A DNA stretch of 64,000 bases. Source: Actinomycetota bacterium (lineage in GTDB: Bacteria > Actinomycetota > Thermoleophilia > Solirubrobacterales > 70-9). The position numbers and the translations under genes are program-made. The DNA lies in contig JAFDWO010000037.1 in assembly GCA_018268415.1 (NCBI GenBank), forward strand, positions 1-64,000, read 5' to 3'. Position 1 is the first letter of the stretch. Each line of letters starts with the position of its first letter. Under the pieces are notes generated by a model. It made no database searches and was not told the origin of the DNA. It was given only the letters and a program-made list of their open reading frames with translations. Shown in pieces: positions 1-64,000 of the stretch.

Positions 1-223
1 CTGTGCCCGTCTCCCCACGACCCCCTCCCGTCCCTGTACCCGCCCTCCCCCCGACCGCCCTCCCGTCCCGGGCGCCTCATGGCGCTCACAGCCTGCCAGG
101 AGCGCCATGAGGCGCCCGGGACGCAGCTCGGACGGGTGGGGCCGACCGAATCGCACCCGTTCCACACCACACCCCGCCCCATCCGCGGTCGCCCTCCCCC
201 ACCCCGATATCCCCAGCGGCGCC
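1..223. repeat. Partial intergenic composite repeat block 1
   Basis: This stretch has no credible gene; the reading frames across it are translations of repeat DNA. It begins with a C-rich run of degenerate tandem units built around CCACGACCCCCTCCCGTCC (1-63), then hairpin A1 (64-123), then a copy of the CTCGGACGGGTG unit (about 127-138) and GC-rich filler up to the stop codon of the sigma factor gene. The order matches the distal part of the 47.2-48.3 kb block in the same orientation, so this is the end of a block that starts outside the window. Confidence 0.7.
64..123. repeat. Hairpin family A, copy 1
   Basis: Perfect inverted repeat with 24-bp arms (64-87 and 100-123, core GGGCGCCTCATGGCGCTC) and a 12-nt loop ACAGCCTGCCAG. 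The same element recurs near 9.5, 24.4, 32.7 and 48.0 kb with the loop conserved in one or the other orientation. Confidence 0.9.
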
Positions 224-1246
224 CTACCCCGGCAACGTCCGCGGCAGCCCGAACCAGGGCAACCAGCCGCCCTCGCCGAAGCGGGTGATCGCGACGATCT
301 CCTCCTCCGCCAGGGTGAGCACGAAGATGCCGCCGATTCGGCACACATCGGCCTGGGGGTCCGGCAGGTAGTAGGCGAAAGCCGGCTGGCCGTTGGCGCT
401 GGTGGGCACGAGGCGCATCCGTCCGCCGTCCCGCCAGAGCGGGCGGGTGCGGAGGAACTCGCCGATCGCCGGGCGCCCCTGATATTCGTGGGGCTCCGGC
501 GGCATCCGGATCCAGGCGTCTTCGCTGAGCAGGGCGAGCACCGTGTCGACGTCGCCGACCTCGAAGGCCTCGGCAAAGCGGTCGAGCAACCGCCGCCGCG
601 CGGGCGAGTCCGGGACCGCGCTCCCGTCCGGGCGCTCCGGCGCCGCCTCGAGCGCCGCCCGCGCCCGCTGCAGGGCGCTGTTCACCGAGGCCTCGCTCGT
701 CTCCAGCATCTCGGCGACCTCGGCCGCCCGGTAGCCGAGCACGTCACGCAGGACCAGCACCGCCCGCTGCTGCGGCGGCATCCGTTGCAGCCCTGAGACG
801 AAGGCGAGCCCGACCGCCTCCTTGGTCTCGTAACGGGCGTCGGGGCCGGCCGCTTCGTCCGGCAGGCCCTCGATCAGCTCCTCCGGAAGCGGCTGCAGCC
901 AGACCGGCTCGGCCCGCCGGGTCGGCTCGGGCGCATCACTGATCCCGTCACCGAACATCGCCCGCCCCCGGCGGTCGTTGTGGCGCAAGGCGTTGAGGCA
1001 GCGGTTGGTGGCGATGGTGTAGAGCCAAGAACGCGGCGACGCACGCCCCTCGAAGCCGTCGAGCCCGCGCCAGGCCGCGAGCAGCGTCTCCTGCAGCATG
1101 TCCTCGGCGTCCTGCAGCGAGCCGAGGATCCGGTAGCAGTGGACCTGTAGCTCGCGCCGGTGCGGGTCGGTGAGCGCGCGAAAGGCCTCCTCGTCGCCGG
1201 CCCGGGCGCGGGCGAGATTCGCCGCGACACTCGTGCCCATGGTCAT
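224..1246 (-). CDS. ECF sigma factor with C-terminal SnoaL-like domain
   Basis: The 340-residue protein is an extracytoplasmic-function sigma factor that would direct RNA polymerase to an alternative promoter set. Sigma region 2 spans about residues 18-87 (DAEDMLQETLLAAW core) and region 4 about 152-200, with an ERLxxSEASVNSALQRAR-type helix-turn-helix. A further 125 residues form a SnoaL/NTF2-like domain, as in the SigG/SigX5-type and SigJ-type sigma factors, where this tail modulates activity in place of a separate anti-sigma factor. No anti-sigma gene is adjacent. The start ATG at 1246 follows GGGAG; a second in-frame ATG lies two codons later. It is divergent from the MFS exporter at 1357, which may be a target (inference). 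Confidence 0.9.
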   Translation of the reverse strand: MTMGTSVAANLARARAGDEEAFRALTDPHRRELQVHCYRILGSLQDAEDMLQETLLAAWRGLDGFEGRASPRSWLYTIATNRCLNALRHNDRRGRAMFGDGISDAPEPTRRAEPVWLQPLPEELIEGLPDEAAGPDARYETKEAVGLAFVSGLQRMPPQQRAVLVLRDVLGYRAAEVAEMLETSEASVNSALQRARAALEAAPERPDGSAVPDSPARRRLLDRFAEAFEVGDVDTVLALLSEDAWIRMPPEPHEYQGRPAIGEFLRTRPLWRDGGRMRLVPTSANGQPAFAYYLPDPQADVCRIGGIFVLTLAEEEIVAITRFGEGGWLPWFGLPRTLPG

Positions 1247-1356
1247 CGCCTGAGTCTCCCATCACGTCTGGCCTCCTCGGTCATCTCCACGTTGGGACAC
1301 CGCGCCGGGGCGAAATTAATCGGTGAGTTGACGGGCACGGCGCTGTCACTACAGCC

Positions 1357-2757
1357 ATGAACTCCAAACAGAAGTGGATCCTGGTCCTGGCCGCGATGGC
1401 GGCCTTCATGACCGCGCTCGACACCCTCGTCGTGACCACCGCGCTGAGCACGATCAAGCGTGACCTCGGCGCCTCGGTCGAAGATCTCGAGTGGACCGTC
1501 AACGCCTACAACCTCAGTTTCGCGGTGCTGCTGATGACCGCGGCGGCACTCGGGGACCGGCTCGGTCGACGACGGGTGTTCGCCGCCGGCATCGGGCTCT
1601 TCGTCGCGGCCTCTGCGGCCTGCGCGGTGGCGCCCTCGGTCGGCGCGCTGATCGCCGCCCGCGCGGTCCAGGGCGCCGGCGCCGCAGCGGTAACGACGCT
1701 CGCCCTGGCGTTGGTCGGCGCGGCCTTCCCGCCGGAGAAGCGCGGCGGCGCGCTCGGCATCTTCTTCGCCGTCAACGGCCTCGCGGTGGCGGGCGGGCCA
1801 CTGGTCGGCGGGGCGATCACCCAGGGGATCGCCTGGCAGTGGATCTTCTGGCTCAACGTGCCGATCGGCCTGGCGCTTCTCCCGCTGGTACTGACCCGGA
1901 TCCCGGAGAGCCACGGACCCGATAAGGCGCTCGACCTGCCGGGGCTGGCCCTGGTCAGCGGCGGCCTGCTCGGGCTGGTCTGGGGACTGGTGCGCGGCAA
2001 CGACGCTGGTTGGGGCAGCGTCGAGGTGCTCGGCGCCTTCGCCGCGGCGGCGGTGCTCCTGGTCGGCTTCGCCGCCTTCGAGCTGCGGGCGCGGGCACCG
2101 ATGCTGCCGATGCGCTTCTTCCGCTCGCGCGCCTTCTCAGCCGGCAACGCGGCGATCTTCTGTGCCGTCGGCGGCCTCTTCTGCGCGGTCTTCTTCATGT
2201 CCCAGTTCCTGCAGGCGGGGCTCGGGTACGACCCGCTCGGCGCCGGCCTCCGCCTCCTCCCCTGGACCGCGACGCTCTTCTTCGTCGCCCCGGTGGCGGG
2301 GCAACTCGTCGACCGTTTCGGCGAGCGCCCTTTTCTGATCGTCGGCCCACTGCTGCAGGCGATCGGCTTCGGCTGGATCGCCCTGGTCGCCGAAGCGGGG
2401 ATGGACTACTGGACGCTGGTGCCGCCGCTGATCGTCGCCGGGGTCGGCATCTCGATGTCCTTCCCGGCAGCTCAGAACTCGGTGGTCAGCTCGGTGCCCA
2501 AGGAGGCGATCGGCAAGGCGGCTGGGACCAACTCGACGATGCGCGAGCTCGGCGGGGTGCTGGGGATCGCGATCGGCGTCGCCGCCTTCGCCGGCGCCGG
2601 GGGCTACGCCTCGCCGGCGGACTTCAGCGATGGCTTCGTTGCCGCGATCACGGTCAGCACCGGCCTCTCCGTCCTCGCCGCCCTGTTCGGCGCTGCCTTG
2701 CCGGCGCGACTGGGCGCCGCCGCGGACCTGCCGGCGGGTGCGGCGACGGAGAGCTAG
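1357..2757 (+). CDS. MFS drug exporter, DHA2 (14-TMS, EmrB/QacA) family
   Basis: The 466-residue integral membrane protein fits a proton-coupled efflux pump of the DHA2 family. Visible motifs are the TM1 signature LDTLVVTTAL at 21-30, motif A GDRLGRRR at 66-73 and long hydrophobic helices throughout, with a typical family length. It lies 110 bp from the divergent sigma factor gene and its stop codon overlaps, tail to tail, the stop of the MarR gene at 2754. A MarR repressor next to an EmrB-like pump is a common drug-efflux arrangement, so control by that MarR protein is plausible although its promoter is at the far end. Substrate unknown. Confidence 0.9.
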   Translation: MNSKQKWILVLAAMAAFMTALDTLVVTTALSTIKRDLGASVEDLEWTVNAYNLSFAVLLMTAAALGDRLGRRRVFAAGIGLFVAASAACAVAPSVGALIAARAVQGAGAAAVTTLALALVGAAFPPEKRGGALGIFFAVNGLAVAGGPLVGGAITQGIAWQWIFWLNVPIGLALLPLVLTRIPESHGPDKALDLPGLALVSGGLLGLVWGLVRGNDAGWGSVEVLGAFAAAAVLLVGFAAFELRARAPMLPMRFFRSRAFSAGNAAIFCAVGGLFCAVFFMSQFLQAGLGYDPLGAGLRLLPWTATLFFVAPVAGQLVDRFGERPFLIVGPLLQAIGFGWIALVAEAGMDYWTLVPPLIVAGVGISMSFPAAQNSVVSSVPKEAIGKAAGTNSTMRELGGVLGIAIGVAAFAGAGGYASPADFSDGFVAAITVSTGLSVLAALFGAALPARLGAAADLPAGAATES

Positions 2758-3278
2758 TCCCCGCTACAGGCGGAGCCGCGGACCGAGTCCAGCGTCGCGC
2801 GGAGCTCGTCGGCCTGGTGCTCGGTGAGGCGGGCGGCGAAGGCGAGCTCCAGCTCCGCGGAGACGACCGGGACCATTTCTTCGAGCAGCTCGGCCCCCGC
2901 CGGAAGCAGGGTCGCGTAGCTGACCCGACGGTCGGTGTCGCAGAAGGTGCGCTCGACCAACCCGGCCTTGACCAGGCGGTCGACCAGCTTGGTGAGGCCG
3001 CCGCGGGTGATCACCAGCGCCTCCGCCAGGTCGCCCATCCTCATCGCCTGCCGTTCGGCAGCGGCGATCGCGGCGAGCATCTCGAACCAGGCGAGCGGCG
3101 GCAGCTCCGCTTGCGCCAGCGCGTCCTGCAGCCGGCCGCTGACCGCAGCGTGGGTCCGGGCGAGCGCGCGCCAGGCCTCGTGGTGGGGCGAGCAGGTGCC
3201 GAGCGGATTCGCTCCGGCGGCCGCGGTCGCCCCCTGGGAGATGGTGCGTTCCGTACTGAGGATGGACGAATCAGACAT
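2754..3278 (-). CDS. MarR-family transcriptional regulator
   Basis: The 174-residue protein has the MarR winged-helix fold: recognition helix region LVITRGGLTKLVDRLVKAG at about 88-106 and a wing with the conserved DTDRR at 114-118. The open frame extends 28 codons upstream of the chosen ATG at 3278, but that extension has no family similarity and would run into the operator region. MarR proteins bind palindromes in their own promoters and are released by phenolic ligands or oxidants. It is divergent from the YceI/flavin reductase pair and convergent with the MFS exporter, so either or both may be its targets (inference). Confidence 0.9.
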   Translation of the reverse strand: MSDSSILSTERTISQGATAAAGANPLGTCSPHHEAWRALARTHAAVSGRLQDALAQAELPPLAWFEMLAAIAAAERQAMRMGDLAEALVITRGGLTKLVDRLVKAGLVERTFCDTDRRVSYATLLPAGAELLEEMVPVVSAELELAFAARLTEHQADELRATLDSVRGSACSGD

Positions 3279-3299
3279 GTCCCAATGATGACACACGAC

Positions 3300-3330
3300 A
3301 CTTGTCGGGACAATAGTTGTGCTCTCAAGT
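3300..3330. promoter_or_regulatory. Candidate MarR operator
   Basis: The MarR/YceI divergent intergenic region contains TTGTCGGGACAA at 3302-3313, an inverted repeat TTGTC-GG-GACAA, and a wider pair ACTTG (3300-3304) and CAAGT (3326-3330). The location between the two divergent starts fits an autoregulatory operator. Assignment is by position and symmetry only. Confidence 0.45.
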
Positions 3331-3411
3331 ATTTCTGCTAAAGTCGTTTCTGCGTCAATCATTTATTCAGAAAAGACCTGCACAGCGCATAGAAACGAAA
3401 GGCGAGCACCA

Positions 3412-3963
3412 ATGAGCACCGACACCGTCAACCAGAAGGTCCCGGCCGGCACCTGGGCCGTCGACCCCGTCCACTCCTCCGTCGCGTTCTCTGTCACCCA
3501 CAACAACGTCGCCACCTTCCGCAGCAAGTTCGGCAGCTACGAGGCGACTCTCACCGGCGGCGACGAGCCCCAGCTGGTCGGCTCCGTCGACGCCCAGAGC
3601 ATCGACATCGACGAGGCCCAGCTCAAGGGCCACCTGATGTCGCCGGAATTCTTCGACATCGAGCGGCATCCGAAGCTCAACTTCACCTCTACCCGCCTCG
3701 ACGTCGCCGACGACGGCTCCGTCCGCCTTGCGGGTGAGCTCGAGATCAAGGGCAACGTGCGTGAGGTCGAGGCGACCGGCCGCTTCGGCGAGGTCGGCAG
3801 CGACCTCGGCGGCAATCCCCGGGTCGCCCTCTCGGTCTCGACCGCGGTCGACCGGCGTGACTTCGGCATCGAGTTCAACGCCGATCTGCCGAGCGGCGGC
3901 CAGGTCCTCGAGTGGGAGGTCGCGATCAACGTCGACCTCGAGCTCGTCCCCCAGGAGGCCTAG
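3412..3963 (+). CDS. YceI-family lipid-binding protein
   Basis: The 183-residue protein matches the YceI family, a lipocalin-like beta-barrel that binds isoprenoid or other amphiphilic lipids. It opens with the characteristic TWAVDPVHSSVAFSVTH and contains the later family segments HLMSPEFFDIERHPKLNF and REVEATGRFGE. No signal peptide is seen, so a cytoplasmic form is expected, as in many actinobacteria. The ATG at 3412 is preceded by GAAAGGCGAG. The upstream extension of the open frame is not used because it overlaps the operator. It is followed after 2 nt by a flavin reductase gene, indicating co-transcription. Confidence 0.93.
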   Translation: MSTDTVNQKVPAGTWAVDPVHSSVAFSVTHNNVATFRSKFGSYEATLTGGDEPQLVGSVDAQSIDIDEAQLKGHLMSPEFFDIERHPKLNFTSTRLDVADDGSVRLAGELEIKGNVREVEATGRFGEVGSDLGGNPRVALSVSTAVDRRDFGIEFNADLPSGGQVLEWEVAINVDLELVPQEA

Positions 3964-3965
3964 TC

Positions 3966-4544
3966 ATGAGGGTCCTGGGCATTTCCGGAAGCCTGCGCCG
4001 GGACTCCTACAACACCGCCCTGCTGCGGGCAGCCGCCGAGCGGCTGCCCGGCGGGGTGGAGTTCGTCGCCTTCGAGCGGCTGGCGGAGATCCCCGCCTAC
4101 GACGCCGACCTCGAGGAGACGACGGAGACCCCGGACGCGGTCGAAGACCTGCGCGCGGCGATGCGTGAGGCCGACGCCGTCCTCATCTCCACTCCCGAGT
4201 ACAACAGCTCGATTCCGGGCGCGCTGAAGAACGCCCTCGACTGGGCCTCACGGCCCGCCGGCGAGAGCGCCCTGATGGGCACGCCGGCGGCGGTCATCGG
4301 CGCCTCGACCGGCATGTTCGGCGCGGTCTGGGCACAGGCCGAGACGCGCAAAGTACTCGGCGCCCTCGGCGGCCGCGTCATCGAGCGCGAATTCCCCTTC
4401 GCCCGCGCCCAGGACGCCTACACCGACGGCGAGGTGACCCTGACCCCCGAGCAGTCCAACGCCCTCGAGGAGCTCCTGCGCGAGCTGATCGCCTCAGCCG
4501 AGGAGGCCGCCGAGGCACGAGCCACGGCTGGCGCCTCGAGGTAG
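3966..4544 (+). CDS. NADPH-dependent FMN reductase family protein
   Basis: The 192-residue flavodoxin-like protein belongs to the NADPH-dependent FMN reductase/ArsH-like group. The phosphate loop GISGSLRRDSYN lies at residues 5-16 and the flavin-contacting PEYNSSIPGALKNALDW at 77-93. The ATG at 3966 is 2 nt after the YceI stop, and GGAGG inside the YceI end serves as ribosome site. The product would reduce FMN or quinones with NADPH. Together with YceI and a MarR regulator this looks like a quinone or electrophile stress response operon (inference). Confidence 0.92.
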   Translation: MRVLGISGSLRRDSYNTALLRAAAERLPGGVEFVAFERLAEIPAYDADLEETTETPDAVEDLRAAMREADAVLISTPEYNSSIPGALKNALDWASRPAGESALMGTPAAVIGASTGMFGAVWAQAETRKVLGALGGRVIEREFPFARAQDAYTDGEVTLTPEQSNALEELLRELIASAEEAAEARATAGASR

Positions 4545-4549
4545 TCCTA

Positions 4550-4593
4550 CGGCCCGCGACCTGACCCGCGGCCGCGGGTCAGGTCGCGGGCCG
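4550..4593. terminator. Perfect 22-bp palindrome between convergent genes
   Basis: Arms 4550-4571 and 4572-4593 are exact inverse complements with no loop. It lies 5 nt past the flavin reductase stop and 8 nt from the stop of the convergent collagen-like gene, so it could end transcription from both sides. It has no T-tract. Confidence 0.65.
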
Positions 4594-4600
4594 CGACGGA

Positions 4601-5206
4601 TCAGGCGGCGGTCAGGGAGCCGACCCTCAGCGCGGTGATCTGAGTGTGCGACGCGTTCCAGCCGGCGCCGATCATGAAGCAGGACAGGCCGGCACTGCCG
4701 GTGCCGGTGAACGTGTGCGCGACCTGGGTCACGAGGGTGACCCCGATGCCGGTGGCGTCCGGGGCAAGCCCGCTCGAACCGTCGCTGTCTTCGCCTGCTT
4801 CCAGCACACAGCCGGCGACGTGGATCCCACCCGGTGCCATGCGGGTGACGTTCGTCTTCGCCGTGATCAGATAGGAGCCGGGAGGCAGATCCCGGATCGT
4901 CAGCACGCGGCTTTCTTCGTTGATCGAGCCGGTGACGATCGCGTTGCTCCTGGTCACGAACAGGTTCGACGGCCCGATCGGCCCGGCGGGTCCCGGCGCC
5001 CCCTGTGGGCCCGGGGCGCCGGCGGGTCCTTGCGGGCCGGCGGGTCCCTGCGATCCACGCCTGGGCTTGACGGGCTTCTTCTTGCCGCTCTTCGCCATCG
5101 CGGCGGTGGCGGTGGACGTCTGGTCGGCGGGCGCCACCGCCGCGACGACAAGCGATGCGAGGAGCGCGGCGGAGACGAGGGCGGAGACGGCGGTACGTCG
5201 GGACAT
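4601..5206 (-). CDS. Secreted collagen-like repeat protein
   Basis: The 201-residue protein starts with a signal peptide (about 1-27), then a lysine-rich linker [10 protein letters not shown], then exactly ten Gly-X-Y triplets at residues 51-80 rich in GPA, GPQ and GAP. The remaining 120 residues form a small beta-rich domain of no family I recognise. The triplet run would trimerise the C-terminal domains. It resembles short bacterial collagen-like surface proteins. It is divergent from the two-component system at 5425 across 218 bp that hold no gene. Confidence 0.85.
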
Positions 5207-5424
5207 GAGGACCTCCTGGGTCGACGGATCAGTTGCGTGCCAACCTGGCGACCGGCCGATGAAGCGGCGATGAAGGCCTGCTTCAGGTTCGCTTCACGGT
5301 CGCCGCGCGAGGCTGCGCGGCCCATGGCGACCCGCCCTCTCCATCGAATCCCGTCCGGATCGCATGGCAGACGCACGCCGTGAACCCTCACCGCGGCCGC
5401 CGGCAACCGGGATATGCTCGCCTG

Positions 5425-6087
5425 ATGCGGATCCTCGTCGTGGAGGACGAGGCGGAGATCGCGGCCGTCATCGTCCAACAGCTGCGGGCAGAGGGATTCG
5501 GCGTCGACCTGGCCGGGACCGTCGCCGAGGCGCGATTCCACGCCGACGTCCACCCCTACGACGCGATCGTCCTCGACCGGCGGCTGCCCGACGGCGAGGG
5601 CGGACGACTGTGCGACGAGTGGCGCAGCGCCGGGGTCGAGGCACCGATCCTGATGCTGACCGCGCTCGACGCGACCGCCGAGGTCGTCGCCGGACTGGAG
5701 GCGGGCGCGGACGACTACCTGACCAAGCCGTTCGCGACCGAGGAGCTGATCGCGCGGCTGCGCTCGCTGCTACGAAGGCGCCCGACCCGCCGCCACGACG
5801 CGATCGTGGCCGGTGCGCTGCGGATCGAGACGGCCCGCCGCCGGGTTCGCCGCGACGGCGTGATCGTGCCGCTGACGACCAAGGAGTTCGCGCTGCTGGC
5901 GTTCCTGGCCGACCGCGCCGGGGAGGTGGTCGAACGACTCGACATCCTCGAGCATTGCTGGGACCACGCCTACGAGCCGGGGTCCAACGTCATCGACGTC
6001 CACGTCGCCGCCTTGCGCCGCAAGCTCGGAGCGGAGGCGATCGAGACGGTACGGGGCGCCGGGTACCGGCTGGCAGACGGGTCGTGA
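5425..6087 (+). CDS. OmpR/PhoB-family response regulator
   Basis: The 220-residue regulator has a receiver domain with acidic pocket VVEDEAE at 5-11, phospho-acceptor Asp51 in VLDRRLPDG and Lys101 in TKPF, followed by a winged-helix DNA-binding domain at about 128-218 ending in VRGAGYRL. The ATG at 5425 is chosen because the family starts with MRILVVEDE. Its stop overlaps the GTG start of the histidine kinase by 4 nt, so the two are translationally coupled. The GH5 glycosidase downstream may be a target, but the sequence does not show this. Confidence 0.96.
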   Translation: MRILVVEDEAEIAAVIVQQLRAEGFGVDLAGTVAEARFHADVHPYDAIVLDRRLPDGEGGRLCDEWRSAGVEAPILMLTALDATAEVVAGLEAGADDYLTKPFATEELIARLRSLLRRRPTRRHDAIVAGALRIETARRRVRRDGVIVPLTTKEFALLAFLADRAGEVVERLDILEHCWDHAYEPGSNVIDVHVAALRRKLGAEAIETVRGAGYRLADGS

Positions 6088-7349
6088 AGGCCTCCGAGCT
6101 GGGGCGTTCGCGACGGCGCCTGACCGCCTCCTACGCCGCCGTCGCGCTGGTCGTGCTGGCGGTGCTCGCGGTGGTCGCGATCCTCCAGGCGGGCGACCGA
6201 CGCCACCAACAACAGGACCGGCTGGTGGAAAGTACCGCGCTGCTGGCGTCCGGCTACGCCTACCCGCAGGGCAGCCCAAGCCACATCGAGATCGACCGTC
6301 GGCCGGCCGGCTACTTCGGTGCCGACCGGCGTCCCGGCGCGCCGGTGGGCGTGGTCGACCCCGCCGGCCGCCTGCTCGCCGGACCGCCGGGCCTGCTCGA
6401 CCCGCAGACCTCCCGACGCGCCTTCGCCCTGATCCGCAACGGTCTCGGACCGCGCCTGACGACCACCGAAAGCGACGGCCGGCAGGTCCGGTTGGCAGCC
6501 AACCCGATCCCGGGGACCCAGGGCGTCCTGGGGGCGATCGTGGCGGTGCAGCCGCTGGCGGTCGCCCGCGCCCAGATCAACGACACCGCCCTGCGCATCG
6601 GCGCGGGCGCGCTCGGCCTGTGGCTGTTGATGGTCGCCGCGAGCTGGTTCCTGACCGGTCGGGCACTGCGGCCCGCGGCGGCGACCGTGCGCCGCGAAGA
6701 GGCCTTCCTCGCCGACGCTGCCCACGAGCTGCGCACCCCGGTGGCGGTGATCCGCGCGCGGGCCGAGCAGGCGCTGCGCACGCCCGGGGCGCCGGCCGGC
6801 GAGGCGCTGGAGGCGATCGGACGGGCCGCCCAGCGGGCGTCGAACACGATCGCCGACATGCTCGACCTGGCGCGGCTTGACGCTCGCCGAGACCGCCTCG
6901 AGCGCGAGCCGCTGCGGCTCGACCTGCTGCTCGAGCAGGTCGTCGCCGAGCATGAGGAAGCGGCCCGGGGAGCAGGCGTGGAGCTACGGCTCGCGAGTGG
7001 GTCGGAGGCCGTCGTGCTGGGGGACGAGCGGTTGCTGGCCCGGTCGATCGCCAACCTGGTCGAGAACGCGATCCGCTACGGCGCCGACGGCGGCGCGGTC
7101 GACGTCGGGGTGACGGTCGACCAGAGCGAGGCACTGGTGGAGGTCCGCGACCGTGGGCCGGGGGTCCCGCCCGCCCAGCGCGCGGCGATCTTCGATCGCT
7201 TCCACCGCGCCACCGGCACCGGTGGCGGCTCGGGGCTGGGGCTGTCGATCTCCCGCCTGGTCGCCGAGGCGCACGACGGGAGGCTCGAACTGCTGCCGAG
7301 CGCCGACGAGCCGGGCGCGGCGTTCGTGCTGCGGTTGCCGCTGGCGTGA
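6084..7349 (+). CDS. Two-component sensor histidine kinase
   Basis: The 421-residue membrane kinase is the partner of the preceding response regulator (GTGA overlap). TM1 is at about 15-35, an extracellular sensor of about 130 residues follows, and TM2 is at about 170-191. The H-box FLADAAHELRTPV has phospho-acceptor His214; the N-box ANLVENAIRYG (Asn324, Asn328) and the G-boxes DRGPGVPP and GGGSGLGLSI are intact. The HAMP linker is very short. Signal unknown. The open frame upstream of 6084 is a shadow of the regulator gene. Confidence 0.95.
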   Translation: MKASELGRSRRRLTASYAAVALVVLAVLAVVAILQAGDRRHQQQDRLVESTALLASGYAYPQGSPSHIEIDRRPAGYFGADRRPGAPVGVVDPAGRLLAGPPGLLDPQTSRRAFALIRNGLGPRLTTTESDGRQVRLAANPIPGTQGVLGAIVAVQPLAVARAQINDTALRIGAGALGLWLLMVAASWFLTGRALRPAAATVRREEAFLADAAHELRTPVAVIRARAEQALRTPGAPAGEALEAIGRAAQRASNTIADMLDLARLDARRDRLEREPLRLDLLLEQVVAEHEEAARGAGVELRLASGSEAVVLGDERLLARSIANLVENAIRYGADGGAVDVGVTVDQSEALVEVRDRGPGVPPAQRAAIFDRFHRATGTGGGSGLGLSISRLVAEAHDGRLELLPSADEPGAAFVLRLPLA

Positions 7350-7444
7350 CCGCCGGGCTGGGCCGACGAGGCTTCATCAACCCTTCATCCGCGATCCGAA
7401 AGGCTCGCCCTCCCCACCCAAACCGGACCGGAGGAACGACAACG

Positions 7445-8986
7445 ATGCCCAGAATGCTCCGACTTACCCGCCTCGCCGCCACGCTCTGTGCCCTGGCCTG
7501 CCTGGCGAGCGCGCCTGGCGCCGCCGGCGCGGCCGCGGCGACGCCCTCGCTCGCGGTCTCGGGCAACCAGCTGATCGACACGACCAGCGGCCTGCCGTTC
7601 ACGCCGCGCGGCGTCAACTGGCCCAGCTTCGAGTACGCCTGCGCCTTCGACTACGGCTACTCCAACGCCGCCGGCCCGGACCAGGTCGGCCCGACCGCCG
7701 CGAACGCGGCCCTGCTGGCCAGTTGGCACATCAACATCGTGCGGATCCCCCTGAACCAGGACTGCTGGCTCGGCGACGACGGCAAACCGGGCGGCGGCCT
7801 GAGCGCCTCCGGCTATCGCGACGCGGTCGCCGCCTGGGTGGCGCTGCTGCACGAAGCCGGGCTGGCGGTGATCCTGGATCTGCACTGGAGCGGCCCCGAC
7901 GGCACCGTCGCCGACGGGCAGCGGATGCTCGCCGACAACCGCTCGCCGGCGTTCTGGTCCTCCGTCGCCGCCCGCTTCAAGGGCGACCGGGCGATGATCT
8001 TCGACGCCTTCAACGAGCCCTACTCGCGCAGCTACGACAACGGGCCGACCTTCAACCTGAGCTGGGAATGCTGGCGCGACGGAGGCTGCACCGGTCCGAC
8101 CCAGAGCGACCTCGCCGGGACCTACGACGGCAAGACGATGACGCTGGTCGGGATGCGGGCGCTGGTCGAGGCGATCCGCGCGACCGGCGCCACCCAGCCG
8201 ATCATGCTCGGCGGCCTCGACTACGCCAACGACCTGTCGCAATGGCTGACCCACCTGCCCGCCGACGGCCAGCTGATTGCCAGCTTCCATAACTACGACG
8301 GCCAGCGCTGCCAGACGCAGGCCTGCTGGGACGCCGAGATCGCCCCGGTCGCCGCGCAGGTTCCGGTGATCACCGGCGAGTTCGGCGAGACCGACTGCGC
8401 CGAAACCCACGACGTCAACTACATGAACTGGGCCGATCGGCACGGCATCGGCTACCTGATGTGGCAGTGGGTCGTCCTCGCGCCCGACGAGCTCTCCAGC
8501 CCACCGTGCGCGAGCCTGGCGATCATCGCCGACGCCCAGGGCACGCCGATGTTCCCCAACGGCACGGCGCTCAAAGCTCACCTCGACGCGCTGGCCGCAG
8601 GAACGCCGCCACCGACCACCGCCGCCGCTCCGCCGCAGGTGTCGACCGCGGCCGACCGGCGGGCGCCCCGACTCGGCGGTCTGGCCATCCGTCGGAGTCA
8701 TAAGCGGCTCGTGCTCAAGGTCACGCTGGACGAGCCCGCGAGACTGCAGATCACCCTCACCCACTCCCCGCGCCGCCGGACATCGACGAATGTCGTCCGC
8801 GCGGCGGCCGTAGGGGTCAACCTGGTCACCGTCACGCGGGGTCGCCTGCGTCCCGGCCGCTACCGCCTCGGGGTCACCGCGACGGACGGCAGCGGCAACC
8901 GGAGCGCGGCGCGGACGCTCCGCTTCACCGTCCCGCGCCCCCAGGGCTCCAGAGCGCCGGCAGGAGCGCCGAAGGCTCCTAGGTGA
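7445..8986 (+). CDS. Secreted glycoside hydrolase family 5 (endoglucanase-like)
   Basis: The 513-residue enzyme has a signal peptide (about 1-31) and a GH5 TIM barrel from about 40 to 390: entry motif PRGVNWPSFE, acid/base Glu191 in DAFNEPYS, and nucleophile Glu312 in ITGEFGETD. GH5 enzymes cleave beta-1,4-linked glucans or mannans. After a Pro/Thr linker, residues 415-500 form a small beta-sandwich-like domain (RRAPRLGGLAIRR to TLRFTVP), probably an accessory module. The ATG at 7445 lies 95 nt after the kinase stop behind GGAGGAACGAC. Possible regulation by the upstream two-component system is an inference from adjacency. Confidence 0.92.
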   Translation: MPRMLRLTRLAATLCALACLASAPGAAGAAAATPSLAVSGNQLIDTTSGLPFTPRGVNWPSFEYACAFDYGYSNAAGPDQVGPTAANAALLASWHINIVRIPLNQDCWLGDDGKPGGGLSASGYRDAVAAWVALLHEAGLAVILDLHWSGPDGTVADGQRMLADNRSPAFWSSVAARFKGDRAMIFDAFNEPYSRSYDNGPTFNLSWECWRDGGCTGPTQSDLAGTYDGKTMTLVGMRALVEAIRATGATQPIMLGGLDYANDLSQWLTHLPADGQLIASFHNYDGQRCQTQACWDAEIAPVAAQVPVITGEFGETDCAETHDVNYMNWADRHGIGYLMWQWVVLAPDELSSPPCASLAIIADAQGTPMFPNGTALKAHLDALAAGTPPPTTAAAPPQVSTAADRRAPRLGGLAIRRSHKRLVLKVTLDEPARLQITLTHSPRRRTSTNVVRAAAVGVNLVTVTRGRLRPGRYRLGVTATDGSGNRSAARTLRFTVPRPQGSRAPAGAPKAPR

Positions 8987-9088
8987 TTGATTCCACGGGC
9001 CTTGTGCCCGGGGAGGGATGGAACCTCCTGAAGCTGGCGCCCGGGAAGGGACGAGGCCCCCTGAAGCTGACGCCCGGGGAAAGGGACG

Positions 9089-9140
9089 CGGCCGTCTCGT
9101 CCACGGCCCTGGCAGGCTGTGGCCGTGGCCGAGACGGCCG
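9089..9140. repeat. Hairpin family B, copy 1
   Basis: Inverted repeat with 20-bp arms (9089-9108, 9121-9140; core GGCCGTCTCG and CCACGGCC) with one mismatch, enclosing the 12-nt loop CTGGCAGGCTGT, which is the reverse complement of the family A loop seen at 88-99. Confidence 0.88.
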
Positions 9141-9272
9141 AGGGTGCGGGCGGTGGAGGAAGGCTCGCGGGAGGCTCAGGAGAGCGTCATGGATGTGTGG
9201 CCGAAGTCCAACCTCGTGAGGAAGACCGTGGGAAGTCCACGCTTCCTCCCGTGTTGCCCAACAGTCACGGAC

Positions 9273-9320
9273 GCGCTGCACGAGTTGACCGTGCCATAGG
9301 ACGGTCAACCCGTGCAGCGC
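9273..9320. repeat. Family D hairpin, variant stem
   Basis: Arms 9273-9292 and 9301-9320 pair over 20 bp with one mismatch and an 8-nt loop GCCATAGG. Flanks (GTGTTGCCCAACAGTCACGGAC on the left, GTTCTCGGGCCC on the right) match those of the D hairpin near 47.76 kb, but the stem sequence is different. Confidence 0.8.
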
Positions 9321-9353
9321 GTTCTCGGGCCCGCATCCCAGGCCCGCCCCACC

Positions 9354-9420
9354 GGTCAGGGATCTCCGTGGTTCGAAATGGGCGTATGGCGACCATTTGG
9401 AACCACGGAGATTCCTGACC
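9354..9420. repeat. Long hairpin with 28-bp arms
   Basis: Arms 9354-9381 and 9393-9420 are complementary at 26 of 28 positions (GGTCAGG, TCTCCGTGGTTC and AAATGG shared) around an 11-nt loop. I see no second copy of this stem in the window. Confidence 0.85.
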
Positions 9421-9514
9421 GTTCGGATCCTCATCTCCCTGACGGGACGATCACGGAAGTCCGACTCCCTCACATCCCTGTGCCGGCTCTTCACGCTTTT
9501 TCACGACCCCCTCA

Positions 9515-9574
9515 CGTCCCGGGCGCCTCATGGCGGTCACAGCCTGCCAGGACCGCCATGAGGCGCCCGGGACG
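9515..9574. repeat. Hairpin family A, copy 2
   Basis: 24-bp perfect arms (9515-9538, 9551-9574) with loop ACAGCCTGCCAG. The inner arm base differs from copy 1 on both sides together (GGCGGTC with GACCGCC instead of GGCGCTC with GAGCGCC), a compensatory change. Confidence 0.9.
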
Positions 9575-9637
9575 CATCTCGGACGGCCGCCGGGGGCCGC
9601 GGAGGACGGCCGTCCCTCTCCCAGCCCCCGCCCCCAT

Positions 9638-9686
9638 GTCGACGGGCCGAAAACCCGCCTATATGTCCGGTTTTCGGCCCATCAAC
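9638..9686. repeat. 49-bp palindrome family C, copy 1
   Basis: The element runs from GTCGACGGGCCG to CGGCCCATCAAC and is exactly 49 bp, like the other four copies. Arms GGGCCGAAAACC (9644-9655) and GGTTTTCGGCCC (9669-9680) pair. It ends 18 nt from the stop of the DUF4189 gene, where it could act as terminator. Confidence 0.85.
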
Positions 9687-9704
9687 CGCGGGGGCCGCAC
9701 CGGG

Positions 9705-10091
9705 CTAGTACCCGCTGAAGACCCAGGCCCACTTCTTCGCCGTGTGGTCGTGGGCGCGGTCGCGGGCCTTGGCGAAAGCGAGGTTCTTGGTGCGTCCCAC
9801 GCCGGCGACGAAGACGCCGTTGTGCTTCAGCACCAGCGCCGCGTACTGGTTGCGGACCCAGACCGCGACCCGGCAGCCGAGCTGATGGCACTCGTGGAGG
9901 GCGCGCTTCTTGGCCCGGTGGGCGGTCGGATAGTCATAGGAGACGCCGACCTTGCCGGTCCGCGGACTGACCGCGATCGCGCCCCAGTAGGCGGACGCCA
10001 GCGCGGGTGCGGCGAGCGCCATCGTGAGGACGCAGATCGAGACGGCCACGAACAGTTTTGTGCGCTTGGCGCGCTTCTCTTTCCCCAGCAT
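9705..10091 (-). CDS. Secreted DUF4189-family protein
   Basis: The 128-residue protein has a short basic leader and hydrophobic signal segment (KLFVAVSICVLTMALAAPALA) followed by the DUF4189 domain: WGAIAVS, an alanine/basic helix AHRAKKRALHECHQLG, and the closing AFAKARDRAHDHTAKKWAWVFSG. The two Cys in HECHQLGC match the family pair that likely forms a disulfide. Function of the domain is unknown. The ATG at 10091 (behind GTAGGGGCG) is preferred to an upstream in-frame GTG at 10127 that lacks a ribosome site. Confidence 0.85.
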   Translation of the reverse strand: MLGKEKRAKRTKLFVAVSICVLTMALAAPALASAYWGAIAVSPRTGKVGVSYDYPTAHRAKKRALHECHQLGCRVAVWVRNQYAALVLKHNGVFVAGVGRTKNLAFAKARDRAHDHTAKKWAWVFSGY

Positions 10092-10146
10092 GCGAGCGCC
10101 CCTACCCAGATCGGCGCTCTCAAACACCCGCGTACGCGGGCCGGCT

Positions 10147-11034
10147 TCAAGCGTGCGGGAGGGCGAAGAAGGCGATGACCGAGAAGTGGACCAGCGCCGC
10201 GGCGATGACGAAGGCGTGGAAGACCTCGTGGTAGCCGAAGATCGCCGGGTTCGGGTCGGGCCGCTGGATCGCGTAGACGACTGCGCCCGCCGTGTAGAGG
10301 AGGCCGCCGCCGACGAGGAGAAGAGCGCCGCCAGGGCCGAGAGTGCTCCAGAGCTGCGGGAACGCGACCGCCGCGACCCAGCCGATCGTCAGGTAGACGA
10401 TCGCTGAAACCCATTTCGGGTGCCCGATCCAGACCATCTCGACGATCGCGCCGGCGATCGCGCCAACCCAGACGAAGACCAGGACGGCAGTAGCAATGGC
10501 GCCGTGCATGACGATCAGCGCGAACGGCGTGTAGGTGCCCGCAATGAGGAAGAAGATCATGGAATGGTCGAGGCGCCGCATCCAGCGGCGCACGTTCGGG
10601 CGCCTCCAGTTGACCCGGTGATACAGAGCGCTGGTGCCGAGCAGAGCGGAGAGGCTGACCGCGTAGATGGCGACGGCGAGGGTCGCCTTCGGGGTCTTGG
10701 CGACGATGATCAGGGCGGCGCCGAAGACGAGCGAGACGAAGAACGCCCACTCGTGGGAGACCCCGCGCAGTCGCGGCTTGACCGCGGCGATCGCCTCGAC
10801 GGTCGCCTCCTTGGCAGCGTCGACCCGCTCCCCCACTGCCTCGCGAGCGGCGACGGCGCGCTCCCCGGCAGCCTCCCGGGCGGCGACGGCGCGCTCGTTG
10901 ACGGCCTCTTTGGCGGCGCTCGCCCGCTCGTTCATGGCCTCGCGGGCATCGCGGGCGCGCCCGTTCACCGCATCACGGGCCGCGCTCGCCCGCTCACCCA
11001 CCGATTCGGCCCCGCGTCGAAGGTCATCCACCAT
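10147..11034 (-). CDS. Hemolysin III/PAQR-family membrane protein with N-terminal 11-mer repeats
   Basis: Residues about 80-295 are a seven-helix HlyIII protein with the family signatures ALYHRVNW, LDHSMIFFLIAGTYTP and GYHEVFHAFV; the metal-site histidines in these motifs are present. HlyIII/PAQR proteins are membrane hydrolase-like or pore-forming proteins of uncertain bacterial role. The first 75 residues are unusual: about six tandem 11-residue units of type (N/G)ERAxAA(R/K)EAx with almost no hydrophobic block, predicted as one long amphipathic helix. Typical HlyIII proteins are about 200-220 residues and lack this leader. It lies upstream of the DUF4189 gene on the same strand, 55 bp apart. 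Confidence 0.9.
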   Translation of the reverse strand: MVDDLRRGAESVGERASAARDAVNGRARDAREAMNERASAAKEAVNERAVAAREAAGERAVAAREAVGERVDAAKEATVEAIAAVKPRLRGVSHEWAFFVSLVFGAALIIVAKTPKATLAVAIYAVSLSALLGTSALYHRVNWRRPNVRRWMRRLDHSMIFFLIAGTYTPFALIVMHGAIATAVLVFVWVGAIAGAIVEMVWIGHPKWVSAIVYLTIGWVAAVAFPQLWSTLGPGGALLLVGGGLLYTAGAVVYAIQRPDPNPAIFGYHEVFHAFVIAAALVHFSVIAFFALPHA

Positions 11035-11197
11035 GGGCGCAGGGTACCCCGTCAGCGACTTTCCGCCCGTATTGCGGGGTTGTCACAATGTCAAGACCCG
11101 AAAGCGTGCCGCGAAGGGGCATAAATCAAGGGTTCCGTCCGACTGGAGGAGGAACCTCACCAACCCCTAAAAGCCGCCTGCGAGAGGAGCAGTCCAG
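11035..11197. other. Intergenic region upstream of nrdJ
   Basis: These 163 bp separate divergent genes and hold the nrdJ leader, ending in GCGAGAGGAGCAGTCCAG before the ATG. I looked for a cobalamin riboswitch B12 box, expected in some nrdJ leaders, and do not see one. A weak symmetric element GGGTTGTCACAATGTCAAGACCC lies around 11079-11101 but is not a convincing NrdR site. Confidence 0.4.
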
Positions 11198-13984
11198 ATG
11201 TCCAAGACCGCCACTACCAGTCCGAAAAACGGTCTGCGGGGCCTCTCCGTGGAGCGTCGTTTCTCCACCCTCGGCGTGCATCCTTTCGACCAGATCGAGT
11301 GGGAGATCCGCGATGCCGTGATCGGCAATCCGGACAAGCCCGCCTTCGAACAGCGCGGCGTCGAGTTCCCCAAGTCCTGGAGCCAGAACGCGACCAACAT
11401 CGTCGCCCAGAAGTACTTCCGCGGCAGGCTCGGCAGCCCCGAGCGCGAGAGCTCGGTGAAACAGATGATCGGCCGGGTCGCGGGGACGATCTCCGGCTGG
11501 GGGCGCGAAGGTGGCTACTTCGCCTCCGAGGAGGACGCCGAGGCGTTCGAGATGGAGCTGACCGCGATCCTGCTCAACCAGAAGGCGGCCTTCAACTCGC
11601 CGGTCTGGTTCAACGTCGGCTTCGAGGAGAAGCCGCAGTGCTCCGCCTGCTTCATCTTGAGCGTCGACGACACGATGGAGTCGATCCTCGACTGGAACAC
11701 CAAAGAGGGGATGATCTTCCGCGGCGGCTCCGGCTCGGGGATCAACCTCTCCAACATCCGCGGCTCGGTCGAGCACCTCTCCAAGGGCGGCCTCGCCTCC
11801 GGTCCGGTCAGCTTCATGCGCGGCGCGGACGCCTGGGCGGGGACGATCAAGTCCGGCGGCAAGACCCGACGCGCGGCGAAGATGGTCGTCCTCGACGTCG
11901 ACCACCCGGACGTCGAGCACTTCATCTGGTGCAAGGCCAAAGAGGAGGAGAAGGCGGCCGCCCTGCGTGACGCCGGCTTCGACATGTCGATCGACGGCGA
12001 GGGCTTCACCTCGATCCAGTACCAGAACGCCAACAACTCGGTGCGGGTCACCGACGACTTCATGGAGGCGGTCGCCGGCGGCGAGGACTGGAACCTCACC
12101 GCCCGCACCGACGGCTCGGTCACCAAGACGCTGCCCGCCCGTGACCTGATGAATCAGATCGCCGACGCCGCCTGGCGCTGCGCCGATCCGGGAATCCAGT
12201 ACGACACCACGATCAACCGCTGGCACACCTGCCCGGAGTCGGGCCGGATCAACGCCTCGAACCCGTGCAGCGAGTACATGCACGTCGACAACTCGGCCTG
12301 CAACCTGGCCTCGCTCAACCTGATGAAATTCCGTCTCGCCGACGGCAGCTTCGACGTCGACGACTTCGAGCACGCGGTCGACATCGTCTTCCTCGCCCAG
12401 GAGATCATCGTCGGCCCGTCGAGCTACCCGACCGAGGAGATCGGCGTCAACGCGCGTGCCTTCCGTCAGCTCGGACTCGGCTTCGCCAACCTCGGCGCCC
12501 TGCTGATGGCCGACGGCATGCCCTACGACTCCGACGAGGGTCGCAACGTCGCCGCCGCGATCACCGCGCTGATGACCGGGCGCGCCTACCGGCAGTCGGC
12601 GCTGATCGCCGAGTCGGCAACCGGGCCGTACGACGAATACGAGAAGAACCGCGCTGCCCACAACGGCGTCATGCGGATGCATCGTGACGCGTCCTACGAG
12701 GTCGACGCCACCGGCATCAAGGGCGACCTGCTCGAGGCGGCGCAGCGCTCCTGGGACGAAGCGGTCGAGCTCGGCGAGAAGCATGGTTATCGCAACGCCC
12801 AGGCGACGGTGTTCGCGCCGACCGGGACGATCAGCTTCCTGATGGACTGCGACACGACCGGAATCGAGCCCGACTTCTCGCTGGTCAAGTTCAAGGAGCT
12901 GGTCGGCGGCGGCTCGATGACGATCGTCAACCGTTCGGTGCCGCTGGCACTGCAGACGCTCGGGTACTCGCAGACGGAGATCGACCAGATCGACGCCTAC
13001 ATCGCGGAGAAGAACACGATCGTCGGGGCACCTGGCCTGAAGGACGAGCACCTGCCGGTGTTCGACGTGGCGGTCGGCGAGCGGGCGATCTCCTACACCG
13101 GCCACATCGACATGATGGCCGCGACCCAGCCGTTCCTCTCCGGGGCGATCTCGAAGACCGTCAACCTGCCCGAGTCGGCGACCGTCAAGGACATCGCCGA
13201 CGCCTACACGCGGGGATGGGAGGGCGGCCTCAAGGCGCTGGCGATCTACCGCGACGGCTCGAAGACCGCCCAGGCGCTGCGGACCGACGCGCAGAAGGAG
13301 AAGGAGACCGAGGCCCCGATCGCCGAACCGGTGCGCAAACGGATGCCGCAGGAGCGGGAATCGATCACCCACAAGTTCAACATCGCCGGACACGAGGGAT
13401 ACATCACCGCCGGCAAATACGAGGACGGCACCGTCGGCGAGATCTTCCTCACCGACATCGGCAAGGAGGGCTCGACGATGCGCGGGCTGCTCAACGCCTT
13501 CGCCACCGCGATCTCCCTCGGCCTGCAGTACGGAGTGCCGCTCGAAGACTTCGTGCGGAAGTTCAGCTACATGCGCTTCGACCCGGAGGGCATGACGCAG
13601 AACCCGGAGATCCCGTTCGCCAAATCGATGCCGGACTACATCATGCGCTGGGTGGCGAGCCGCTTCATCGACGATGTCGAGACGCTCGAGGAACTGGGGA
13701 TCATGACCCAGGACGTCCGCAACAAGAAGGAAGCGGAGACGTCGCAGCTCGGGCTCGGGATCGCGACCGATACCGCGGGCCCAGCCAACGGCCACGGCGG
13801 AGGCAACGGCAACGGCGGCGCCAAGCCCGCGGCCGCGGCGTTCACCGAAACGCCCCCGGTCCGCCCGGCGCGGATGCAGGGCTTGGAGCTCGGCCCGGCG
13901 TGCGACCAGTGCGGCGGCATGATGCAGCGGACGGGGTCCTGCTACACGTGCAGTTCCTGCGGTAACAACACCGGCTGCGGCTGA
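11198..13984 (+). CDS. nrdJ: Adenosylcobalamin-dependent (class II) ribonucleotide reductase
   Basis: The 928-residue enzyme reduces ribonucleotides to deoxyribonucleotides with a B12-generated thiyl radical. Recognisable parts are the N-terminal region with QKAAFNSPVWFNVG, the disulfide-forming CSACF (Cys148/Cys151 region), the active site N-x-C-x-E triad Asn355-Cys357-Glu359 in NPCSEYMHVDNS, and a C-terminal Cys-rich tail CDQCGGMMQ...CSSCGNNTGCG that both binds metal and shuttles electrons. Length is normal for actinobacterial NrdJ. The ATG at 11198 follows GAGAGGAGCAG. It stands alone. No nrdR is adjacent. Confidence 0.97.
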   Translation: MSKTATTSPKNGLRGLSVERRFSTLGVHPFDQIEWEIRDAVIGNPDKPAFEQRGVEFPKSWSQNATNIVAQKYFRGRLGSPERESSVKQMIGRVAGTISGWGREGGYFASEEDAEAFEMELTAILLNQKAAFNSPVWFNVGFEEKPQCSACFILSVDDTMESILDWNTKEGMIFRGGSGSGINLSNIRGSVEHLSKGGLASGPVSFMRGADAWAGTIKSGGKTRRAAKMVVLDVDHPDVEHFIWCKAKEEEKAAALRDAGFDMSIDGEGFTSIQYQNANNSVRVTDDFMEAVAGGEDWNLTARTDGSVTKTLPARDLMNQIADAAWRCADPGIQYDTTINRWHTCPESGRINASNPCSEYMHVDNSACNLASLNLMKFRLADGSFDVDDFEHAVDIVFLAQEIIVGPSSYPTEEIGVNARAFRQLGLGFANLGALLMADGMPYDSDEGRNVAAAITALMTGRAYRQSALIAESATGPYDEYEKNRAAHNGVMRMHRDASYEVDATGIKGDLLEAAQRSWDEAVELGEKHGYRNAQATVFAPTGTISFLMDCDTTGIEPDFSLVKFKELVGGGSMTIVNRSVPLALQTLGYSQTEIDQIDAYIAEKNTIVGAPGLKDEHLPVFDVAVGERAISYTGHIDMMAATQPFLSGAISKTVNLPESATVKDIADAYTRGWEGGLKALAIYRDGSKTAQALRTDAQKEKETEAPIAEPVRKRMPQERESITHKFNIAGHEGYITAGKYEDGTVGEIFLTDIGKEGSTMRGLLNAFATAISLGLQYGVPLEDFVRKFSYMRFDPEGMTQNPEIPFAKSMPDYIMRWVASRFIDDVETLEELGIMTQDVRNKKEAETSQLGLGIATDTAGPANGHGGGNGNGGAKPAAAAFTETPPVRPARMQGLELGPACDQCGGMMQRTGSCYTCSSCGNNTGCG

Positions 13985-13986
13985 GC

Positions 13987-14082
13987 CGTCAGGGCACACT
14001 TCGCGGGAGAGGCCACCCGCGGCTGCGCGTCGTGCGTAGCACTGCCGCTTCGCCACGTGCGGCCTCCCGCTCTGCCCTGACG
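13987..14082. other. Structured intergenic region after nrdJ
   Basis: An outer stem CGTCAGGGCA (13987-13996) pairs with TGCCCTGACG (14073-14082), and an inner GCGGGAGAGGCC (14003-14014) pairs with GGCCTCCCGC (14061-14070) with a 2-nt bulge; the enclosed 46 nt contain further GC-rich pairing. It sits between convergent nrdJ and P450 genes and may be a large terminator or a structured 3-prime end. It has no T-tract. Confidence 0.5.
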
Positions 14083-14121
14083 ACTCAGGGCCATCGCTGC
14101 ACGACGCACCCGCCGGCGGCG

Positions 14122-15423
14122 TCAGGACAGGATGACCTCGGCGTTGTGGCGGGGCGTCTCGGTGATCGCGCGACGGAAGGGGCGCTCGGCGGCGGGGTCG
14201 GCTGGGCGAATCGTCCACCGGGCGGCCAGCTCGCGTAGGACGATCGCCATCTCCTGCTGGGCGAAGGCGGCGCCGAGACAACGGCGCACGCCGCCGCCGA
14301 ACGGGATCCAGGTGTAGGTGCCGGGGGGCGCCTCGAGGAAGCGCTCGGGGCGGAAGCGGTCGGGCTCCGGATAGATGGTCGGATCGCGGTGGACGAGGTG
14401 GATGCTGGGCACCACGTTCACCCCCGCCGGCAGCTCGTAGCCGCCCAGCTCGATCGCCTCGGTGAGACGACGGATGACGATCACGATCACCGGTCGCAGG
14501 CGCAGCGTCTCCTGGATCGTCGCGGTCAGGTAGGCGTCCTCCCCGGCCCGGACCTCATCGCGCAGCCGCGCCAACTTGTCGGGGTGACGGACCAGGCGCT
14601 CGACCGCCCAGGCGAGCGCGGTCGCCGTCGTCTCGTGGCCGGCCACCAGGAGGGTGAGGAGCTCGTCGTGGATCTCGGCGTCGCTCATCGGCGAACCGTC
14701 CTCGTGCCGGGCGGCGACCAGCAGCGAGAGGATGTCGTCGCGCTCCTCCAGGTCGGCGGCGGCGCGCCGCTCGGCGATCTCACCGAGGATCAGCCGGGCC
14801 ACCCGGTCGACGCGGCGGCGGAAGGGCGGGTAGGAGCGCAGCCGATCGGGCCCGAGGCCGAGGATCGGGACGATCATCCGCGGGTTGGTCAGCATGTCGA
14901 GGAAGTCGCGAAGCGCTGCGCGTAGCTCGTCGAGCCGTGCCCCGCCGTGCACGCCGAAGACGGTCTCGATGATGATCTCGAGCGTCATCACCTGCATCCG
15001 CGGGCGCAGCCGGTACGGCACGCCGGTGGGCCAGCTCTCGATCTCGCGCGCGGCGATCTCGCGCATCGTCGCCTCGTACCCGGCCATTCGCCTGCCGTGG
15101 AAAGACGGCAGCAGCAGCTTGCGCTGACTCATGTGCGCGGCCTCGTCGAGGGTCAGCAGCGAGTGCTCACCGAGCAACGGTCGCAGGACGTCGTTCCCCT
15201 CGCCGGCGTGGAAGACCTTCGGGTCACCGGTGAAGACCTGCTTGATCAGGTCGGGGTCGGCGACGACGACCCACTTGCCTTCGTAGGCGATTTCGAGGGT
15301 GAACATCGATCCGAGCCGGCGGCGGCTCTGGGAGAGGAGCCACTGCGCCTGCCGTGACCAGATCGCCGTCTGGATCGCGCGGTGCATGCGTGGGCGCGGC
15401 GGAAGCCCGCTTGGCGCAGACAT
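14122..15423 (-). CDS. Cytochrome P450
   Basis: The 433-residue heme monooxygenase has all P450 hallmarks: I-helix oxygen-activation motif AGHETTA, K-helix ExxR in ETLRLRP, the PERF segment FRPERF, and the heme-ligand loop FGGGVRRCLG with Cys382. No membrane anchor is seen, so a soluble enzyme using separate redox partners is expected; none is adjacent. Substrate cannot be told. It is divergent from an HSL-type esterase 82 bp away, and a joint role in degrading a hydrophobic ester or lipid is possible (inference). Confidence 0.95.
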   Translation of the reverse strand: MSAPSGLPPRPRMHRAIQTAIWSRQAQWLLSQSRRRLGSMFTLEIAYEGKWVVVADPDLIKQVFTGDPKVFHAGEGNDVLRPLLGEHSLLTLDEAAHMSQRKLLLPSFHGRRMAGYEATMREIAAREIESWPTGVPYRLRPRMQVMTLEIIIETVFGVHGGARLDELRAALRDFLDMLTNPRMIVPILGLGPDRLRSYPPFRRRVDRVARLILGEIAERRAAADLEERDDILSLLVAARHEDGSPMSDAEIHDELLTLLVAGHETTATALAWAVERLVRHPDKLARLRDEVRAGEDAYLTATIQETLRLRPVIVIVIRRLTEAIELGGYELPAGVNVVPSIHLVHRDPTIYPEPDRFRPERFLEAPPGTYTWIPFGGGVRRCLGAAFAQQEMAIVLRELAARWTIRPADPAAERPFRRAITETPRHNAEVILS

Positions 15424-15505
15424 GGCTCGACCCTACGCCCGTAGGGCGTGGCGGCGATGTGACGTTCATCGCACAAATCGGTGTCACGTCGATAGCCTCC
15501 CGGCG

Positions 15506-16582
15506 ATGGGAGAGCTGCCTCGTCTGCCGGTGCTGTTCGAGCATCGCATCCTCAAGTGGGCCTGCGGGCTCTCACCGCGGGCCGGCCGCCTGCTCTTCGG
15601 CAAGCCGCCGACGATCGACGGCCAGACCCTCTCCTCCGAGACCCACGCGCTGCTGACCCTGGCGCGCTGGTCCGGCAGCAACGGCTTCTTCGACGGGCGC
15701 AGCGTCGCCGAGGCGCGCGCCACGTCGGCCCACGAGGCGCGGGTCAGCGCCCCCCGGCGACACCTCCGGATGGCCGAGGTGCGACCGCTCAGGATGCCCG
15801 GCCCGAACGGCACGATCCCCGCCCGCCTCTACGCCCCACAGTCTCCCGCGCCGGACGCGGCGGCGCCGCTCCTCGTCTATTACCACGGCGGCGGCTGGGT
15901 GATCGGCGACCTCGACATGTACGACGACCTCAGCCGGCTGATCGCCGCGGCGGCAGGGTGTCGCGTGCTCTCGGTCGACTATCGACTGGCGCCCGAGCAC
16001 CCCTTCCCCCAACCGCTCGAAGACGCGTTCGCGGCGTTCGAGTGGGCGGCAGCCAACGCCGCGGGCCTCGGCGCGGATCCGCAGCGGATCGGCGTCGGCG
16101 GCGACTCCGCCGGCGGCAACATGGCGGCCGTCGTCTCCCAGATGGCGGTGGCGGGCGGCGGTGCCCGGCCCGCGATGCAGCTGCTCTTCTACCCGGTCAC
16201 CGATTCCGCCGAGGACACCCGCTCGCGCCGGCTCTTCTCCGACGGCTTCATCCTCACCAAGGCCGACATGGACAAGTTCGAAGCGGCCTACCTGCCGCCC
16301 GGCGTCGACGCGTCGGACCAGCGGATCTCGATCCTCCAGTGCCCGGACCTGAAAGGCCTGCCCCCTGCCTACGTCGCCACCGCAGGCTTCGATCCCCTGC
16401 GCGACGAGGGCGAGGCCTACGCGCTGCGGATGCGCGAGTGCGGCGTGCGCGTCGCCCTGCGCCGCCACTCCGGCCTGATCCACACCTTCGTCAACCAGAC
16501 GGCCGTGAACCGTGCAGCCCTCGGCGCGGTGCTCGAGGCCTGCGGCGCGGTCCGCCTCGGCCTCGCTGCCGCAGCGTTGTAG
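15506..16582 (+). CDS. Alpha/beta hydrolase, hormone-sensitive-lipase family esterase
   Basis: The 358-residue protein is a carboxylesterase of the HSL (family IV) group. It has the oxyanion motif HGGGW (127-131), nucleophile Ser201 in GDSAGG, acid Asp296 in FDPLRDEGE and His326 in GLIHTFVN. No signal peptide is visible. The N-terminal 90 residues form the family cap. The ATG at 15506 is chosen because the frame upstream overlaps the start of the divergent P450 and has no ribosome site. It would hydrolyse short- to medium-chain esters in the cytoplasm. Confidence 0.93.
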   Translation: MGELPRLPVLFEHRILKWACGLSPRAGRLLFGKPPTIDGQTLSSETHALLTLARWSGSNGFFDGRSVAEARATSAHEARVSAPRRHLRMAEVRPLRMPGPNGTIPARLYAPQSPAPDAAAPLLVYYHGGGWVIGDLDMYDDLSRLIAAAAGCRVLSVDYRLAPEHPFPQPLEDAFAAFEWAAANAAGLGADPQRIGVGGDSAGGNMAAVVSQMAVAGGGARPAMQLLFYPVTDSAEDTRSRRLFSDGFILTKADMDKFEAAYLPPGVDASDQRISILQCPDLKGLPPAYVATAGFDPLRDEGEAYALRMRECGVRVALRRHSGLIHTFVNQTAVNRAALGAVLEACGAVRLGLAAAAL

Positions 16583-17092
16583 GCGACCGACCCCACCTCC
16601 CCACCCTGCCGCTCCCCGTGTGACGGAAGGCCGGCGGGGCTGCGGGTGCCGGGCTCGCGGTCGTCCTTTTGCCCGTCCACCGGGCCAAAAGGACGACCGC
16701 GGACGGAGGGGGCAGAGGCCGGCGCGCGGGCGGGCCGACGTCTCGGGGCCAGCCGGCGCGTCGGGGCCAGCCGGCGCGTCGGGGCCGCCGGGGCCTCAGG
16801 GCCGCCGGCGCCTCGGGGCGGACCGCCGGGGCGAGCCCGACGGCTCGCCGGGAGGTGCCGGGCAGGCCGTGACCTCCCGGCTGCCGCCGTGGTCGGGAGG
16901 GGAAGGTCACCAAGAGGACCGGATCACGGGAGGAAGGCGTGAGGGTCCGGCGCCTTCCGGCGCCCGGGTGGAGGGCGTATCCATCTGCGGTGTTCGGGGG
17001 CGTCGGTCAGGCGAGGCGCACGGAGCGTGGACTCTCCTGCCTTCTGTGACTCTCCGGCGCCTTCGTGCGTGTCCCGTCACGGCCCGATCCCT
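16583..17092. other. Intergenic region between convergent esterase and PucR genes
   Basis: No gene is supported in these 510 bp; frames across it are low-complexity. It holds hairpin E1 (16656-16701), two and a half direct copies of an 18-bp unit TCGGGGCCAGCCGGCGCG (16743-16760, 16761-16778, then partial), and GC-rich filler resembling the composite repeat blocks but without their A-D hairpins. Confidence 0.6.
16656..16701. repeat. Hairpin family E, copy 1
   Basis: CGCGGTCGTCCTTTTG(C)CCG at 16656-16675 pairs with 16681-16701 with a single-base bulge and loop TCCAC. The outer arm CGGTCGTCCT is shared with hairpins near 48.26 and 53.25 kb. Confidence 0.8.
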
Positions 17093-17138
17093 CGCTCGCT
17101 GAGTTGAGGGCGCCAGGGCGCCCTCAACTCAGCGAGCG
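17093..17138. terminator. Perfect 22-bp hairpin overlapping the PucR stop
   Basis: Arms 17093-17114 and 17117-17138 are exact inverse complements (CGCTCGCTGAGTTGAGGGCGCC on the left split as CGCTCGCT and GAGTTGAGGGCGCC) with a 2-nt centre AG. The stop codon of the PucR gene (17129-17131) lies inside the right arm. It probably ends transcription of the PucR gene. Confidence 0.7.
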
Positions 17139-18382
17139 TCCGGGGCCCCGGGTCCTGGCGGGGTCCGTCCCGCCTCGACGGCGCCCGCCAGCTGGCGGCC
17201 CGACCCCCCGACGCCCTCCGCTCGCAGCGCCAGCTCGAGCTCGAAGCGCGCGTCCGGGTCGTCGAGCTGGTCGCCGAGCAACTCACGTAGGCGGGCGATC
17301 CGATAGCGCGCGGTCTGCGGGTGGACGTGCATCGCGGTCGCCATCGCCACCGCGTTGCCGTCGTGGCGCAGGTGCGCGAGGGCCGTCTCCCGCATGCGCT
17401 CGCAGGCCTTCGGCGTGAGGTCGGCGAGCGCCGCCAGCCGCCGCGTCGCGATACGCCCGGCGAGGTCACGGGATTCGAAGAGGAGGAGGGCGGCGAGGTG
17501 ATCGTCCACCCTGAGCAGCGAGCCATCGCCGACGCCGGAACGGAGGAGCGAGGAGGCGAGCGCCCACGACTCGGCGGCAGCTCCGGGCCCGACCGTCGGG
17601 CCGAGCGCGATGCGCGCCTCGGCCGCCGCGCGGGCGAGCGCCTCGGCGCGTCCCGGTCCCTCCGGATCGGGAAGCAGCACACACCCCTCGCCGCCGAGAA
17701 CCGTGGTCAACGCCTCCGGCGGCAGGCGGCGGGCGACGCGGGCGAGCGCGTCCTCGGGACAGGCGAGCGCCGCCAGCCCGGCGGGCACGTCCCACCTCGC
17801 GGCGCGCGCCGCCGCCGTCAGGTCGGCAGCGTCGGCGGCCGGCTCGGCGAGCAGGAGCGCGACCAGCTCGCGCCGGCGGCGGCGCCGCAGGTCCTCGACC
17901 TCGGCCTGCGCCTGCGCATAGCCCTCGACCGAGTCGGCGGCGAGCTCGTCGATGTAGGCGAAGACCGCCTCGGCAAGCAAGGAGAGCGGCTCGGCCCCGA
18001 CGTCGGCCCGGCGACAGGCGTCGGCGAAGCGGCGCCATGCCACCCGCGCGCCGATCCGATAGGCGGCCTGCAGCGAGTCGAGGGTGCGACCCGCGCGCTG
18101 CTCGCCGCGGCCGAGGGCGAGGTAGACCTCGCGGCCGGAGTCGCGGCCCGCGTCGGGATCGCGGATCAGCGCCACGAACTGGGCCAGCGCCTCTCCGACG
18201 CCGCGGCTGATGCCGCGCCCGAAGCGCCCGTCCAGCGGCCGCGCGTACTCGGGCACCTCACGCGCTATCGACTCGAGGATCTCGGCGCTGATCGCCTCGA
18301 TCTCGCCTTCGATCAGGTCGGCGACCGGCGCGGGCAGGTCGCGCCACGGTTCGTCGTCGAGGGCTAGGCGGGTTTTTGGCAT
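17129..18382 (-). CDS. PucR/CdaR-family transcriptional regulator
   Basis: The 417-residue protein has a variable N-terminal sensory half with a long alpha-helical stretch, a GGDEF-like middle region of the CdaR type, and at about 340-395 the PucR C-terminal helix-turn-helix (LAHLRHDGNAVAMATAMHVHPQTARYRIARL). The family regulates purine, amino-acid or lipid metabolism genes. It is divergent from the fatty acid desaturase across 79 bp that contain two inverted repeats, so it is the likely regulator of the desaturase (inference from arrangement). Confidence 0.88.
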   Translation of the reverse strand: MPKTRLALDDEPWRDLPAPVADLIEGEIEAISAEILESIAREVPEYARPLDGRFGRGISRGVGEALAQFVALIRDPDAGRDSGREVYLALGRGEQRAGRTLDSLQAAYRIGARVAWRRFADACRRADVGAEPLSLLAEAVFAYIDELAADSVEGYAQAQAEVEDLRRRRRRELVALLLAEPAADAADLTAAARAARWDVPAGLAALACPEDALARVARRLPPEALTTVLGGEGCVLLPDPEGPGRAEALARAAAEARIALGPTVGPGAAAESWALASSLLRSGVGDGSLLRVDDHLAALLLFESRDLAGRIATRRLAALADLTPKACERMRETALAHLRHDGNAVAMATAMHVHPQTARYRIARLRELLGDQLDDPDARFELELALRAEGVGGSGRQLAGAVEAGRTPPGPGAPDAR

Positions 18383-18390
18383 CTGGCTAA

Positions 18391-18455
18391 CAAGTTCTGG
18401 GGTTATGAACTTGGCTCAGACGCTAATACATATCTCTCAAGTAGGCGTAACTTGA
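18391..18455. promoter_or_regulatory. Twin candidate operators between PucR and desaturase genes
   Basis: CAAGTTC (18391-18397) and GAACTTG (18407-18413) form a perfect 7-bp inverted repeat with a 9-bp spacer. TCAAGT (18437-18442) and ACTTGA (18450-18455) form a second, 6-bp inverted repeat with a 7-bp spacer. Both share the half-site CAAGT/ACTTG and lie in the divergent promoter region, the second one 7 nt before the desaturase ATG. Confidence 0.6.
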
Positions 18456-18461
18456 TCTCCG

Positions 18462-19340
18462 ATGGGTGAGATGACCAAATTCGAGAAGGCCGCCAACCTC
18501 GCCGGTGTCGTGGTGCCGTTCGTCGCGACCATCGTCGCGATCGCGCTCCTCCCCAGCAGCCTGGTAAGCCCCGGCGTCCTGGCGATCGCCGCCTTCATGT
18601 ACCTGATCACCGCGATCGGGATCACGGTCGGCTTCCACCGCCTCCTCACCCACCGCTCCTTCCAGACCTCGAAGGCCCTCGAGTACACCTTCGCCGTGCT
18701 CGGCACGATGGCCGTCCAGGGTCCGGTCCTTTCCTGGGTCGCCGATCACCGTAAGCACCACGCCCACACCGACAAGGAGGGTGACCCACACAGTCCGCAC
18801 GTCGGCCACGGTTCGGGACTGCGCGGGTTCTGGCACGCCCACACCGGCTGGCTGATGGAGACGCAGGGCCGCGCCGACTGGAAGAAATACGCCAAGGACC
18901 TCTACGAGGACGACGGCATGCGGTTCATCTCCCGTCACTTCGTCGCCCTGATCGTCATCAGCCTGCTGATCCCGGCGGCACTCGGTTACGCCATCACCGG
19001 CACCTGGGTCGGCGCACTCGCCGGCTTCCTCTGGGGCGGCCTCGTGCGGGTGTTCTTCGTCCACCACGTCACCTGGAGCGTCAACTCGGTGTGTCACTTC
19101 CTCGGCAAGCGGCGCTTCGACATCGACGATCACTCCACCAACGTCTTCTGGCTCTCACTCCCCTCCCTGGGCGAGTCCTGGCACCACAACCATCACGCGT
19201 TCCCGCGCTCGGCCGAACACGGTCTGAAGAAGTGGGAGCTCGACCCATCGGCGCTGATCATCGCCGGGATGGAGAAGGTGGGCCTGGCGCACAACGTCAT
19301 CCGCATCTCACCCGAGCGCCAAGCCGAACTCACCCGCTAG
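18462..19340 (+). CDS. Membrane fatty acyl-CoA/lipid desaturase (delta-9 type)
   Basis: The 292-residue di-iron membrane enzyme introduces a double bond into acyl chains. The three histidine clusters are HRLLTH (59-64), HRKHHAH (96-102) and HHNHHAF (241-247), and four hydrophobic helices are visible. The layout matches the stearoyl-CoA desaturase/DesA family. The ATG at 18462 has a weak ribosome site; a second in-frame ATG at 18471 is possible. Regulation by the divergent PucR-type protein is suggested by paired operators just upstream. Confidence 0.95.
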   Translation: MGEMTKFEKAANLAGVVVPFVATIVAIALLPSSLVSPGVLAIAAFMYLITAIGITVGFHRLLTHRSFQTSKALEYTFAVLGTMAVQGPVLSWVADHRKHHAHTDKEGDPHSPHVGHGSGLRGFWHAHTGWLMETQGRADWKKYAKDLYEDDGMRFISRHFVALIVISLLIPAALGYAITGTWVGALAGFLWGGLVRVFFVHHVTWSVNSVCHFLGKRRFDIDDHSTNVFWLSLPSLGESWHHNHHAFPRSAEHGLKKWELDPSALIIAGMEKVGLAHNVIRISPERQAELTR

Positions 19341-19473
19341 CGCCGGGTGCCAGGGGCGCCGATCATGCAGCCAATTGGTTTATTGCATTGGCTTAATCGG
19401 TTAAACAGTGTGAAGGTCTGTATGACACACTCGCAGCTCTGCTCCTGAACTGGTTTGGACGAAAGGGATCTAG

Positions 19474-19857
19474 ATGCCAAGCACCACGAACGTCCTTGAC
19501 GAGGCCCGCGAGCTCGTCGAGCGACGCCTTGCCGAGCTCGACGAGGAGCGCCGCCGCCTCGAGCGCGCCCTCGCGGAGCTCGGTGGTAAAGCGAAACGGT
19601 CTCCTGGCCGCCCGCGTGGCAGCGCCTCTCGGACCAGCACCAAAGCCGCCACCGGCGCGCCGAAAAAACGTCGTCGTCGTCGCGGCGGCACCCGCGCCGA
19701 CCAGGCCGTCGAGCTGATCACCTCGCAGCCGGGCATCAGTGCTTCCGACGTCGCCAAAACGATGAAGATCAAACCGAACTACCTGTACCGGGTGCTCGGC
19801 GATCTGGAGAAAGAGGGCCGGGTCAAAAAGGACGGCCGTCAGTACTACCCCGCCTGA
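19474..19857 (+). CDS. Small coiled-coil/basic-linker/winged-helix protein
   Basis: The 127-residue protein has three parts: an N-terminal coiled coil (about 8-37, LVERRLAELDEERRRLERAL), a very basic Pro/Gly/Arg linker (41-73) with AT-hook-like SPGRPRGS and KKRRRRRGG, and a C-terminal winged helix (75-127) with ISASDVAKTMKIKPNYLYRVL. This suggests a dimeric DNA-binding or nucleoid-associated protein. A second protein of the same plan is encoded at 32076. I cannot assign a named family. The ATG at 19474 follows GAAAGGGATCTAG. It is followed by a strong terminator hairpin. Confidence 0.85.
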   Translation: MPSTTNVLDEARELVERRLAELDEERRRLERALAELGGKAKRSPGRPRGSASRTSTKAATGAPKKRRRRRGGTRADQAVELITSQPGISASDVAKTMKIKPNYLYRVLGDLEKEGRVKKDGRQYYPA

Positions 19858-19895
19858 GCCGAGAGCGCGCCGCGGGCGACACACCGGTACGCAAT

Positions 19896-19968
19896 GGGCC
19901 CGGGGCGGGGCCCTTCAAGACACTCAGCACGAAGCGCGTCTTGAAGGGGCCCGCCCCGGGCCCGTTTT
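19896..19968. terminator. Strong hairpin terminator with T-tract
   Basis: Arms 19896-19921 and 19938-19963 match at 25 of 26 positions around a 16-nt loop and are followed by GTTTTCG, so it has the form of an intrinsic terminator for the winged-helix gene. It also lies 12 bp from the stop of the convergent mdh gene. Confidence 0.85.
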
Positions 19969-19974
19969 CGCAAC

Positions 19975-22222
<2,248 letters not shown>

Positions 22223-22291
22223 CGGCCGGCGACTCTATCTAGCTGGGACACTCGCCGCTTTGGCCGGCGAGCCGGCACAATCACGTACTCG

Positions 22292-23962
22292 ATGGCAACC
22301 AGAGAGCACCCCACCTTCGGCAACCACTCCGTCGCCAACCAGCCGCCGCCGCTGGCCGACTACAACGTCTTCGAAGCCGACGCGGTGCTGGGCGAGGCGG
22401 TTGACCGCGAGGGCGCCGACTGGGCGCAGGAGCGGATCGCGGCGGTCGGCGAGTTCGCCGGCTCGGCGGAGGCGCAGGAGCTCGGGCGCCTCGCCAACGA
22501 CAACGGCCCCAAGCTGAAGACCCACGACCGGTACGGCAACCGGGTCGACGAGGTGGAGTTCCACCCCGCCTGGCATGAGCTGCTGGGCACCGCGGTGGAA
22601 CACGAACTGCACAGCTCCCCCTGGAGCGACCCGCGACCGGGCGCCCACGTCGCCCGCGGCGCCGCCTTCATGTGCATGTCGCAGGCCGAGGCGGGGATCG
22701 GCTGCCCGATCTCGATGACCTACTCGGTGATCCCGGCCCTGCGCGCGCAGCCGGAGCTGGCCGCCCGGTGGGAGCCGCACCTCCTCACCTCCTCCTACGA
22801 CCCCCGCAACGCCCCCGCGCCGGACAAGCGCGGCGCCCTCGCCGGGATGGGGATGACCGAGAAGCAGGGCGGTACCGACGTGCGCGCCAACACCACTATC
22901 GCCCGCCCGGTGGACGGCGGCGGGCCCGGCGGCGAGTACGAGCTGACCGGGCACAAGTGGTTCATGTCGGCGCCGATGTGCGATGCCTTCCTCGTCCTCG
23001 CCCAGGCCGAGGGTGGCCTCTCCTGCTTCCTCTTCCCCCGCTGGACGCCGGACGGCGAGCGCAACCGCTTCCGCCTGCAACGACTGAAGGACAAGCTCGG
23101 CAACCGCTCCAATGCCTCCAGCGAGATCGAGTTCGACGCCGCCTCCGCGTGGCTCGTCGGCGAGGAGGGCGCGGGGGTGCCGACGATCATCGAGATGGTC
23201 AACCACACCCGCCTCGATTGTGTCCTTGGCAGCACCGTCAGCATGCGCCAAGGCGTCGCGCAGGCGATCCACCACGCCTCCAACCGCTCCGTCTTCGGCA
23301 CCGTCCTGGTCGACCAGCCGCTGATGCAGAACGTCCTCGCCGACCTGGCGGTCGAGTCGGAGGCGGCGACGACCGCCGCGATGCGCCTCGCCCGCGCCTA
23401 CGACGAGGCGATCGCCGGCGACGCCGAGGCCCAGAGCCTGAAGCGCGTCGCCAACGCGGTGCTCAAGTACTGGACGACCAAGCGCGCCCCGGTCCACGCC
23501 GGCGAGTGCCTCGAGTGCCTCGGCGGCAACGGTTACGTCGAGGAGTCCGGGATGCCGCGCCTCTTCCGCGAGAGCCCCCTCAACTCGATCTGGGAGGGCA
23601 GCGGCAACGTCCAGTGCCTCGACGTCCTCCGCGCGATGGTGAAGAGCCCCGCCTCGGTCGAGTCCTTCTTCGCCGAGGTGTCCGAGGGCGCCGCCGCCGA
23701 GCCGCGTCTCGCCGCCTTCGCCACCGCCCTCCGCGACGAACTCCCCGGCGACGTCGCCACGATCGAGACCCGCGCCCGTCGCGTGGTCGAGCGCATGGCC
23801 CTTGCCCTCCAGGCCTCCCTCCTGATCCGCCATGGCGACGAAGCGGTGGCCGACGCCTTCTGCGCGAGCCGCCTCGACGGTGATTGGGGACGGGCCTTCG
23901 GCACCTTGCCCGCGGGCCTCGACTACCGGCGGATCATCGACCGCCACCGCGCGGCGGTCTGA
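22292..23962 (+). CDS. AidB-like acyl-CoA dehydrogenase
   Basis: The 556-residue flavoprotein resembles AidB/isovaleryl-CoA dehydrogenase-like proteins rather than short fatty acyl-CoA dehydrogenases: it has an N-terminal domain with HPTFGNHSVANQPPPL, the FAD-binding GMGMTEKQGGTDVRAN, and the C-terminal ECLGGNGYVEESGMPRLFRE and NSIWEGSGNVQCLDVLR. AidB proteins are linked to alkylation damage and bind DNA in E. coli, while others are acyl-CoA oxidising enzymes; the sequence does not decide. The ATG at 22292 is taken because family similarity starts there. The extension upstream belongs to the antisense of icd. Confidence 0.92.
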   Translation: MATREHPTFGNHSVANQPPPLADYNVFEADAVLGEAVDREGADWAQERIAAVGEFAGSAEAQELGRLANDNGPKLKTHDRYGNRVDEVEFHPAWHELLGTAVEHELHSSPWSDPRPGAHVARGAAFMCMSQAEAGIGCPISMTYSVIPALRAQPELAARWEPHLLTSSYDPRNAPAPDKRGALAGMGMTEKQGGTDVRANTTIARPVDGGGPGGEYELTGHKWFMSAPMCDAFLVLAQAEGGLSCFLFPRWTPDGERNRFRLQRLKDKLGNRSNASSEIEFDAASAWLVGEEGAGVPTIIEMVNHTRLDCVLGSTVSMRQGVAQAIHHASNRSVFGTVLVDQPLMQNVLADLAVESEAATTAAMRLARAYDEAIAGDAEAQSLKRVANAVLKYWTTKRAPVHAGECLECLGGNGYVEESGMPRLFRESPLNSIWEGSGNVQCLDVLRAMVKSPASVESFFAEVSEGAAAEPRLAAFATALRDELPGDVATIETRARRVVERMALALQASLLIRHGDEAVADAFCASRLDGDWGRAFGTLPAGLDYRRIIDRHRAAV

Positions 23963-24070
23963 GCTCCGTCCGGTTGGGCGCGCGGGGTTCGCGGCCCCGC
24001 GGCCGTCCGAGTCGCGGCGCGGGTGCGCGTGGCGGTGAGAGCTGCGGCCGGGCGCCCTCCCGGGACCGCT

Positions 24071-24113
24071 CCGCTGTTCCTTATGCGCCTCATAGGCGCA
24101 TAAGGAACAGCGG
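24071..24113. terminator. Perfect 20-bp palindrome downstream of acyl-CoA dehydrogenase
   Basis: Arms 24071-24090 and 24094-24113 (CCGCTGTTCCTTATGCGCCT and its complement) enclose CAT. It lies 108 bp past the gene and may end its transcript; no T-tract follows. Confidence 0.65.
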
Positions 24114-24353
24114 AAGGGGCGGGACCGTCAAGGAAGGGACGGGTGTGGTTTGTGGCCCCCGCGGCCGTCCGAGTTTGCGGTGCGGGCGCGCGTGGCGGCG
24201 CGACCCCGACCCCTGCGGCCGTCCGAGTTGCCGCCCGACCCCGACCCCCGCACCCGTCCGAGATGCGGCGCGGGGCGCGTGGCCGCGCGACCCCGGCCCC
24301 ACACCCGTCCGAGCTGCCCCCCAACCCCGGCCCCCCACACCCGTCCGAGATGG

Positions 24354-24409
24354 TCCCGGGCGCCTCATGGCGCTCCTGGCAGGCTGTGAGCGCCATGAGG
24401 CGCCCGGGA
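24354..24409. repeat. Hairpin family A, copy 3
   Basis: 22-bp perfect arms (24354-24375, 24388-24409) with loop CTGGCAGGCTGT, the opposite orientation to copies 1 and 2. Confidence 0.9.
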
Positions 24410-24650
24410 CGGAGGGGGTCGTGGGGAAGGCGGGCACGGGGGCGGGAGGGGGTCGTGGGGAAGACGACACAGGGACGGGAGGGGGTCGTGAAAAAGACGG
24501 GACAGGGATTGGGGGGAGGTCGGACTTCCGTGACGGGTCGGTGCGGGATAGGCCACGCCCCGCCCCGATCGGTCACGAAGACGCCGGGAACGTCACCCTT
24601 TCCGCAACCTTCGGTCTCTTTTCGGGCCTGGAAGGAGGGCCCGGGAACGC

Positions 24651-24694
24651 GTTCCGTACTTTGACCCTGCCATGGCAGGGTCAAAGTACGGAAC
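24651..24694. repeat. Family D hairpin, copy 1
   Basis: 21-bp perfect arms (24651-24671, 24674-24694; GTTCCGTACTTTGACC core) with a 2-nt centre. The same stem occurs in inverse context at 47743-47786 with one mismatch. Confidence 0.88.
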
Positions 24695-24989
24695 GTGTCC
24701 GTGAGCGTTGGACAACACGGGAGGAGGCGTGGAGTTCCCTACGTCTCCGTGACGGGGTCCCTCCTCCGTGACGGTCCCGTGAGGGATCCGTCACACCTCC
24801 CGGCCCCCGGGGCCAGGATCGGGGGATCCGTGGGACCCTCCCGCCCCCGGACGCCGGGATCGGGGGGTCCTGGGACGCGCGTCACGGATCCGTGGGAGCG
24901 CCGTGTCCCTCGCGTGAGGGATCCGCCTCACTCGCCCGCACCCTCCCCCGGGGGCCCTCCGTGCTTCCCCCGCCCGCTCCCCGCACCCC

Positions 24990-25041
24990 CGGCCGTCTCG
25001 GCCACGGCCACAGCCTGCCAGGGCCGTGGACGAGACGGCCG
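24990..25041. repeat. Hairpin family B, copy 2
   Basis: 20-bp arms with one mismatch (24990-25009, 25022-25041) and loop ACAGCCTGCCAG, the same 12-mer as in family A. Confidence 0.88.
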
Positions 25042-25181
25042 CATCCCTCTCCGCCATGGGCGGCAGCTTGAGGGGGCCGGGGGCCTTCCCGGGCGGCAGC
25101 TTCCCCCAGGCTCCATCCCTCCCGGCGCCAACGCGGAAGGCCCCCACGCGAAGGGCCGGCCGCGCCCTGCGGACGGCTGCC

Positions 25182-26357
25182 CTACGCCCGGGGTTGGGCG
25201 TCCCTCAGGGCGCGGCCGACCTGCTCGATGGTGATCACGCCGCTCAGGCGACCGTCGGCGTCGACTGCCATCAGGGCGCCGAGGCGGCGGAGGTTCTGGT
25301 TCGAGAGCAGGGAGGTCAGGGGGGTGTCATCGCGGATGAAGAGGCCGCGATCGTGGTCGACGATTTCGGAGACTCGGGAGCCGGCGCGGGAGACCTCGGG
25401 GACCTCGTCGGCAGCTTCGCGGTTGAGGAGGCCGAGGAAGCGGTGGGCGGCATCGACAACCGGGAACCAGGGCCAACGATAACGGAGGAAGTACTCGTCG
25501 AGGGCCTGCTCGATCGAGAGGTCGCCGGGGATCGTGACCGGGTCGCGGTCCATCACGTCGGCGACCGAGATGGTGCCGATCTTGGAGTTCATCCGGGTCT
25601 GGATCGACGCGCCTTTGGCGGCGCCGTTGATCATCACCCCGACCAGCGCCAGCCAGACCCCGCCGAAGGTGCCGAGGATCGCGCCGGTCAGCGCCATGTA
25701 GACGCCCCCGGCGATGAAGACGTAGCCGAAGATGCGGCCGAGGTCGGCGGCGAACTTGGTCGCCGCGTTGCGGTCGCCGGTGAGCCGCCAGGCGATCGCC
25801 CGGGCGACGCGACCACCGTCCATCGGAAACGCCGGCAGCAGGTTGAAAACCAGGAGCAGCAGGTTGATCGAGGCGAGCCAGGCCATCACCGCGAGCACGC
25901 CGGAGGCACCGGAGGTCGACTCGATCAGCGCCGCGTGGCTGAACTCGCTCCACCCCCCGGCGGCGACACCCCCCACCATCAGGGCGACGAAGATCAGCGC
26001 CGTCACCGCCGGACCGGCGAGGGCGATCCGCGCTTCCACCCCCGGCGCGTCGGCTTCGCGGTCCATCCGCGCCATGCCGCCGAAGATCCAGAGCTGGATC
26101 GAGCTGATCCCGATCCCGTTACGGGTGGCGACCAGAGCGTGGCCGAGCTCGTGCAGGAGGATCGAGCCGAAGAAGCCGGCGGCGCTGGCGACGGCGAGGA
26201 TGAACGGCGTGGTCGACCCCGCCGAGCTCCCCAGCAGTTCGTCGTAGAAGCTGGACATCCAGAAGATGACCAGGAAGAGGATCACGAACCAGGACCAGTC
26301 GACCGCGATGCGGATCCCGCGGATGTGGAACAAGGTGATCGAGCCGCCGCCCAACAT
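25182..26357 (-). CDS. Site-2-type (M50) intramembrane metalloprotease with CBS pair
   Basis: The 391-residue membrane protein carries the zinc site HELGH (His69, Glu70, His73) and the distal ligand motif NLLPAFPMDGG with Asp180, spaced as in the Rv2625c/SpoIVFB-like M50B group, with about six membrane segments. Residues about 245-391 are two CBS domains, which in SpoIVFB bind ATP and adjust protease activity. It would cleave membrane-bound regulators. Start ATG at 26357 (MLGGGSITLF) is typical for the family; the long extension upstream is a shadow of the divergent M28 gene. Substrate unknown. Confidence 0.92.
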   Translation of the reverse strand: MLGGGSITLFHIRGIRIAVDWSWFVILFLVIFWMSSFYDELLGSSAGSTTPFILAVASAAGFFGSILLHELGHALVATRNGIGISSIQLWIFGGMARMDREADAPGVEARIALAGPAVTALIFVALMVGGVAAGGWSEFSHAALIESTSGASGVLAVMAWLASINLLLLVFNLLPAFPMDGGRVARAIAWRLTGDRNAATKFAADLGRIFGYVFIAGGVYMALTGAILGTFGGVWLALVGVMINGAAKGASIQTRMNSKIGTISVADVMDRDPVTIPGDLSIEQALDEYFLRYRWPWFPVVDAAHRFLGLLNREAADEVPEVSRAGSRVSEIVDHDRGLFIRDDTPLTSLLSNQNLRRLGALMAVDADGRLSGVITIEQVGRALRDAQPRA

Positions 26358-26392
26358 GAAGTCAATGGTAAGCGGGTAGCGTCGCCGGCCAC

Positions 26393-27604
26393 ATGACCGA
26401 TCACAGAGTTGACACACCCGCGCCAGGGGCCATCGGCGAGCCCGACCAGGCCTGGCTGCGGGCGCGGCTGGAGGAGCTCGAGCGCATCTACCGTCCCTCT
26501 GCATCCGAGGGGGAGCGGCGCGCCGCCGAGTGGCTCGTCGACCACTTCCGCGCGCTCGGTGCCGAGGCCCGGATCGAGGCGGCCGACGCGCACGGCACCT
26601 ACTGGTGGCCGCTCGGGCTGGGCACCGCCCTCGGGACCCTCGGCGGCGTCGCCGCGCTGCGCGGCAGGCGTGCCACCGGTGCCGCCCTCGGCCTTCTCGG
26701 CGCCGCAGGCATCGCCTCCGACTTCCCGCCCCATCGACGCCGCCTGCGGGCGCTCCTCCCGCGCCGCACCACCTACAACGTCGTCTGCGAGATCGGCGAT
26801 CCCGACGCGGCCCAGACAATCGTGATCAGCGGCCACCACGACTCCGCCCACTCCGGCCTCGTCTTCCACCCGGCGATCCCGCGGATCGCCGACCGCCTCG
26901 GCCTGATCGAGCGGGTCGACACCAGCCCGCCCCTGATGGCGCCGGTGATCGGCGGCCCGCTCCTCGTCGCCCTCGGGGCGCTCACCCGGATCAGGTCCCT
27001 GACCAGGCTGGGCACCGCGCTGGGGACCGTCGCCACCGCGGCGATGGTCGAGATCGGCTCCCGCAAGGTCGTCCCCGGCGCCAACGACAACGGCAGCGCG
27101 GTCGTCTCCCTGCTCGCGCTTTCCCGCCGACTCGCCGAGGCGCCCACCCCCGGCGTCCGCGTGATCCTCCTCTCGGCCGGCGCCGAGGAGTCCTTCAGCG
27201 AGGGCATGAAGGCCTTCGGCGAGCGCCACTTCGGGGAGCTCCCCACCGAGGGCACGCTCTTCCTCTGCTTCGAGGCGACCGGCTCACCGCACCTCCTGGT
27301 GCTGCGCGGTGAGGGCTTCCTGAAGATGTACGACTACCCGGCCCCGACGCTGGAGCTGCTCGACCGGACGGCGGCCGAGCTCGGCATCTGGCTCTATCCC
27401 AACCTGCGCCTGCACAACGGCACCGACGGCCTCGAGCCGCTGGCCGCGGGCTACGAAACGGCGGTGATCGCCGGCTGCGACGACCGCAAGCAGCCCGCCA
27501 ACTACCACTGGCCGAACGACCGCGCGGAAAACGTCGACTTTGGCTCCGTAGCCAACGGAATCAGGCTCGCGGAGGCGGTCATCAGGCGCCGCTGCACAAT
27601 GTGA
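26393..27604 (+). CDS. M28-family metallopeptidase with internal hydrophobic segments
   Basis: The 403-residue protein has the M28 co-catalytic zinc ligands: ISGHHDSAHSG (His, Asp), PGANDNGSAV (bridging Asp) and AGAEESFSEG (catalytic Glu pair), with a later HWPNDRAENVDF. Between the N-terminal part and the catalytic core lie Ala/Gly-rich hydrophobic stretches (about 62-90 and 175-195) that could be membrane-associated. No export signal is clear. M28 enzymes are aminopeptidases or carboxypeptidases. It is divergent from the M50 protease, only 35 bp apart. Confidence 0.88.
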   Translation: MTDHRVDTPAPGAIGEPDQAWLRARLEELERIYRPSASEGERRAAEWLVDHFRALGAEARIEAADAHGTYWWPLGLGTALGTLGGVAALRGRRATGAALGLLGAAGIASDFPPHRRRLRALLPRRTTYNVVCEIGDPDAAQTIVISGHHDSAHSGLVFHPAIPRIADRLGLIERVDTSPPLMAPVIGGPLLVALGALTRIRSLTRLGTALGTVATAAMVEIGSRKVVPGANDNGSAVVSLLALSRRLAEAPTPGVRVILLSAGAEESFSEGMKAFGERHFGELPTEGTLFLCFEATGSPHLLVLRGEGFLKMYDYPAPTLELLDRTAAELGIWLYPNLRLHNGTDGLEPLAAGYETAVIAGCDDRKQPANYHWPNDRAENVDFGSVANGIRLAEAVIRRRCTM

Positions 27605-27661
27605 TGAATTAGGCGAATCCCGACTGCCTGGTCGGATTTCGGCTGTATAGCATCCGGCCTC

Positions 27662-29350
27662 GTGCCAAGCCACGACGTACTCGTCATAGGGGCCGGGCTC
27701 GCCGGCCAGCGGGCCGCCCTCGCAGCCGCAGAGCAGGGCGTTTCCGTGGGGATCGTTTCGAAGGTTCACCCCGTCCGCTCCCATTCAAACGCCGCTCAGG
27801 GCGGCATCAACGCGGCTCTCAACCCTGATGACACGTGGGAGTCCCACGCGTTCGACACCGTGAAGGGCTCCGATTACCTGGGCGACCAGGACGCGATCGA
27901 AGTCATGGCCCGTGAGGCCCCCGAAGAAATCCTCCACATGGAGCACCTCGGGGTCACCTTCCACCGCAACGAGGAAGGCAAGCTCGGGACCCGCGCGTTC
28001 GGCGGCGCCTCCGCCGCCCGCACGTACTACGTCGCCGACATCACCGGCCAGGCGATCATGCACGTGCTCTACGAGCAGCTGATGAAATATTCGGAGCAGA
28101 TCACCCGCTACGAGGAGTGGTTCAGCTCCTCCCTGGCGATCGACGAGAACGGTGAGTGCTGCGGGGTCGTTACCCGCAACGTCGCCGACGGCTCGATGGA
28201 ACTCTTCCAGGCCAAATCGGTGATCCTCGCGACCGGCGGCAGCGGCCAGATCTGGAAGCCGACCACCAACGCCCTGATCTGCACCGGCGACGGCATCGCG
28301 ATGGCCTACCGGGTCGGCGCCAAGCTGATGGACATGGAGATGATCCAGTACCACCCGACCACGCTGGCGGGCAAGGGCTTCCTGATCACCGAGGGTGCCC
28401 GTGGTGAGGGCGCCCTGCTCCTGAACAAGAACGGCGAACGCTTCATGGAGAAGTACGCGCCGAACAAGATGGAGCTCGCCTCGCGCGACGTCGTCTCCCG
28501 CGCCGAGCAGACCGAGATCAACGAGGGCCGCGGCTTCCCCGACGGGACCGTCGCGCTCGACATCACCGTGGTGCCGAAAAAGCGCATCCACGAGGCGCTC
28601 CGCGAGATCGTCCTCGTCGGCCGTGACTTTGCCGGCGTCGACATCACCCGCGAACCGATCCACATCAAGCCGGGTAACCATTACACGATGGGCGGGGTCA
28701 AGACCGACGTCGAGGGCCGCACCGACATCCCCGGCCTCTACGCCGCGGGCGAGGTGGCCTGCGTCTCCGTCCACGGCGGCAACCGGCTCGGCGCCAACTC
28801 GCTGCTCGACACGCTGATCTTCGGCAAGCACTCCGGCCGCGACGCCGCGGCGCGGGCGCTGCGGACCGACTGGTCGAAGCCCTCCGGCAAGGTGCTGGAG
28901 GACGAGCAGGCGATGGTCGACGACATCAACGGCCGCGAGAAGGGCTCCGGCCGGCGCGTCTCGGAGATCAAGCTCGAGCTGGGCCAGACGATGGACGCGA
29001 AAGTCGCCGTGTTCCGCGACGAGGCGGGCATCACCGAAGCGCTGGAGACGGTGCGCCGCCTCAAGGAGGAGGCGAAGACCGCCTACATCGACGACCACGG
29101 TCAGGTCTTCAACCAGGACCTGATGGGCGCGATCGAGCTCGGCTACATGCTCGACTGCGCCGAGTGCTCCTGCATCGGCGCGCTGGAGCGCAAGGAGAGC
29201 CGCGGCGCCCAGTACCGCACCGATTACCCGGAGCGCAACGACGAGGAGTGGCTCAAACACATCAACCTCGAGAAGACCGAGGACGGCCCGGAGATCTCTT
29301 ACTCAGAGGTCACGATCACCCAGTGGCAACCGGAAGCGAGGACGTACTGA
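27662..29350 (+). CDS. sdhA: Succinate dehydrogenase/fumarate reductase flavoprotein subunit
   Basis: The 562-residue subunit oxidises succinate. It has the FAD motif [15 protein letters not shown], the flavinylation His41 in [19 protein letters not shown], the active-site THPITL-like [10 protein letters not shown] and [15 protein letters not shown]. The GTG start at 27662 is close to the family start. Its stop overlaps the sdhB start by 1 nt (TGATG). It is the first gene of a three-gene sdhA-sdhB-hdrB-like operon without a cytochrome b gene. Confidence 0.96.
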
Positions 29351-30513
29351 TGGCCGACTACACGATCAAAGTCAGGCGCTACCAGCCGGAGAGCGGCGAT
29401 CCCGCGTACTGGGAGGAGTTCAACGTCGAGCTCGATCCCTCGCTGTCGGTCCTCGACGGCCTGCTGCAGGCCAAGGACCGCGACGACGGCTCGCTGGCGG
29501 TGCGCTGCTCCTGCCGGGCGGCGATCTGCGGCTCCTGCGGGATGAAGATCAACGGTAAGTCCGGGCTCGGCTGCCAGACCCAGATCGGCGAGGCCCAGGA
29601 GGCTGCCGACAAGAAGGCGTCGGCCGTCGGCGGCGAGTCCGAGGGCAACGTGATCGTGATCGAGCCGATGGGCAACCAGCCGGTGATCAAGGACCTGGTC
29701 ACCGACATGGAGTCGACCCACTGGACCAAGTTCCGCCGCGTCACGCCCTGGCTCCTCCCCCACGGCGAGCCGCCCGAGCGCGAGTACATCGTCGAGCCGG
29801 AATCGATGGTCGACATCACCCAGTCGATGGCCTGCATCCAGTGCGGCGCCTGCGTCTCCTCCTGCCTCTCGATGGAAGCCGACCCGCTCTTCATCGGCCC
29901 GGCGGCCCTCGCCAAGGCCTACCGCTTCGTCGGCGACCCGCGCGACGCGGAGACCCTGGAGCGCCTCACCGACCTGGCCAAGGATCCGCACGGGATCTAC
30001 GACTGCACGCACTGCTTCAGCTGCGTCGACGCCTGCCCCAAGGGCGTGGCGCCGATGGACCAGATCATGCGCCTGCGTCGCAAAGCCGGCGAGCACGGCA
30101 TCGAGGACCCGAACTCCGGGCATGCCCACGAGATGGCCTTCGTCAACATCATCGAGAAGAAGGGCACCCTCGACGAGAGCCTCCTGCTGCAGGAGTCCTT
30201 CGCCCCCGGCGTCCTCGGCAAGCTGATGCCGTCGAAACGGGCGATCAAGGAAATGATCGGCTCCCTGCCGACCGCGATCCGTGGCATCAAGACCGGCAAG
30301 ATGCGCTCGCTGCCGAAGCTGATCCCCGGCGTCCACCACAAGCTCCCGGGCGGTGCCCAGGACGACGTGAAGGCGATCTACAAGCGCGCCGAGGAGTCGA
30401 ACATCGAATTCAACCTGTACATCAAGGGCGAGGAGGGCGACCAGGAGGCCGCCGTCGAGGAGCGCCTCGAGCCTGCCGCCGCCCCGGGAGCCGAGGAGGC
30501 CTCCAATGGCTGA
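29350..30513 (+). CDS. sdhB: Succinate dehydrogenase iron-sulfur subunit, C-terminally extended
   Basis: The 387-residue protein carries the 2Fe-2S ligands [11 protein letters not shown] (Cys55, Cys60, Cys63) and Cys75, and two further Cys clusters [11 protein letters not shown] from Cys162 and [14 protein letters not shown] from Cys219. Standard SdhB is about 235-260 residues; here about 130 more residues follow, ending in an acidic Glu/Ala tail. The second cluster has a full CxxCxxCxxxCP ferredoxin pattern, as in class E (archaeal/epsilonproteobacterial) enzymes that carry two 4Fe-4S clusters in place of a 3Fe-4S. It overlaps the next gene by 8 nt, indicating tight coupling. Confidence 0.94.
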
Positions 30514-31417
30514 TCAGATCAAAGTCGCCTACTGGCCCGGCTGCGTCTCGCGCGGCTTCACGCCCGAGCTGCACGGCTCGATGGCGCTGGTCGCGCAGAA
30601 GCTCGGCATCGAGCTGGTCGAACTCGACCGCGCCAACTGCAGCGGCGCCGGCGTGATCGCCGAGCACAACCAGGAGCTCGCCGACACGCTGAACGCGCGC
30701 ACCTTCGCGCTCGCCCAGCAGACCGGCCTCTCGATGATGAACATTTGCTCGACCTGCCAGGGCGCGCAGTCGGAGTGCCAGCAGCGCCTCGACGCCGACT
30801 CCGGCTACCGGGCGCACATCAACGAGGTGCTCTCCGGCCAGGGCCTCTCCTACGAGAAGTCGGCCGACGGCTCCTGGAACAACAAAAACTTCCTCTGGCT
30901 GCTGGTCGAGGATTATGGGCTCGACCGCCTCGCCGACCAGGTGAAGCGGCCGCTCTCCGGCCTCCGCGTCGGGCCCTTCTACGGCTGCTACATCGTGCGG
31001 CCGAAGGAGCGCCTCGGCTACGACAAGTACCCCGACCGCGACATCTACCTGGAGAAGGTCATCGAGGTCCTCGGCGGCCAGATCGTCGAGTACGACGGGG
31101 CACGCAAATGCTGCGGCTTCCCGGTCATCACGATGAACCGCGAGACCTCCCTGACCCAGGCGGGCACCCACGTCGGCGACGCGATCGACGCCGGCGCCGA
31201 CTGCCTCGTCACCCCCTGCCCCCTCTGCCACCTGAACCTGGACATGCAGCAGCCGGAGGCGGCCAAGGTCGTCAACCGCGATCTCGGCCTCGCCGTCCTG
31301 CACCTCCCCCAACTGGTCGGCCTGGCCCTCGGCGCGACGCCGAAGGAACTGGGCATGAACAAGCACATCGCCTCGACCAAGTGGGTCGAGGAGCGCCTCA
31401 CCGCGGTTCCCGCCTAG
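30506..31417 (+). CDS. Heterodisulfide-reductase-B-like (SdhE-type) subunit
   Basis: The 303-residue protein has two CCG (DUF224) domains as in HdrB, GlpC and the SdhE subunit of class E succinate dehydrogenases. The second is complete: Cys202-Cys203 in KCCGFP and Cys238/Cys241 in CPLCH. In the first, the pattern is Cys13, Cys45 followed by Ser (CSGAGV instead of CCG), Cys81 and Cys84, so one ligand is replaced. Such subunits anchor the complex at the membrane through amphipathic helices and pass electrons to quinone. GAGGAGG inside sdhB serves as its ribosome site. Its place after sdhAB supports the SdhE role over a free heterodisulfide reductase. Confidence 0.88.
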
Positions 31418-31475
31418 GGACCACGGGAGTTCGCGAGGCGGGGCCGTCGAGGCGACGAGCCCCTCGCACCTCGTG

Positions 31476-31526
31476 GGTTGATGGGCCGGAAACTCAAGCT
31501 GAGCTTGAGTTTCCGGCCCATCAACC
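31476..31526. repeat. 49-bp palindrome family C, copy 2
   Basis: The 49-bp core 31477-31525 (GTTGATGGGCCGG to CCGGCCCATCAAC) is an almost loop-less palindrome with 25-bp arms extending to 31476-31526. It is 59 bp past the sdh operon end and could be its terminator. Confidence 0.9.
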
Positions 31527-31782
31527 GTGGCACCAGGCCAGCGCGGGATCCGAGGCGGCCCGCGACCCGCAGGCCGCATCCTCGGCCGGGCGTCCGAAGT
31601 GTGTCCTGGGACGGGAGACCGAGGGGACAAGCCGTCACACGGATAGGACAAAGTTCGACTTCCGTGAAGGTTTCGCCGGGGGTCGGATCCGGGACGTCGC
31701 CGTCGTGACGAAGACGCCGGGAACGTCACTCTTCGCGGCCTTCCGGGACCCGTTTCCGGCCCGGGATCCAGGAGCCCGAGAC

Positions 31783-31830
31783 GCGCGGTCGACCTTACCC
31801 ACCTAAAACGGGGGGTAAGGTCGACCGCGC
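31783..31830. repeat. Family D hairpin, third stem type
   Basis: 18-bp perfect arms GCGCGGTCGACCTTACCC (31783-31800) and complement (31813-31830) with a 12-nt loop. It occupies the D position of the block, but the stem is unrelated to D1. Confidence 0.85.
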
Positions 31831-31917
31831 GATCGCGACCCATGAGGAAGTCGGGAGGAACCGTGGAGTTCCCGGAGTCTTCCCGACGCGTCACGGACCC
31901 TCCACCGGTTTCATACC

Positions 31918-31947
31918 CGGCCGTCTCGGCCACGGCCACAGCCTGCC
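31918..31947. repeat. Truncated family B hairpin
   Basis: The left arm (31918-31937) and ten bases of the loop (ACAGCCTGCC) are present; the right arm is missing and the sequence changes to CGGGCAGTCACTGG. This marks a breakpoint inside the hairpin. Confidence 0.75.
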
Positions 31948-32075
31948 CGGGCAGTCACTGGTTATAAGAAACTGCGGGTTCTTTGGTCGGGAGTTTTTCG
32001 AACGCGAGATTGTGTTAATCCCGTGAACATTTGAAGCATTCTCGGCGCCTATCCCTCATACTTGACGCGCAGAGC

Positions 32076-32543
32076 ATGAGCCCCGCGGTCGAGCAGATTC
32101 GTAAGACGGTCGAAGAGCGGATTCGTGAGTTGCGGCCCGTGATCGACGAGCTGGAGCAGCTCCAGGGCATCCTCTCCCTCCTCGAAGGCGAGGAGGTCAC
32201 GCGCAAAGGCGAAGACGCCCCGTCCGACGGCCTCGCCGCCCTCCTGGCCCAGGCCGGCATCGACGCCGACGCGACCTCCCGCCAGCCGATTCGCCGCTCG
32301 CGCCGCGGTACCAAACCGGGCCGCGACGGCCGCGCCCCCCAGGGCGCCAACAAGCAGCTGATCATCGAAGCGGTGATGCAGGACCCCGGCGTCACCGCCA
32401 CCGAAATCGCCGAGCGCACCGGCGTCAAGCGCACCGTCGTCTCCGCGACGATCAACCGCCTCAAGCGCAACGGCGAGCTCGAGCCCCTCGGCCAAGGCGT
32501 CCGCGTCCCCAGCGGCCGCCGCCTCGCCGCCCTCGCCCAGTAG
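32076..32543 (+). CDS. Small coiled-coil/basic-linker/winged-helix protein, second copy of the plan
   Basis: The 155-residue protein begins with a coiled coil (5-40, VEQIRKTVEERIRELRPVID), has a middle segment with a basic linker RRSRRGTKPGRDGR (about 76-89), and ends in a winged helix (95-150) with VTATEIAERTGVKRTVVSATI. The plan matches the protein at 19474, though sequence identity is low. Either could be a nucleoid-associated or architectural regulator. ATG at 32076 is preferred to an in-frame TTG at 32031; neither has a clear ribosome site. It is flanked on both sides by composite repeat blocks. Confidence 0.8.
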   Translation: MSPAVEQIRKTVEERIRELRPVIDELEQLQGILSLLEGEEVTRKGEDAPSDGLAALLAQAGIDADATSRQPIRRSRRGTKPGRDGRAPQGANKQLIIEAVMQDPGVTATEIAERTGVKRTVVSATINRLKRNGELEPLGQGVRVPSGRRLAALAQ

Positions 32544-32706
32544 CCGCGACGTCCGCGAGCGGCCCGGCGGTTGATTGCGGGCGTGGCGCCCGTCCGAGGT
32601 GCGGCGCGGGGGCGCGTAGCGCCCCGGCCCCGGCCTCCCACCGTCCGAGATGACGCGCGGCGGCGCGTGGCGCCGCGACCCCGGCGCCCCGGACCCGTCC
32701 GAGTTG

Positions 32707-32766
32707 CGTCCCGGGCGCCTCATGGCGGTCCTGGCAGGCTGTGACCGCCATGAGGCGCCCGGGACG
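32707..32766. repeat. Hairpin family A, copy 4
   Basis: 24-bp perfect arms (32707-32730, 32743-32766) with loop CTGGCAGGCTGT; the inner bases are the GGCGGTC/GACCGCC variant also seen in copy 2. Confidence 0.9.
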
Positions 32767-33056
32767 GGAGGGGGTCGTGGGGAGGGCGGGTACAGGGACG
32801 GGAGGGGTTCGTAGGGAAGAGAGCACAGGGATGTGAGGGGGTCGTGGGGAGGCGGGCACGGGGACGGGAGGGGGTCGTGAAAAAGACGACACAGGGATGA
32901 GGGGAGACACAGGGACGTCACGAAGTAGGACCTCCGTGACGGGTCCGTGCGGGAGGGGCCACACCCCGCCCCGATCGGTGACGAGGATGCCGGGAACGTC
33001 ACATTCTCGGGAGCCTTCGGTCTCTTTCCGGGCCTGGATCGGAGGGTCGAATACAC

Positions 33057-33100
33057 GCTGCGTGTTTTGACCCCCCTATACGGTGGAAAACCCACGCAGC
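33057..33100. repeat. Family D position, decayed hairpin
   Basis: GCTGCGTGTTTTGACC (33057-33072) faces GGTGGAAAACCCACGCAGC (33082-33100): the outer GCTGCGTG pairs, the inner part only with bulges. Flanks match the other D sites. Confidence 0.6.
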
Positions 33101-33245
33101 GCGTCCGTGACGGTTGGACAACACGGGAGGAGGCGTCTGGTTCCCTACGTCTTCGTGACGGGGTCGCTCCTCCGTGATGGATCCGTCACGGATCCGTGGC
33201 GCTCCCGTGGGTTTCCCGTGGGCCTTCCTCCACCGCTTTCATACC

Positions 33246-33297
33246 CGGCCGTCTCGGCCACGGCCACAGCCTGCCAGGGCCGTGGACGAGACGGCCG
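33246..33297. repeat. Hairpin family B, copy 4
   Basis: 20-bp arms with one mismatch (33246-33265, 33278-33297) and loop ACAGCCTGCCAG. Confidence 0.88.
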
Positions 33298-33511
33298 CAT
33301 CCCTTGTCGCCACAGGCGCCAGCTCGAGGGGGTCGGGGGCCTTCGCCCACGGGCGACAGCCTGGGAAGGCCGCGGATCTGAGCGGGCGCCAGCCCGCGGG
33401 GTCCACCTGCCTTTCCCGCGGGCGGCAGCTTCAAGAGGTCCCATCCCTTCCCGGGCGACAGCTCGAGGGGGCCGGGCCCTTCCCCCCGGCGCCACCGGCC
33501 GCGCCACACCG

Positions 33512-33560
33512 GTTGATGGGCCGAAAACTCAACTATGTCTTGGGTTTTCGGCCCATCAAC
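33512..33560. repeat. 49-bp palindrome family C, copy 3
   Basis: From GTTGATGGGCCG to CGGCCCATCAAC, exactly 49 bp, arms of about 20 bp with small central differences. Confidence 0.88.
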
Positions 33561-33780
33561 ATCGGGGTCGGGAGGAAGTGTGGCGCGGATGAGGTCGGCT
33601 AGGCGAGCATCACCGGCAACAGGGCGTCTCTTCCCAGGGCCCGATCCTTACGGCGCGGAACTCGCGCGCCGGCGATCTAGCGTTGCAGGCGGGGCGAGCA
33701 CGAGGTGGACCGTGATGGTCACGATCATGCCGGGCCACCAAATCGTCGAAAGTGGAACATCGCGGTGAGCGTGTGGACGG

Positions 33781-34074
33781 TTAGAGGCCGAGGACTTTGT
33801 AGATCACGGCTCCTGCGATCGACATCACACCGCCGGCTACGATCTTGTCCCACCTGGCGAGCCGAGCGTCGATCTTGTCGAACCGAACGTCGACCTCGTT
33901 CAGCCGTTCATTCAGTTGCTGTTTCGTGGCTACTTTCTCGAACCGTTCGTCCACCTTGTCGAAGCGGGCTTCGACCTTGTCTTCGAATCGCTCGAACCGG
34001 TCTTCAAATCGACCAACGCGATCGGAGAGATCGTCGATGCGCTTTTCGGTAGAGCTCGCCTCCATCACACTCAC
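33781..34074 (-). CDS. Small tail-anchored coiled-coil protein
   Basis: The 97-residue protein has a long heptad-type coiled coil (about 10-72) with repeated (R/K)F(E/D)(D/K)(K/R) units such as RFEDRFERFEDKVEARF and RLNEVDVRFDKIDARL, and ends in one hydrophobic segment (77-95, KIVAGGVMSIAGAVIYKVL). It resembles small phage-type and bacterial coiled-coil membrane proteins of no known function. The start could be the ATG at 34074 or the in-frame ATG three codons later. It stands alone next to a repeat block. Confidence 0.75.
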   Translation of the reverse strand: MSVMEASSTEKRIDDLSDRVGRFEDRFERFEDKVEARFDKVDERFEKVATKQQLNERLNEVDVRFDKIDARLARWDKIVAGGVMSIAGAVIYKVLGL

Positions 34075-34153
34075 GGAGGGACTGTAGGAGGAGGGCCGCC
34101 CCCATGGGAAACGGAAGTGGAACCTTTGGGTTAAGACTCGAGGAGGCCGGCGC

Positions 34154-35194
34154 TCAGCGCCGACTCAGCAGCCAGCCGCGGTCGACCAGGAGCTCGGCCA
34201 CCTGGACGGCGTTGGTGGCAGCACCCTTGCGGAGGTTGTCGCCGGCAACCCAGATGTTGAGGGTGCGCTCGTGGCTGGGGTCGCGCCGGATGCGACCGAC
34301 GAGGACGTCGTCCTGGCCGGCGGCGTCGATGGCGAGGGGGTAATCGGCGGCAGCGGGGTTGTCGATGACCTGGACGCCGACGGATTCGGCGAGCAGGGAC
34401 CGACAATCCTCGGGCGAAAGGTCCTCGCGCGTCTGCAGGTTGATCGACTCCGAGTGGCCGACGAAGACAGGGACGCGGGCGCAGGTGGCGGAGATGCCGA
34501 CCTCCTCGCCGAAGCCGAGGATCTTGCGCGTCTCGGCCATCACCTTGCGCTCCTCGGTCGTGTAGTCGTCGCCGTCCTTGAAGCTCTCCACCTGAGGCAG
34601 CACGTTGAAGGCGATCTGACGCGGGTAGACCGCGGGCGCGGGCGGGTCTTCGTCGGCGAGGATCGCCCGCGCCTGGGCGCGCAACTCTTCGATCGCCTTC
34701 TGGCCGGTCCCGGAGACCGCCTGGTAGCTGGAGACGATCAGCCGCTCCAGCCCGACCGCGCGATGGATCGGCGCCAGCGCCATCAGCGCCGTCATCGTGG
34801 TGCAGTTCGGGTTGGCGACGATGCCCCGGTGGTTCTCGGCGGCCTCGTCGTTGACGCCCGCGACGACCAGCGGCACCTCGTCGTGCATGCGCCAGTAGGA
34901 AGTGTTGTCGACCACGGTCGCCCCCGCCTCGACGAAGCGCGGCGACCACTCGGCGCTGACCGCGCCACCCGGCGAGGACAACACCACGTCGATGCCCTGG
35001 ATCGTCTCGGCGTTCAGCGGCTGCACGGTCAGCGTGCCGCCACCCCACTCCAGCTCCTTGCCCGCCGAGCGCTCCGACGCGTACCCCACCACCTCGCGCG
35101 CCGGGAAGCCGCGCTCGTGGAGCAGCCGCAGGATCGTCGACCCGACCGCACCGGTCGCGCCCATCACCCCGACTCTGTAGCCGTCGCCCGCCAT
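34154..35194 (-). CDS. asd: Aspartate-semialdehyde dehydrogenase
   Basis: The 346-residue enzyme reduces aspartyl phosphate to the semialdehyde in lysine, threonine, methionine and diaminopimelate synthesis. The NADP motif GATGAVGST is at 12-20 and the catalytic Cys131 is in ANPNCTT; the substrate-binding SSYQAVSGTG and late SESINLQT segments follow. The ATG at 35194 matches the family start. It follows lysC by 13 nt on the same strand, giving a lysC-asd operon as in many actinobacteria. Confidence 0.97.
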   Translation of the reverse strand: MAGDGYRVGVMGATGAVGSTILRLLHERGFPAREVVGYASERSAGKELEWGGGTLTVQPLNAETIQGIDVVLSSPGGAVSAEWSPRFVEAGATVVDNTSYWRMHDEVPLVVAGVNDEAAENHRGIVANPNCTTMTALMALAPIHRAVGLERLIVSSYQAVSGTGQKAIEELRAQARAILADEDPPAPAVYPRQIAFNVLPQVESFKDGDDYTTEERKVMAETRKILGFGEEVGISATCARVPVFVGHSESINLQTREDLSPEDCRSLLAESVGVQVIDNPAAADYPLAIDAAGQDDVLVGRIRRDPSHERTLNIWVAGDNLRKGAATNAVQVAELLVDRGWLLSRR

Positions 35195-35207
35195 CGCTGC
35201 AGGCGTG

Positions 35208-35741
35208 CTAGCCGGCGACCGTCGGCGCCTGGTCGGTGCCCGTCGCATCTTCCGGACGGACCGCGTCGGCGCCCAGCTCGAACGCCGCATGCAGGGCACG
35301 GACCGCGTCGACGACCCGATCCGCGCTGATGACGCAGGAGATCTTGATCGGCGACGTGGAGATCATCTCGATGTTGATCCCCTGCTCGCCAAGCGTCTGG
35401 AAGACTTTCGCCGCGACCCCGGGGTGCGAGCGCATCCCGGCGCCGACGATCGAGACCTTGCCGATCTGCTCTTCGGCCTTCACGCTCACCGCGACGTCGC
35501 CGAGCCTGTCGATCACCTCGCGCGCGACCGGCAGCTCATCGCGGTCGACGGTGAACGAGAGGTCGGCGAGCTGGTCGTCGCCCACCGGCTCGTTCTGGAT
35601 GATCACGTCGACGTTGACGTTGGCGTCGGCGAGCGCGCTGAAGATCCGACCGGCCACGCCCGGCTCGTCGCGGAGGCCGGTCAGCGTGACGCGCGCCTCG
35701 GCGTCGGAATGGGTTACGGCGGTTACGAAAGGTTGCTCCAT
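35208..35741 (-). CDS. Probable internally initiated beta subunit of aspartate kinase
   Basis: In-frame ATG at 35741 ([11 protein letters not shown]) lies at the junction between the kinase and ACT domains, with AGAGGAAGAGACC directly upstream. Translation from it gives a 177-residue ACT-only subunit. Alpha2-beta2 aspartate kinases made this way are established in Corynebacterium glutamicum and Bacillus subtilis. Its use here is inferred from the ribosome site and position. Confidence 0.6.
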
Positions 35742-36497
35742 GGTCTCTTCCTCTGACACGACGAGGGTACCGTGACTGTCCTCGAAGCTGCTGCGGCAGT
35801 GGATCCGGACCCCGTGGTTGCGGGCGTACTCGACCGAGCGCAGCTGCAGCACGCGGGCGCCCGAGGCCGCCATCTCCAGCATCTCCTCAAAGGAGACGAT
35901 CGGCAGCTTGCGGGCGTCGGCGACGAGGCGGGGGTCGGCCGAGTAGACCCCGCGAACGTCGGTGTAGATCTCGCAGACGCTGGCCCCCAGCGCCGCGGCG
36001 AGCGCCACCGCGGTGGTGTCGGAACCGCCCCGCCCCAGCGTGGTCACGTCACGGCTTTCGGTCGAAACCCCCTGGAAACCGGCGACGAGGACGATCCGGT
36101 CCTGCTCGAGGGCCTGGCGGATGCGGTCGGCGCGCACGTCGATGATCCGCGCCTTGGTGTGGGACGAATCGGTGACGATCCCCGCCTGCGACCCGGTCAG
36201 CGAGATCGCCTCGTGGCCCATGTCGTGGATCGCCATCGCACAGAGCGCGCAGGAGATCCGCTCACCGGTGGAGAGCAGCATGTCCATCTCGCGGGCCACC
36301 GGGCGATCGGAGATCTCGTGGGCCTGCTCGACCAGCTCGTCGGTCGTCTTGCCGCGCGCCGAGAGCACCGCGACGACGCGGTGACCGGCCTCGCGGGCGG
36401 CGACGATGCGGCCCGCCGCGCGCTTGATCTGCTCGGCGCCGGCGACCGAGGTCCCGCCGAACTTCATCACGACTATGTCCGCCGCCTGATCAGGCAT
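35208..36497 (-). CDS. lysC: Aspartate kinase
   Basis: The 429-residue enzyme phosphorylates aspartate. It has KFGGTSVAG at 12-20, the catalytic region [21 protein letters not shown] and two ACT domains (about 265-420) for feedback control by lysine and threonine, including the QNEP and VSIVGAGM segments. Inside the gene, at codon 253, an ATG is preceded by AGAGGAAGAG, a strong ribosome site, just where the beta subunit starts in Corynebacterium and Bacillus. It is followed by asd in an operon. Confidence 0.97.
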
Positions 36498-36518
36498 GGA
36501 GTTGAGGATAGAGAGGAC

Positions 36519-36746
36519 TCAGTTCCCGCCGAGGTTCCCGAGCATCGCCTGTTCGGCCATCCGAATCAGGCCGAGCCCGCTGTGGGGGCGCATATCGCTG
36601 GAGCGGACCCGGACGTGGGAGCCGTGCGGGCCGATCACCTCGACGATGGTGCAGACGTCGCCGATCTCGCAGTCGTCGCCGTAATCGGCCTCGATCGCTT
36701 CCATCTGCTCCGCCACGACTTTGCCGATCTTGCTCTGGTCGAGCAT
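36519..36746 (-). CDS. Small conserved-looking hypothetical protein
   Basis: The 75-residue acidic protein starts MLDQSKIGKVVAEQMEAIEADYG and contains EIGDVCTIVEVIGPHGSHVRVRSS. The ATG at 36746 follows AGGAGGCGTTG, a near-perfect ribosome site, which argues that the gene is real. No transmembrane segment or known motif is seen. It lies 21 bp before lysC on the same strand, so it is probably the first gene of the lysC-asd operon. Confidence 0.75.
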   Translation of the reverse strand: MLDQSKIGKVVAEQMEAIEADYGDDCEIGDVCTIVEVIGPHGSHVRVRSSDMRPHSGLGLIRMAEQAMLGNLGGN

Positions 36747-36866
36747 CAACGCCTCCTGTAGTTAGCCGGTTCCGGCTTGACGATAGCCGTCGCGTACCCC
36801 GCGATCGGCCATTTACGACTCCGTTACAGAGCCGAGGCTCCGCGTCCAATTAGATGTGGGATCGAA

Positions 36867-37682
36867 TTGGACTACGTGCTGCTCGCCCTGCTCGGCCTCG
36901 CCGTCGGCACCTTCGGAACCCTGGTGGGGGCCGGGGGCGGCTTCATCCTCACCCCGGTCCTGCTGATCGTCTACCCGAACCTGACGCCCGCGCAGATCAC
37001 CTCGATCAGCCTTCTCGTCGTCTTCTTCAACGCGCTCTCGGGCTCGATCGCCTACGCGCGGATGAGGCGGATCGACTACCGCTCCGGCCTGCGCTTCGCC
37101 GCGGCGGGCATCCCCGGCTCGATCCTCGGCGCGCTCGCCGTGCACCTGGTGCCGCGCCAGGTCTTCGACGCGATCATGGCAGTGGTGCTGGCGGTCCTCT
37201 CGGTAGCGGTGATCCGCCTGCGCCCGCACGCCGAGCGCTCGATCCCCCGTGGGGCGACGACGGCGCGCGAACTGACCGACGTGCACGGCGAGGTCTACCG
37301 CTATCGCGTGCCGCTCACCCGCGGCACCGTCTACAGCGCCGGGGTCGGCTTTCTCTCCAGCTTCCTCGGGATCGGCGGCGGCGTCATCCACGTCCCGCTG
37401 ATGGCGGGCGCGCTCGGCTTCCCCACCCACATCGCCACCGCGACCTCGCACTTCGTCCTTGTCTGGATGTCGGGAACGGCGAGCGTGACGCACCTCGTCG
37501 GCGGCACGATCACGGTCGGCCACGGGCTGCGGCGGGCGGTCGCGCTCTCGATCGGGGTGCTGCCCGGTGCCCAGCTCGGCGCCCGCCTCTCGCGGCGCTT
37601 CACCGGACCGACGATCAGGAAGTTCCTCGGGATCGCCCTGCTCGGGCTGGCGGTGCGGCTTCTGATCTCAGCAGTCGGGTGA
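36867..37682 (+). CDS. TauE/SafE-family membrane permease
   Basis: The 271-residue protein has seven to eight membrane helices and the two family repeats, each opening with a glycine-rich motif: LVGAGGGFILTPVLL near the start and FLGIGGGVIHVPLM in the second half. TauE/SafE proteins export sulfite, sulfoacetate or related organic anions. The likely start is the TTG at 36867 with GGGAT upstream; the extension beyond it has no membrane character. Its last 68 bp overlap the 3-prime end of the convergent phosphoesterase gene. Confidence 0.88.
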   Translation: MDYVLLALLGLAVGTFGTLVGAGGGFILTPVLLIVYPNLTPAQITSISLLVVFFNALSGSIAYARMRRIDYRSGLRFAAAGIPGSILGALAVHLVPRQVFDAIMAVVLAVLSVAVIRLRPHAERSIPRGATTARELTDVHGEVYRYRVPLTRGTVYSAGVGFLSSFLGIGGGVIHVPLMAGALGFPTHIATATSHFVLVWMSGTASVTHLVGGTITVGHGLRRAVALSIGVLPGAQLGARLSRRFTGPTIRKFLGIALLGLAVRLLISAVG

Positions 37683-39579
37683 GCGCGCCAAGGAAGGCGC
37701 TCGCACTCCCCTTCTTCTTGCCCTTCGAGCTCTCTTCCGCGGCGGCCTTTTCTTCGGCTTCGACTTCTTCGCTCGACTTGAACAGCGTCGCGCTCAACGC
37801 CGGCATTTCCGCTTCGGCCGCGTAACCGGTCGGTTCGACCCCGAGCATCGTCGCCAGCGTCTTCAGCAGCGTGAAGTGGTTGGCGTATTCGGCTTCTTCG
37901 ACCTTGCCGGGTTCGACGTAGGGGGAGATCATCAGCAGGCCGACCTTGCCCCCACCGCCGGTTTCGAGCACCGATTCTTCGGTGTACCTGGTGGTCGTGC
38001 CGGTCGTCGTTTCGGTTGCGGGTTCCGCGGTCGGCACTTTGGCGGTGGGGGTCGACGGGGTCGTGGCCGTCGGTGCTGGGGTGGTCGTCGGTGTGGCGGC
38101 GGCCGGGAGGTTCGGGTAGGCGGGCGCCAGGCAGCAGGCTTTCTGGTCGAGGTGTTCGCCCGCCTGTGGTGCCTGCGCCGAGGTGATCATGATCAGGCCG
38201 CCTTCTTCGTAGGCGGGCGAGGCCATGATCGCCGGCACCAGCGTCTTCAACTCCGCCGCGACCCCCTGGGCGCCTTTCGGCGCGCCCGGTTCACATTCGT
38301 ATTCGCCACCGGAGTGACAGGCGTTGGGGAAGATCAACGACAGCGCCGGCGTCTTTTTCTTCGCCGAGAGGTCTTTCGACAGCAGTTCGAAGCCGACGTC
38401 GTGCTTTTCGCATTCGTCGCCCGCGGCGATCGGGCTGAAGTAGACGACCGGATTGCGCCAGGTCGCGTACTGGTCGCCGACGGTCGGGACCGTCGTGTCG
38501 GGCCCGCCGAGGGTGGGCTTGCGACAGCGCCACGGCTGGCCGATCGAGCCACCGTTTTCCATGTCCTGGACGTAGGCGCGCCAGGACAGTTCTTTTTCGG
38601 TCAGCAACGTCGGCAGAGATTTGACTTCTTCCCCGTACACACAGCCGTTGCCTTCCACCTGTTCGGCGACGGCAGAGACGGTACCCGGTGCGATCGCCGT
38701 GTAGTTGGGACAGTTGGCGGCCGTTTCCGGGGTCGGGCCCTGGCCGCTCAGCAGCGCGATCTCGTTGGCAAGGACCCCGTTCGTCACCCCGTAGTAGTTG
38801 GGCAGCAGCTCGCCCTTCTTCGGCAGCACGCGGGAGAGATAGGGCGCGCTCGAGGTGGCCCCGAAGGTTTCCTCGTAGCCGCCTTCGCCGAGCACGATCA
38901 GGAACGCGTGCTCGACTTCCGGCAGCGGCGCTTCTTCGCCTTCTTCGAGGAAGTTTTCTTCTTCCGCTTCCGGGTTGAAGGGGACGAGTTCCGGTTCTTC
39001 GGCCCCTTCCGGCAGCGGGCCTTCTTCGATCACTTCTTCGGGGAGCGGCGCTTCTTCGATGATTTCCGGACCCGCTTCTTCTTCCGGCGCGGCGGCGAGT
39101 TCCGGTTCTTCTTCGGCGACTTCTTCTTCTTCTGGTTCTTCGGCCGGGGGCGCTTCGACCGCGTGCTGGGGGTACTCCAGCAAGATCGTCGACAGGGGCG
39201 CCGAGGAGGCGATTTCACTCATCGCCGAGCCGAGGCCGACGCCGAGGGCGAGCATCCCGATCACCGCGATCGCGATCGCCGGCGGCGACGGCATCCAGGA
39301 CCAGTTGCCGTCGCCCTTGCCCTCGCCCCCACCGCTCTCGCCTTTCTTGGGCTTGCCCGCCGCCGCCGCGGCGGCGGCCTTGCCCTTCGAGGTGACCGCC
39401 GCGACCGTCCCCGCCACCGCGGCGGGCAGCAGCCCCCGCCGGGCGCCGCAGTTCACGCAATAACGCTGGTCCGCGGCGAGCGGGGTGCCGCACTCGCGAC
39501 AGCACGCGCGCGCGTGCCCGGTGTCGTCCCCGGCGGGCCCGGTCGGCCCGGGGGTCTGATCGTCGTTTCGGTCAGCCAC
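37615..39579 (-). CDS. Membrane-anchored phosphoesterase-like protein with N-terminal zinc ribbon
   Basis: The 654-residue protein has, in order: a zinc ribbon CRECGTPLAADQRYCVNCG (27-45), an Ala/Lys linker, one membrane helix (about 98-120), a very acidic Glu/Pro stretch (about 138-215), and an extracytoplasmic domain (about 220-600) that resembles the phosphoesterase family of phospholipase C and acid phosphatase (FLIVLGEGGYEETFG, LPNYYGVTNGVLANEIALLSGQ, LIFPNACHSGGEYEC). A Thr/Pro-rich insert at about 495-540 splits it. The first catalytic Asn/metal residues of true family members are not obvious, so activity is uncertain. Glutamate is written almost only as GAA, unlike neighbours. Confidence 0.75.
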   Translation of the reverse strand: MADRNDDQTPGPTGPAGDDTGHARACCRECGTPLAADQRYCVNCGARRGLLPAAVAGTVAAVTSKGKAAAAAAAGKPKKGESGGGEGKGDGNWSWMPSPPAIAIAVIGMLALGVGLGSAMSEIASSAPLSTILLEYPQHAVEAPPAEEPEEEEVAEEEPELAAAPEEEAGPEIIEEAPLPEEVIEEGPLPEGAEEPELVPFNPEAEEENFLEEGEEAPLPEVEHAFLIVLGEGGYEETFGATSSAPYLSRVLPKKGELLPNYYGVTNGVLANEIALLSGQGPTPETAANCPNYTAIAPGTVSAVAEQVEGNGCVYGEEVKSLPTLLTEKELSWRAYVQDMENGGSIGQPWRCRKPTLGGPDTTVPTVGDQYATWRNPVVYFSPIAAGDECEKHDVGFELLSKDLSAKKKTPALSLIFPNACHSGGEYECEPGAPKGAQGVAAELKTLVPAIMASPAYEEGGLIMITSAQAPQAGEHLDQKACCLAPAYPNLPAAATPTTTPAPTATTPSTPTAKVPTAEPATETTTGTTTRYTEESVLETGGGGKVGLLMISPYVEPGKVEEAEYANHFTLLKTLATMLGVEPTGYAAEAEMPALSATLFKSSEEVEAEEKAAAEESSKGKKKGSASAFLGALTRLLRSEAAPPARAGRSRGTS

Positions 39580-39721
39580 GTTTGGAGCCGATTATGCGAA
39601 ACGGGACGTGTCGGGGATGTAAAGATTTTGCATCGACGCGGATCCGCTCCAGGAGCGGCTTCGCGGCACTTATTCACAACTCTTAAACACGGCCGAAGCG
39701 GCGCCAACTGAAGATTGCCCG

Positions 39722-40555
39722 GTGAGTGCCGGTCCCGAGCGAACCGAGCCGGCAGCGCCGGCTCCCTCCGCGACTCCTCCGCCCCCGCAGGCGGACCTTG
39801 CGCAGACTCCTCCGCCCCCGCCGGCGGACCCTGCGCTGACGCCTTCCCCCACCCCGGCGGCCCCACCGGTGACGGCCTCGATGGCCAGCTTCGGCGGCCA
39901 CGAATCGTGCCCCAACTGCGGCGCGCGGATGGCGGCCGACCAGCGCTACTGCCTCAACTGCGGCCAGCGCCGCGGCGACCCGCGCCTACCCTTCATGGAC
40001 GCCGTCGTCTTCATGGAGTCGATGGGCGCGCCGACCGGCGGTGGCGGCGGCGCAACTCCCCCTCCCCCGCCCACCCGACAGCCCGACAAGGACGGCAGGT
40101 GGAACGCCAACGCGGCCTTGATCGCCGGCGTCGCGACGCTGGTGCTGGCGATCGGCGTCGGCTTCCTGATCGGCCGCTCCGGCCACGACAATTCGACCCA
40201 GTCGGCGGCCCCCCAGGTGATCAAGGTCGAAGGCGGCTCCGGTGGTGGCGGCGAAGAAACGGCCGAATCGGCAGCGCCCGAAGAATCGACCGGAGGCAAC
40301 GAAAAGAGCGCCAAGTCGAAGGGCAAGACGAACGGCAAGTCGGCGATCAAGACCGAAAACACCGGCAAGGCGACCAAGAAAGCCGAAGCCAACGCCAAGG
40401 AAGGCGCGAACGGCCAGACCGAAGCTGTGGAAAACGTCCTCCACACCGAAAGCGGCGTCGAACTCGAAACCGAAGTCGAAGTCGGGGGCAAGTGCAAGCA
40501 GGGCACGGCCGGCTGCGAAGGCGAAGAATTCACCGGGAACTTCTTTGGCGAATGA
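39722..40555 (+). CDS. Zinc-ribbon, single-TM protein with charged extracellular tail
   Basis: The 277-residue protein has a Pro-rich start, a zinc ribbon CPNCGARMAADQRYCLNCG (63-81) nearly identical in spacing and wording to that of the divergent phosphoesterase-like protein, one membrane helix (about 132-152) and a Lys/Glu/Gly-rich tail with a late Cys pair (CKQGTAGC). The shared AADQRYCxNCGxRRG points to a common origin of the two N-termini. The GTG at 39722 is the only reasonable start. The stop overlaps the next gene by ATGA. Function unknown. Confidence 0.75.
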   Translation: MSAGPERTEPAAPAPSATPPPPQADLAQTPPPPPADPALTPSPTPAAPPVTASMASFGGHESCPNCGARMAADQRYCLNCGQRRGDPRLPFMDAVVFMESMGAPTGGGGGATPPPPPTRQPDKDGRWNANAALIAGVATLVLAIGVGFLIGRSGHDNSTQSAAPQVIKVEGGSGGGGEETAESAAPEESTGGNEKSAKSKGKTNGKSAIKTENTGKATKKAEANAKEGANGQTEAVENVLHTESGVELETEVEVGGKCKQGTAGCEGEEFTGNFFGE

Positions 40556-41043
40556 GACTTCCGGGCTCGAAATCCAAGTCGACTGCCGGCGCGCGTAGAT
40601 CGCCGCCGCCCGTCGGCGCGCCGCCGCCGAGCGCGCGCCCGACCGTCGCCTCGACCGCGCCCACCGTGCGCGCCGGCGGCCCGCCGCCCGGCAAATCGCT
40701 GGGCTCGGTCCAGGGGGAGGAGTTCGTCGTCGACCTCAAACGACGCCGGGAGCAGCTGGTCGCCCGCGTCGCCGAGCTCCAGTGGGACCTCGGCGGCCTC
40801 ACCTACGAGATGGCGATCCGCAACAGCATCCGGGTCGAGGTCCTGGTCAAGCGCGCCGCCGAGCTCCAGGACGCCGACGCCGAACTCAACGAGGTCGAAC
40901 GCATCCTCCGCATGGAAGAGTCCGCCACCGCCGGCTCCTGCCCCTCCTGTGGCGCCCCCCACTCGAGCGGCGCCACCTACTGCTGGCAGTGCGGCAAACC
41001 CTTGCTCGAGCAGGTCTCGGGCGACACCATCATGCGGCGCTAG
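40552..41043 (+). CDS. Small C-terminal zinc-ribbon protein
   Basis: The 163-residue protein has a disordered Pro/Ala N-terminus, a helical middle (about 60-120, FVVDLKRRREQLVARVAELQWDLGG) with coiled-coil potential, and a C-terminal zinc ribbon CPSCGAPHSSGATYCWQCG. It overlaps the previous gene by 4 nt and is surely co-translated with it. A small adaptor that pairs with the other two zinc-ribbon proteins is an inference. Confidence 0.75.
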   Translation: MRLPGSKSKSTAGARRSPPPVGAPPPSARPTVASTAPTVRAGGPPPGKSLGSVQGEEFVVDLKRRREQLVARVAELQWDLGGLTYEMAIRNSIRVEVLVKRAAELQDADAELNEVERILRMEESATAGSCPSCGAPHSSGATYCWQCGKPLLEQVSGDTIMRR

Positions 41044-41103
41044 CGCCTTCGCGCGAGCGCCTGGATTGTTGGGCGCCTTGGACGAACGCCGGACTTCGGT
41101 TGA

Positions 41104-42033
41104 TTACCCGAACCGCCCCGTCACGTAATCACGCGTCCGCGGATCACGGGGGGCGCCGAAGATCTTCTCGGTTTCGTCGAACTCGATCAGCGTGCCGATC
41201 GGCTTCTCGCCGCGCGTCTCGAGGCTGAAGAAGGCGGTGCGGTCGGCGACGCGGGCGGCCTGCTGCATGTTGTGGGTGACGATGACGATCGTGAAACGGC
41301 CTTTGAGGCTGTGGATCAAGTCCTCGATCGCGCCGGTCGCGATCGGGTCGAGAGCCGAGGCGGGCTCGTCGAGAAGGAGGACGTCGGGTTCGATCGCGAT
41401 CGCGCGGGCGATGCAGAGGCGCTGCTGCTGGCCGCCGGAGAGGCCCATGGCGGAGTCCTTGAGGCGGTCTTTGACCTCATCCCAGAGCGCCGCCCCGCGC
41501 AACGCTTTCTCGACCCGCTCCTTCAGCCCCGAGCGCATGCCGAGGTTCCGCGGCGCCCAGGCGATGTTGTCGAAGATCGACTTCGGGAAGGGGTTCGGTT
41601 TCTGGAAGACCATCCCGATCCGCCGGCGCACCTCGACCGTGTCCACGCCGGTGCCGTAGATGTCGTGGCCGTGGTAACGGATCTGCCCCTCGATGCGAAA
41701 GCCGGACACGGAATCGTTCATCCGGTTGAGGCTGCGCAGGAAGGTCGTCTTGCCACACCCGGACGGGCCGATCAGCGCCGTCACCTGGCCGCGGCGGACC
41801 CGCATCGAGACGTCGATCAGCGCCTGTTTCTTGCCGTAGAAGATGCCCACGCCGTCGGCCTCGAAGACCGACTCGGGGGCGACGTGGACGTGGCTCTCGG
41901 TGGCGCTCTCGGTCGCCGCCGGGGCGCCGATCACGCCGGGCAGCGGCTCGGTCCGGATCCGCACCCGACCGGGTGCCAGGGGGCGGCCGTTCGTACTCGG
42001 CTGGGCGTCGAAGGTCTGGTCGTCGATGCTCAT
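41104..42033 (-). CDS. pstB: Phosphate ABC transporter ATP-binding protein
   Basis: The 309-residue ATPase energises high-affinity phosphate uptake. It has Walker [10 protein letters not shown] (89-97), the Q-loop [11 protein letters not shown], signature LSGGQQQR and Walker B VLLLDEP. About 55 residues precede the usual PstB start; they are Pro/Ala/Thr-rich. The ATG at 42033 overlaps the pstA stop by 4 nt. It is the last gene of pstCAB; phoU is not next to it. Confidence 0.97.
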
Positions 42034-42926
42034 CGGCTCATCTTTCTCTTGCTGCGGTTGAGGAGGGCACGCGAGCTGAGGCCGAGGGCGAGGATGATCG
42101 CGATCAGGATCAGCGAAAGGCCCCAGGCTTCGGTGAAACCTTCCGGGTTCGCTTCTTCCGACAACTGGAAGATACGCACCGGCACGTTCGGGATCTGCCC
42201 GAAGGGGTTGAGCTGGATGGAGTCGCCTTTGGCGAGCGAGTCGATCAGCAGAACCGGCGCGGTCTCGCCCGCGGCCCGGGCCACGGACAGGAGGGTCGCG
42301 GTGACGATGCCGCCAACGGCGGCCGGGAGGATGATCGTCAGGATGCTGCGCCACCGGGCCACCCCGAGCGCGTCGGCGGCTTCCCGCTGATGGGAGGGGA
42401 CCAGGTTCAGCACCTCCTGCGTACCGCGGGCGATCAGCGGCACCTCGATGATCGCCAGCGCGATCGCCGCGGCGATGCCCGACTGCTTCTTGGTCGGCGC
42501 CACGATCAGGATGTAGATGAAGACGGCGATCAGAATCGACGGCAGGCCGTTCATCACGTCGAGGACGAGCTGGACCGGCCGCGTCCAGCGCCGCCCGGCG
42601 TACTCGGTGAGGAAGAGCGCGATCAGGACGCCGATCGGCATCGCGATCAGGGTCGCGATGGCGACGATCTCGAAGGTGCCGACGAGGTAAGGCCCGACCC
42701 CGGTCGGATAGCCGGTGGTGATGAAGGTCCAGCTGATCGCCTTGGCGCCGTGGGACACCACCGCCCAGATGACGATGACGAGCACCGCGACCGCCGCGAC
42801 GGCGGCGGCGATGGCGAGGAACTGGATCACCCGGCTGACGAAATGGCGGCGGGACAGGTTGCCGGTGGCGACCAGCGGCTGGGTCGGGTCGAACTCCTTC
42901 TCGGCCCTGCGTCGGAAGAGGCTCAT
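42030..42926 (-). CDS. pstA: Phosphate ABC transporter permease PstA
   Basis: The 298-residue membrane protein has six helices and the permease signature [24 protein letters not shown]. It overlaps pstC and pstB by 4 nt on each side (ATGA), so the three are translated as one unit. Confidence 0.97.
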
Positions 42927-43921
42927 CGGGTGACTCCCGCGGCGTTCCCGAACCGGGAACCGATCCAGCTGGCGAGCAGGTTGGAAGTGACGCCGATGAC
43001 GAGCAGCAACGCGGCGAGGTAGTAGAGCGAGGCGGTATGCATTTTGGAGACGGCGCTCGGAAACTGCAGCGCGATCAGGGACGCCATCGTGCCACCGGGC
43101 TCGAACAGCGAGAGGTGGGATTCGGTGGAGCCGCCGATCACCTGGGCGACCGCGATCGCCTCGCCGAGCGCGCGACCGAGGCCGAGCAGGCAGGCCGCGG
43201 TCATCCCCGACAGGGTGGTCGGCAGGACGACCCCCCGGATCACCTCCCAGCGGGTCGAGCCGAGCGCCGCGGCGCCGTCCTGGAGCTCGCGAGGCACCGC
43301 CATGAAGAGGTCACGGGAGACCGAGGCGATGATCGGGATCACCATGATCGTCAGGATCAGGCCCGCGTTGAAGACGCTGTTGCCGGTCGTCTGCGGAGGT
43401 CCGAACAGCGGGATGAAGCCGAACGTGTCGTGCAGGAACGGCTCGATCGTGCTGACCAGGACCGGGCCGAGGATGATCAGGCCCCAGAAGCCGAGGATCA
43501 CGCTGGGGATCGCCGCCAGCATCTCGACCAGCGGCGAGACCACGTTGCGGACCGAGGTCGGTGCCAGCAGCGCCAGGAAGATGCCGATCGAGATCGCCAC
43601 CGGGGCACCGATCAGCAGGGCCATCGCCGAGGTGATCAGGGTGCCGACGATGACCCCCTCGCCACCGAACTTTTCGAGCGGCGGCGCCCATTCGCTGCTG
43701 GTGATGAAGTCCAGCCCGAATTTCGAGATCGCCGGCTGGGCGCCTTCGATCACTTCCTTGGCGATCAGGACGATGACCAGCAGCGCGAGTAGGGCGGCTG
43801 CCGCGCAGATCAGGAACAACGCGAGGTCGCCGAAGCGGTCGGCGCGTTTGCGGGCGGGGCTCTGCCGGTTGGATCGCGCCAGTTTCAGCGACGCCGAGCC
43901 GGCGGGCGGGGTGGCGCTCAT
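42923..43921 (-). CDS. pstC: Phosphate ABC transporter permease PstC
   Basis: The 332-residue membrane protein has six helices and the permease loop [17 protein letters not shown]-like motif ([18 protein letters not shown]). The ATG at 43921 gives the usual N-terminus; a GTG 57 nt upstream is in frame but lacks a ribosome site. It is divergent from pstS across about 280 bp that carry the PHO-box-like array. Confidence 0.95.
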
Positions 43922-44059
43922 CGCCGCCAATGTAGAGGAGGGCGTCACCGATGGAGTCCGGCTCGCGGCGATTTTCACAGAATTGAAACAACTGATCGCA
44001 GGCCCAGAAGCGAAGCCGAAGAGACCGCGAACCCCACGTCGCCGTTGGCTCTCGTGGAT

Positions 44060-44109
44060 GTAACGGTTTTGTTACAGAGTTGTGACAGTACTTGTTACCA
44101 ATTTGTAAC
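44060..44109. promoter_or_regulatory. Five-unit PHO-box-like direct repeat array
   Basis: GTAAC (44060), GTTAC (44071), GTGAC (44082), GTTAC (44094) and GTAAC (44105) start 11, 11, 12 and 11 bp apart. Direct repeats with 11-bp period in front of pst genes are the known form of PhoP/PhoB binding sites. The array lies between divergent pstC and pstS and would serve pstS and perhaps both. Confidence 0.75.
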
Positions 44110-44198
44110 TGAACTTATTCACGAGAATGAAACAAAATCGAGTTTCGGGAGGGAGAACCTACGCGCCGATAATCCCACCCTTGTTGAAAGGACCACTT

Positions 44199-45218
44199 TT
44201 GATTCGCAATAGGTTGCTTGCAATCCTCATCGCGGTCGGAGGAACGGTTGGAGGCACGGCAGCCGTCTCGACCGCGAGCGCTTCGGCGGCCGGCCTGACC
44301 GGCGCGGGCTCGACCCTCGTCCAACCGCTGATGGCCAACTGGATCAACGGCTTCGAAATCAAAGAAGGCATCCCGGTCAAATACTCGGGCGTCGGCTCCG
44401 GCGAAGGCATCAAACAGGTCTCGGCCGGCACCGTCGACTTCGGCGCCTCCGATGCCCCGATGACCCCGGAACAGGCCGCAGGCTGCAACGGCTGCGTGAC
44501 GATTCCGTGGGCCCTCTCGGCCACCGGTCTCGGGTTCAACATCCCGGGCGTGAAGAAACTGAACCTGAGTGGCAAGGTCATCGCCGGCATCTACTTCGGC
44601 ACGATCACGAAGTGGAACGACCCGAAGATCGCGAAACTGAACCCGAAGGCGAAGCTGCCGAGCCTGACCATCACCCCGGTCTACCGCAGCGACGGCTCCG
44701 GTGACACCTACACGTTCACCCACTATCTGTCGAAGATCAGCCCCGCCTGGAAGTCAGAAGTCGGCTACGCCACCACCGTCGGCTTCAAAGCCGGTGTCGG
44801 TGCCAAAGGTAACTCGGGCATCACGGCCACGGTCGCCAAGACCCAGGGCGCGATCGGTTACATCTCCGCGTCCTACCTGATCGCCGCCGGCCTCGGCGCC
44901 GCCGCGGTCGAAAACACCGCCGGCAACTTCGAGCTGCCGAACCTCGAAAACATCGAGGAAGCTGCTGCGGTCGTGAAGTCGGCCAAGCCGAACAGCGGGA
45001 TCGACATCACCAACCCGCCGAAGAAGGCCCCCAAGGCGTACCCGATCTCGACGTTCACCTACGCGATCGTGCCTCACAGCGCGCCGCAGAAGCAGTTCCT
45101 GCAGCAGTTCCTGAACTACGCGATCACGAAAGGTCAGGCCTACGGTGCCGCGCTCGACTTCGCGCCGCTCCCCAAGGTCGTCCTGAAGGCCGCGAAATCC
45201 GCGATCTCCTCGCTCTAA
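44199..45218 (+). CDS. pstS: Phosphate-binding protein PstS
   Basis: The 339-residue secreted protein binds phosphate for the Pst transporter. It has a signal peptide (about 1-25, LLAILIAVGGTVGGTAA), then LTGAGSTLVQPLMANW, GVGSGEGIKQ, FGASDAPMT and YRSDGSGDTYTFTHYL, all typical ligand-binding loops. The TTG at 44199 with AAAGGA upstream is preferred over an ATG at 44127 that would add an atypical 24 residues before the signal peptide. No lipobox Cys is seen, so it may be free or cell-wall retained. Transcribed opposite to pstCAB. Confidence 0.95.
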   Translation: MIRNRLLAILIAVGGTVGGTAAVSTASASAAGLTGAGSTLVQPLMANWINGFEIKEGIPVKYSGVGSGEGIKQVSAGTVDFGASDAPMTPEQAAGCNGCVTIPWALSATGLGFNIPGVKKLNLSGKVIAGIYFGTITKWNDPKIAKLNPKAKLPSLTITPVYRSDGSGDTYTFTHYLSKISPAWKSEVGYATTVGFKAGVGAKGNSGITATVAKTQGAIGYISASYLIAAGLGAAAVENTAGNFELPNLENIEEAAAVVKSAKPNSGIDITNPPKKAPKAYPISTFTYAIVPHSAPQKQFLQQFLNYAITKGQAYGAALDFAPLPKVVLKAAKSAISSL

Positions 45219-45257
45219 GCGATCAGACGCAAGCGCCGCAAGGCGCAGCAGTTCCCC

Positions 45258-45290
45258 GGCGCGGGGCCTTCGGGCTCCGCGCCGTTTTGT
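45258..45290 (+). terminator. Intrinsic terminator after pstS
   Basis: GGCGCGGGGCC (45258-45268), loop TTCG, GGCTCCGCGCC (45273-45283), then GTTTTGTT. It lies 40 nt after the pstS stop and directly abuts palindrome C4. Confidence 0.85.
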
Positions 45291-45337
45291 TGGTGGGCCG
45301 AAAACTCAAGCATGGCTTGAGTTTTCGGCCCACCAAC
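45289..45337. repeat. 49-bp palindrome family C, copy 4
   Basis: From GTTGGTGGGCCG to CGGCCCACCAAC, exactly 49 bp, with 22-bp arms (45290-45311, 45315-45336) around ATG. It lies between the convergent pstS and MerR-like genes. The outer arm differs from copies 2 and 3 by paired changes (GTTGGTG/CACCAAC for GTTGATG/CATCAAC). Confidence 0.9.
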
Positions 45338-45361
45338 AACGAGGTGTCACGGAAGTGCGAC

Positions 45362-46201
45362 CTAGGCGAAGGCCTGGGAGGCGCGGCGGCGGAGGTCCGC
45401 GTTCAGCATCCCGGTGACCTGGCTCGGCGTCTCACCGGCCGATGGGACGGCCGCACCGATCAACCCGCTGGCGCGGAAGCCGAAGAGTGGGGCGACGAAG
45501 CCGAGATCGCGGATCTTGCGGACCAAGGCGACGGCGTCGCGGGTCTCGGCGTTGGGGCCGCAGAGGACGATCGCGGTCGGGTCGAGCGCGCCCAGGGCCC
45601 GCTCGAGGCGGGCGTCGCCAAGTTCATTGGAGAGGACGAGGACACGGAAGCCGGCGCGACGGAGGGCGAGGTCGAGCGCCTGGGTGTGGACCTCCTCGGC
45701 GTCGAGGCCCTTGCTCGAGTCGACGAGCAGGATCCCGGCCGGCCGCGACGCGGCGGCGGCGAGGCGGCGGGCGCCGTGCAGCCAGCCGGTCGCCCAGCGG
45801 GCGGCGAACTCGAGCTCGGCCTCGGCGCTGGGGTCGGCGGCAAGCTTGTCGACCGCGGGCAGCAGTAGCTCCTCCACCGTCCGCTCCAGCGGGCGCACCG
45901 CGAGGCTTTCCTCGATCGCGCGGTCGGCGGCGGCCTCGTCGAAGCTCTGGAACGCGGCGGTCAGCGAGTCGTCGCCGACCGGCGCCGCCTGGCGCTGACG
46001 GGCGAGCTCCACCGCGGAGGAGATGTTGCCGGTCTGGGCGAGCGCGTCCCGAAGGGTCTGCAGCTCGATCAGGTCGTAGTTGCGGTGGTTGCCGACCGTC
46101 CGCTTCGGCGTCGGGAAGCCATAGCGTCGCTCCCAACTACGCAGCGTGTTGGGGCTGACGCCGAGAACTTCGGCAGCGGCATTGGTACGGATACCCGGCA
46201 T
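45362..46201 (-). CDS. MerR-family regulator with B12-binding-like domain
   Basis: The 279-residue protein has an N-terminal MerR helix-turn-helix (AEVLGVSPNTLRSWERRYGF, 10-29) of the CarH/LitR/MlrA type, a helical middle, and a C-terminal Rossmann-like domain (about 155-275) with the cobalamin-domain pattern. In CarH, B12 is bound through an ExHxxG motif and a middle-domain Trp and Glu-His; here the region reads EEVHTQAL, keeping the His but with Ala for Gly, and the middle domain EH is not evident. B12 or light sensing is therefore uncertain. It follows the GGDEF-like gene by 66 nt on the same strand. Confidence 0.85.
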   Translation of the reverse strand: MPGIRTNAAAEVLGVSPNTLRSWERRYGFPTPKRTVGNHRNYDLIELQTLRDALAQTGNISSAVELARQRQAAPVGDDSLTAAFQSFDEAAADRAIEESLAVRPLERTVEELLLPAVDKLAADPSAEAELEFAARWATGWLHGARRLAAAASRPAGILLVDSSKGLDAEEVHTQALDLALRRAGFRVLVLSNELGDARLERALGALDPTAIVLCGPNAETRDAVALVRKIRDLGFVAPLFGFRASGLIGAAVPSAGETPSQVTGMLNADLRRRASQAFA

Positions 46202-46267
46202 GTGTGGCGAGATCTTTACAGCGAATCGACAGGTTTACGGCAGTTATCGGCAAATTTGCCGAAACCG

Positions 46268-46951
46268 TTAGCGATCTTGCAAGCCGCCGACGCCTACCGG
46301 CTGGCCCACCGCGCGCGCTCGCCACATCGCCGCGTCGGCTTTGTGGAGGAGCTGGTCGGCGTCCGCCCCGTGGTCGGGACAGGCGACGACGCCTGCCGTG
46401 ACCGCGATCCGCAGCCCGCCGGCCTGCTCCAGCTCGTCGAGTAGGCGGAGCAGCCGCTCGCACATCTGCATTCCTTCGACCGTGCGCAGGTTCGGGGCGA
46501 GAACGCAGACCGCCTGCTCCTCGAGCCGGAAGGCTTCGTCGACGATGCGGATGCTGTCGCGCAACGCCGCGGAGACGATCGCCAGCGCCATCTCGGCGTC
46601 CACCCCATCCTTGGTGTCAGGCCCGGAGGTGTCGAAGACGGCAAGGCCGAAGGGGTGGCCGTAGCGGCGGTTCGTCTCGATCAGCTGGTCGAGACGGCGG
46701 CGCATGTGGCCGGGCCGGTAGAGGCTCGGCAGCTCTTCGCGCGGCGAGCGGAGAAAATCGACCGAGCTGCCCGCCCGACCCTCGTCGCGGACGGTCTCGT
46801 AAGCAGCTTCGACCGCCGTGGCGGTGACCTCGCCGAAGTCCTCGGCCAGCCGCTCGGCCGCGGCGGCGAACTTCACCCCCACTTCGTCGCCGAGCTCCTC
46901 GCGCAGGGTGCCGAGCAGCGATGCGTGCCGTTCGGCAACCTCGATCGCCAT
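46268..46951 (-). CDS. Degenerate GGDEF-domain protein
   Basis: The 227-residue protein has a helical N-terminal part (1-75) and a GGDEF-fold domain (about 85-220) with MRRRLDQLIETNRRYGHPFGL, LRDSIRIVDEAFRLEEQAVCVLAPN and ITAGV-like VTAGVVACPDHGADADQLLHKADAAM. The signature GGDEF is replaced by RLEEQ, so diguanylate cyclase activity is not expected; a nucleotide-sensing role remains possible. The frame continues upstream to 47182 without an ATG; the start at 46951 has no strong ribosome site and is uncertain. Confidence 0.7.
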   Translation of the reverse strand: MAIEVAERHASLLGTLREELGDEVGVKFAAAAERLAEDFGEVTATAVEAAYETVRDEGRAGSSVDFLRSPREELPSLYRPGHMRRRLDQLIETNRRYGHPFGLAVFDTSGPDTKDGVDAEMALAIVSAALRDSIRIVDEAFRLEEQAVCVLAPNLRTVEGMQMCERLLRLLDELEQAGGLRIAVTAGVVACPDHGADADQLLHKADAAMWRARAVGQPVGVGGLQDR

Positions 46952-47250
46952 CCGGCCGGGCCGGTCAAGGCGCCCACCAGGATCCTGCGTCCGGCCGCTC
47001 GCATCATCTGAAGTTCCCGCCACGCCGGCAGACTGCCGAACCGACCGGACAGCGATTTGGCACCCACCCGCAATTTGCGGATTGACGTCCGTCCAATTTC
47101 CGACCCGTATTTTTTGGGCCTGATAGCCGGAGCACCGCCAGATGATCGCTCCCGCGGGCTCGTGGCGCGAGGAGGCCGGCACCTGGAGAGGATGTGCCTC
47201 GCCCCGGCCGGCGCCTCAAGAAAGAGACGCAGCCTCGCCGGCCGCGGCGC

Positions 47251-47285
47251 TCGCACTTTGCCGTAACAGGCACGGCAATGTGCGA
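47251..47285. repeat. Stem-loop at the start of block 6
   Basis: TCGCACTTTGCCGT (47251-47264) pairs with 47272-47285 with one mismatch; 7-nt loop. Confidence 0.7.
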
Positions 47286-47545
47286 ACGCGGAGGGGCGCT
47301 GCGGGCCGGCACCCCCGAAGGGATGAGGCCTGGGAAAGCTGATGCCCGAAAAGGGATGAGGCCTCGAGAAGCTGCCGCCCGTGGGGAAGGGGCCCCGGCC
47401 CCCGCAGGCTGTCGCCCGTGAGGGAAGGGGATGCGGGGCCCCTGAAGCTGTCGCCCGCCGGGGAAGGGGATGCGGCCCCCTCGAGCTGTCGCCCGTGGAC
47501 GAAAGGCCCCGACCCCTCGAGCTGTCGCCCGGAGGGAAAGGGATG

Positions 47546-47597
47546 CGGCCGTCTCGTCCACGGCCCTGGCAGGCTGTGGCCGTGGCCGAGACGGCCG
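47546..47597. repeat. Hairpin family B, copy 5
   Basis: 20-bp arms (47546-47565, 47578-47597) with one mismatch and loop CTGGCAGGCTGT. Confidence 0.88.
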
Positions 47598-47742
47598 GGT
47601 ATGAAAGCGGTGGAGGAAGGCCCACGGGAAACCCACGGGAGCACCACTGATCCGTGACGGGACCGTCACGGAAGGGAGACCCCGTCACGGAGACGTAGGG
47701 AACTCCACGCCTCCTCCCGTGTTGTCCAACCGTCACGGACAC

Positions 47743-47786
47743 GTTCCGTACTTTGACCCTGCCATGGCATGGTCAAAGTACGGAAC
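47743..47786. repeat. Family D hairpin, copy 2
   Basis: 21-bp arms (47743-47763, 47766-47786) with one mismatch; same stem as at 24651 but the flanking segments are in reverse order, so the block is inverted. Confidence 0.88.
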
Positions 47787-48022
47787 GCGTTCCCGGGCCC
47801 TCTTTTCCGGCCCGGGAACGGACCGAAGGTTGCGGAAAGGGTGACGTTCCCGGCGTCTTCGTGACCGATCGGGGTGGGGTGTGGCCCCTCCCGCACGGAC
47901 CCGTCACGGAAGTCCTACCTCGTGCCATCCCTGTCCCGCCTTTTTCATGACCCCTCCCGTCCCTGCCTCTCCCCTCGTCCCTGTGTCGTCTTTTTCACGA
48001 CCCCCTCCCCACGACCCCCTAC

Positions 48023-48082
48023 CGTCCCGGGCGCCTCATGGCGCTCACAGCCTGCCAGGAGCGCCATGAGGCGCCCGGGACG
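48023..48082. repeat. Hairpin family A, copy 5
   Basis: 24-bp perfect arms (48023-48046, 48059-48082) with loop ACAGCCTGCCAG; identical to copy 1. Confidence 0.9.
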
Positions 48083-48248
48083 CATCTCGGACGGGTGCGG
48101 GGGTCGGGGTCGGGGGCCACGCTCGCCCGGGACGCACCTCGGACGGGTGTGCGGCCCGGGGTCGGGCCTCCACGCACCCCGGGCCGCACCTCGGACGGCC
48201 GCGGTGGTCGGGGTCGCGCGGCAACTCGGACGGGTGCGGGCCGCGGGT

Positions 48249-48289
48249 CGGTCGTCCTTACCCACCTATAGCGCCGGTCAGGACGACCG
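48249..48289. repeat. Hairpin family E, copy 2
   Basis: CGGTCGTCCT (48249-48258) pairs with AGGACGACCG (48280-48289). The 21-nt loop contains ACCTATAGCGCCGGT, nearly the same as at 53238-53260. It lies 16 nt from the recR stop. Confidence 0.8.
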
Positions 48290-48304
48290 CGGAAATCAAC
48301 TCAC

Positions 48305-48910
48305 CTAGCCGAGGCTGCGACGCCCCGCGAGCGCCTTCCCCAGCGTCACCTCGTCAGCGTGCTCGAGGTCGGCGCCGACCGGCAGCCCGCTCGCCAGCCG
48401 CGTCACGGAGATGTGCGGGCCGCGCAGTAGTTCGGCGATGTAGAGCGCGGTCGCCTCGCCGGTGGTGGTCGGGTTGGTGGCGAGGACGACCTCGCTGATG
48501 CCGCCGGCCTGTACCCGGCGCAGGAGCTCGGCGATCTTCAGGTCCTCGGCGTCGATCCCATCGATCGGCGAGAGCGCTCCGCCGAGCACGTGGTAGAGGC
48601 CGCGGTATTCATGCGTGCGCTCGATCGGGATCACGTCGCCGGGCTCCTCGACCACGCAGATCGTCGCCCGATCGCGCGACTCGTCGGCGCAGATTCGGCA
48701 GAGCGGTCCCTCGGCGAGGTTGAAGCACTGTTCGCAGAGTCCGACCTTCTCCTTGACTTCGCGAATCGCGTCGCCGAGGGCGAACGCCTCCTCGTCGGGC
48801 GCGCGCAGCAGGTGGAAGGCGAGCCGCTGCGCGGTCCGCTGCCCGATCCCGGGTAGGCGCGAGAGCTCGGCGACCAGGCGCGCGAGCGGTGCCGGGCCCT
48901 CGGTACTCAA
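48305..48910 (-). CDS. recR: Recombination mediator RecR
   Basis: The 201-residue protein helps load RecA at gaps with RecF and RecO. It has the N-terminal helix-hairpin-helix LSRLPGIGQRTAQRLAFHLL, the C4 zinc finger Cys59-Cys62-Cys71-Cys74 in CEQCFNLAEGPLCRIC, and a Toprim domain (ICVVEEPGDVIPIERTHEYRG) ending in GLPVGADLEHADEVTLGKAL. It is the last gene of the conserved dnaX-ybaB-recR group. Confidence 0.98.
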   Translation of the reverse strand: MSTEGPAPLARLVAELSRLPGIGQRTAQRLAFHLLRAPDEEAFALGDAIREVKEKVGLCEQCFNLAEGPLCRICADESRDRATICVVEEPGDVIPIERTHEYRGLYHVLGGALSPIDGIDAEDLKIAELLRRVQAGGISEVVLATNPTTTGEATALYIAELLRGPHISVTRLASGLPVGADLEHADEVTLGKALAGRRSLG

Positions 48911-48938
48911 GCGGTCGTCTCCGTCGAGCGGCGGATGC

Positions 48939-49283
48939 TCAACCGCCGAGCATCCCGCCGAGGCCGCCGCCCAGCCCGCCGGTCACGTCGCCCATCTTCG
49001 ACCCGGCCAGGTCCTGCGCCGCGCGCAGCCCCTCGTTGACCGCCGCCTGCACCATCTCCTGGAGCATCTCGACGTCCTCCGGGTCGACCGCTTCAGGGTC
49101 GATCGTGATCTGGCGCAGCGACAGGTCGCCGCCCACGGTCACCTTGACCATGCCGCCGCCGGCGCTCGCCTCGACGGTTTCGTCTTTCAGCTTCTCCTGG
49201 GCCTCCAGCATCTGCGCCTGCATCTGCTGTGCCTGTTTCATCAGGGCGTTCACGTCGAACCCCCCGGGGCCTCCTCGTGCCAC
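48939..49283 (-). CDS. YbaB/EbfC-family nucleoid-associated protein
   Basis: The 114-residue protein has the YbaB fold: a helix MKQAQQMQAQMLEAQEKLKD, then VEASAGGGMVKVTVGGDLSLRQITIDPE, and a C-terminal helix followed by a Gly-rich tail. It binds DNA as a dimer. Start is a GTG at 49283, directly adjoining the dnaX stop with no gap, so the two are coupled. It is 28 nt before recR. Confidence 0.96.
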   Translation of the reverse strand: MARGGPGGFDVNALMKQAQQMQAQMLEAQEKLKDETVEASAGGGMVKVTVGGDLSLRQITIDPEAVDPEDVEMLQEMVQAAVNEGLRAAQDLAGSKMGDVTGGLGGGLGGMLGG

Positions 49284-51338
49284 CTAACTGACCTCCTCCG
49301 CGTCGAACTCGCTCTTCAGCCGATCCAGCAACTCATCCTCGTCGATCCGGTCGCTGCCCGGCGCCGGGGTGTCGGGGGGTGGCGGCGCGGCGGCCGCGGC
49401 CTCCTCGTCAAGCATCAGGTAGCGCGGCGCGACCCCTTCTCCGGTGACCGCTTCGAATGCCTCGATCAGCGCCTGTCGACGATCGGGCGACTCCGCCTTG
49501 CGTTTGTTGAAGGGCTGGTCGGGCTGGAAGCCGATCGCCAGCCCCTCGTCGTCGAAGGCCACCGGGCGCGCCCCGTCGAAGGTCGCCGCCAGGGCGGGCG
49601 CCTTCTCGGCGAGCTTGTCGAGGACCGAGGGCCAGATGCGGATCACCTGGGCCAGGTCCTGGGCCTCCGCGGGTGACGGTGACGGAGGAGCGCCGGCCGC
49701 GGGCCCCATGGCGCCGGCCTCCTCCTCCGGCGCGCCACCCCCGGCAGGTGCATCTGCGGGCACGGCGGCGGTCCCCGGCGCCTGCGGCTGGGCCGCGGAG
49801 GCTTGGGCGGGAGCGGACTCGGGCGCCTGCCGCTGCGGCTCGGGCGGCTGAGTGGCAGCGGGATCGGGAGCCTCCGATCCTCGGGCGGGCGGCTGGGCGG
49901 CGGCGGGATCGGGAGCGCGCAGCTCTGTCCCGGACGGCTGGGCGGCAGCGGGCTCCGCAGCCTCCGATCTCGGGGCGGGCGGCTGGGCGGCGGCGGGATC
50001 GGGACTCGCCGATCCTCGGGCGGGCGACGAGACGGCGGCGGGATCGGGCGACTGGATCGCGGAGTGCTCCGGCGCGGACGCCTGCGGTTCGGGCGGCGAC
50101 GGATGGGGCGTCGTCGGGGTGGGCTCGGGCGGGCGGCTCGGGGCCGGCGGCGGCAGGATCGGGGTCGGCGGGGGCCCGCCGCCCGCCAACTGCTCTTCGA
50201 GCTTCTCGATCCGGCGCAGCAGGCCCTCGGTAGTCGGGTCGAGGTCGGGGCGGGCGGCTTTCAGCAGCGCGATCTCGACCGCCATGCGAGCGTCGTCTCC
50301 CTCGCGGACCGCGGTCAGGGCCGCGGCCAGCTCGTCGATCGTGCGAACCAGGGTGGCGGCACCGACGGCGCTCGCCTGTCGGGAGATCCGCTGCGTGTCC
50401 GTTGCGGTCACGACGAAGGTCGTCGGCACCTCACCCGTCGTCTGGGTGACCAACAGGTGGCGCAGGTGAGCGAGCAGATCGCGCGCGAACTGGGACGGAT
50501 CACGTCCCGATTGCGCCATCTTCTCGACTCCGAGAAGGACTGCCTTCGGGTCGGAGGCGACCACCGCGTCGACCGCTTCGAAGAGCAAGTCGGCGTCGGC
50601 CGCACCGAGCATCTCCAGCACGTCGGCGAGCCCGACCGTCTCGCCACCGAAGGCGACCAGCTGGTCAAGCGTCCCGAGAGCGTCACGGAAGCTGCCCTGG
50701 GCGGAGCGGGCGATCATCGCCACCGCCCCGTCCTCGACCTGGATCGACTCCTGCGCGGCCACCCGGTTCAGCACCTCGGAGATCTGCTCGAGGCTCGGCC
50801 GCTGGAAGTCGAAGCGCTGGCAGCGGTCTGCGATCGTCGCCATCACCTTGTGCGACTCGGTGGTGGCGAGGACGAAGACGGTGCGCGGCGGCGGCTCCTC
50901 CAGCGTCTTCAGGAACGCGTTCCATGCCTCTTTCGTGAGCATGTGCGCCTCATCGAGGATGTAGACCTTCCAGTGGCCGCCGGCGGGCGCGTAGGCGACC
51001 CGCTCGCGCAGATCGCGAACGTCGTCGACCGAGCGGTTCGAGGCGGCATCCATCTCGATCACGTCGATCGAGGTCCCCGCCGCGATCGTCACGCACGATT
51101 GGCATTCGCCGCACGGCGTCACCGTCGGACCGCCCCGTTCGCAGTTCAGCGAGCGAGCAAGGATCTTCGCCATCGACGTCTTGCCGGTCCCGCGCGAGCC
51201 GACGAACAGGTACGCGTGGTGGACCTTGTCCCGCTCGACCGCGTTGCGCAGCGTGCGGACGACGTGGGTCTGCCCGACCACCTCGTCGAAGGATCCGGGG
51301 CGGTGGCGGCGGTAAAGGGACGTGGACTCGGTGCTCAT
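49284..51338 (-). CDS. dnaX: DNA polymerase III subunit gamma/tau
   Basis: The 684-residue clamp-loader ATPase has Walker A GSRGTGKTS (48-56), zinc Cys66, Cys76, Cys79 and Cys82, DEAH-type DEAHMLT and the SRC-like sensor motifs. Residues about 395-575 are a Pro/Ala/Gln-rich linker made of imperfect PDPAAAQPPARGSEA-type repeats, followed by the C-terminal tau-like domain (RIWPSVLDKLAEKAPALAATF). The start ATG at 51338 gives the family N-terminus YRRHRPGSFDEVVGQ. No slippery sequence for a gamma product was identified. Confidence 0.97.
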   Translation of the reverse strand: MSTESTSLYRRHRPGSFDEVVGQTHVVRTLRNAVERDKVHHAYLFVGSRGTGKTSMAKILARSLNCERGGPTVTPCGECQSCVTIAAGTSIDVIEMDAASNRSVDDVRDLRERVAYAPAGGHWKVYILDEAHMLTKEAWNAFLKTLEEPPPRTVFVLATTESHKVMATIADRCQRFDFQRPSLEQISEVLNRVAAQESIQVEDGAVAMIARSAQGSFRDALGTLDQLVAFGGETVGLADVLEMLGAADADLLFEAVDAVVASDPKAVLLGVEKMAQSGRDPSQFARDLLAHLRHLLVTQTTGEVPTTFVVTATDTQRISRQASAVGAATLVRTIDELAAALTAVREGDDARMAVEIALLKAARPDLDPTTEGLLRRIEKLEEQLAGGGPPPTPILPPPAPSRPPEPTPTTPHPSPPEPQASAPEHSAIQSPDPAAVSSPARGSASPDPAAAQPPAPRSEAAEPAAAQPSGTELRAPDPAAAQPPARGSEAPDPAATQPPEPQRQAPESAPAQASAAQPQAPGTAAVPADAPAGGGAPEEEAGAMGPAAGAPPSPSPAEAQDLAQVIRIWPSVLDKLAEKAPALAATFDGARPVAFDDEGLAIGFQPDQPFNKRKAESPDRRQALIEAFEAVTGEGVAPRYLMLDEEAAAAAPPPPDTPAPGSDRIDEDELLDRLKSEFDAEEVS

Positions 51339-51408
51339 AAAGGGCGTCCAGCCAGTGTATCCACGCCTCGCGGGGCGGCCTTCAGGCCCGCTCGGTAGGT
51401 TGCCCGCC

Positions 51409-52992
51409 GTGCCACCGAGGCTCTCCAGATGGCTCGTCCCCGCCGCCTGGGTGGCCGGGGTCACCGCCGTCCTCCTGCTGATCTTCCCGGTCGGCTTCCC
51501 CAATTACGACACGATCTACGCACTTGTCTGGGGACGGGAACTGGCGCACGGGATCAGCCCCGACTACGGCGCGGCGCTGCCCCCCACGCCGCATCCGCTG
51601 ACCGACTTCATCGGCCTGGTCGCCTCGCCGTTCGGGGAAGCGCCGATCACCGTGATCATGGTCCTCGCCTACGCCTCGCTGGGACTGATCGCGTACTTCG
51701 TCTACAGACTGGGCACGGTCTGGTTCGACAAATGGGTCGGCATCCTCGCCGCGGTGATCGTCCTCACCCGGGCGCCCTTCCTCTCCAACGGCCTGCGCGC
51801 CTACGTCGACCTCCCCTACATCGCCCTCTGCCTCGGCGCCCTTTACATCGAGGCGCGAAAGCCCCGGGCAGGATGGCCGGTCCTCGCCCTCCTCATCCCG
51901 GCGGGCCTCCTGCGCCCCGAGGCCTGGGGCTTCGCGATCGTCTACTGGTTGTGGCTGGCGTTCGACGTCCGGCGTGCACATCCCGACACAGGCTCACCGT
52001 CGACGGGCCGAAAGCTCAAGCATGACTTGAGTTTTCGGCCCACCAACACGGGGTTCCGACGGATCTGGGACGCCTTTGGGTGGGAAATCGGATGGCGTGG
52101 CGAGCGTGGGACGGCCGAGCTCGCCTGGCTCGGGCTGTTGGCGCTCGGCGGGCTGATCATCTGGGTGCTCTTCGACGCGATCACCACCGGCAACCCGCTC
52201 TACTCGCTGACCGGCACGCAGGAAACCGTCGAAAGCCTCAAACGGCAGACGGGGCCGGTCGACCTCGTCCTCTACGGGCCGCGCCGGCTCGGCGAAGTAA
52301 TGCAGTGGCCGGGGATGATCGGCGGCTTCGGCGGCCTCGTACTCGGCATCTGCCTGCTGCGCCGCCGCTCCGCGCTCGGCTTCGCCGCCGTCGTCCTCGC
52401 CCTACTCGGCTTCGCCTTCCTCGCCGCGGCGGGCCTGGCGATCATCGCCCGCTACACGATGCTGGCAGGCGCGATCCTCTCGATCTTCTTCGCCCTCGCC
52501 CTGCTCGGCTGGCGCTTCATCGACCGCGGCAACCCGTGGCGCCGCCGCTGGCAGATCTTCGCCGGGATCGTCCTCGCCATGGTCCTGATCTGGCTCCCGA
52601 ACCAGTGGAACCTCGACCGCCAGGTCCACACCGACCTCACCAACCAGGGCAAGATCGAGAACGACCTCTCCGCCCTGGTCGACGAAGGCGCCTTCTCGCC
52701 GGACTGCGGGCCGATCGCGGTGCCGAACCACCGCGCCGTGCCGCGCCTCGCCTTCGGCCTCGACGTCCGGCCCACCGACATCGTCAGCGCCAGCGAGGCG
52801 GTGTCAGGCGAAGAAAAGGAAAAGCTCGCCGAAATCGGCTACTTCGTCGAACCCGCAAGCCCGTTCGTGATCCACAACTACATCCTCGACCCGAACGACA
52901 AGACGAAGTTCAAGAACCTGCACCCGCCCGAAGGCTTCCACGAGGTCGCCCGCAACGACAGCTGGGTCGTCTACAGCCGCTGCGGGGGTTGA
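51409..52992 (+). CDS. Polytopic membrane protein, glycosyltransferase-like, with palindrome-derived insert
   Basis: The 527-residue protein has about ten membrane helices and an extracytoplasmic C-terminal domain. The first loop (FPNYDTIYALVWGRELAHGISPDYG) resembles GT39/ArnT-type polyprenol-sugar transferases, but I cannot name the family with certainty. A 49-bp copy of palindrome C lies inside the frame at 51999-52047 and encodes the loop segment STGRKLKHDLSFRPTN (about residues 198-213) between two membrane helices. The frame stays open through it. The start is the GTG at 51409; the upstream frame overlaps the dnaX start. It is divergent from dnaX. Confidence 0.8.
   Translation: MPPRLSRWLVPAAWVAGVTAVLLLIFPVGFPNYDTIYALVWGRELAHGISPDYGAALPPTPHPLTDFIGLVASPFGEAPITVIMVLAYASLGLIAYFVYRLGTVWFDKWVGILAAVIVLTRAPFLSNGLRAYVDLPYIALCLGALYIEARKPRAGWPVLALLIPAGLLRPEAWGFAIVYWLWLAFDVRRAHPDTGSPSTGRKLKHDLSFRPTNTGFRRIWDAFGWEIGWRGERGTAELAWLGLLALGGLIIWVLFDAITTGNPLYSLTGTQETVESLKRQTGPVDLVLYGPRRLGEVMQWPGMIGGFGGLVLGICLLRRRSALGFAAVVLALLGFAFLAAAGLAIIARYTMLAGAILSIFFALALLGWRFIDRGNPWRRRWQIFAGIVLAMVLIWLPNQWNLDRQVHTDLTNQGKIENDLSALVDEGAFSPDCGPIAVPNHRAVPRLAFGLDVRPTDIVSASEAVSGEEKEKLAEIGYFVEPASPFVIHNYILDPNDKTKFKNLHPPEGFHEVARNDSWVVYSRCGG
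51999..52047. repeat. 49-bp palindrome family C, copy 5, inside a coding region
   Basis: From GTCGACGGGCCG to CGGCCCACCAAC, 49 bp. Arms GGGCCGAAAGCTCAAG and CTTGAGTTTTCGGCCC pair with one G-T type difference. Translated in frame with the membrane protein gene. It is the only copy within a gene in this window. Confidence 0.9.
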
Positions 52993-53280
52993 GGGGACGG
53001 GTGTCGTTCGCGGCCGGGGCGGGCGTCCGAGTCGCGCCCCGACCCCGGCCGCCCGTCCGAGGTGCGGCGCGACCCGCGGCCGGGGCGGGCGTCCGCGGTG
53101 CGATGCGGGTTCGGCCGGAGCGGGCGTCCGCGGTGCGATGCGGGTTCGGCCGAGGCGGCCGTCCGAGATGCCGCCCGACCCCGACCCCTCCGCCCGTCCG
53201 AGGTGCGTCCTGGGGCTCCTCGCCCCCGCGGTCGTCCCTACCCACCCATAGCGCCGGTTAGGACGACCGCACCCGGGGGC
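52993..53280. repeat. Intergenic GC-rich repeat region
   Basis: This region between convergent genes holds CCGTCCGAG/GCGTCCGAG units like those of the composite blocks, two tandem copies of a 35-bp unit (53085-53119, 53120-53154) that start GCGGGCGTCCGCGGTGCGAT and are nearly identical, and hairpin E3. No gene. Confidence 0.75.
53228..53270. repeat. Hairpin family E, copy 3
   Basis: GCGGTCGTCC (53228-53237) pairs with GGACGACCGC (53261-53270). The 23-nt loop contains TACCCACCCATAGCGCCGGT, almost as in copy 2. It lies 10 nt from the budA stop. Confidence 0.8.
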
Positions 53281-54066
53281 TCAGCCGGCGTGCTCGGCGG
53301 CGTCGATCGCGGCGTGGGTCGACGCGGCGAGTTCCGGGTCGAGGAGGTCGACGGCGGGCGGCAGCTCGACATGGAGGTCGTCGGCGGGGTCGATCCGGGC
53401 TCGCAGTGGGCCTGCCGAGCGGGAGCCGAGCACGTGACCGCCGCGACGTCGGGCGGTGTCGACGAAGTGCAGGTGGTATCCCGCCACCTCGATGCCCTCC
53501 ACGTAGGCGGGGAAGCGGAAGCCCACCATCGAGCCGTCGACGTCGGCGAGCTCGAAGACGTGCTGGTCGGCCACCACCTCGTCGAGCGGCCGGTACGGTG
53601 GCTCCTGGCGCGGCACCGAGCGGGCCCGCACCGTCTCGAAGCGGCCGTCGAGGCGCACCGCGAAGGAGGTCGCGCGGTCCGGCGCCAATTCGTCCAGCGC
53701 CGCCAGGATCGCCACGTGGTCGAGCCCCGCCGGGACCTCCGCCTCGACCGTCGGCGCAAAGCGCGCCACCACCGCGAACGGCGTGCGCTCTCCCGGCCCG
53801 ACCACCGTCACGTCCCCGTCCACGTCCGCCCGCAGGAACGCGCCGTCGATCGCGATCATCTCCCCGTCCAGCCCGTTCAGCGTCCCCAGCCCGAGGTCGC
53901 CCCGCGCTGCGAGCTCGGCAAAGGTCAGGTCACCGTCGAAGGAGCCGTCGAGCAGCGCCCCGATCGTCGAAGCCTGGAAGAGGACGTGCGGCGCCCGCTC
54001 GGCGTGGAGGTCGGCGTGCCGCAGCGACTCGACGTGGAGGGATCGGATCCAGCGCTCGTCCAGCAC
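53281..54066 (-). CDS. budA: Alpha-acetolactate decarboxylase
   Basis: The 261-residue enzyme converts acetolactate to acetoin. Family features are FQASTIGALLDGSFDGDLTF near the start, GDLGLGTLNGLDGEMIAIDG, and the zinc-binding GYHLHFVDTARRRGGHVLG with its two His in HLH and the third in GGH. No signal peptide. No acetolactate synthase is adjacent. It lies between a + strand membrane gene and the SRP RNA gene. Confidence 0.93.
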   Translation of the reverse strand: MLDERWIRSLHVESLRHADLHAERAPHVLFQASTIGALLDGSFDGDLTFAELAARGDLGLGTLNGLDGEMIAIDGAFLRADVDGDVTVVGPGERTPFAVVARFAPTVEAEVPAGLDHVAILAALDELAPDRATSFAVRLDGRFETVRARSVPRQEPPYRPLDEVVADQHVFELADVDGSMVGFRFPAYVEGIEVAGYHLHFVDTARRRGGHVLGSRSAGPLRARIDPADDLHVELPPAVDLLDPELAASTHAAIDAAEHAG

Positions 54067-54162
54067 CCGCGGCAGTCTGCCGGCAGGGGTGAAAAAGTGG
54101 ACCGTGCACCCGCCTTCGAAATCTGGTCACCGGGCGTGTCCGTCGTTTATGGCTCGGGTCGG

Positions 54163-54250
54163 GCTTCCCTGCGGCACCCGCGGCATCCGCTTAAGGCTGC
54201 TTCCTTCCGGACCTGACCTGGTTCGCGTGCCCACGTCGCGCAGGACCCGG
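54163..54250 (-). ncRNA. ffs: Bacterial signal recognition particle RNA (4.5S, small type)
   Basis: On the minus strand the conserved SRP core is present: ACCAGGTCAGGTCCGGAAGG followed by AAGCAGCC (54196-54222), the GGAA tetraloop region that binds Ffh. Outer stems pair GGGCAC with GTGCC and CCTGCG with CGCAGG. The exact ends are estimated from pairing. The RNA guides membrane proteins with Ffh. In many Gram-positives this gene is found next to dnaX-ybaB-recR, as here within 3 kb on the same strand. Confidence 0.9.
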
Positions 54251-54406
54251 CCGTCAACGCCGCCGCGACGCACTGACCCCGACGGTCAGTCCCTCGGAAC
54301 GGTAGTCGGCCCCGCTAGAGCGGATTGCGGGTTATAGGGCACCGCTGATTCCCCGCCTAGCACGGTCCGTTGTCAAGCCTACCTTGCCGCCGCAGGATCG
54401 CGCCGC

Positions 54407-54619
54407 TTGATCGACGTAGCCACCTCATCGTTTTTCGCGATCGTCGTCGCCGCGGTCGGCGCGGCGATGCTCTCGGCCCTCGTCTTCCCCTTCGTCGGAC
54501 TGACGCTGCGGCGCCACGGGGAGGCCAACCGCGAACCCCACATCGAGGAGCGCGGCCCGGATGCGGGCTCCCCTCCGCTCGGAGGAGAGCCCGTCGTCCG
54601 GCCGCGGCCGGCGGCCTGA
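54407..54619 (+). CDS. Possible small single-TM protein
   Basis: A 70-residue frame starts at TTG (54407) behind AGGATCG and encodes one clear membrane helix (FFAIVVAAVGAAMLSALVFPF) and a polar tail. It lies in the gap between the SRP RNA and the convergent secreted protein, ending 15 bp before the latter. Nothing else supports it, so it may be real or chance. Confidence 0.45.
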   Translation: MIDVATSSFFAIVVAAVGAAMLSALVFPFVGLTLRRHGEANREPHIEERGPDAGSPPLGGEPVVRPRPAA

Positions 54620-54634
54620 GCCGCCGGGTGTCAA

Positions 54635-55750
54635 CTATCTGCGGACCAGCTTCAGCGACTTGTAGATCGTCGCCTTGGCCTTGCCGACCCGGACCGTCTC
54701 CTTGAAGAGGAGCCGGCCCTTCGACCCGACGGCCTTGCGGGCGGTGGGCTTGACCACCAGGGCGAAGCTCTTCAGCTTGCCCTGCTTGACCCGCGCACGG
54801 CGGGCCGCGGTGGCCTGCTTGCTCCGGTTCAGCATGCCCTGCAGCGAGAGCGTGCAGGTGGCGCCAACCTTGGCCGGACATTTGGCCTTGACCGTGAGGC
54901 GATTGCCCGACAACGTCGCCGCGCCGACCAGACCCGACGATTTCATCAGGCTCTCGAGCTTGGCGTTGGAGATGGTGCCACCGGCACCGCCACCGCCGCC
55001 ATTGGCGCCGGCGCCTCCGTTCGCTCCGTTGCCACCGCTGCCACCGTTGGCTCCGTTGCCACCGTTGGCCCCGTTGTTGCCGCCCGGGGTTTCCGCGGCG
55101 TCGGGACCGGTGACGATCACGTTGTCGAAGCGGGCGGTCGTTTCTCCGAGCAACCCGATCGAGGCGACGGTCGAGGTGTCCGCCGTTTCGACCTGGACGA
55201 CATAGCTGTGACCGGCGGTCAACGAGACACCACCCGATTTGGTACCGAAAGGAACTTCGCCTTCGATCGTCTCGGTGATCGCTTTCTGTTTCGTGTTGGT
55301 CGTTTTGTCGACCAGGTAGGCCGTGTAGGTGAACTGCGGGGTCAGCGGGAGGAGGCCGCCGGGTTCAAACGATCGCGCCAACGACAGCGACCCGTTGCCG
55401 CTGCCAACGGCCGTGAACGCCGGAGACTCAGCCGTCAGTTCCGCCTGAAACAGGCCAAGCAGGTTGAGCGTAACGTTGGTTTTGACGGCGTAGGACCCCG
55501 CCGGCGCCCCGGCGCTGCCGTCGTACCCGGCGTCGTTGGTGCAGAGAATTTCGATCAACGTCAACGCTTTGCACGATTTTTCGGGGGACGCAGCGACTTT
55601 CCACCCTTCCGCGCTTCCGGTAAACGTGCTGCCTCCGCCCGGATAGGAGGCTGCAGACGCCTGGCCGACAGCGAGAACAAGTAGGGCCGCTCCCGACACG
55701 CACCCCAGCAAGACTGCCTGGCGTATGCGACTCCTGAGCGAAATAGACAC
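54635..55750 (-). CDS. Secreted protein with Gly/Asn-repeat hinge
   Basis: The 371-residue protein has a signal peptide (about 1-33), a beta-rich domain (about 35-215) that looks like a lectin or carbohydrate-binding jelly roll, a low-complexity hinge of repeated (G)GNGANGG units (about 222-256), and a C-terminal beta domain ending in a Lys/Arg-rich tail. Start is GTG 55750 with AAAGGAG upstream. I do not recognise a named family. Glutamate is often GAA, as in pstS and the zinc-ribbon genes. Confidence 0.8.
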   Translation of the reverse strand: MSISLRSRIRQAVLLGCVSGAALLVLAVGQASAASYPGGGSTFTGSAEGWKVAASPEKSCKALTLIEILCTNDAGYDGSAGAPAGSYAVKTNVTLNLLGLFQAELTAESPAFTAVGSGNGSLSLARSFEPGGLLPLTPQFTYTAYLVDKTTNTKQKAITETIEGEVPFGTKSGGVSLTAGHSYVVQVETADTSTVASIGLLGETTARFDNVIVTGPDAAETPGGNNGANGGNGANGGSGGNGANGGAGANGGGGGAGGTISNAKLESLMKSSGLVGAATLSGNRLTVKAKCPAKVGATCTLSLQGMLNRSKQATAARRARVKQGKLKSFALVVKPTARKAVGSKGRLLFKETVRVGKAKATIYKSLKLVRR

Positions 55751-55933
55751 GGTGCTCCTTTCGTAACGTCAATAAAATGCAGCAATCTCCTTTCGGCTTC
55801 TACGCCGATTACTTAAAATTCTCAACCCACATACCTAGTTTTCTGGACGCTTATCCGAAGCCGCCGCCCAGCCTCGGGCACGGCTCGCCGATCCGACCGC
55901 CCTGGCCCCCATCGGCGTAAACTGCCCGCTCCC

Positions 55934-56005
55934 GGGCGCGTAGCTCAGTGGGAGAGCGCTCGCTTCACACGCGAGAGGTCGCTGGTTCGAAACCAGCCGT
56001 GCCCA
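55934..56005 (+). tRNA. tRNA-Val (CAC)
   Basis: Cloverleaf is complete: acceptor GGGCGCG/CGTGCCC, D-arm GCTCAGTGGGAGAGC, anticodon stem CTCGC/GCGAG with loop TTCACAC (anticodon CAC at 55966-55968), T-arm GCTGGTTCGAAACCAGC. Discriminator A at 56005; CCA is not encoded. Confidence 0.97.
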
Positions 56006-56124
56006 TGTCAGTAGACGGTTCGAGATGCGGAATCCCGTCCTTGCCGTGAGGCACCCGGCCGCCGGCTGATCCGCTCGCCTGTCGCCGGCGGTCGTCGATG
56101 GCCGCCCTATACTCACCGGCCACA

Positions 56125-56276
56125 AACCTGCCTAATCCCGTGCAGAGGCTGCCCGGGAGCGGGGGACCCAGAGGGCCTGACGGCCCAGGGGCGAATCGGG
56201 ACATCAGTGCCGTAGCGCGACTCTTTCAGCGCGAGCCCGCCAGCTAACCCCGCAGGCGTTCGGAAGAGAGGTCTCG
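56125..56276 (+). promoter_or_regulatory. Cyclic di-AMP (ydaO/yuaA) riboswitch
   Basis: Conserved elements appear in order: GGGGGACCCA, GGGGCGAATCGGG, CCCGCCAGCTAACCCCG, CAGGCG and the terminal GGAAGAGAGG. This is the ydaO-yuaA pattern that binds c-di-AMP. It ends directly before the start of an M23 peptidase gene, so its 3-prime GAGAGG probably contains or controls the ribosome site. The 5-prime boundary is approximate. Cell-wall hydrolase genes are the usual actinobacterial targets of this riboswitch. Confidence 0.92.
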
Positions 56277-56278
56277 TC

Positions 56279-57118
56279 TTGTCGCACCCCAGAGCAATCG
56301 ATCCCCGTCTCGGTCTCGTGCTGCTCGTCCTCGGCCTGTTGCTCGCCTTCGCGGGGACGGCGCGGGCGGCGGTCGCCGTCGGCGGGGTCGGCGCGCGTGG
56401 CGCGGTCACGCTGGCCGACGTCAACTGCGTGAAGCAGTGCATCGGCGCCCATAAGGTGCGCCCGGGCTCGACCGTCCGGCTGCGCGGCCTCGACCTCGAA
56501 GAGGTGCGACAGGTCGTCTTCCGCGGCAGCAGGGGCCCGCTCCAGGTCGAACCGATGCGGCGGACCGAACGGACGGCGACGGCGATCGTCCCGGACGGCG
56601 CGGTCGCCGGGCGGCCCTACGTGATCGACCGGGCCGGACACCAGTCCCCCCCGTCCCCTCACAAGCTCTTCATCCTGCCGAGCGCCTCTCCCCCGCCGCT
56701 TGCCGCGGCCTCCGGGGCGACCTATCCGATCGCCGGCAAGCACGAGCTCTGGGAGGGCTTCGGCGGGGCGCGCGAACACGGCGGCGCGGACATCGGCGCC
56801 GCCTGCGGCACGCCCCTGGTCGCCGCCCTCGCAGGCACGGTCGAGTACAACAAATACGAACCGCGGGGCGGCAACTACCTGGTGATCGACGCCGACGGTG
56901 TCGACGCCGACCTCGTCTACATGCACATGAGCGCTCCCTCGCCGCTGAAGGTCGGGCAGAAGATCGCCGTCGGCGCGGCGGTCGGGACCGTCGGCGACAC
57001 CGGCAACGCCTCGGGCTGCCACCTGCACTTCGAGTACTGGATCGGCGAGGCCTGGCTGGGCGGCGAAGCCGTCGATCCGGTTCCCTACCTGACGCAGTGG
57101 GAAGGCGCGACCGGGTAG
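56279..57118 (+). CDS. Secreted M23-family peptidoglycan metallopeptidase
   Basis: The 279-residue protein has a signal peptide (about 1-31), an IPT/TIG-like beta domain (about 58-132) and a C-terminal LytM domain with zinc ligands His167 and Asp171 in REHGGADIG, His216 in YMHM, and His248/His250 in CHLHFEYW. It would cleave peptide bridges of the cell wall. The TTG at 56279 behind GAGAGG is the likely start. Expression is placed under c-di-AMP by the riboswitch directly upstream, which turns such genes off at high c-di-AMP. Confidence 0.93.
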   Translation: MSHPRAIDPRLGLVLLVLGLLLAFAGTARAAVAVGGVGARGAVTLADVNCVKQCIGAHKVRPGSTVRLRGLDLEEVRQVVFRGSRGPLQVEPMRRTERTATAIVPDGAVAGRPYVIDRAGHQSPPSPHKLFILPSASPPPLAAASGATYPIAGKHELWEGFGGAREHGGADIGAACGTPLVAALAGTVEYNKYEPRGGNYLVIDADGVDADLVYMHMSAPSPLKVGQKIAVGAAVGTVGDTGNASGCHLHFEYWIGEAWLGGEAVDPVPYLTQWEGATG

Positions 57119-57134
57119 CCGCAGCTCCGGGGCG

Positions 57135-57413
57135 TCAGGAGGCCACCCAGACCGCCACGACCATCATCGTGCCGACCAGCCCGACCGCCGAGGCGGCAAT
57201 CGCCGTCCACGCCATCGCCCGACCGCTTTCCCTCCCCTCCGAGGCGCCGATCTCGCGCAGGGCCCTGACGCCGAGGTAGATCGCGGCCACCGAGCCGAAG
57301 CCGAAGACCCAGAAGATCGAAAGCGCGAGGGAGACCATCGCCCGCTCGTTCATCTCGCGACCGGACGCCTCGCTACGCGCCCGGCTCTCCAGCTCTTGTC
57401 GATCCTCGCTCAT
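57135..57413 (-). CDS. DUF4190-like small membrane protein
   Basis: The 92-residue protein has a polar N-terminus and two hydrophobic helices (MVSLALSIFWVFGFGSVAAIYLG and a C-terminal AWTAIAASAVGLVGTMMVVAVWV) with a short GxRALREI loop between, the layout of DUF4190 proteins. Start is the ATG at 57413; an upstream TTG is possible. Function unknown. It is convergent with the M23 gene, 16 bp apart, and follows the CDF exporter gene on the same strand. Confidence 0.75.
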   Translation of the reverse strand: MSEDRQELESRARSEASGREMNERAMVSLALSIFWVFGFGSVAAIYLGVRALREIGASEGRESGRAMAWTAIAASAVGLVGTMMVVAVWVAS

Positions 57414-57432
57414 TCGCAACGGCTGCAGGGGG

Positions 57433-58386
57433 TCAAGCCGACATCCCAGAGGGCGAGGCGACCTGCAGGGGTCGCGTCTGGGCGTGATCGGTCTGCAGGG
57501 TGACGTGATCGATGCCGAAGCGGTCGTGCAGCATCGCCGCGATCTCGCGCCGGCGGGCGTGGCAGTCGTCGTCCTCGCCGACGAGGACGTGGGCGGCGAG
57601 GGCGGGGAACCCGGAGCTGACCTCCCAGAGGTGGAGGTCGTGGACCTGGACCACGCCGGGCTGGGCGACCATCGCCCTACCGACCTCCTCCGGGTCGATG
57701 CCCTGCGGCGCGCCCTCCAGCAGGATGCGCCCGGAATCGCGCAGCAGGCCGTAGGCGGCCCGGAACATGATCAGGGCGATGACGAGGGCGGCGACGCCGT
57801 CGGCGCGGGTGAAGCCGGTGAGGAGGATGACGATCCCGGCGATCGCGGTGGCGACGAAGGCGGCGAGGTCGGTGAGGATGTGCTGGAAGGCCCCCTCGAC
57901 GTTGAGGCTCGAGCGGTTCGCCCGCGACAGTGTCCAGGTCGCCGCGAGGTTGACGGCGACGCCGACCAGGGCGACGACGAGCAGCGGCACACCGGGGACG
58001 TCGGGCGGCGTGAACAGGCGCCGCACGCCCTCGACGAAGATCACCGCGCCGAGGACGGCCAGGGTCGCGCCGTTGAACTGGGCGGAGAGGATCTCGGCGC
58101 GCTTGAGGCCGAAGGTGAAGTTGCCCTCGGCCGGACGGCTCGCCAACCGCAGGGCCACCAGCGCCAGCGCCAGCGCGCCCGCGTCGCTCAGCATGTGGGC
58201 GGCGTCGGAGAGAAGCGCCAGCGAGGAGATCGCGATGCCGACGGCGACCTCGACGACCATGAAGCCGGCGATCAGGACAAGCGCGATCCTCAGCTTGCCG
58301 CGGTCGGCGTCGGCGCTGACGCCGTGGCTGTGGCCGTGACCCCCGCCGTGGTCGTGTCCGTCGTGCTCGTGCGCCCGCTCACCCAT
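57433..58386 (-). CDS. CDF-family zinc exporter (CzcD/ZitB-like)
   Basis: The 317-residue protein has six membrane helices, a His-rich N-terminus (HEHDGHDHGGGHGHSHG, 7-23), the transport-site motifs DAAHMLSDAGA in TM2 and HILTDLAAF in TM5, and a C-terminal cytoplasmic domain with VHDLHLWEVSSG. It exports Zn(II) in exchange for protons. The ATG at 58386 is chosen; an extension of three codons is possible. It is divergent from an ArsR sensor whose operator lies between them. Confidence 0.94.
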   Translation of the reverse strand: MGERAHEHDGHDHGGGHGHSHGVSADADRGKLRIALVLIAGFMVVEVAVGIAISSLALLSDAAHMLSDAGALALALVALRLASRPAEGNFTFGLKRAEILSAQFNGATLAVLGAVIFVEGVRRLFTPPDVPGVPLLVVALVGVAVNLAATWTLSRANRSSLNVEGAFQHILTDLAAFVATAIAGIVILLTGFTRADGVAALVIALIMFRAAYGLLRDSGRILLEGAPQGIDPEEVGRAMVAQPGVVQVHDLHLWEVSSGFPALAAHVLVGEDDDCHARRREIAAMLHDRFGIDHVTLQTDHAQTRPLQVASPSGMSA

Positions 58387-58397
58387 CGCCCGCAATC

Positions 58398-58425
58398 ATA
58401 TGCATAGCTGCACATTTCTGCATAT
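58398..58425. promoter_or_regulatory. Candidate ArsR operator of the CDF/ArsR divergon
   Basis: ATATGCA (58398-58404) and TGCATAT (58419-58425) form a perfect 7-bp inverted repeat with a 14-bp spacer, and a third TGCA lies between. It sits in the 64 bp between the divergent starts, as expected for an ArsR/SmtB site. Confidence 0.65.
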
Positions 58426-58450
58426 TCGCAGGCGATAGATTTTGAGAACG

Positions 58451-58777
58451 ATGCCCAACAAGACGACGACGCTCGACGGGACGCCGGCCGGCCGCGGTCG
58501 CGAGGAACGACTGGCGGAGACGTTCCGCCTCCTTGCCGACCCCGGGCGGATGCGGATGGTGATCGCGCTCCATGCCGAGGAGGAGCTCGCGGTCGGCGAG
58601 CTCGCCGCGGCCGCGGGCCTCAGCCAGACGGCCTGCTCGCAGCAGCTACGCCTGCTGCGTACCGCGCGGCTGGTGCGCAGGCGTCGCGACGGTCGCCACG
58701 TCTACTACTCGCTCTTCGACGACCACGTGTTCGAGCTGATCGAGCTGGTCGAGCGGCACCTCGACGAGGACCACTAG
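58451..58777 (+). CDS. ArsR/SmtB-family zinc-type sensor
   Basis: The 108-residue repressor has the ArsR winged helix (LAVGELAAAAGLSQTACSQQLRLLRTARLVRRRRDGRHVYYSL). Its last helix reads DDHVFELIELVERHLDE, which places Asp, His(+2), His(+13) and Glu(+16) exactly as in the alpha5 Zn(II) site of SmtB (DxHx10HxxE). It should release the divergent CDF exporter promoter when zinc is high. ATG at 58451. Confidence 0.93.
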   Translation: MPNKTTTLDGTPAGRGREERLAETFRLLADPGRMRMVIALHAEEELAVGELAAAAGLSQTACSQQLRLLRTARLVRRRRDGRHVYYSLFDDHVFELIELVERHLDEDH

Positions 58778-58793
58778 GGCTCGCCACCGGCGA

Positions 58794-59672
58794 TCAGGAC
58801 GACGAGCGCCCTTCGATTCGTTCTCGCAACGCCGCGCCCCGGCCCGCCGCGACCGCCCGCGCGGCCCGCTCGGGGGTAAGGGGGACCCCTTCGGCGTAGG
58901 CGAGGTCGAGCAGCTCCTGCCGCTCGACGTCCTCGCGCGCCCAGCGCAGGAAGACCCACGCGAAGATCGCCAGCGCCATCAACATGCACTCCCCCATGAG
59001 GATCGCCCCGGCCGTCGACTGATCGGCGATCGGTTCGATCCCGTTGGCGACCGCGGTGGCCGAGTAGTCGGGGTAGAAGACGGAGTCCGACCACATCAGG
59101 ACGTTGGCCAGGACCATCGCCGGCAGCCAGATGCCGACCGTGTAGATGACGTGGGCGGCCTTGCCGAACCAGGCCGGCTTCGGCAACGGGCCGAAGAGCG
59201 GCATCCAGAGCAGGATGCCGGTGGCGATGAAGCTCAGGTGCTCGGCCTCGTGCAGCGGTACCGAGTCGAGCACTGCCTGGTAGAGCGGGGGCGAGTGCCA
59301 GAGGAAGAGGTTCACCGTGAAGAGCGAGATCGCGACCACCGGGTGCGTGAGGAATCGCAGTGCGTGGGCGAGCCGGTTGGCGAGGAGCGGCTGCATCAGG
59401 GGGCCGGTCAGGCCGAGCACGATCAGGAGCGTCGCCACGTCGGCGAGCAGGATGTGCTGCCCCATGTGGGCGAGGACCAGTTCACCGGCCTTGCCCTCGA
59501 GCGGCCCCACCGCGATGAGGACCACGACCATGCCGATGCCGAAGGAGAGCTGCCGCCAGGCGGGGACCCCCCTGCCCTCGCGGTTCAAGGTTTGGGCCCG
59601 CTTCAGGTAGGCGGCCGCGATCAGAAGCGGCGCGACGGCACCGACGAGCTCGGCGAGCGTGTCGACCGACAT
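58794..59672 (-). CDS. caa3-type cytochrome c oxidase assembly protein CtaG
   Basis: The 292-residue membrane protein has about seven helices and the caa3_CtaG family features HMGQHILLADVATLL, FLWHSPPLYQAVL, HEAEHLSFIATGILLWMPLFG and a metal-like GECMLMALAIF. It is thought to help insert copper into cytochrome oxidase. Start ATG at 59672. It overlaps nothing, lies 2 nt after the methyltransferase-like gene and runs toward the ArsR gene. Confidence 0.9.
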   Translation of the reverse strand: MSVDTLAELVGAVAPLLIAAAYLKRAQTLNREGRGVPAWRQLSFGIGMVVVLIAVGPLEGKAGELVLAHMGQHILLADVATLLIVLGLTGPLMQPLLANRLAHALRFLTHPVVAISLFTVNLFLWHSPPLYQAVLDSVPLHEAEHLSFIATGILLWMPLFGPLPKPAWFGKAAHVIYTVGIWLPAMVLANVLMWSDSVFYPDYSATAVANGIEPIADQSTAGAILMGECMLMALAIFAWVFLRWAREDVERQELLDLAYAEGVPLTPERAARAVAAGRGAALRERIEGRSSS

Positions 59673-59674
59673 CT

Positions 59675-60559
59675 TCAGGCCCCGCCCGCGAGGGTCGCGC
59701 AGGTCAGATAATCGACGCCCTCCGCGAAGGGCCAGCGCCAGAGGGCGGTCGCGCCGGGCGCGATCCCGAACGAGCGCAGGGCGGCGCGCGGATCGCTCTC
59801 GACCGGGCCGAGGCCACGGGCGACCGCACTCAGTGCCGGCTCGATGTCCTCCCGCTCGGCGAGGCGCAGGATGTGGCCGAGGTCGGCCGGCTGCTCGTGG
59901 CCCTGCCACCAGGCGAGCGGGTCGTGGACGTGGACGACCAGGGGCGCCGAGGCATGGAGGCGGGCGACGGTCGAGCGCGTCAGCAGCGGCGCGTAACGGC
60001 GCAGAAAGGCGGCCCGACGCCGCTCCCCGACCCCGAGGTCGAGCAGCGCCGGGTAGAGGAGTTGGCTGTAGAGGAGGTCGCCGATCGCGAGGTCATACGG
60101 AGCGCCGGGCAGGGGCGCTTCCGGGCCGGTGACCTTGTCCGGCGCTTCACCGAGCACGGCCGCGACGACGATCCGGTCGGCGACGCCACCGGTCACGTCG
60201 TGCGCGGCGATCTCGACCCGTCGGCGCAGGCGCCAGGGCAGACGCCGACGCGCCGACCGGGCGGCCTTCGCGTCGAGGTCGACGAGCGTCACCGATCCGG
60301 CCCGCCGGGCGATCCGCTCCAGAGGAAGGTCGTCGCCGTTGCCCGCCCCGAGGACCGCGACGCGGGCTCCCTCGCCGAGATGCGGCTCGATGAAGCTCCA
60401 GAGGGCGTCGCGCGCCGGCTCCCAGCGGCGGCGGCGGTCCACCTCGGCCCGCGCGTTGCGCGCGGAGTTCGCGACCCGCGAGGGCGAACGCAGCCGCCGC
60501 TCGGCCAGGTCGGCCTGGGCGCGCAGCACGTCGGCGCGGGAGCTAGTGGTCGTGCGCAT
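59675..60559 (-). CDS. SAM-dependent methyltransferase-like protein
   Basis: The 294-residue protein has a Rossmann-type methyltransferase core with motif I VAVLGAGNGDDLPLERI and the acidic residue loop VTLVDLDAKAARSAR, then a DLAIGDLLYSQLLYPALLDLG region. The C-terminal third is unlike common methyltransferases. Substrate unknown. ATG at 60559 is preferred. It overlaps the stop of the CDF gene by 17 nt, and CtaG follows after 2 nt, so the ArsR-CDF-methyltransferase-CtaG run is probably one transcript. Confidence 0.75.
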   Translation of the reverse strand: MRTTTSSRADVLRAQADLAERRLRSPSRVANSARNARAEVDRRRRWEPARDALWSFIEPHLGEGARVAVLGAGNGDDLPLERIARRAGSVTLVDLDAKAARSARRRLPWRLRRRVEIAAHDVTGGVADRIVVAAVLGEAPDKVTGPEAPLPGAPYDLAIGDLLYSQLLYPALLDLGVGERRRAAFLRRYAPLLTRSTVARLHASAPLVVHVHDPLAWWQGHEQPADLGHILRLAEREDIEPALSAVARGLGPVESDPRAALRSFGIAPGATALWRWPFAEGVDYLTCATLAGGA

Positions 60560-61304
60560 GGCCGTGGGCGTGGGAGTGCCGGTGGGGCCCCTCCCCACCG
60601 TCCTCGGTCGCGAACTCCTCCGGCTCCCCCGGATCGTTCTTCACGGTGACGAAGGACTGCCAGGTGATCCGCAGGATCACCACCGTCACCAGCATGCCGA
60701 TCAGGGGGTCCGCGATCTGCACGCCGAGGGCGACGAAGATCGCGCTGGCGACGACGGCGAGGCTGACGATGCCGTCGGTGCGGGCGTGATAACCATCCGC
60801 GACGAGGGCCGGGCTCTGCAAGCGCTTCCCAGCCCGCAGGCGGACGAAGGCGGCCGCCTCGTTGCCGAGGAAGCCGATCACGCCGGCACCCGCGAGCGCC
60901 CAGAGATGGGTCAGGTCCTGCGGGTTGACGAGCCGCTCGATCGACTCGCCGAAGGCGACGCAGGCGCTCAGGAAGATCGTCGCGACGACGAAGTAGCCGG
61001 CGTACTTCTCCGCCTTGAACGAGCGCATCAGGAAGGCGACTCCCAGCGGCACCGCGGTGAGCGCGTCGCCGACGTTGTGGATCAGGTCGGCGAGCAGCGC
61101 GATCGAGCCGCTGAGGACGAAGACGAAGATCTGCAGGCCGGCGGTGAGGCCGAGGATCAGCAGGCTCAGCACGACCGCCTTCAGACCGGCGCGTGAGCGC
61201 TTGATCGAGGCGGCGACGAGGCCGTGGCTGTGGCCGTGCTCACCGCCGTGCTCGTGGGCGGCGTAGGAGTGGGCGTGCTCGTGGGAGTGGGCGTCGCTCG
61301 CCAT
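60543..61304 (-). CDS. Second CDF-family metal exporter
   Basis: The 253-residue protein has six helices, His-rich ends (HSHEHAHSYAAHEHGGEHGHSHG at the start, HRHSHAHGHAHDH at the end), and transport-site motifs DLIHNVGDALTA in TM2 and YHARTDGIVSL in TM5. It lacks the large C-terminal domain of CzcD, so it is a short CDF form. It follows an ArsR sensor with a 1-nt overlap (TGATG). Confidence 0.92.
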   Translation of the reverse strand: MASDAHSHEHAHSYAAHEHGGEHGHSHGLVAASIKRSRAGLKAVVLSLLILGLTAGLQIFVFVLSGSIALLADLIHNVGDALTAVPLGVAFLMRSFKAEKYAGYFVVATIFLSACVAFGESIERLVNPQDLTHLWALAGAGVIGFLGNEAAAFVRLRAGKRLQSPALVADGYHARTDGIVSLAVVASAIFVALGVQIADPLIGMLVTVVILRITWQSFVTVKNDPGEPEEFATEDGGEGPHRHSHAHGHAHDH

Positions 61305-61672
61305 CAGGCGCCGACCTCCAGCTCGCGGCGGGTCCGGTCGGCGAGCCCGAGCCGCAGGTGCTCGACATGCGACATCGCCTCCTCCATCAGCTGACCGACG
61401 TGTTCGTCGTGGAGCGAGTAGTTGACCCGGCGGCCGTCGCGCTCGCCGCGCACCAGACCCAGGTGGCGAAGGATCCGCAGCTGGTGGGAGACGGCGGAGC
61501 CGTCCATGCCGATCGCCTCCGAGATCTCGGTCACCGAGGCCGGGCCGGCGTAGAGCCGCGCGAGGATCCGCAGGCGGCTCGGGGTGGCGAGCGCCTGCAT
61601 CGTCTCGGCGACCTGACGGGCGAGCCCGGAGTCGAGGAGGTCGCCCGGATCGGAATGTCCGCCATGGCTCAT
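61304..61672 (-). CDS. ArsR-family sensor, CzrA-type alpha5 site
   Basis: The 122-residue repressor has the ArsR winged helix (VTEISEAIGMDGSAVSHQLRILRHLGLV) and a last helix DEHVGQLMEEAMSHVEH, giving Asp, His(+2), His(+13) and His(+16) as in the Zn(II)/Co(II) site of CzrA (DxHx10HxxH). It is co-transcribed with the CDF exporter that it overlaps. ATG at 61672 is preferred over an upstream TTG. Confidence 0.92.
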   Translation of the reverse strand: MSHGGHSDPGDLLDSGLARQVAETMQALATPSRLRILARLYAGPASVTEISEAIGMDGSAVSHQLRILRHLGLVRGERDGRRVNYSLHDEHVGQLMEEAMSHVEHLRLGLADRTRRELEVGA

Positions 61673-61688
61673 GGCCGTGGACAATAGC

Positions 61689-61702
61689 TGAATGATTGTT
61701 CA
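61689..61702. promoter_or_regulatory. ArsR-type operator TGAA-N6-TTCA
   Basis: TGAATGATTGTTCA at 61689-61702 is the classic ArsR/SmtB core, 17 bp before the start of the CzrA-like gene and 52 bp before the opposite CmtR/CadC-like gene. Confidence 0.75.
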
Positions 61703-61754
61703 TCTGTAAGGTCTTCGGTATGTCAGTGGGAGAAACACCCGCACGTTTGTACGT

Positions 61755-62126
61755 ATGTATGCTGTGGACGTGGCGCGCGACGAGGACACCTGCGATCTCC
61801 TCTGCCTCGATCTCGAGAAGGCCGAGCGGGTGCGTGGCTCGCTCCCCGGCGTCGAGGAGCTGACCGACGCTGCTGCCGCCGCCAAGGCGCTCGGCGACCC
61901 CACCCGCCTGGCCATCGCCCTCGCCCTCGCCGCCGAGTCGGTCTGCGTCTGCGACCTGGCCTGGATCGTCGGCCGCAACGAGCGCCTCGTCTCCCACCAT
62001 GCGCGGCTGCTGAAGGCGGCGGGCGTGGCGCGCTCGCGCCGCGAGGGCAAGATGGTCATGTACGAGCTGACCGCGCACGGGCGGGCCCTCGTCCGGGCGG
62101 TGAGCGCCGAGCGGGTCGCGGGATGA
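61755..62126 (+). CDS. ArsR-family sensor, CadC/CmtR-like
   Basis: The 123-residue repressor has an N-terminal CDLLC pair (Cys13 and Cys17), the winged helix, and the alpha3 motif ESVCVCDLAWIVG, matching the ELCVCDL metal-binding box of CadC-type Cd/Pb/Zn sensors. The last helix lacks the His/Asp ligands of the two other sensors. It overlaps the following exporter gene by 4 nt (ATGA). ATG at 61755. Confidence 0.92.
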   Translation: MYAVDVARDEDTCDLLCLDLEKAERVRGSLPGVEELTDAAAAAKALGDPTRLAIALALAAESVCVCDLAWIVGRNERLVSHHARLLKAAGVARSRREGKMVMYELTAHGRALVRAVSAERVAG

Positions 62127-62851
62127 GTCCGGTCGAGCTTCCCGTCGTCACCGCTCCGGCCGCGGCGCCGGCGCCGGCGGTGGACCGCGACACCTACGCC
62201 GAGGTCGCCCGCCGGATCAAGCTCCTCTCCTGGCTCTCGCTCGCCTGGATGACGGTCGAGGGAGCGGTCGCGATCACGGCGGGCATCGTTGCCTCCTCGA
62301 TCGCCCTGGTCGGGTTCGGCCTCGACTCGGCGATCGAGGGCCTCGCCGGCGTGATCATCATCTGGCGCTTCACCGGCGAGCGTGTCTTCTCCCACCGGGC
62401 CGAGGAGCGCGCGCAGAAGCTGGTCGCGATCCAGTTCTTCCTCCTCGCGCCGTACGTGGCGGTCGAGTCGGTCCGCGTGCTGATCGACGGCGGGCACCCC
62501 GCGGTCAGCGTGCTCGGCATCGCGCTTTCGGTCGGCTCGCTCGTCTTCATGCCGATGCTCGGCATCGCCAAGGAACGGCTTGCCGACCGGATCGGCTCGG
62601 CGGCGACCAAGGGTGAGGGCCGCCAGAACATGCTCTGCGCGTACCTCGCGGCAGCGCTCCTGGTCGGCCTGCTCGGCAACGCCCTGCTCGGCACCTGGTG
62701 GCTCGACCCGCTCGTCGGCCTGCTGATCGCCGCGGTCGCGGTCAGGGAGGGCCTGGAGGCATGGCGCGGCGACGGCTGTTGCGTCGGCTCGCCGCTCGAC
62801 GGCATCGCCTCGGAGAGATGCGGCGACGGCTGCTGCGTCGGGCCGCGGTAG
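62123..62851 (+). CDS. Cation transporter (TMEM163/CDF-like) with C-terminal Cys motifs
   Basis: The 242-residue protein has six helices with the motif VGFGLDSAIEGL (putative metal site) and a late LCAYLAAALLVGLLGN segment, as in short actinobacterial cation transporters. Its tail holds two copies of a GDGCCVG unit (about residues 222-228 and 234-240), probably metal-binding. Co-translated with the CadC-like sensor, so it likely exports a soft metal such as Cd, Pb or Zn. Confidence 0.85.
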   Translation: MSPVELPVVTAPAAAPAPAVDRDTYAEVARRIKLLSWLSLAWMTVEGAVAITAGIVASSIALVGFGLDSAIEGLAGVIIIWRFTGERVFSHRAEERAQKLVAIQFFLLAPYVAVESVRVLIDGGHPAVSVLGIALSVGSLVFMPMLGIAKERLADRIGSAATKGEGRQNMLCAYLAAALLVGLLGNALLGTWWLDPLVGLLIAAVAVREGLEAWRGDGCCVGSPLDGIASERCGDGCCVGPR

Positions 62852-62966
62852 GCACCCTGGCGGCTCGCGTCGGTCGCGGATCGGGAGAGCGACCGCTTCA
62901 TCGGGTCCGGAGCCGGGCTATCTTGGCGCCGTGGCGCGCATCCGAAACCTGGCCGGGGAGGAGCGG

Positions 62967-64000
62967 ATGGCGATCCCCCTGCTCGCCGGCGTGGTCCTGG
63001 TGCTGGACCTCGGCTGGGCGCTCTCCGGTGCCTACGACGGCAGCCTCGCCTACGGCCTGATCGACGAGCCCGCGCACCTTGCCACCTGCGCGATCGCGCT
63101 GCTGGTGCTCGGGCTCTGGGTCCGGCCGCTCGCGCCGGGCTTCGTCGTCGCCGCCCTGGCGGCGGGCGTCGCGATCGACATCGACCACCTCCCCCAGCAC
63201 CTCGGCTCCGACTTCCTGACGGCGGGCACGTCACGGCCCTACCTGCACTGCGCCCTCGCGCTGCTGGTGCCTCTCGTCGCGGCGCTCTTCCTGCCGCGGT
63301 GGCGGGCGGTGCTGCTCGGGATCGCCTCCGGCTTCGCCGCCCACCTCGCCCGCGATCTGTCCACCGGACCGGGGGTCCCGCTGGCCCTGCCGTTCTCCGA
63401 CGCCTCGGTCCGCCTCCCCTACCTCCTCTACGCGGGTGCCCTCGCGGCCGTGGCTCTCGCCTGCCTGCTGCCGCACCGGGCGAGGGCGCGGATCGCGACG
63501 GCGCTGATGATCGCCCTGGTCGCGGGCCTTGTCGTCGCCGGGCCGACCGTGGCTCTGGGCGCCCCCACCCACGCGCCACCGCTCGGACCGCAGGCCGCCC
63601 TCGGCGTCTACCTGCCCGAAGTCGGCACCCATCCCGACCGGATCGACGCCTACGGCAAGCTGGTCGGCCGCGATCCGGTGATCGTCAGCGACTACAAGCA
63701 GTGGGATTCGATCCCGTTCGAACCGACCGAGCTGAACGCGATCTGGAGTCGCGGGGCGGTGCCGATGATCACCTGGGAGCCGCTCAGCTACGAAGGCAAG
63801 AGCTACCCGCTCCGGGAGATCCAACGGGGCAAGTTCGACACCTACATCCGCGAATCGGCCCGGGCGGCGCGCGCCTGGGGACACCCGATCCTGGTCCGCT
63901 TCGCGCACGAGATGAACGGCGACTGGTACCCCTGGGGACGCGGCGTCGAAGGCAACAACTCCTACCGGTTCCGCGCCGTCTGGCGTCGGATCGTCCGCCT
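62967..64000 (+). CDS. Membrane DUF457-type protein fused to GH26-like glycosidase (runs off the end)
   Basis: The frame has no stop before the window end. Its first about 180 residues are a membrane domain with DIDHLPQHLGSD and RPYLHCALALL, the pattern of the YdjM/DUF457 metal-dependent membrane hydrolases. It is followed by an extracellular part with YLPEVGTHPDRIDAYGKLVG, VPMITWEPLS and RFAHEMNGDWYPWG, which matches the GH26 catalytic barrel, the Glu in HEMNGDW being the acid/base. The ATG at 62967 has GGGGAGGAG upstream; an in-frame GTG at 62931 is less likely. The C-terminus is missing. Confidence 0.85.
   Translation, partial: MAIPLLAGVVLVLDLGWALSGAYDGSLAYGLIDEPAHLATCAIALLVLGLWVRPLAPGFVVAALAAGVAIDIDHLPQHLGSDFLTAGTSRPYLHCALALLVPLVAALFLPRWRAVLLGIASGFAAHLARDLSTGPGVPLALPFSDASVRLPYLLYAGALAAVALACLLPHRARARIATALMIALVAGLVVAGPTVALGAPTHAPPLGPQAALGVYLPEVGTHPDRIDAYGKLVGRDPVIVSDYKQWDSIPFEPTELNAIWSRGAVPMITWEPLSYEGKSYPLREIQRGKFDTYIRESARAARAWGHPILVRFAHEMNGDWYPWGRGVEGNNSYRFRAVWRRIVR

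Follow-up and report, generated by a model that had tools for sequence, protein, structure and literature searches.

The 49-bp palindrome at 51999..52047 (plus strand) of the window, the 64,000-nucleotide stretch of DNA analyzed here, lies in frame within a membrane protein gene and probably belongs to a family of short, non-autonomous palindromic elements similar to Rickettsia palindromic elements (RPEs) and REPs, whose old sites were inherited and whose arms were later homogenized genome-wide. Our best reading is that the family is new, confined to one genus of Actinomycetota, and tolerated in the loops and linkers of proteins. Intracellular Rickettsia, with their reduced genomes, are the best-known hosts of in-frame palindromic repeats, and rarer cases have been reported from other bacteria. 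Here the same behavior is found in core enzymes of a GC-rich, probably free-living actinomycete lineage with a 4.7-Mb genome. Data from multiple species made it possible to trace the fate of the inserts, with site and frame inherited and the sequence swapped for the current subtype. Strain comparisons can now test whether such repeats supply new peptide segments to proteins and how hairpins remain paired while their sequences change.

The host gene (51409..52992, plus strand) encodes a 527-amino-acid membrane protein that is conserved in the genus and the family. An ortholog was found in 34 of the 50 genomes of the family, and the gene start at 51409 agrees with the orthologs. The protein is not assigned to a family: no relative was found in Pfam, NCBIfam, or the PDB, and a search for a PDB template with a 17-sequence profile also found none. 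The first-pass annotation had placed the palindrome in a loop between membrane helices with the frame open on both sides, and the copy does encode STGRKLKHDLSFRPTN (amino acids 198-213) in an open frame, with hydrophobic segments on either side of the insert. The palindrome is present at the identical site and in the identical frame in G034, G035, G038, G040, and G042, and the orthologs in G033 and G036 have no insert. The ortholog in G037 (L091) has an unrelated inverted repeat, GCTGGTTCGAAACCAGC, at the palindrome loop. Relatives that have the loop peptide retain palindromic DNA with compensating changes, and relatives without the palindrome also lack the loop peptide, which is the reverse of the pattern that the first-pass annotation had named as a refutation.

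That annotation had reported five 49-bp copies of this palindrome, and all five were recovered. Two lie in gaps between convergent gene pairs, one at 9638..9686 with arms of the CCGG...CATATAG subtype and the other at 45289..45337 with perfect CTCAAG arms and a strong right-hand tail. The copy at 31477..31525, with GGAAACTCAAG arms, is in the gap of a tandem gene pair. All four copies other than the one at 51999 had been called intergenic, a description that held for these three, but the copy at 33512..33560, which has a tail on its right, could not be classified by gene context. The core search pattern, GGGCCG-RAAR-N(14-26)-YTTY-CGGCCC, matched 5 times in the window and not at all in 100 dinucleotide-preserving shuffles. 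As RNA, the copy at 51999 was predicted to fold into a 16-bp stem (-29.5 kcal/mol; z, -7.4), with 18 of 24 pairs matching. An Rfam search with the palindrome found no match.

The variable length of this loop across the family is what might be expected of an ordinary variable loop, a gene-calling artifact, or a pseudogene in which a palindrome arose by coincidence. This explanation, which we consider vanishingly improbable, is refuted by the shuffle expectation of zero, by the five other species whose intact orthologs contain the palindrome, and by the coding signal on either side of the element. The gene remains intact throughout the genus, which disposes of the concern about a pseudogene raised in the first-pass annotation.

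The palindrome is abundant in the genome that holds the window (G000; an uncultured actinomycete with a 4.74-Mb assembly of 160 contigs). The core pattern found 98 copies, and slightly wider arms found 100, versus no matches to a reversed control pattern in the same genome. The core was exactly 37 bp in every listed G000 site, even though the gap in the search was free to vary over 12 bases. Among the 12 genomes of the genus, all genomes compared being draft assemblies, 7 (G000, G032, G035, G037, G038, G040, and G042) have 33 to 100 copies, the six carrier species other than G000 having 33 to 86, and the remaining 5, including the copy-poor species G033, G036, G039, and G041, have 0 or 1. Elsewhere in the order (232 genomes) the palindrome was almost absent, with scattered sets of 1 to 3 matches, mostly of different sequence. 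Of the 86 copies in G032, most have the identical core GCGCTGATATAGAGCGC (for example, at L118, L129, and L145), which suggests a recent burst in that genome.

Genes were called with our own dicodon coding model, trained on long open reading frames. A genome-wide count of copies and their gene contexts, as the first-pass annotation had suggested, gave approximately 100 copies with approximately 15 in genes: 15 of the 98 G000 copies lie within coding segments with coding signal on both sides, and approximately 13 are interior, in-frame sites with ortholog support on both sides. The interrupted genes encode PurQ, NuoG, aminodeoxychorismate/anthranilate synthase (two copies), a DnaE2-like polymerase, PcaDC, an FAD-linked oxidase, a GntR-FCD regulator, glycosyltransferases, and membrane proteins. 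Copies are also found near the C termini of TsaD and a sugar nucleotidyltransferase. N-terminal copies in Tgt, NusB, and one glycosyltransferase may precede the true start and were excluded from the interior sites. PurQ, NuoG, PcaDC, PabB, and TsaD score above the NCBIfam curated cutoffs despite the insert. When PurQ is aligned with the solved protein 3d54, the insert falls in a variable loop. The peptides encoded by in-gene elements fall in loops, linkers, or termini of proteins. The in-gene copies of G037, G038, and G040 were all free of stop codons in the gene frame (18 of 18; the chance of this, estimated from each genome's own repeat pools, was 0.002). This avoidance of stops is indirect support, drawn from sequence, for the possibility that the inserts are translated.

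Besides the window gene, 12 further gene sites, with orthologs selected from the G000 set, were compared. Eleven sites were common to G000 and at least one other species, and the codon phase was constant within every site (43 copies). The proteins of the relatives that share sites are approximately 73 to 86% identical, with identities of 82 to 86% for five relatives, and the species are roughly equidistant. Occupancy differs between relatives. The PurQ element is present in G000, G040, and G035 and absent from G042, G037, and G038; the NuoG element is absent from G042, G035, and G034; and the element at pabB site 1 is absent from G035. In the DnaE2-like gene one junction is conserved to the codon between species, and in G037 only the remnant GATGTTGATGGG is left, as expected after a deletion within the palindrome.

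It is possible, though unlikely, that elements inserted independently at the same gene positions, through target-specific machinery or because a new element recognizes an old palindrome. The patchy occupancy of PurQ would fit such insertions, as would the DnaE2-like gene, in which G000 and G042 have a tail and CTCAAG-type arms and G040 and G038 have other arms and no tail. However, the frame was constant at all 11 shared sites, the DnaE2-like junction is conserved to the codon, and neither a target motif nor a target duplication was found. Furthermore, insertion into older palindromes converges on the explanation that we favor, inheritance of old sites followed by homogenization of their arms.

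The arms themselves provided the evidence for homogenization. The in-gene 49-mers comprise 42 distinct sequences, in which 88% of the stem cells are paired, and changes on both sides were found in 13 of the 22 stem pairs, with covariation far above that of shuffles and slid controls. The inner 17 nucleotides of in-gene copies had a similarity of 0.73 across different genes of the same genome. Between genomes, the similarity at orthologous sites was 0.47, the same as for unrelated copies (0.47). None of 5,000 shuffles of genome labels within sites reached the observed difference, and the same was true when G000 was left out. Thus, the sites are inherited and their sequence follows the genome. 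Because the species are roughly equally distant from each other, saturation could explain the loss of similarity between orthologous sites but not the match to the subtype of the copy's own genome. The inner arms are particular to each species, being CTCAAG..CTTGAG in G000, of the GCGCTGATATAGAGCGC type noted above in G032, ATTTCGGG..CCCGAAAT in G035, and of several subtypes in G040, G038, G037, and G042. Hybrid copies, whose two arms are of different types, are found in G035 (for example, ATTTCGGG...CCCGTTTT) and in G000. It appears that in every species the element is rewritten in sequence at these shared sites, so that segments of ordinary proteins are edited by repetitive DNA.

The first-pass annotation had treated the palindrome as a 49-bp unit. 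The 49-bp length was borne out, but the feet of the copy at 51999 (GTCGAC/ACCAAC) are non-complementary, and most copies extend by a tail on one side. In an alignment of 97 copies, the two feet read R-T-GTTGAT and ATCAAC-A-Y, and only one of the sides continues into a conserved extension of approximately 24 to 30 nucleotides (consensus GGGGGTGTGACGGAAG, less conserved at its end). The tail scored above the 99.9th percentile of background in 71 of the 97 copies, and the element is approximately 75 bp long when the tail is counted. Across the seven species the hairpin has a fixed length of 49 to 53 bp, plus a one-sided tail of approximately 24 nucleotides. The window gene has 21 nucleotides more than its orthologs in G040 and G042, adjoining the palindrome. 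These extra nucleotides are probably the tail of the in-gene element (ACGGGGTTCCGACGGATCTGGGACGC; 52048..52073, plus strand), read in frame, although the assignment is borderline: the match at 52050-52073 is at the 99.96th percentile of the position weight matrix scores, but the opposite flank scores equally high. C-rich flanks like the G000 tail also adjoin palindromes in G032, G038, and G040 (L118, L123, L142, and L154), and therefore the tail seems to be an ancient component of the element. Tails are seen in some species at sites that have no tail in others, which argues that conversion of the stem alone is not the whole story.

The inserts are whole numbers of codons, but their net size varies; compared with G037, PurQ is longer by 72 nucleotides in G000 and by 36 nucleotides in G040. 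The first-pass annotation had reasoned that the insertion of 49 bp, which is not a multiple of three, must have been accompanied by a small duplication or deletion or by adjustment of neighboring sequence. Whole-codon inserts and the uneven gain and loss of flanking sequence, including the tail, agree with an adjustment of length, but a target duplication was not part of it: none was found beyond the element's own motif for any pair of boundaries in the 97 copies. The CGTGG/CGTGG pair at 31477, considered as a target duplication, is a single case only. The varied net sizes and the lack of flanking duplications indicate that length was adjusted case by case, in part by the tail. Alignment with orthologs, proposed in the same annotation as a way to locate the insert borders, did yield empty orthologs, but the in-gene orthologs are too diverged to give an exact empty-site border, and the genomes include no clean filled and empty pair of near-identical strains, so the insertion borders are located only approximately.

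Intergenic copies in G000 lie mostly downstream of genes, with 37 in convergent, 32 in tandem, and 1 in divergent gaps; 13 further copies, beside a contig edge or inside a long gap, are unclassified. The nearest stop codon is a median of 14 bp away. As background, 12 of 31 intergenic gaps in the window are divergent, versus 1 of the 70 classified palindrome copies. Across the 97 copies in the alignment, the stem leads into ATCAAC and the G-rich tail instead of a T run, and thus the stem is not a classical intrinsic terminator.

This strong bias toward the 3' ends of genes, the fixed element length, and the compensating changes seen at 13 of the 22 stem pairs might reflect selection of the hairpin for a function of its own, as an RNA hairpin after stop codons or as the binding site of a DNA-binding protein, with species-specific arms that coevolve with the binding partner. 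We consider this improbable. The copies are in many unrelated genes but missing from the same PurQ, NuoG, and pabB genes in relatives, 5 of the 12 genus genomes have 0 or 1 copy, hybrids with only one arm changed persist, and the stem lacks the T run of a classical intrinsic terminator.

Under the favored explanation of inherited sites with homogenized arms, each shared gene site would have been occupied once, before the species split. Early in-gene insertions would have been tolerated because they were in frame, and old insertions may have persisted after stop codons and in the loops, linkers, and ends of proteins. The arms would since have been overwritten by the prevalent subtype of each genome, either through ectopic gene conversion or through newer elements reinserting into older palindromes, and pairing could have been restored by hairpin-templated (template-switch) repair. 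Template switching is a mutation mechanism that restores stem pairing in RNA genes (PMC8794818); in the present case its targets would be repeats within coding DNA. Selection on the host genes would purge versions with stop codons, and no benefit to the host protein would be required.

A Y1/RAYT transposase (PF01797) was found in none of the 12 genus genomes, in searches that did detect positive controls, and RAYT/Y1 was rejected as the mobilizer. REP-type mobilization is unlikely because of this lack of a Y1 transposase in the 12 genomes and because GTAG/CGTC tags are not beside the stem. A more speculative proposal, which we hold only tentatively, is that a transposase-free or yet unknown system overwrites palindromes genome-wide, with new hairpin subtypes taking the established places of older ones, also in genes. 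Within a genome, the loop peptides of unrelated enzymes would then change together rather than with the history of their own genes.

The first-pass annotation had noted a resemblance to RPEs. In-frame palindromic elements are known from Rickettsia (PMC10969869, PMC3733652), and the elements described here work alike: they are palindromic, dispersed, and in frame within unrelated genes, including housekeeping genes, at approximately 13 sites, with the frame open, the genes intact, and no known transposase. Inserts are likewise present or absent between related orthologs, as in PurQ, NuoG, pabB, and the window gene. However, membership in a Rickettsia family was not supported. RPEs are approximately 150 bp long (PMC10969869), in contrast to 49 bp plus a tail here; the host is an actinomycete and most copies are intergenic; no CGTC tag ends the stem; and the arms covary and are homogenized per genome at shared gene sites.

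The elements also resemble the REPs of REPIN-RAYT systems (PMC3733652, PMC3116915) in being short hairpins present in many copies beside the 3' ends of genes, and their placement is, like that of REPs, mostly extragenic and biased toward 3' ends. REPs have been reported inside genes of several bacteria, with DnaE2 among those genes, and in one case two Xanthomonas species have a REP at nearly the same position (PMC3733652). GTAG/CGTC tags characterize REPs and some RPEs (PMC3733652), but neither is at the stem here, and CCGTC is found only in the tail, approximately 12 nucleotides away. The absence of a Y1/RAYT transposase from the genus is a further difference from REPs. Like MITEs, the elements are small and non-autonomous with an inverted-repeat structure, but they have no target-site duplication, and each is one palindrome and not a pair of separated terminal repeats. 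No such family was reported for Actinomycetota in the literature searched, the coverage of which was partial. The new aspects are the lineage, the extent to which in-frame sites are shared, and the replacement of coding arms in a concerted manner.

A second palindromic repeat (GGCGCCTCATGGCGCTCACAGCCTGCCAGGAGCGCCATGAGGCGCC) is present in the window at 64-123, 9515-9574, 24353-24411, 32707-32765, and 48023-48082. It has 161 copies in G000, many of them near contig ends, 1 copy in G040, and none in ten other congeners, and is a species-specific explosion. Both kinds of palindrome are embedded in large dispersed intergenic repeats (9077-9602, 24189-25092, 31705-33348, and 47383-48247) of up to 276 nucleotides, which are 92% alike and found in both orientations. 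Tandem 45-bp repeats at 49763-50161 on the minus strand lie in the Pro/Ala-rich middle of a 739-amino-acid open reading frame (49284-51503) that looks like a dnaX (gamma/tau) gene. The window also contains a large bacterial SRP RNA (54102-54365, minus strand), a tRNA (55934-56005), and a c-di-AMP (ydaO) riboswitch (56119-56273).
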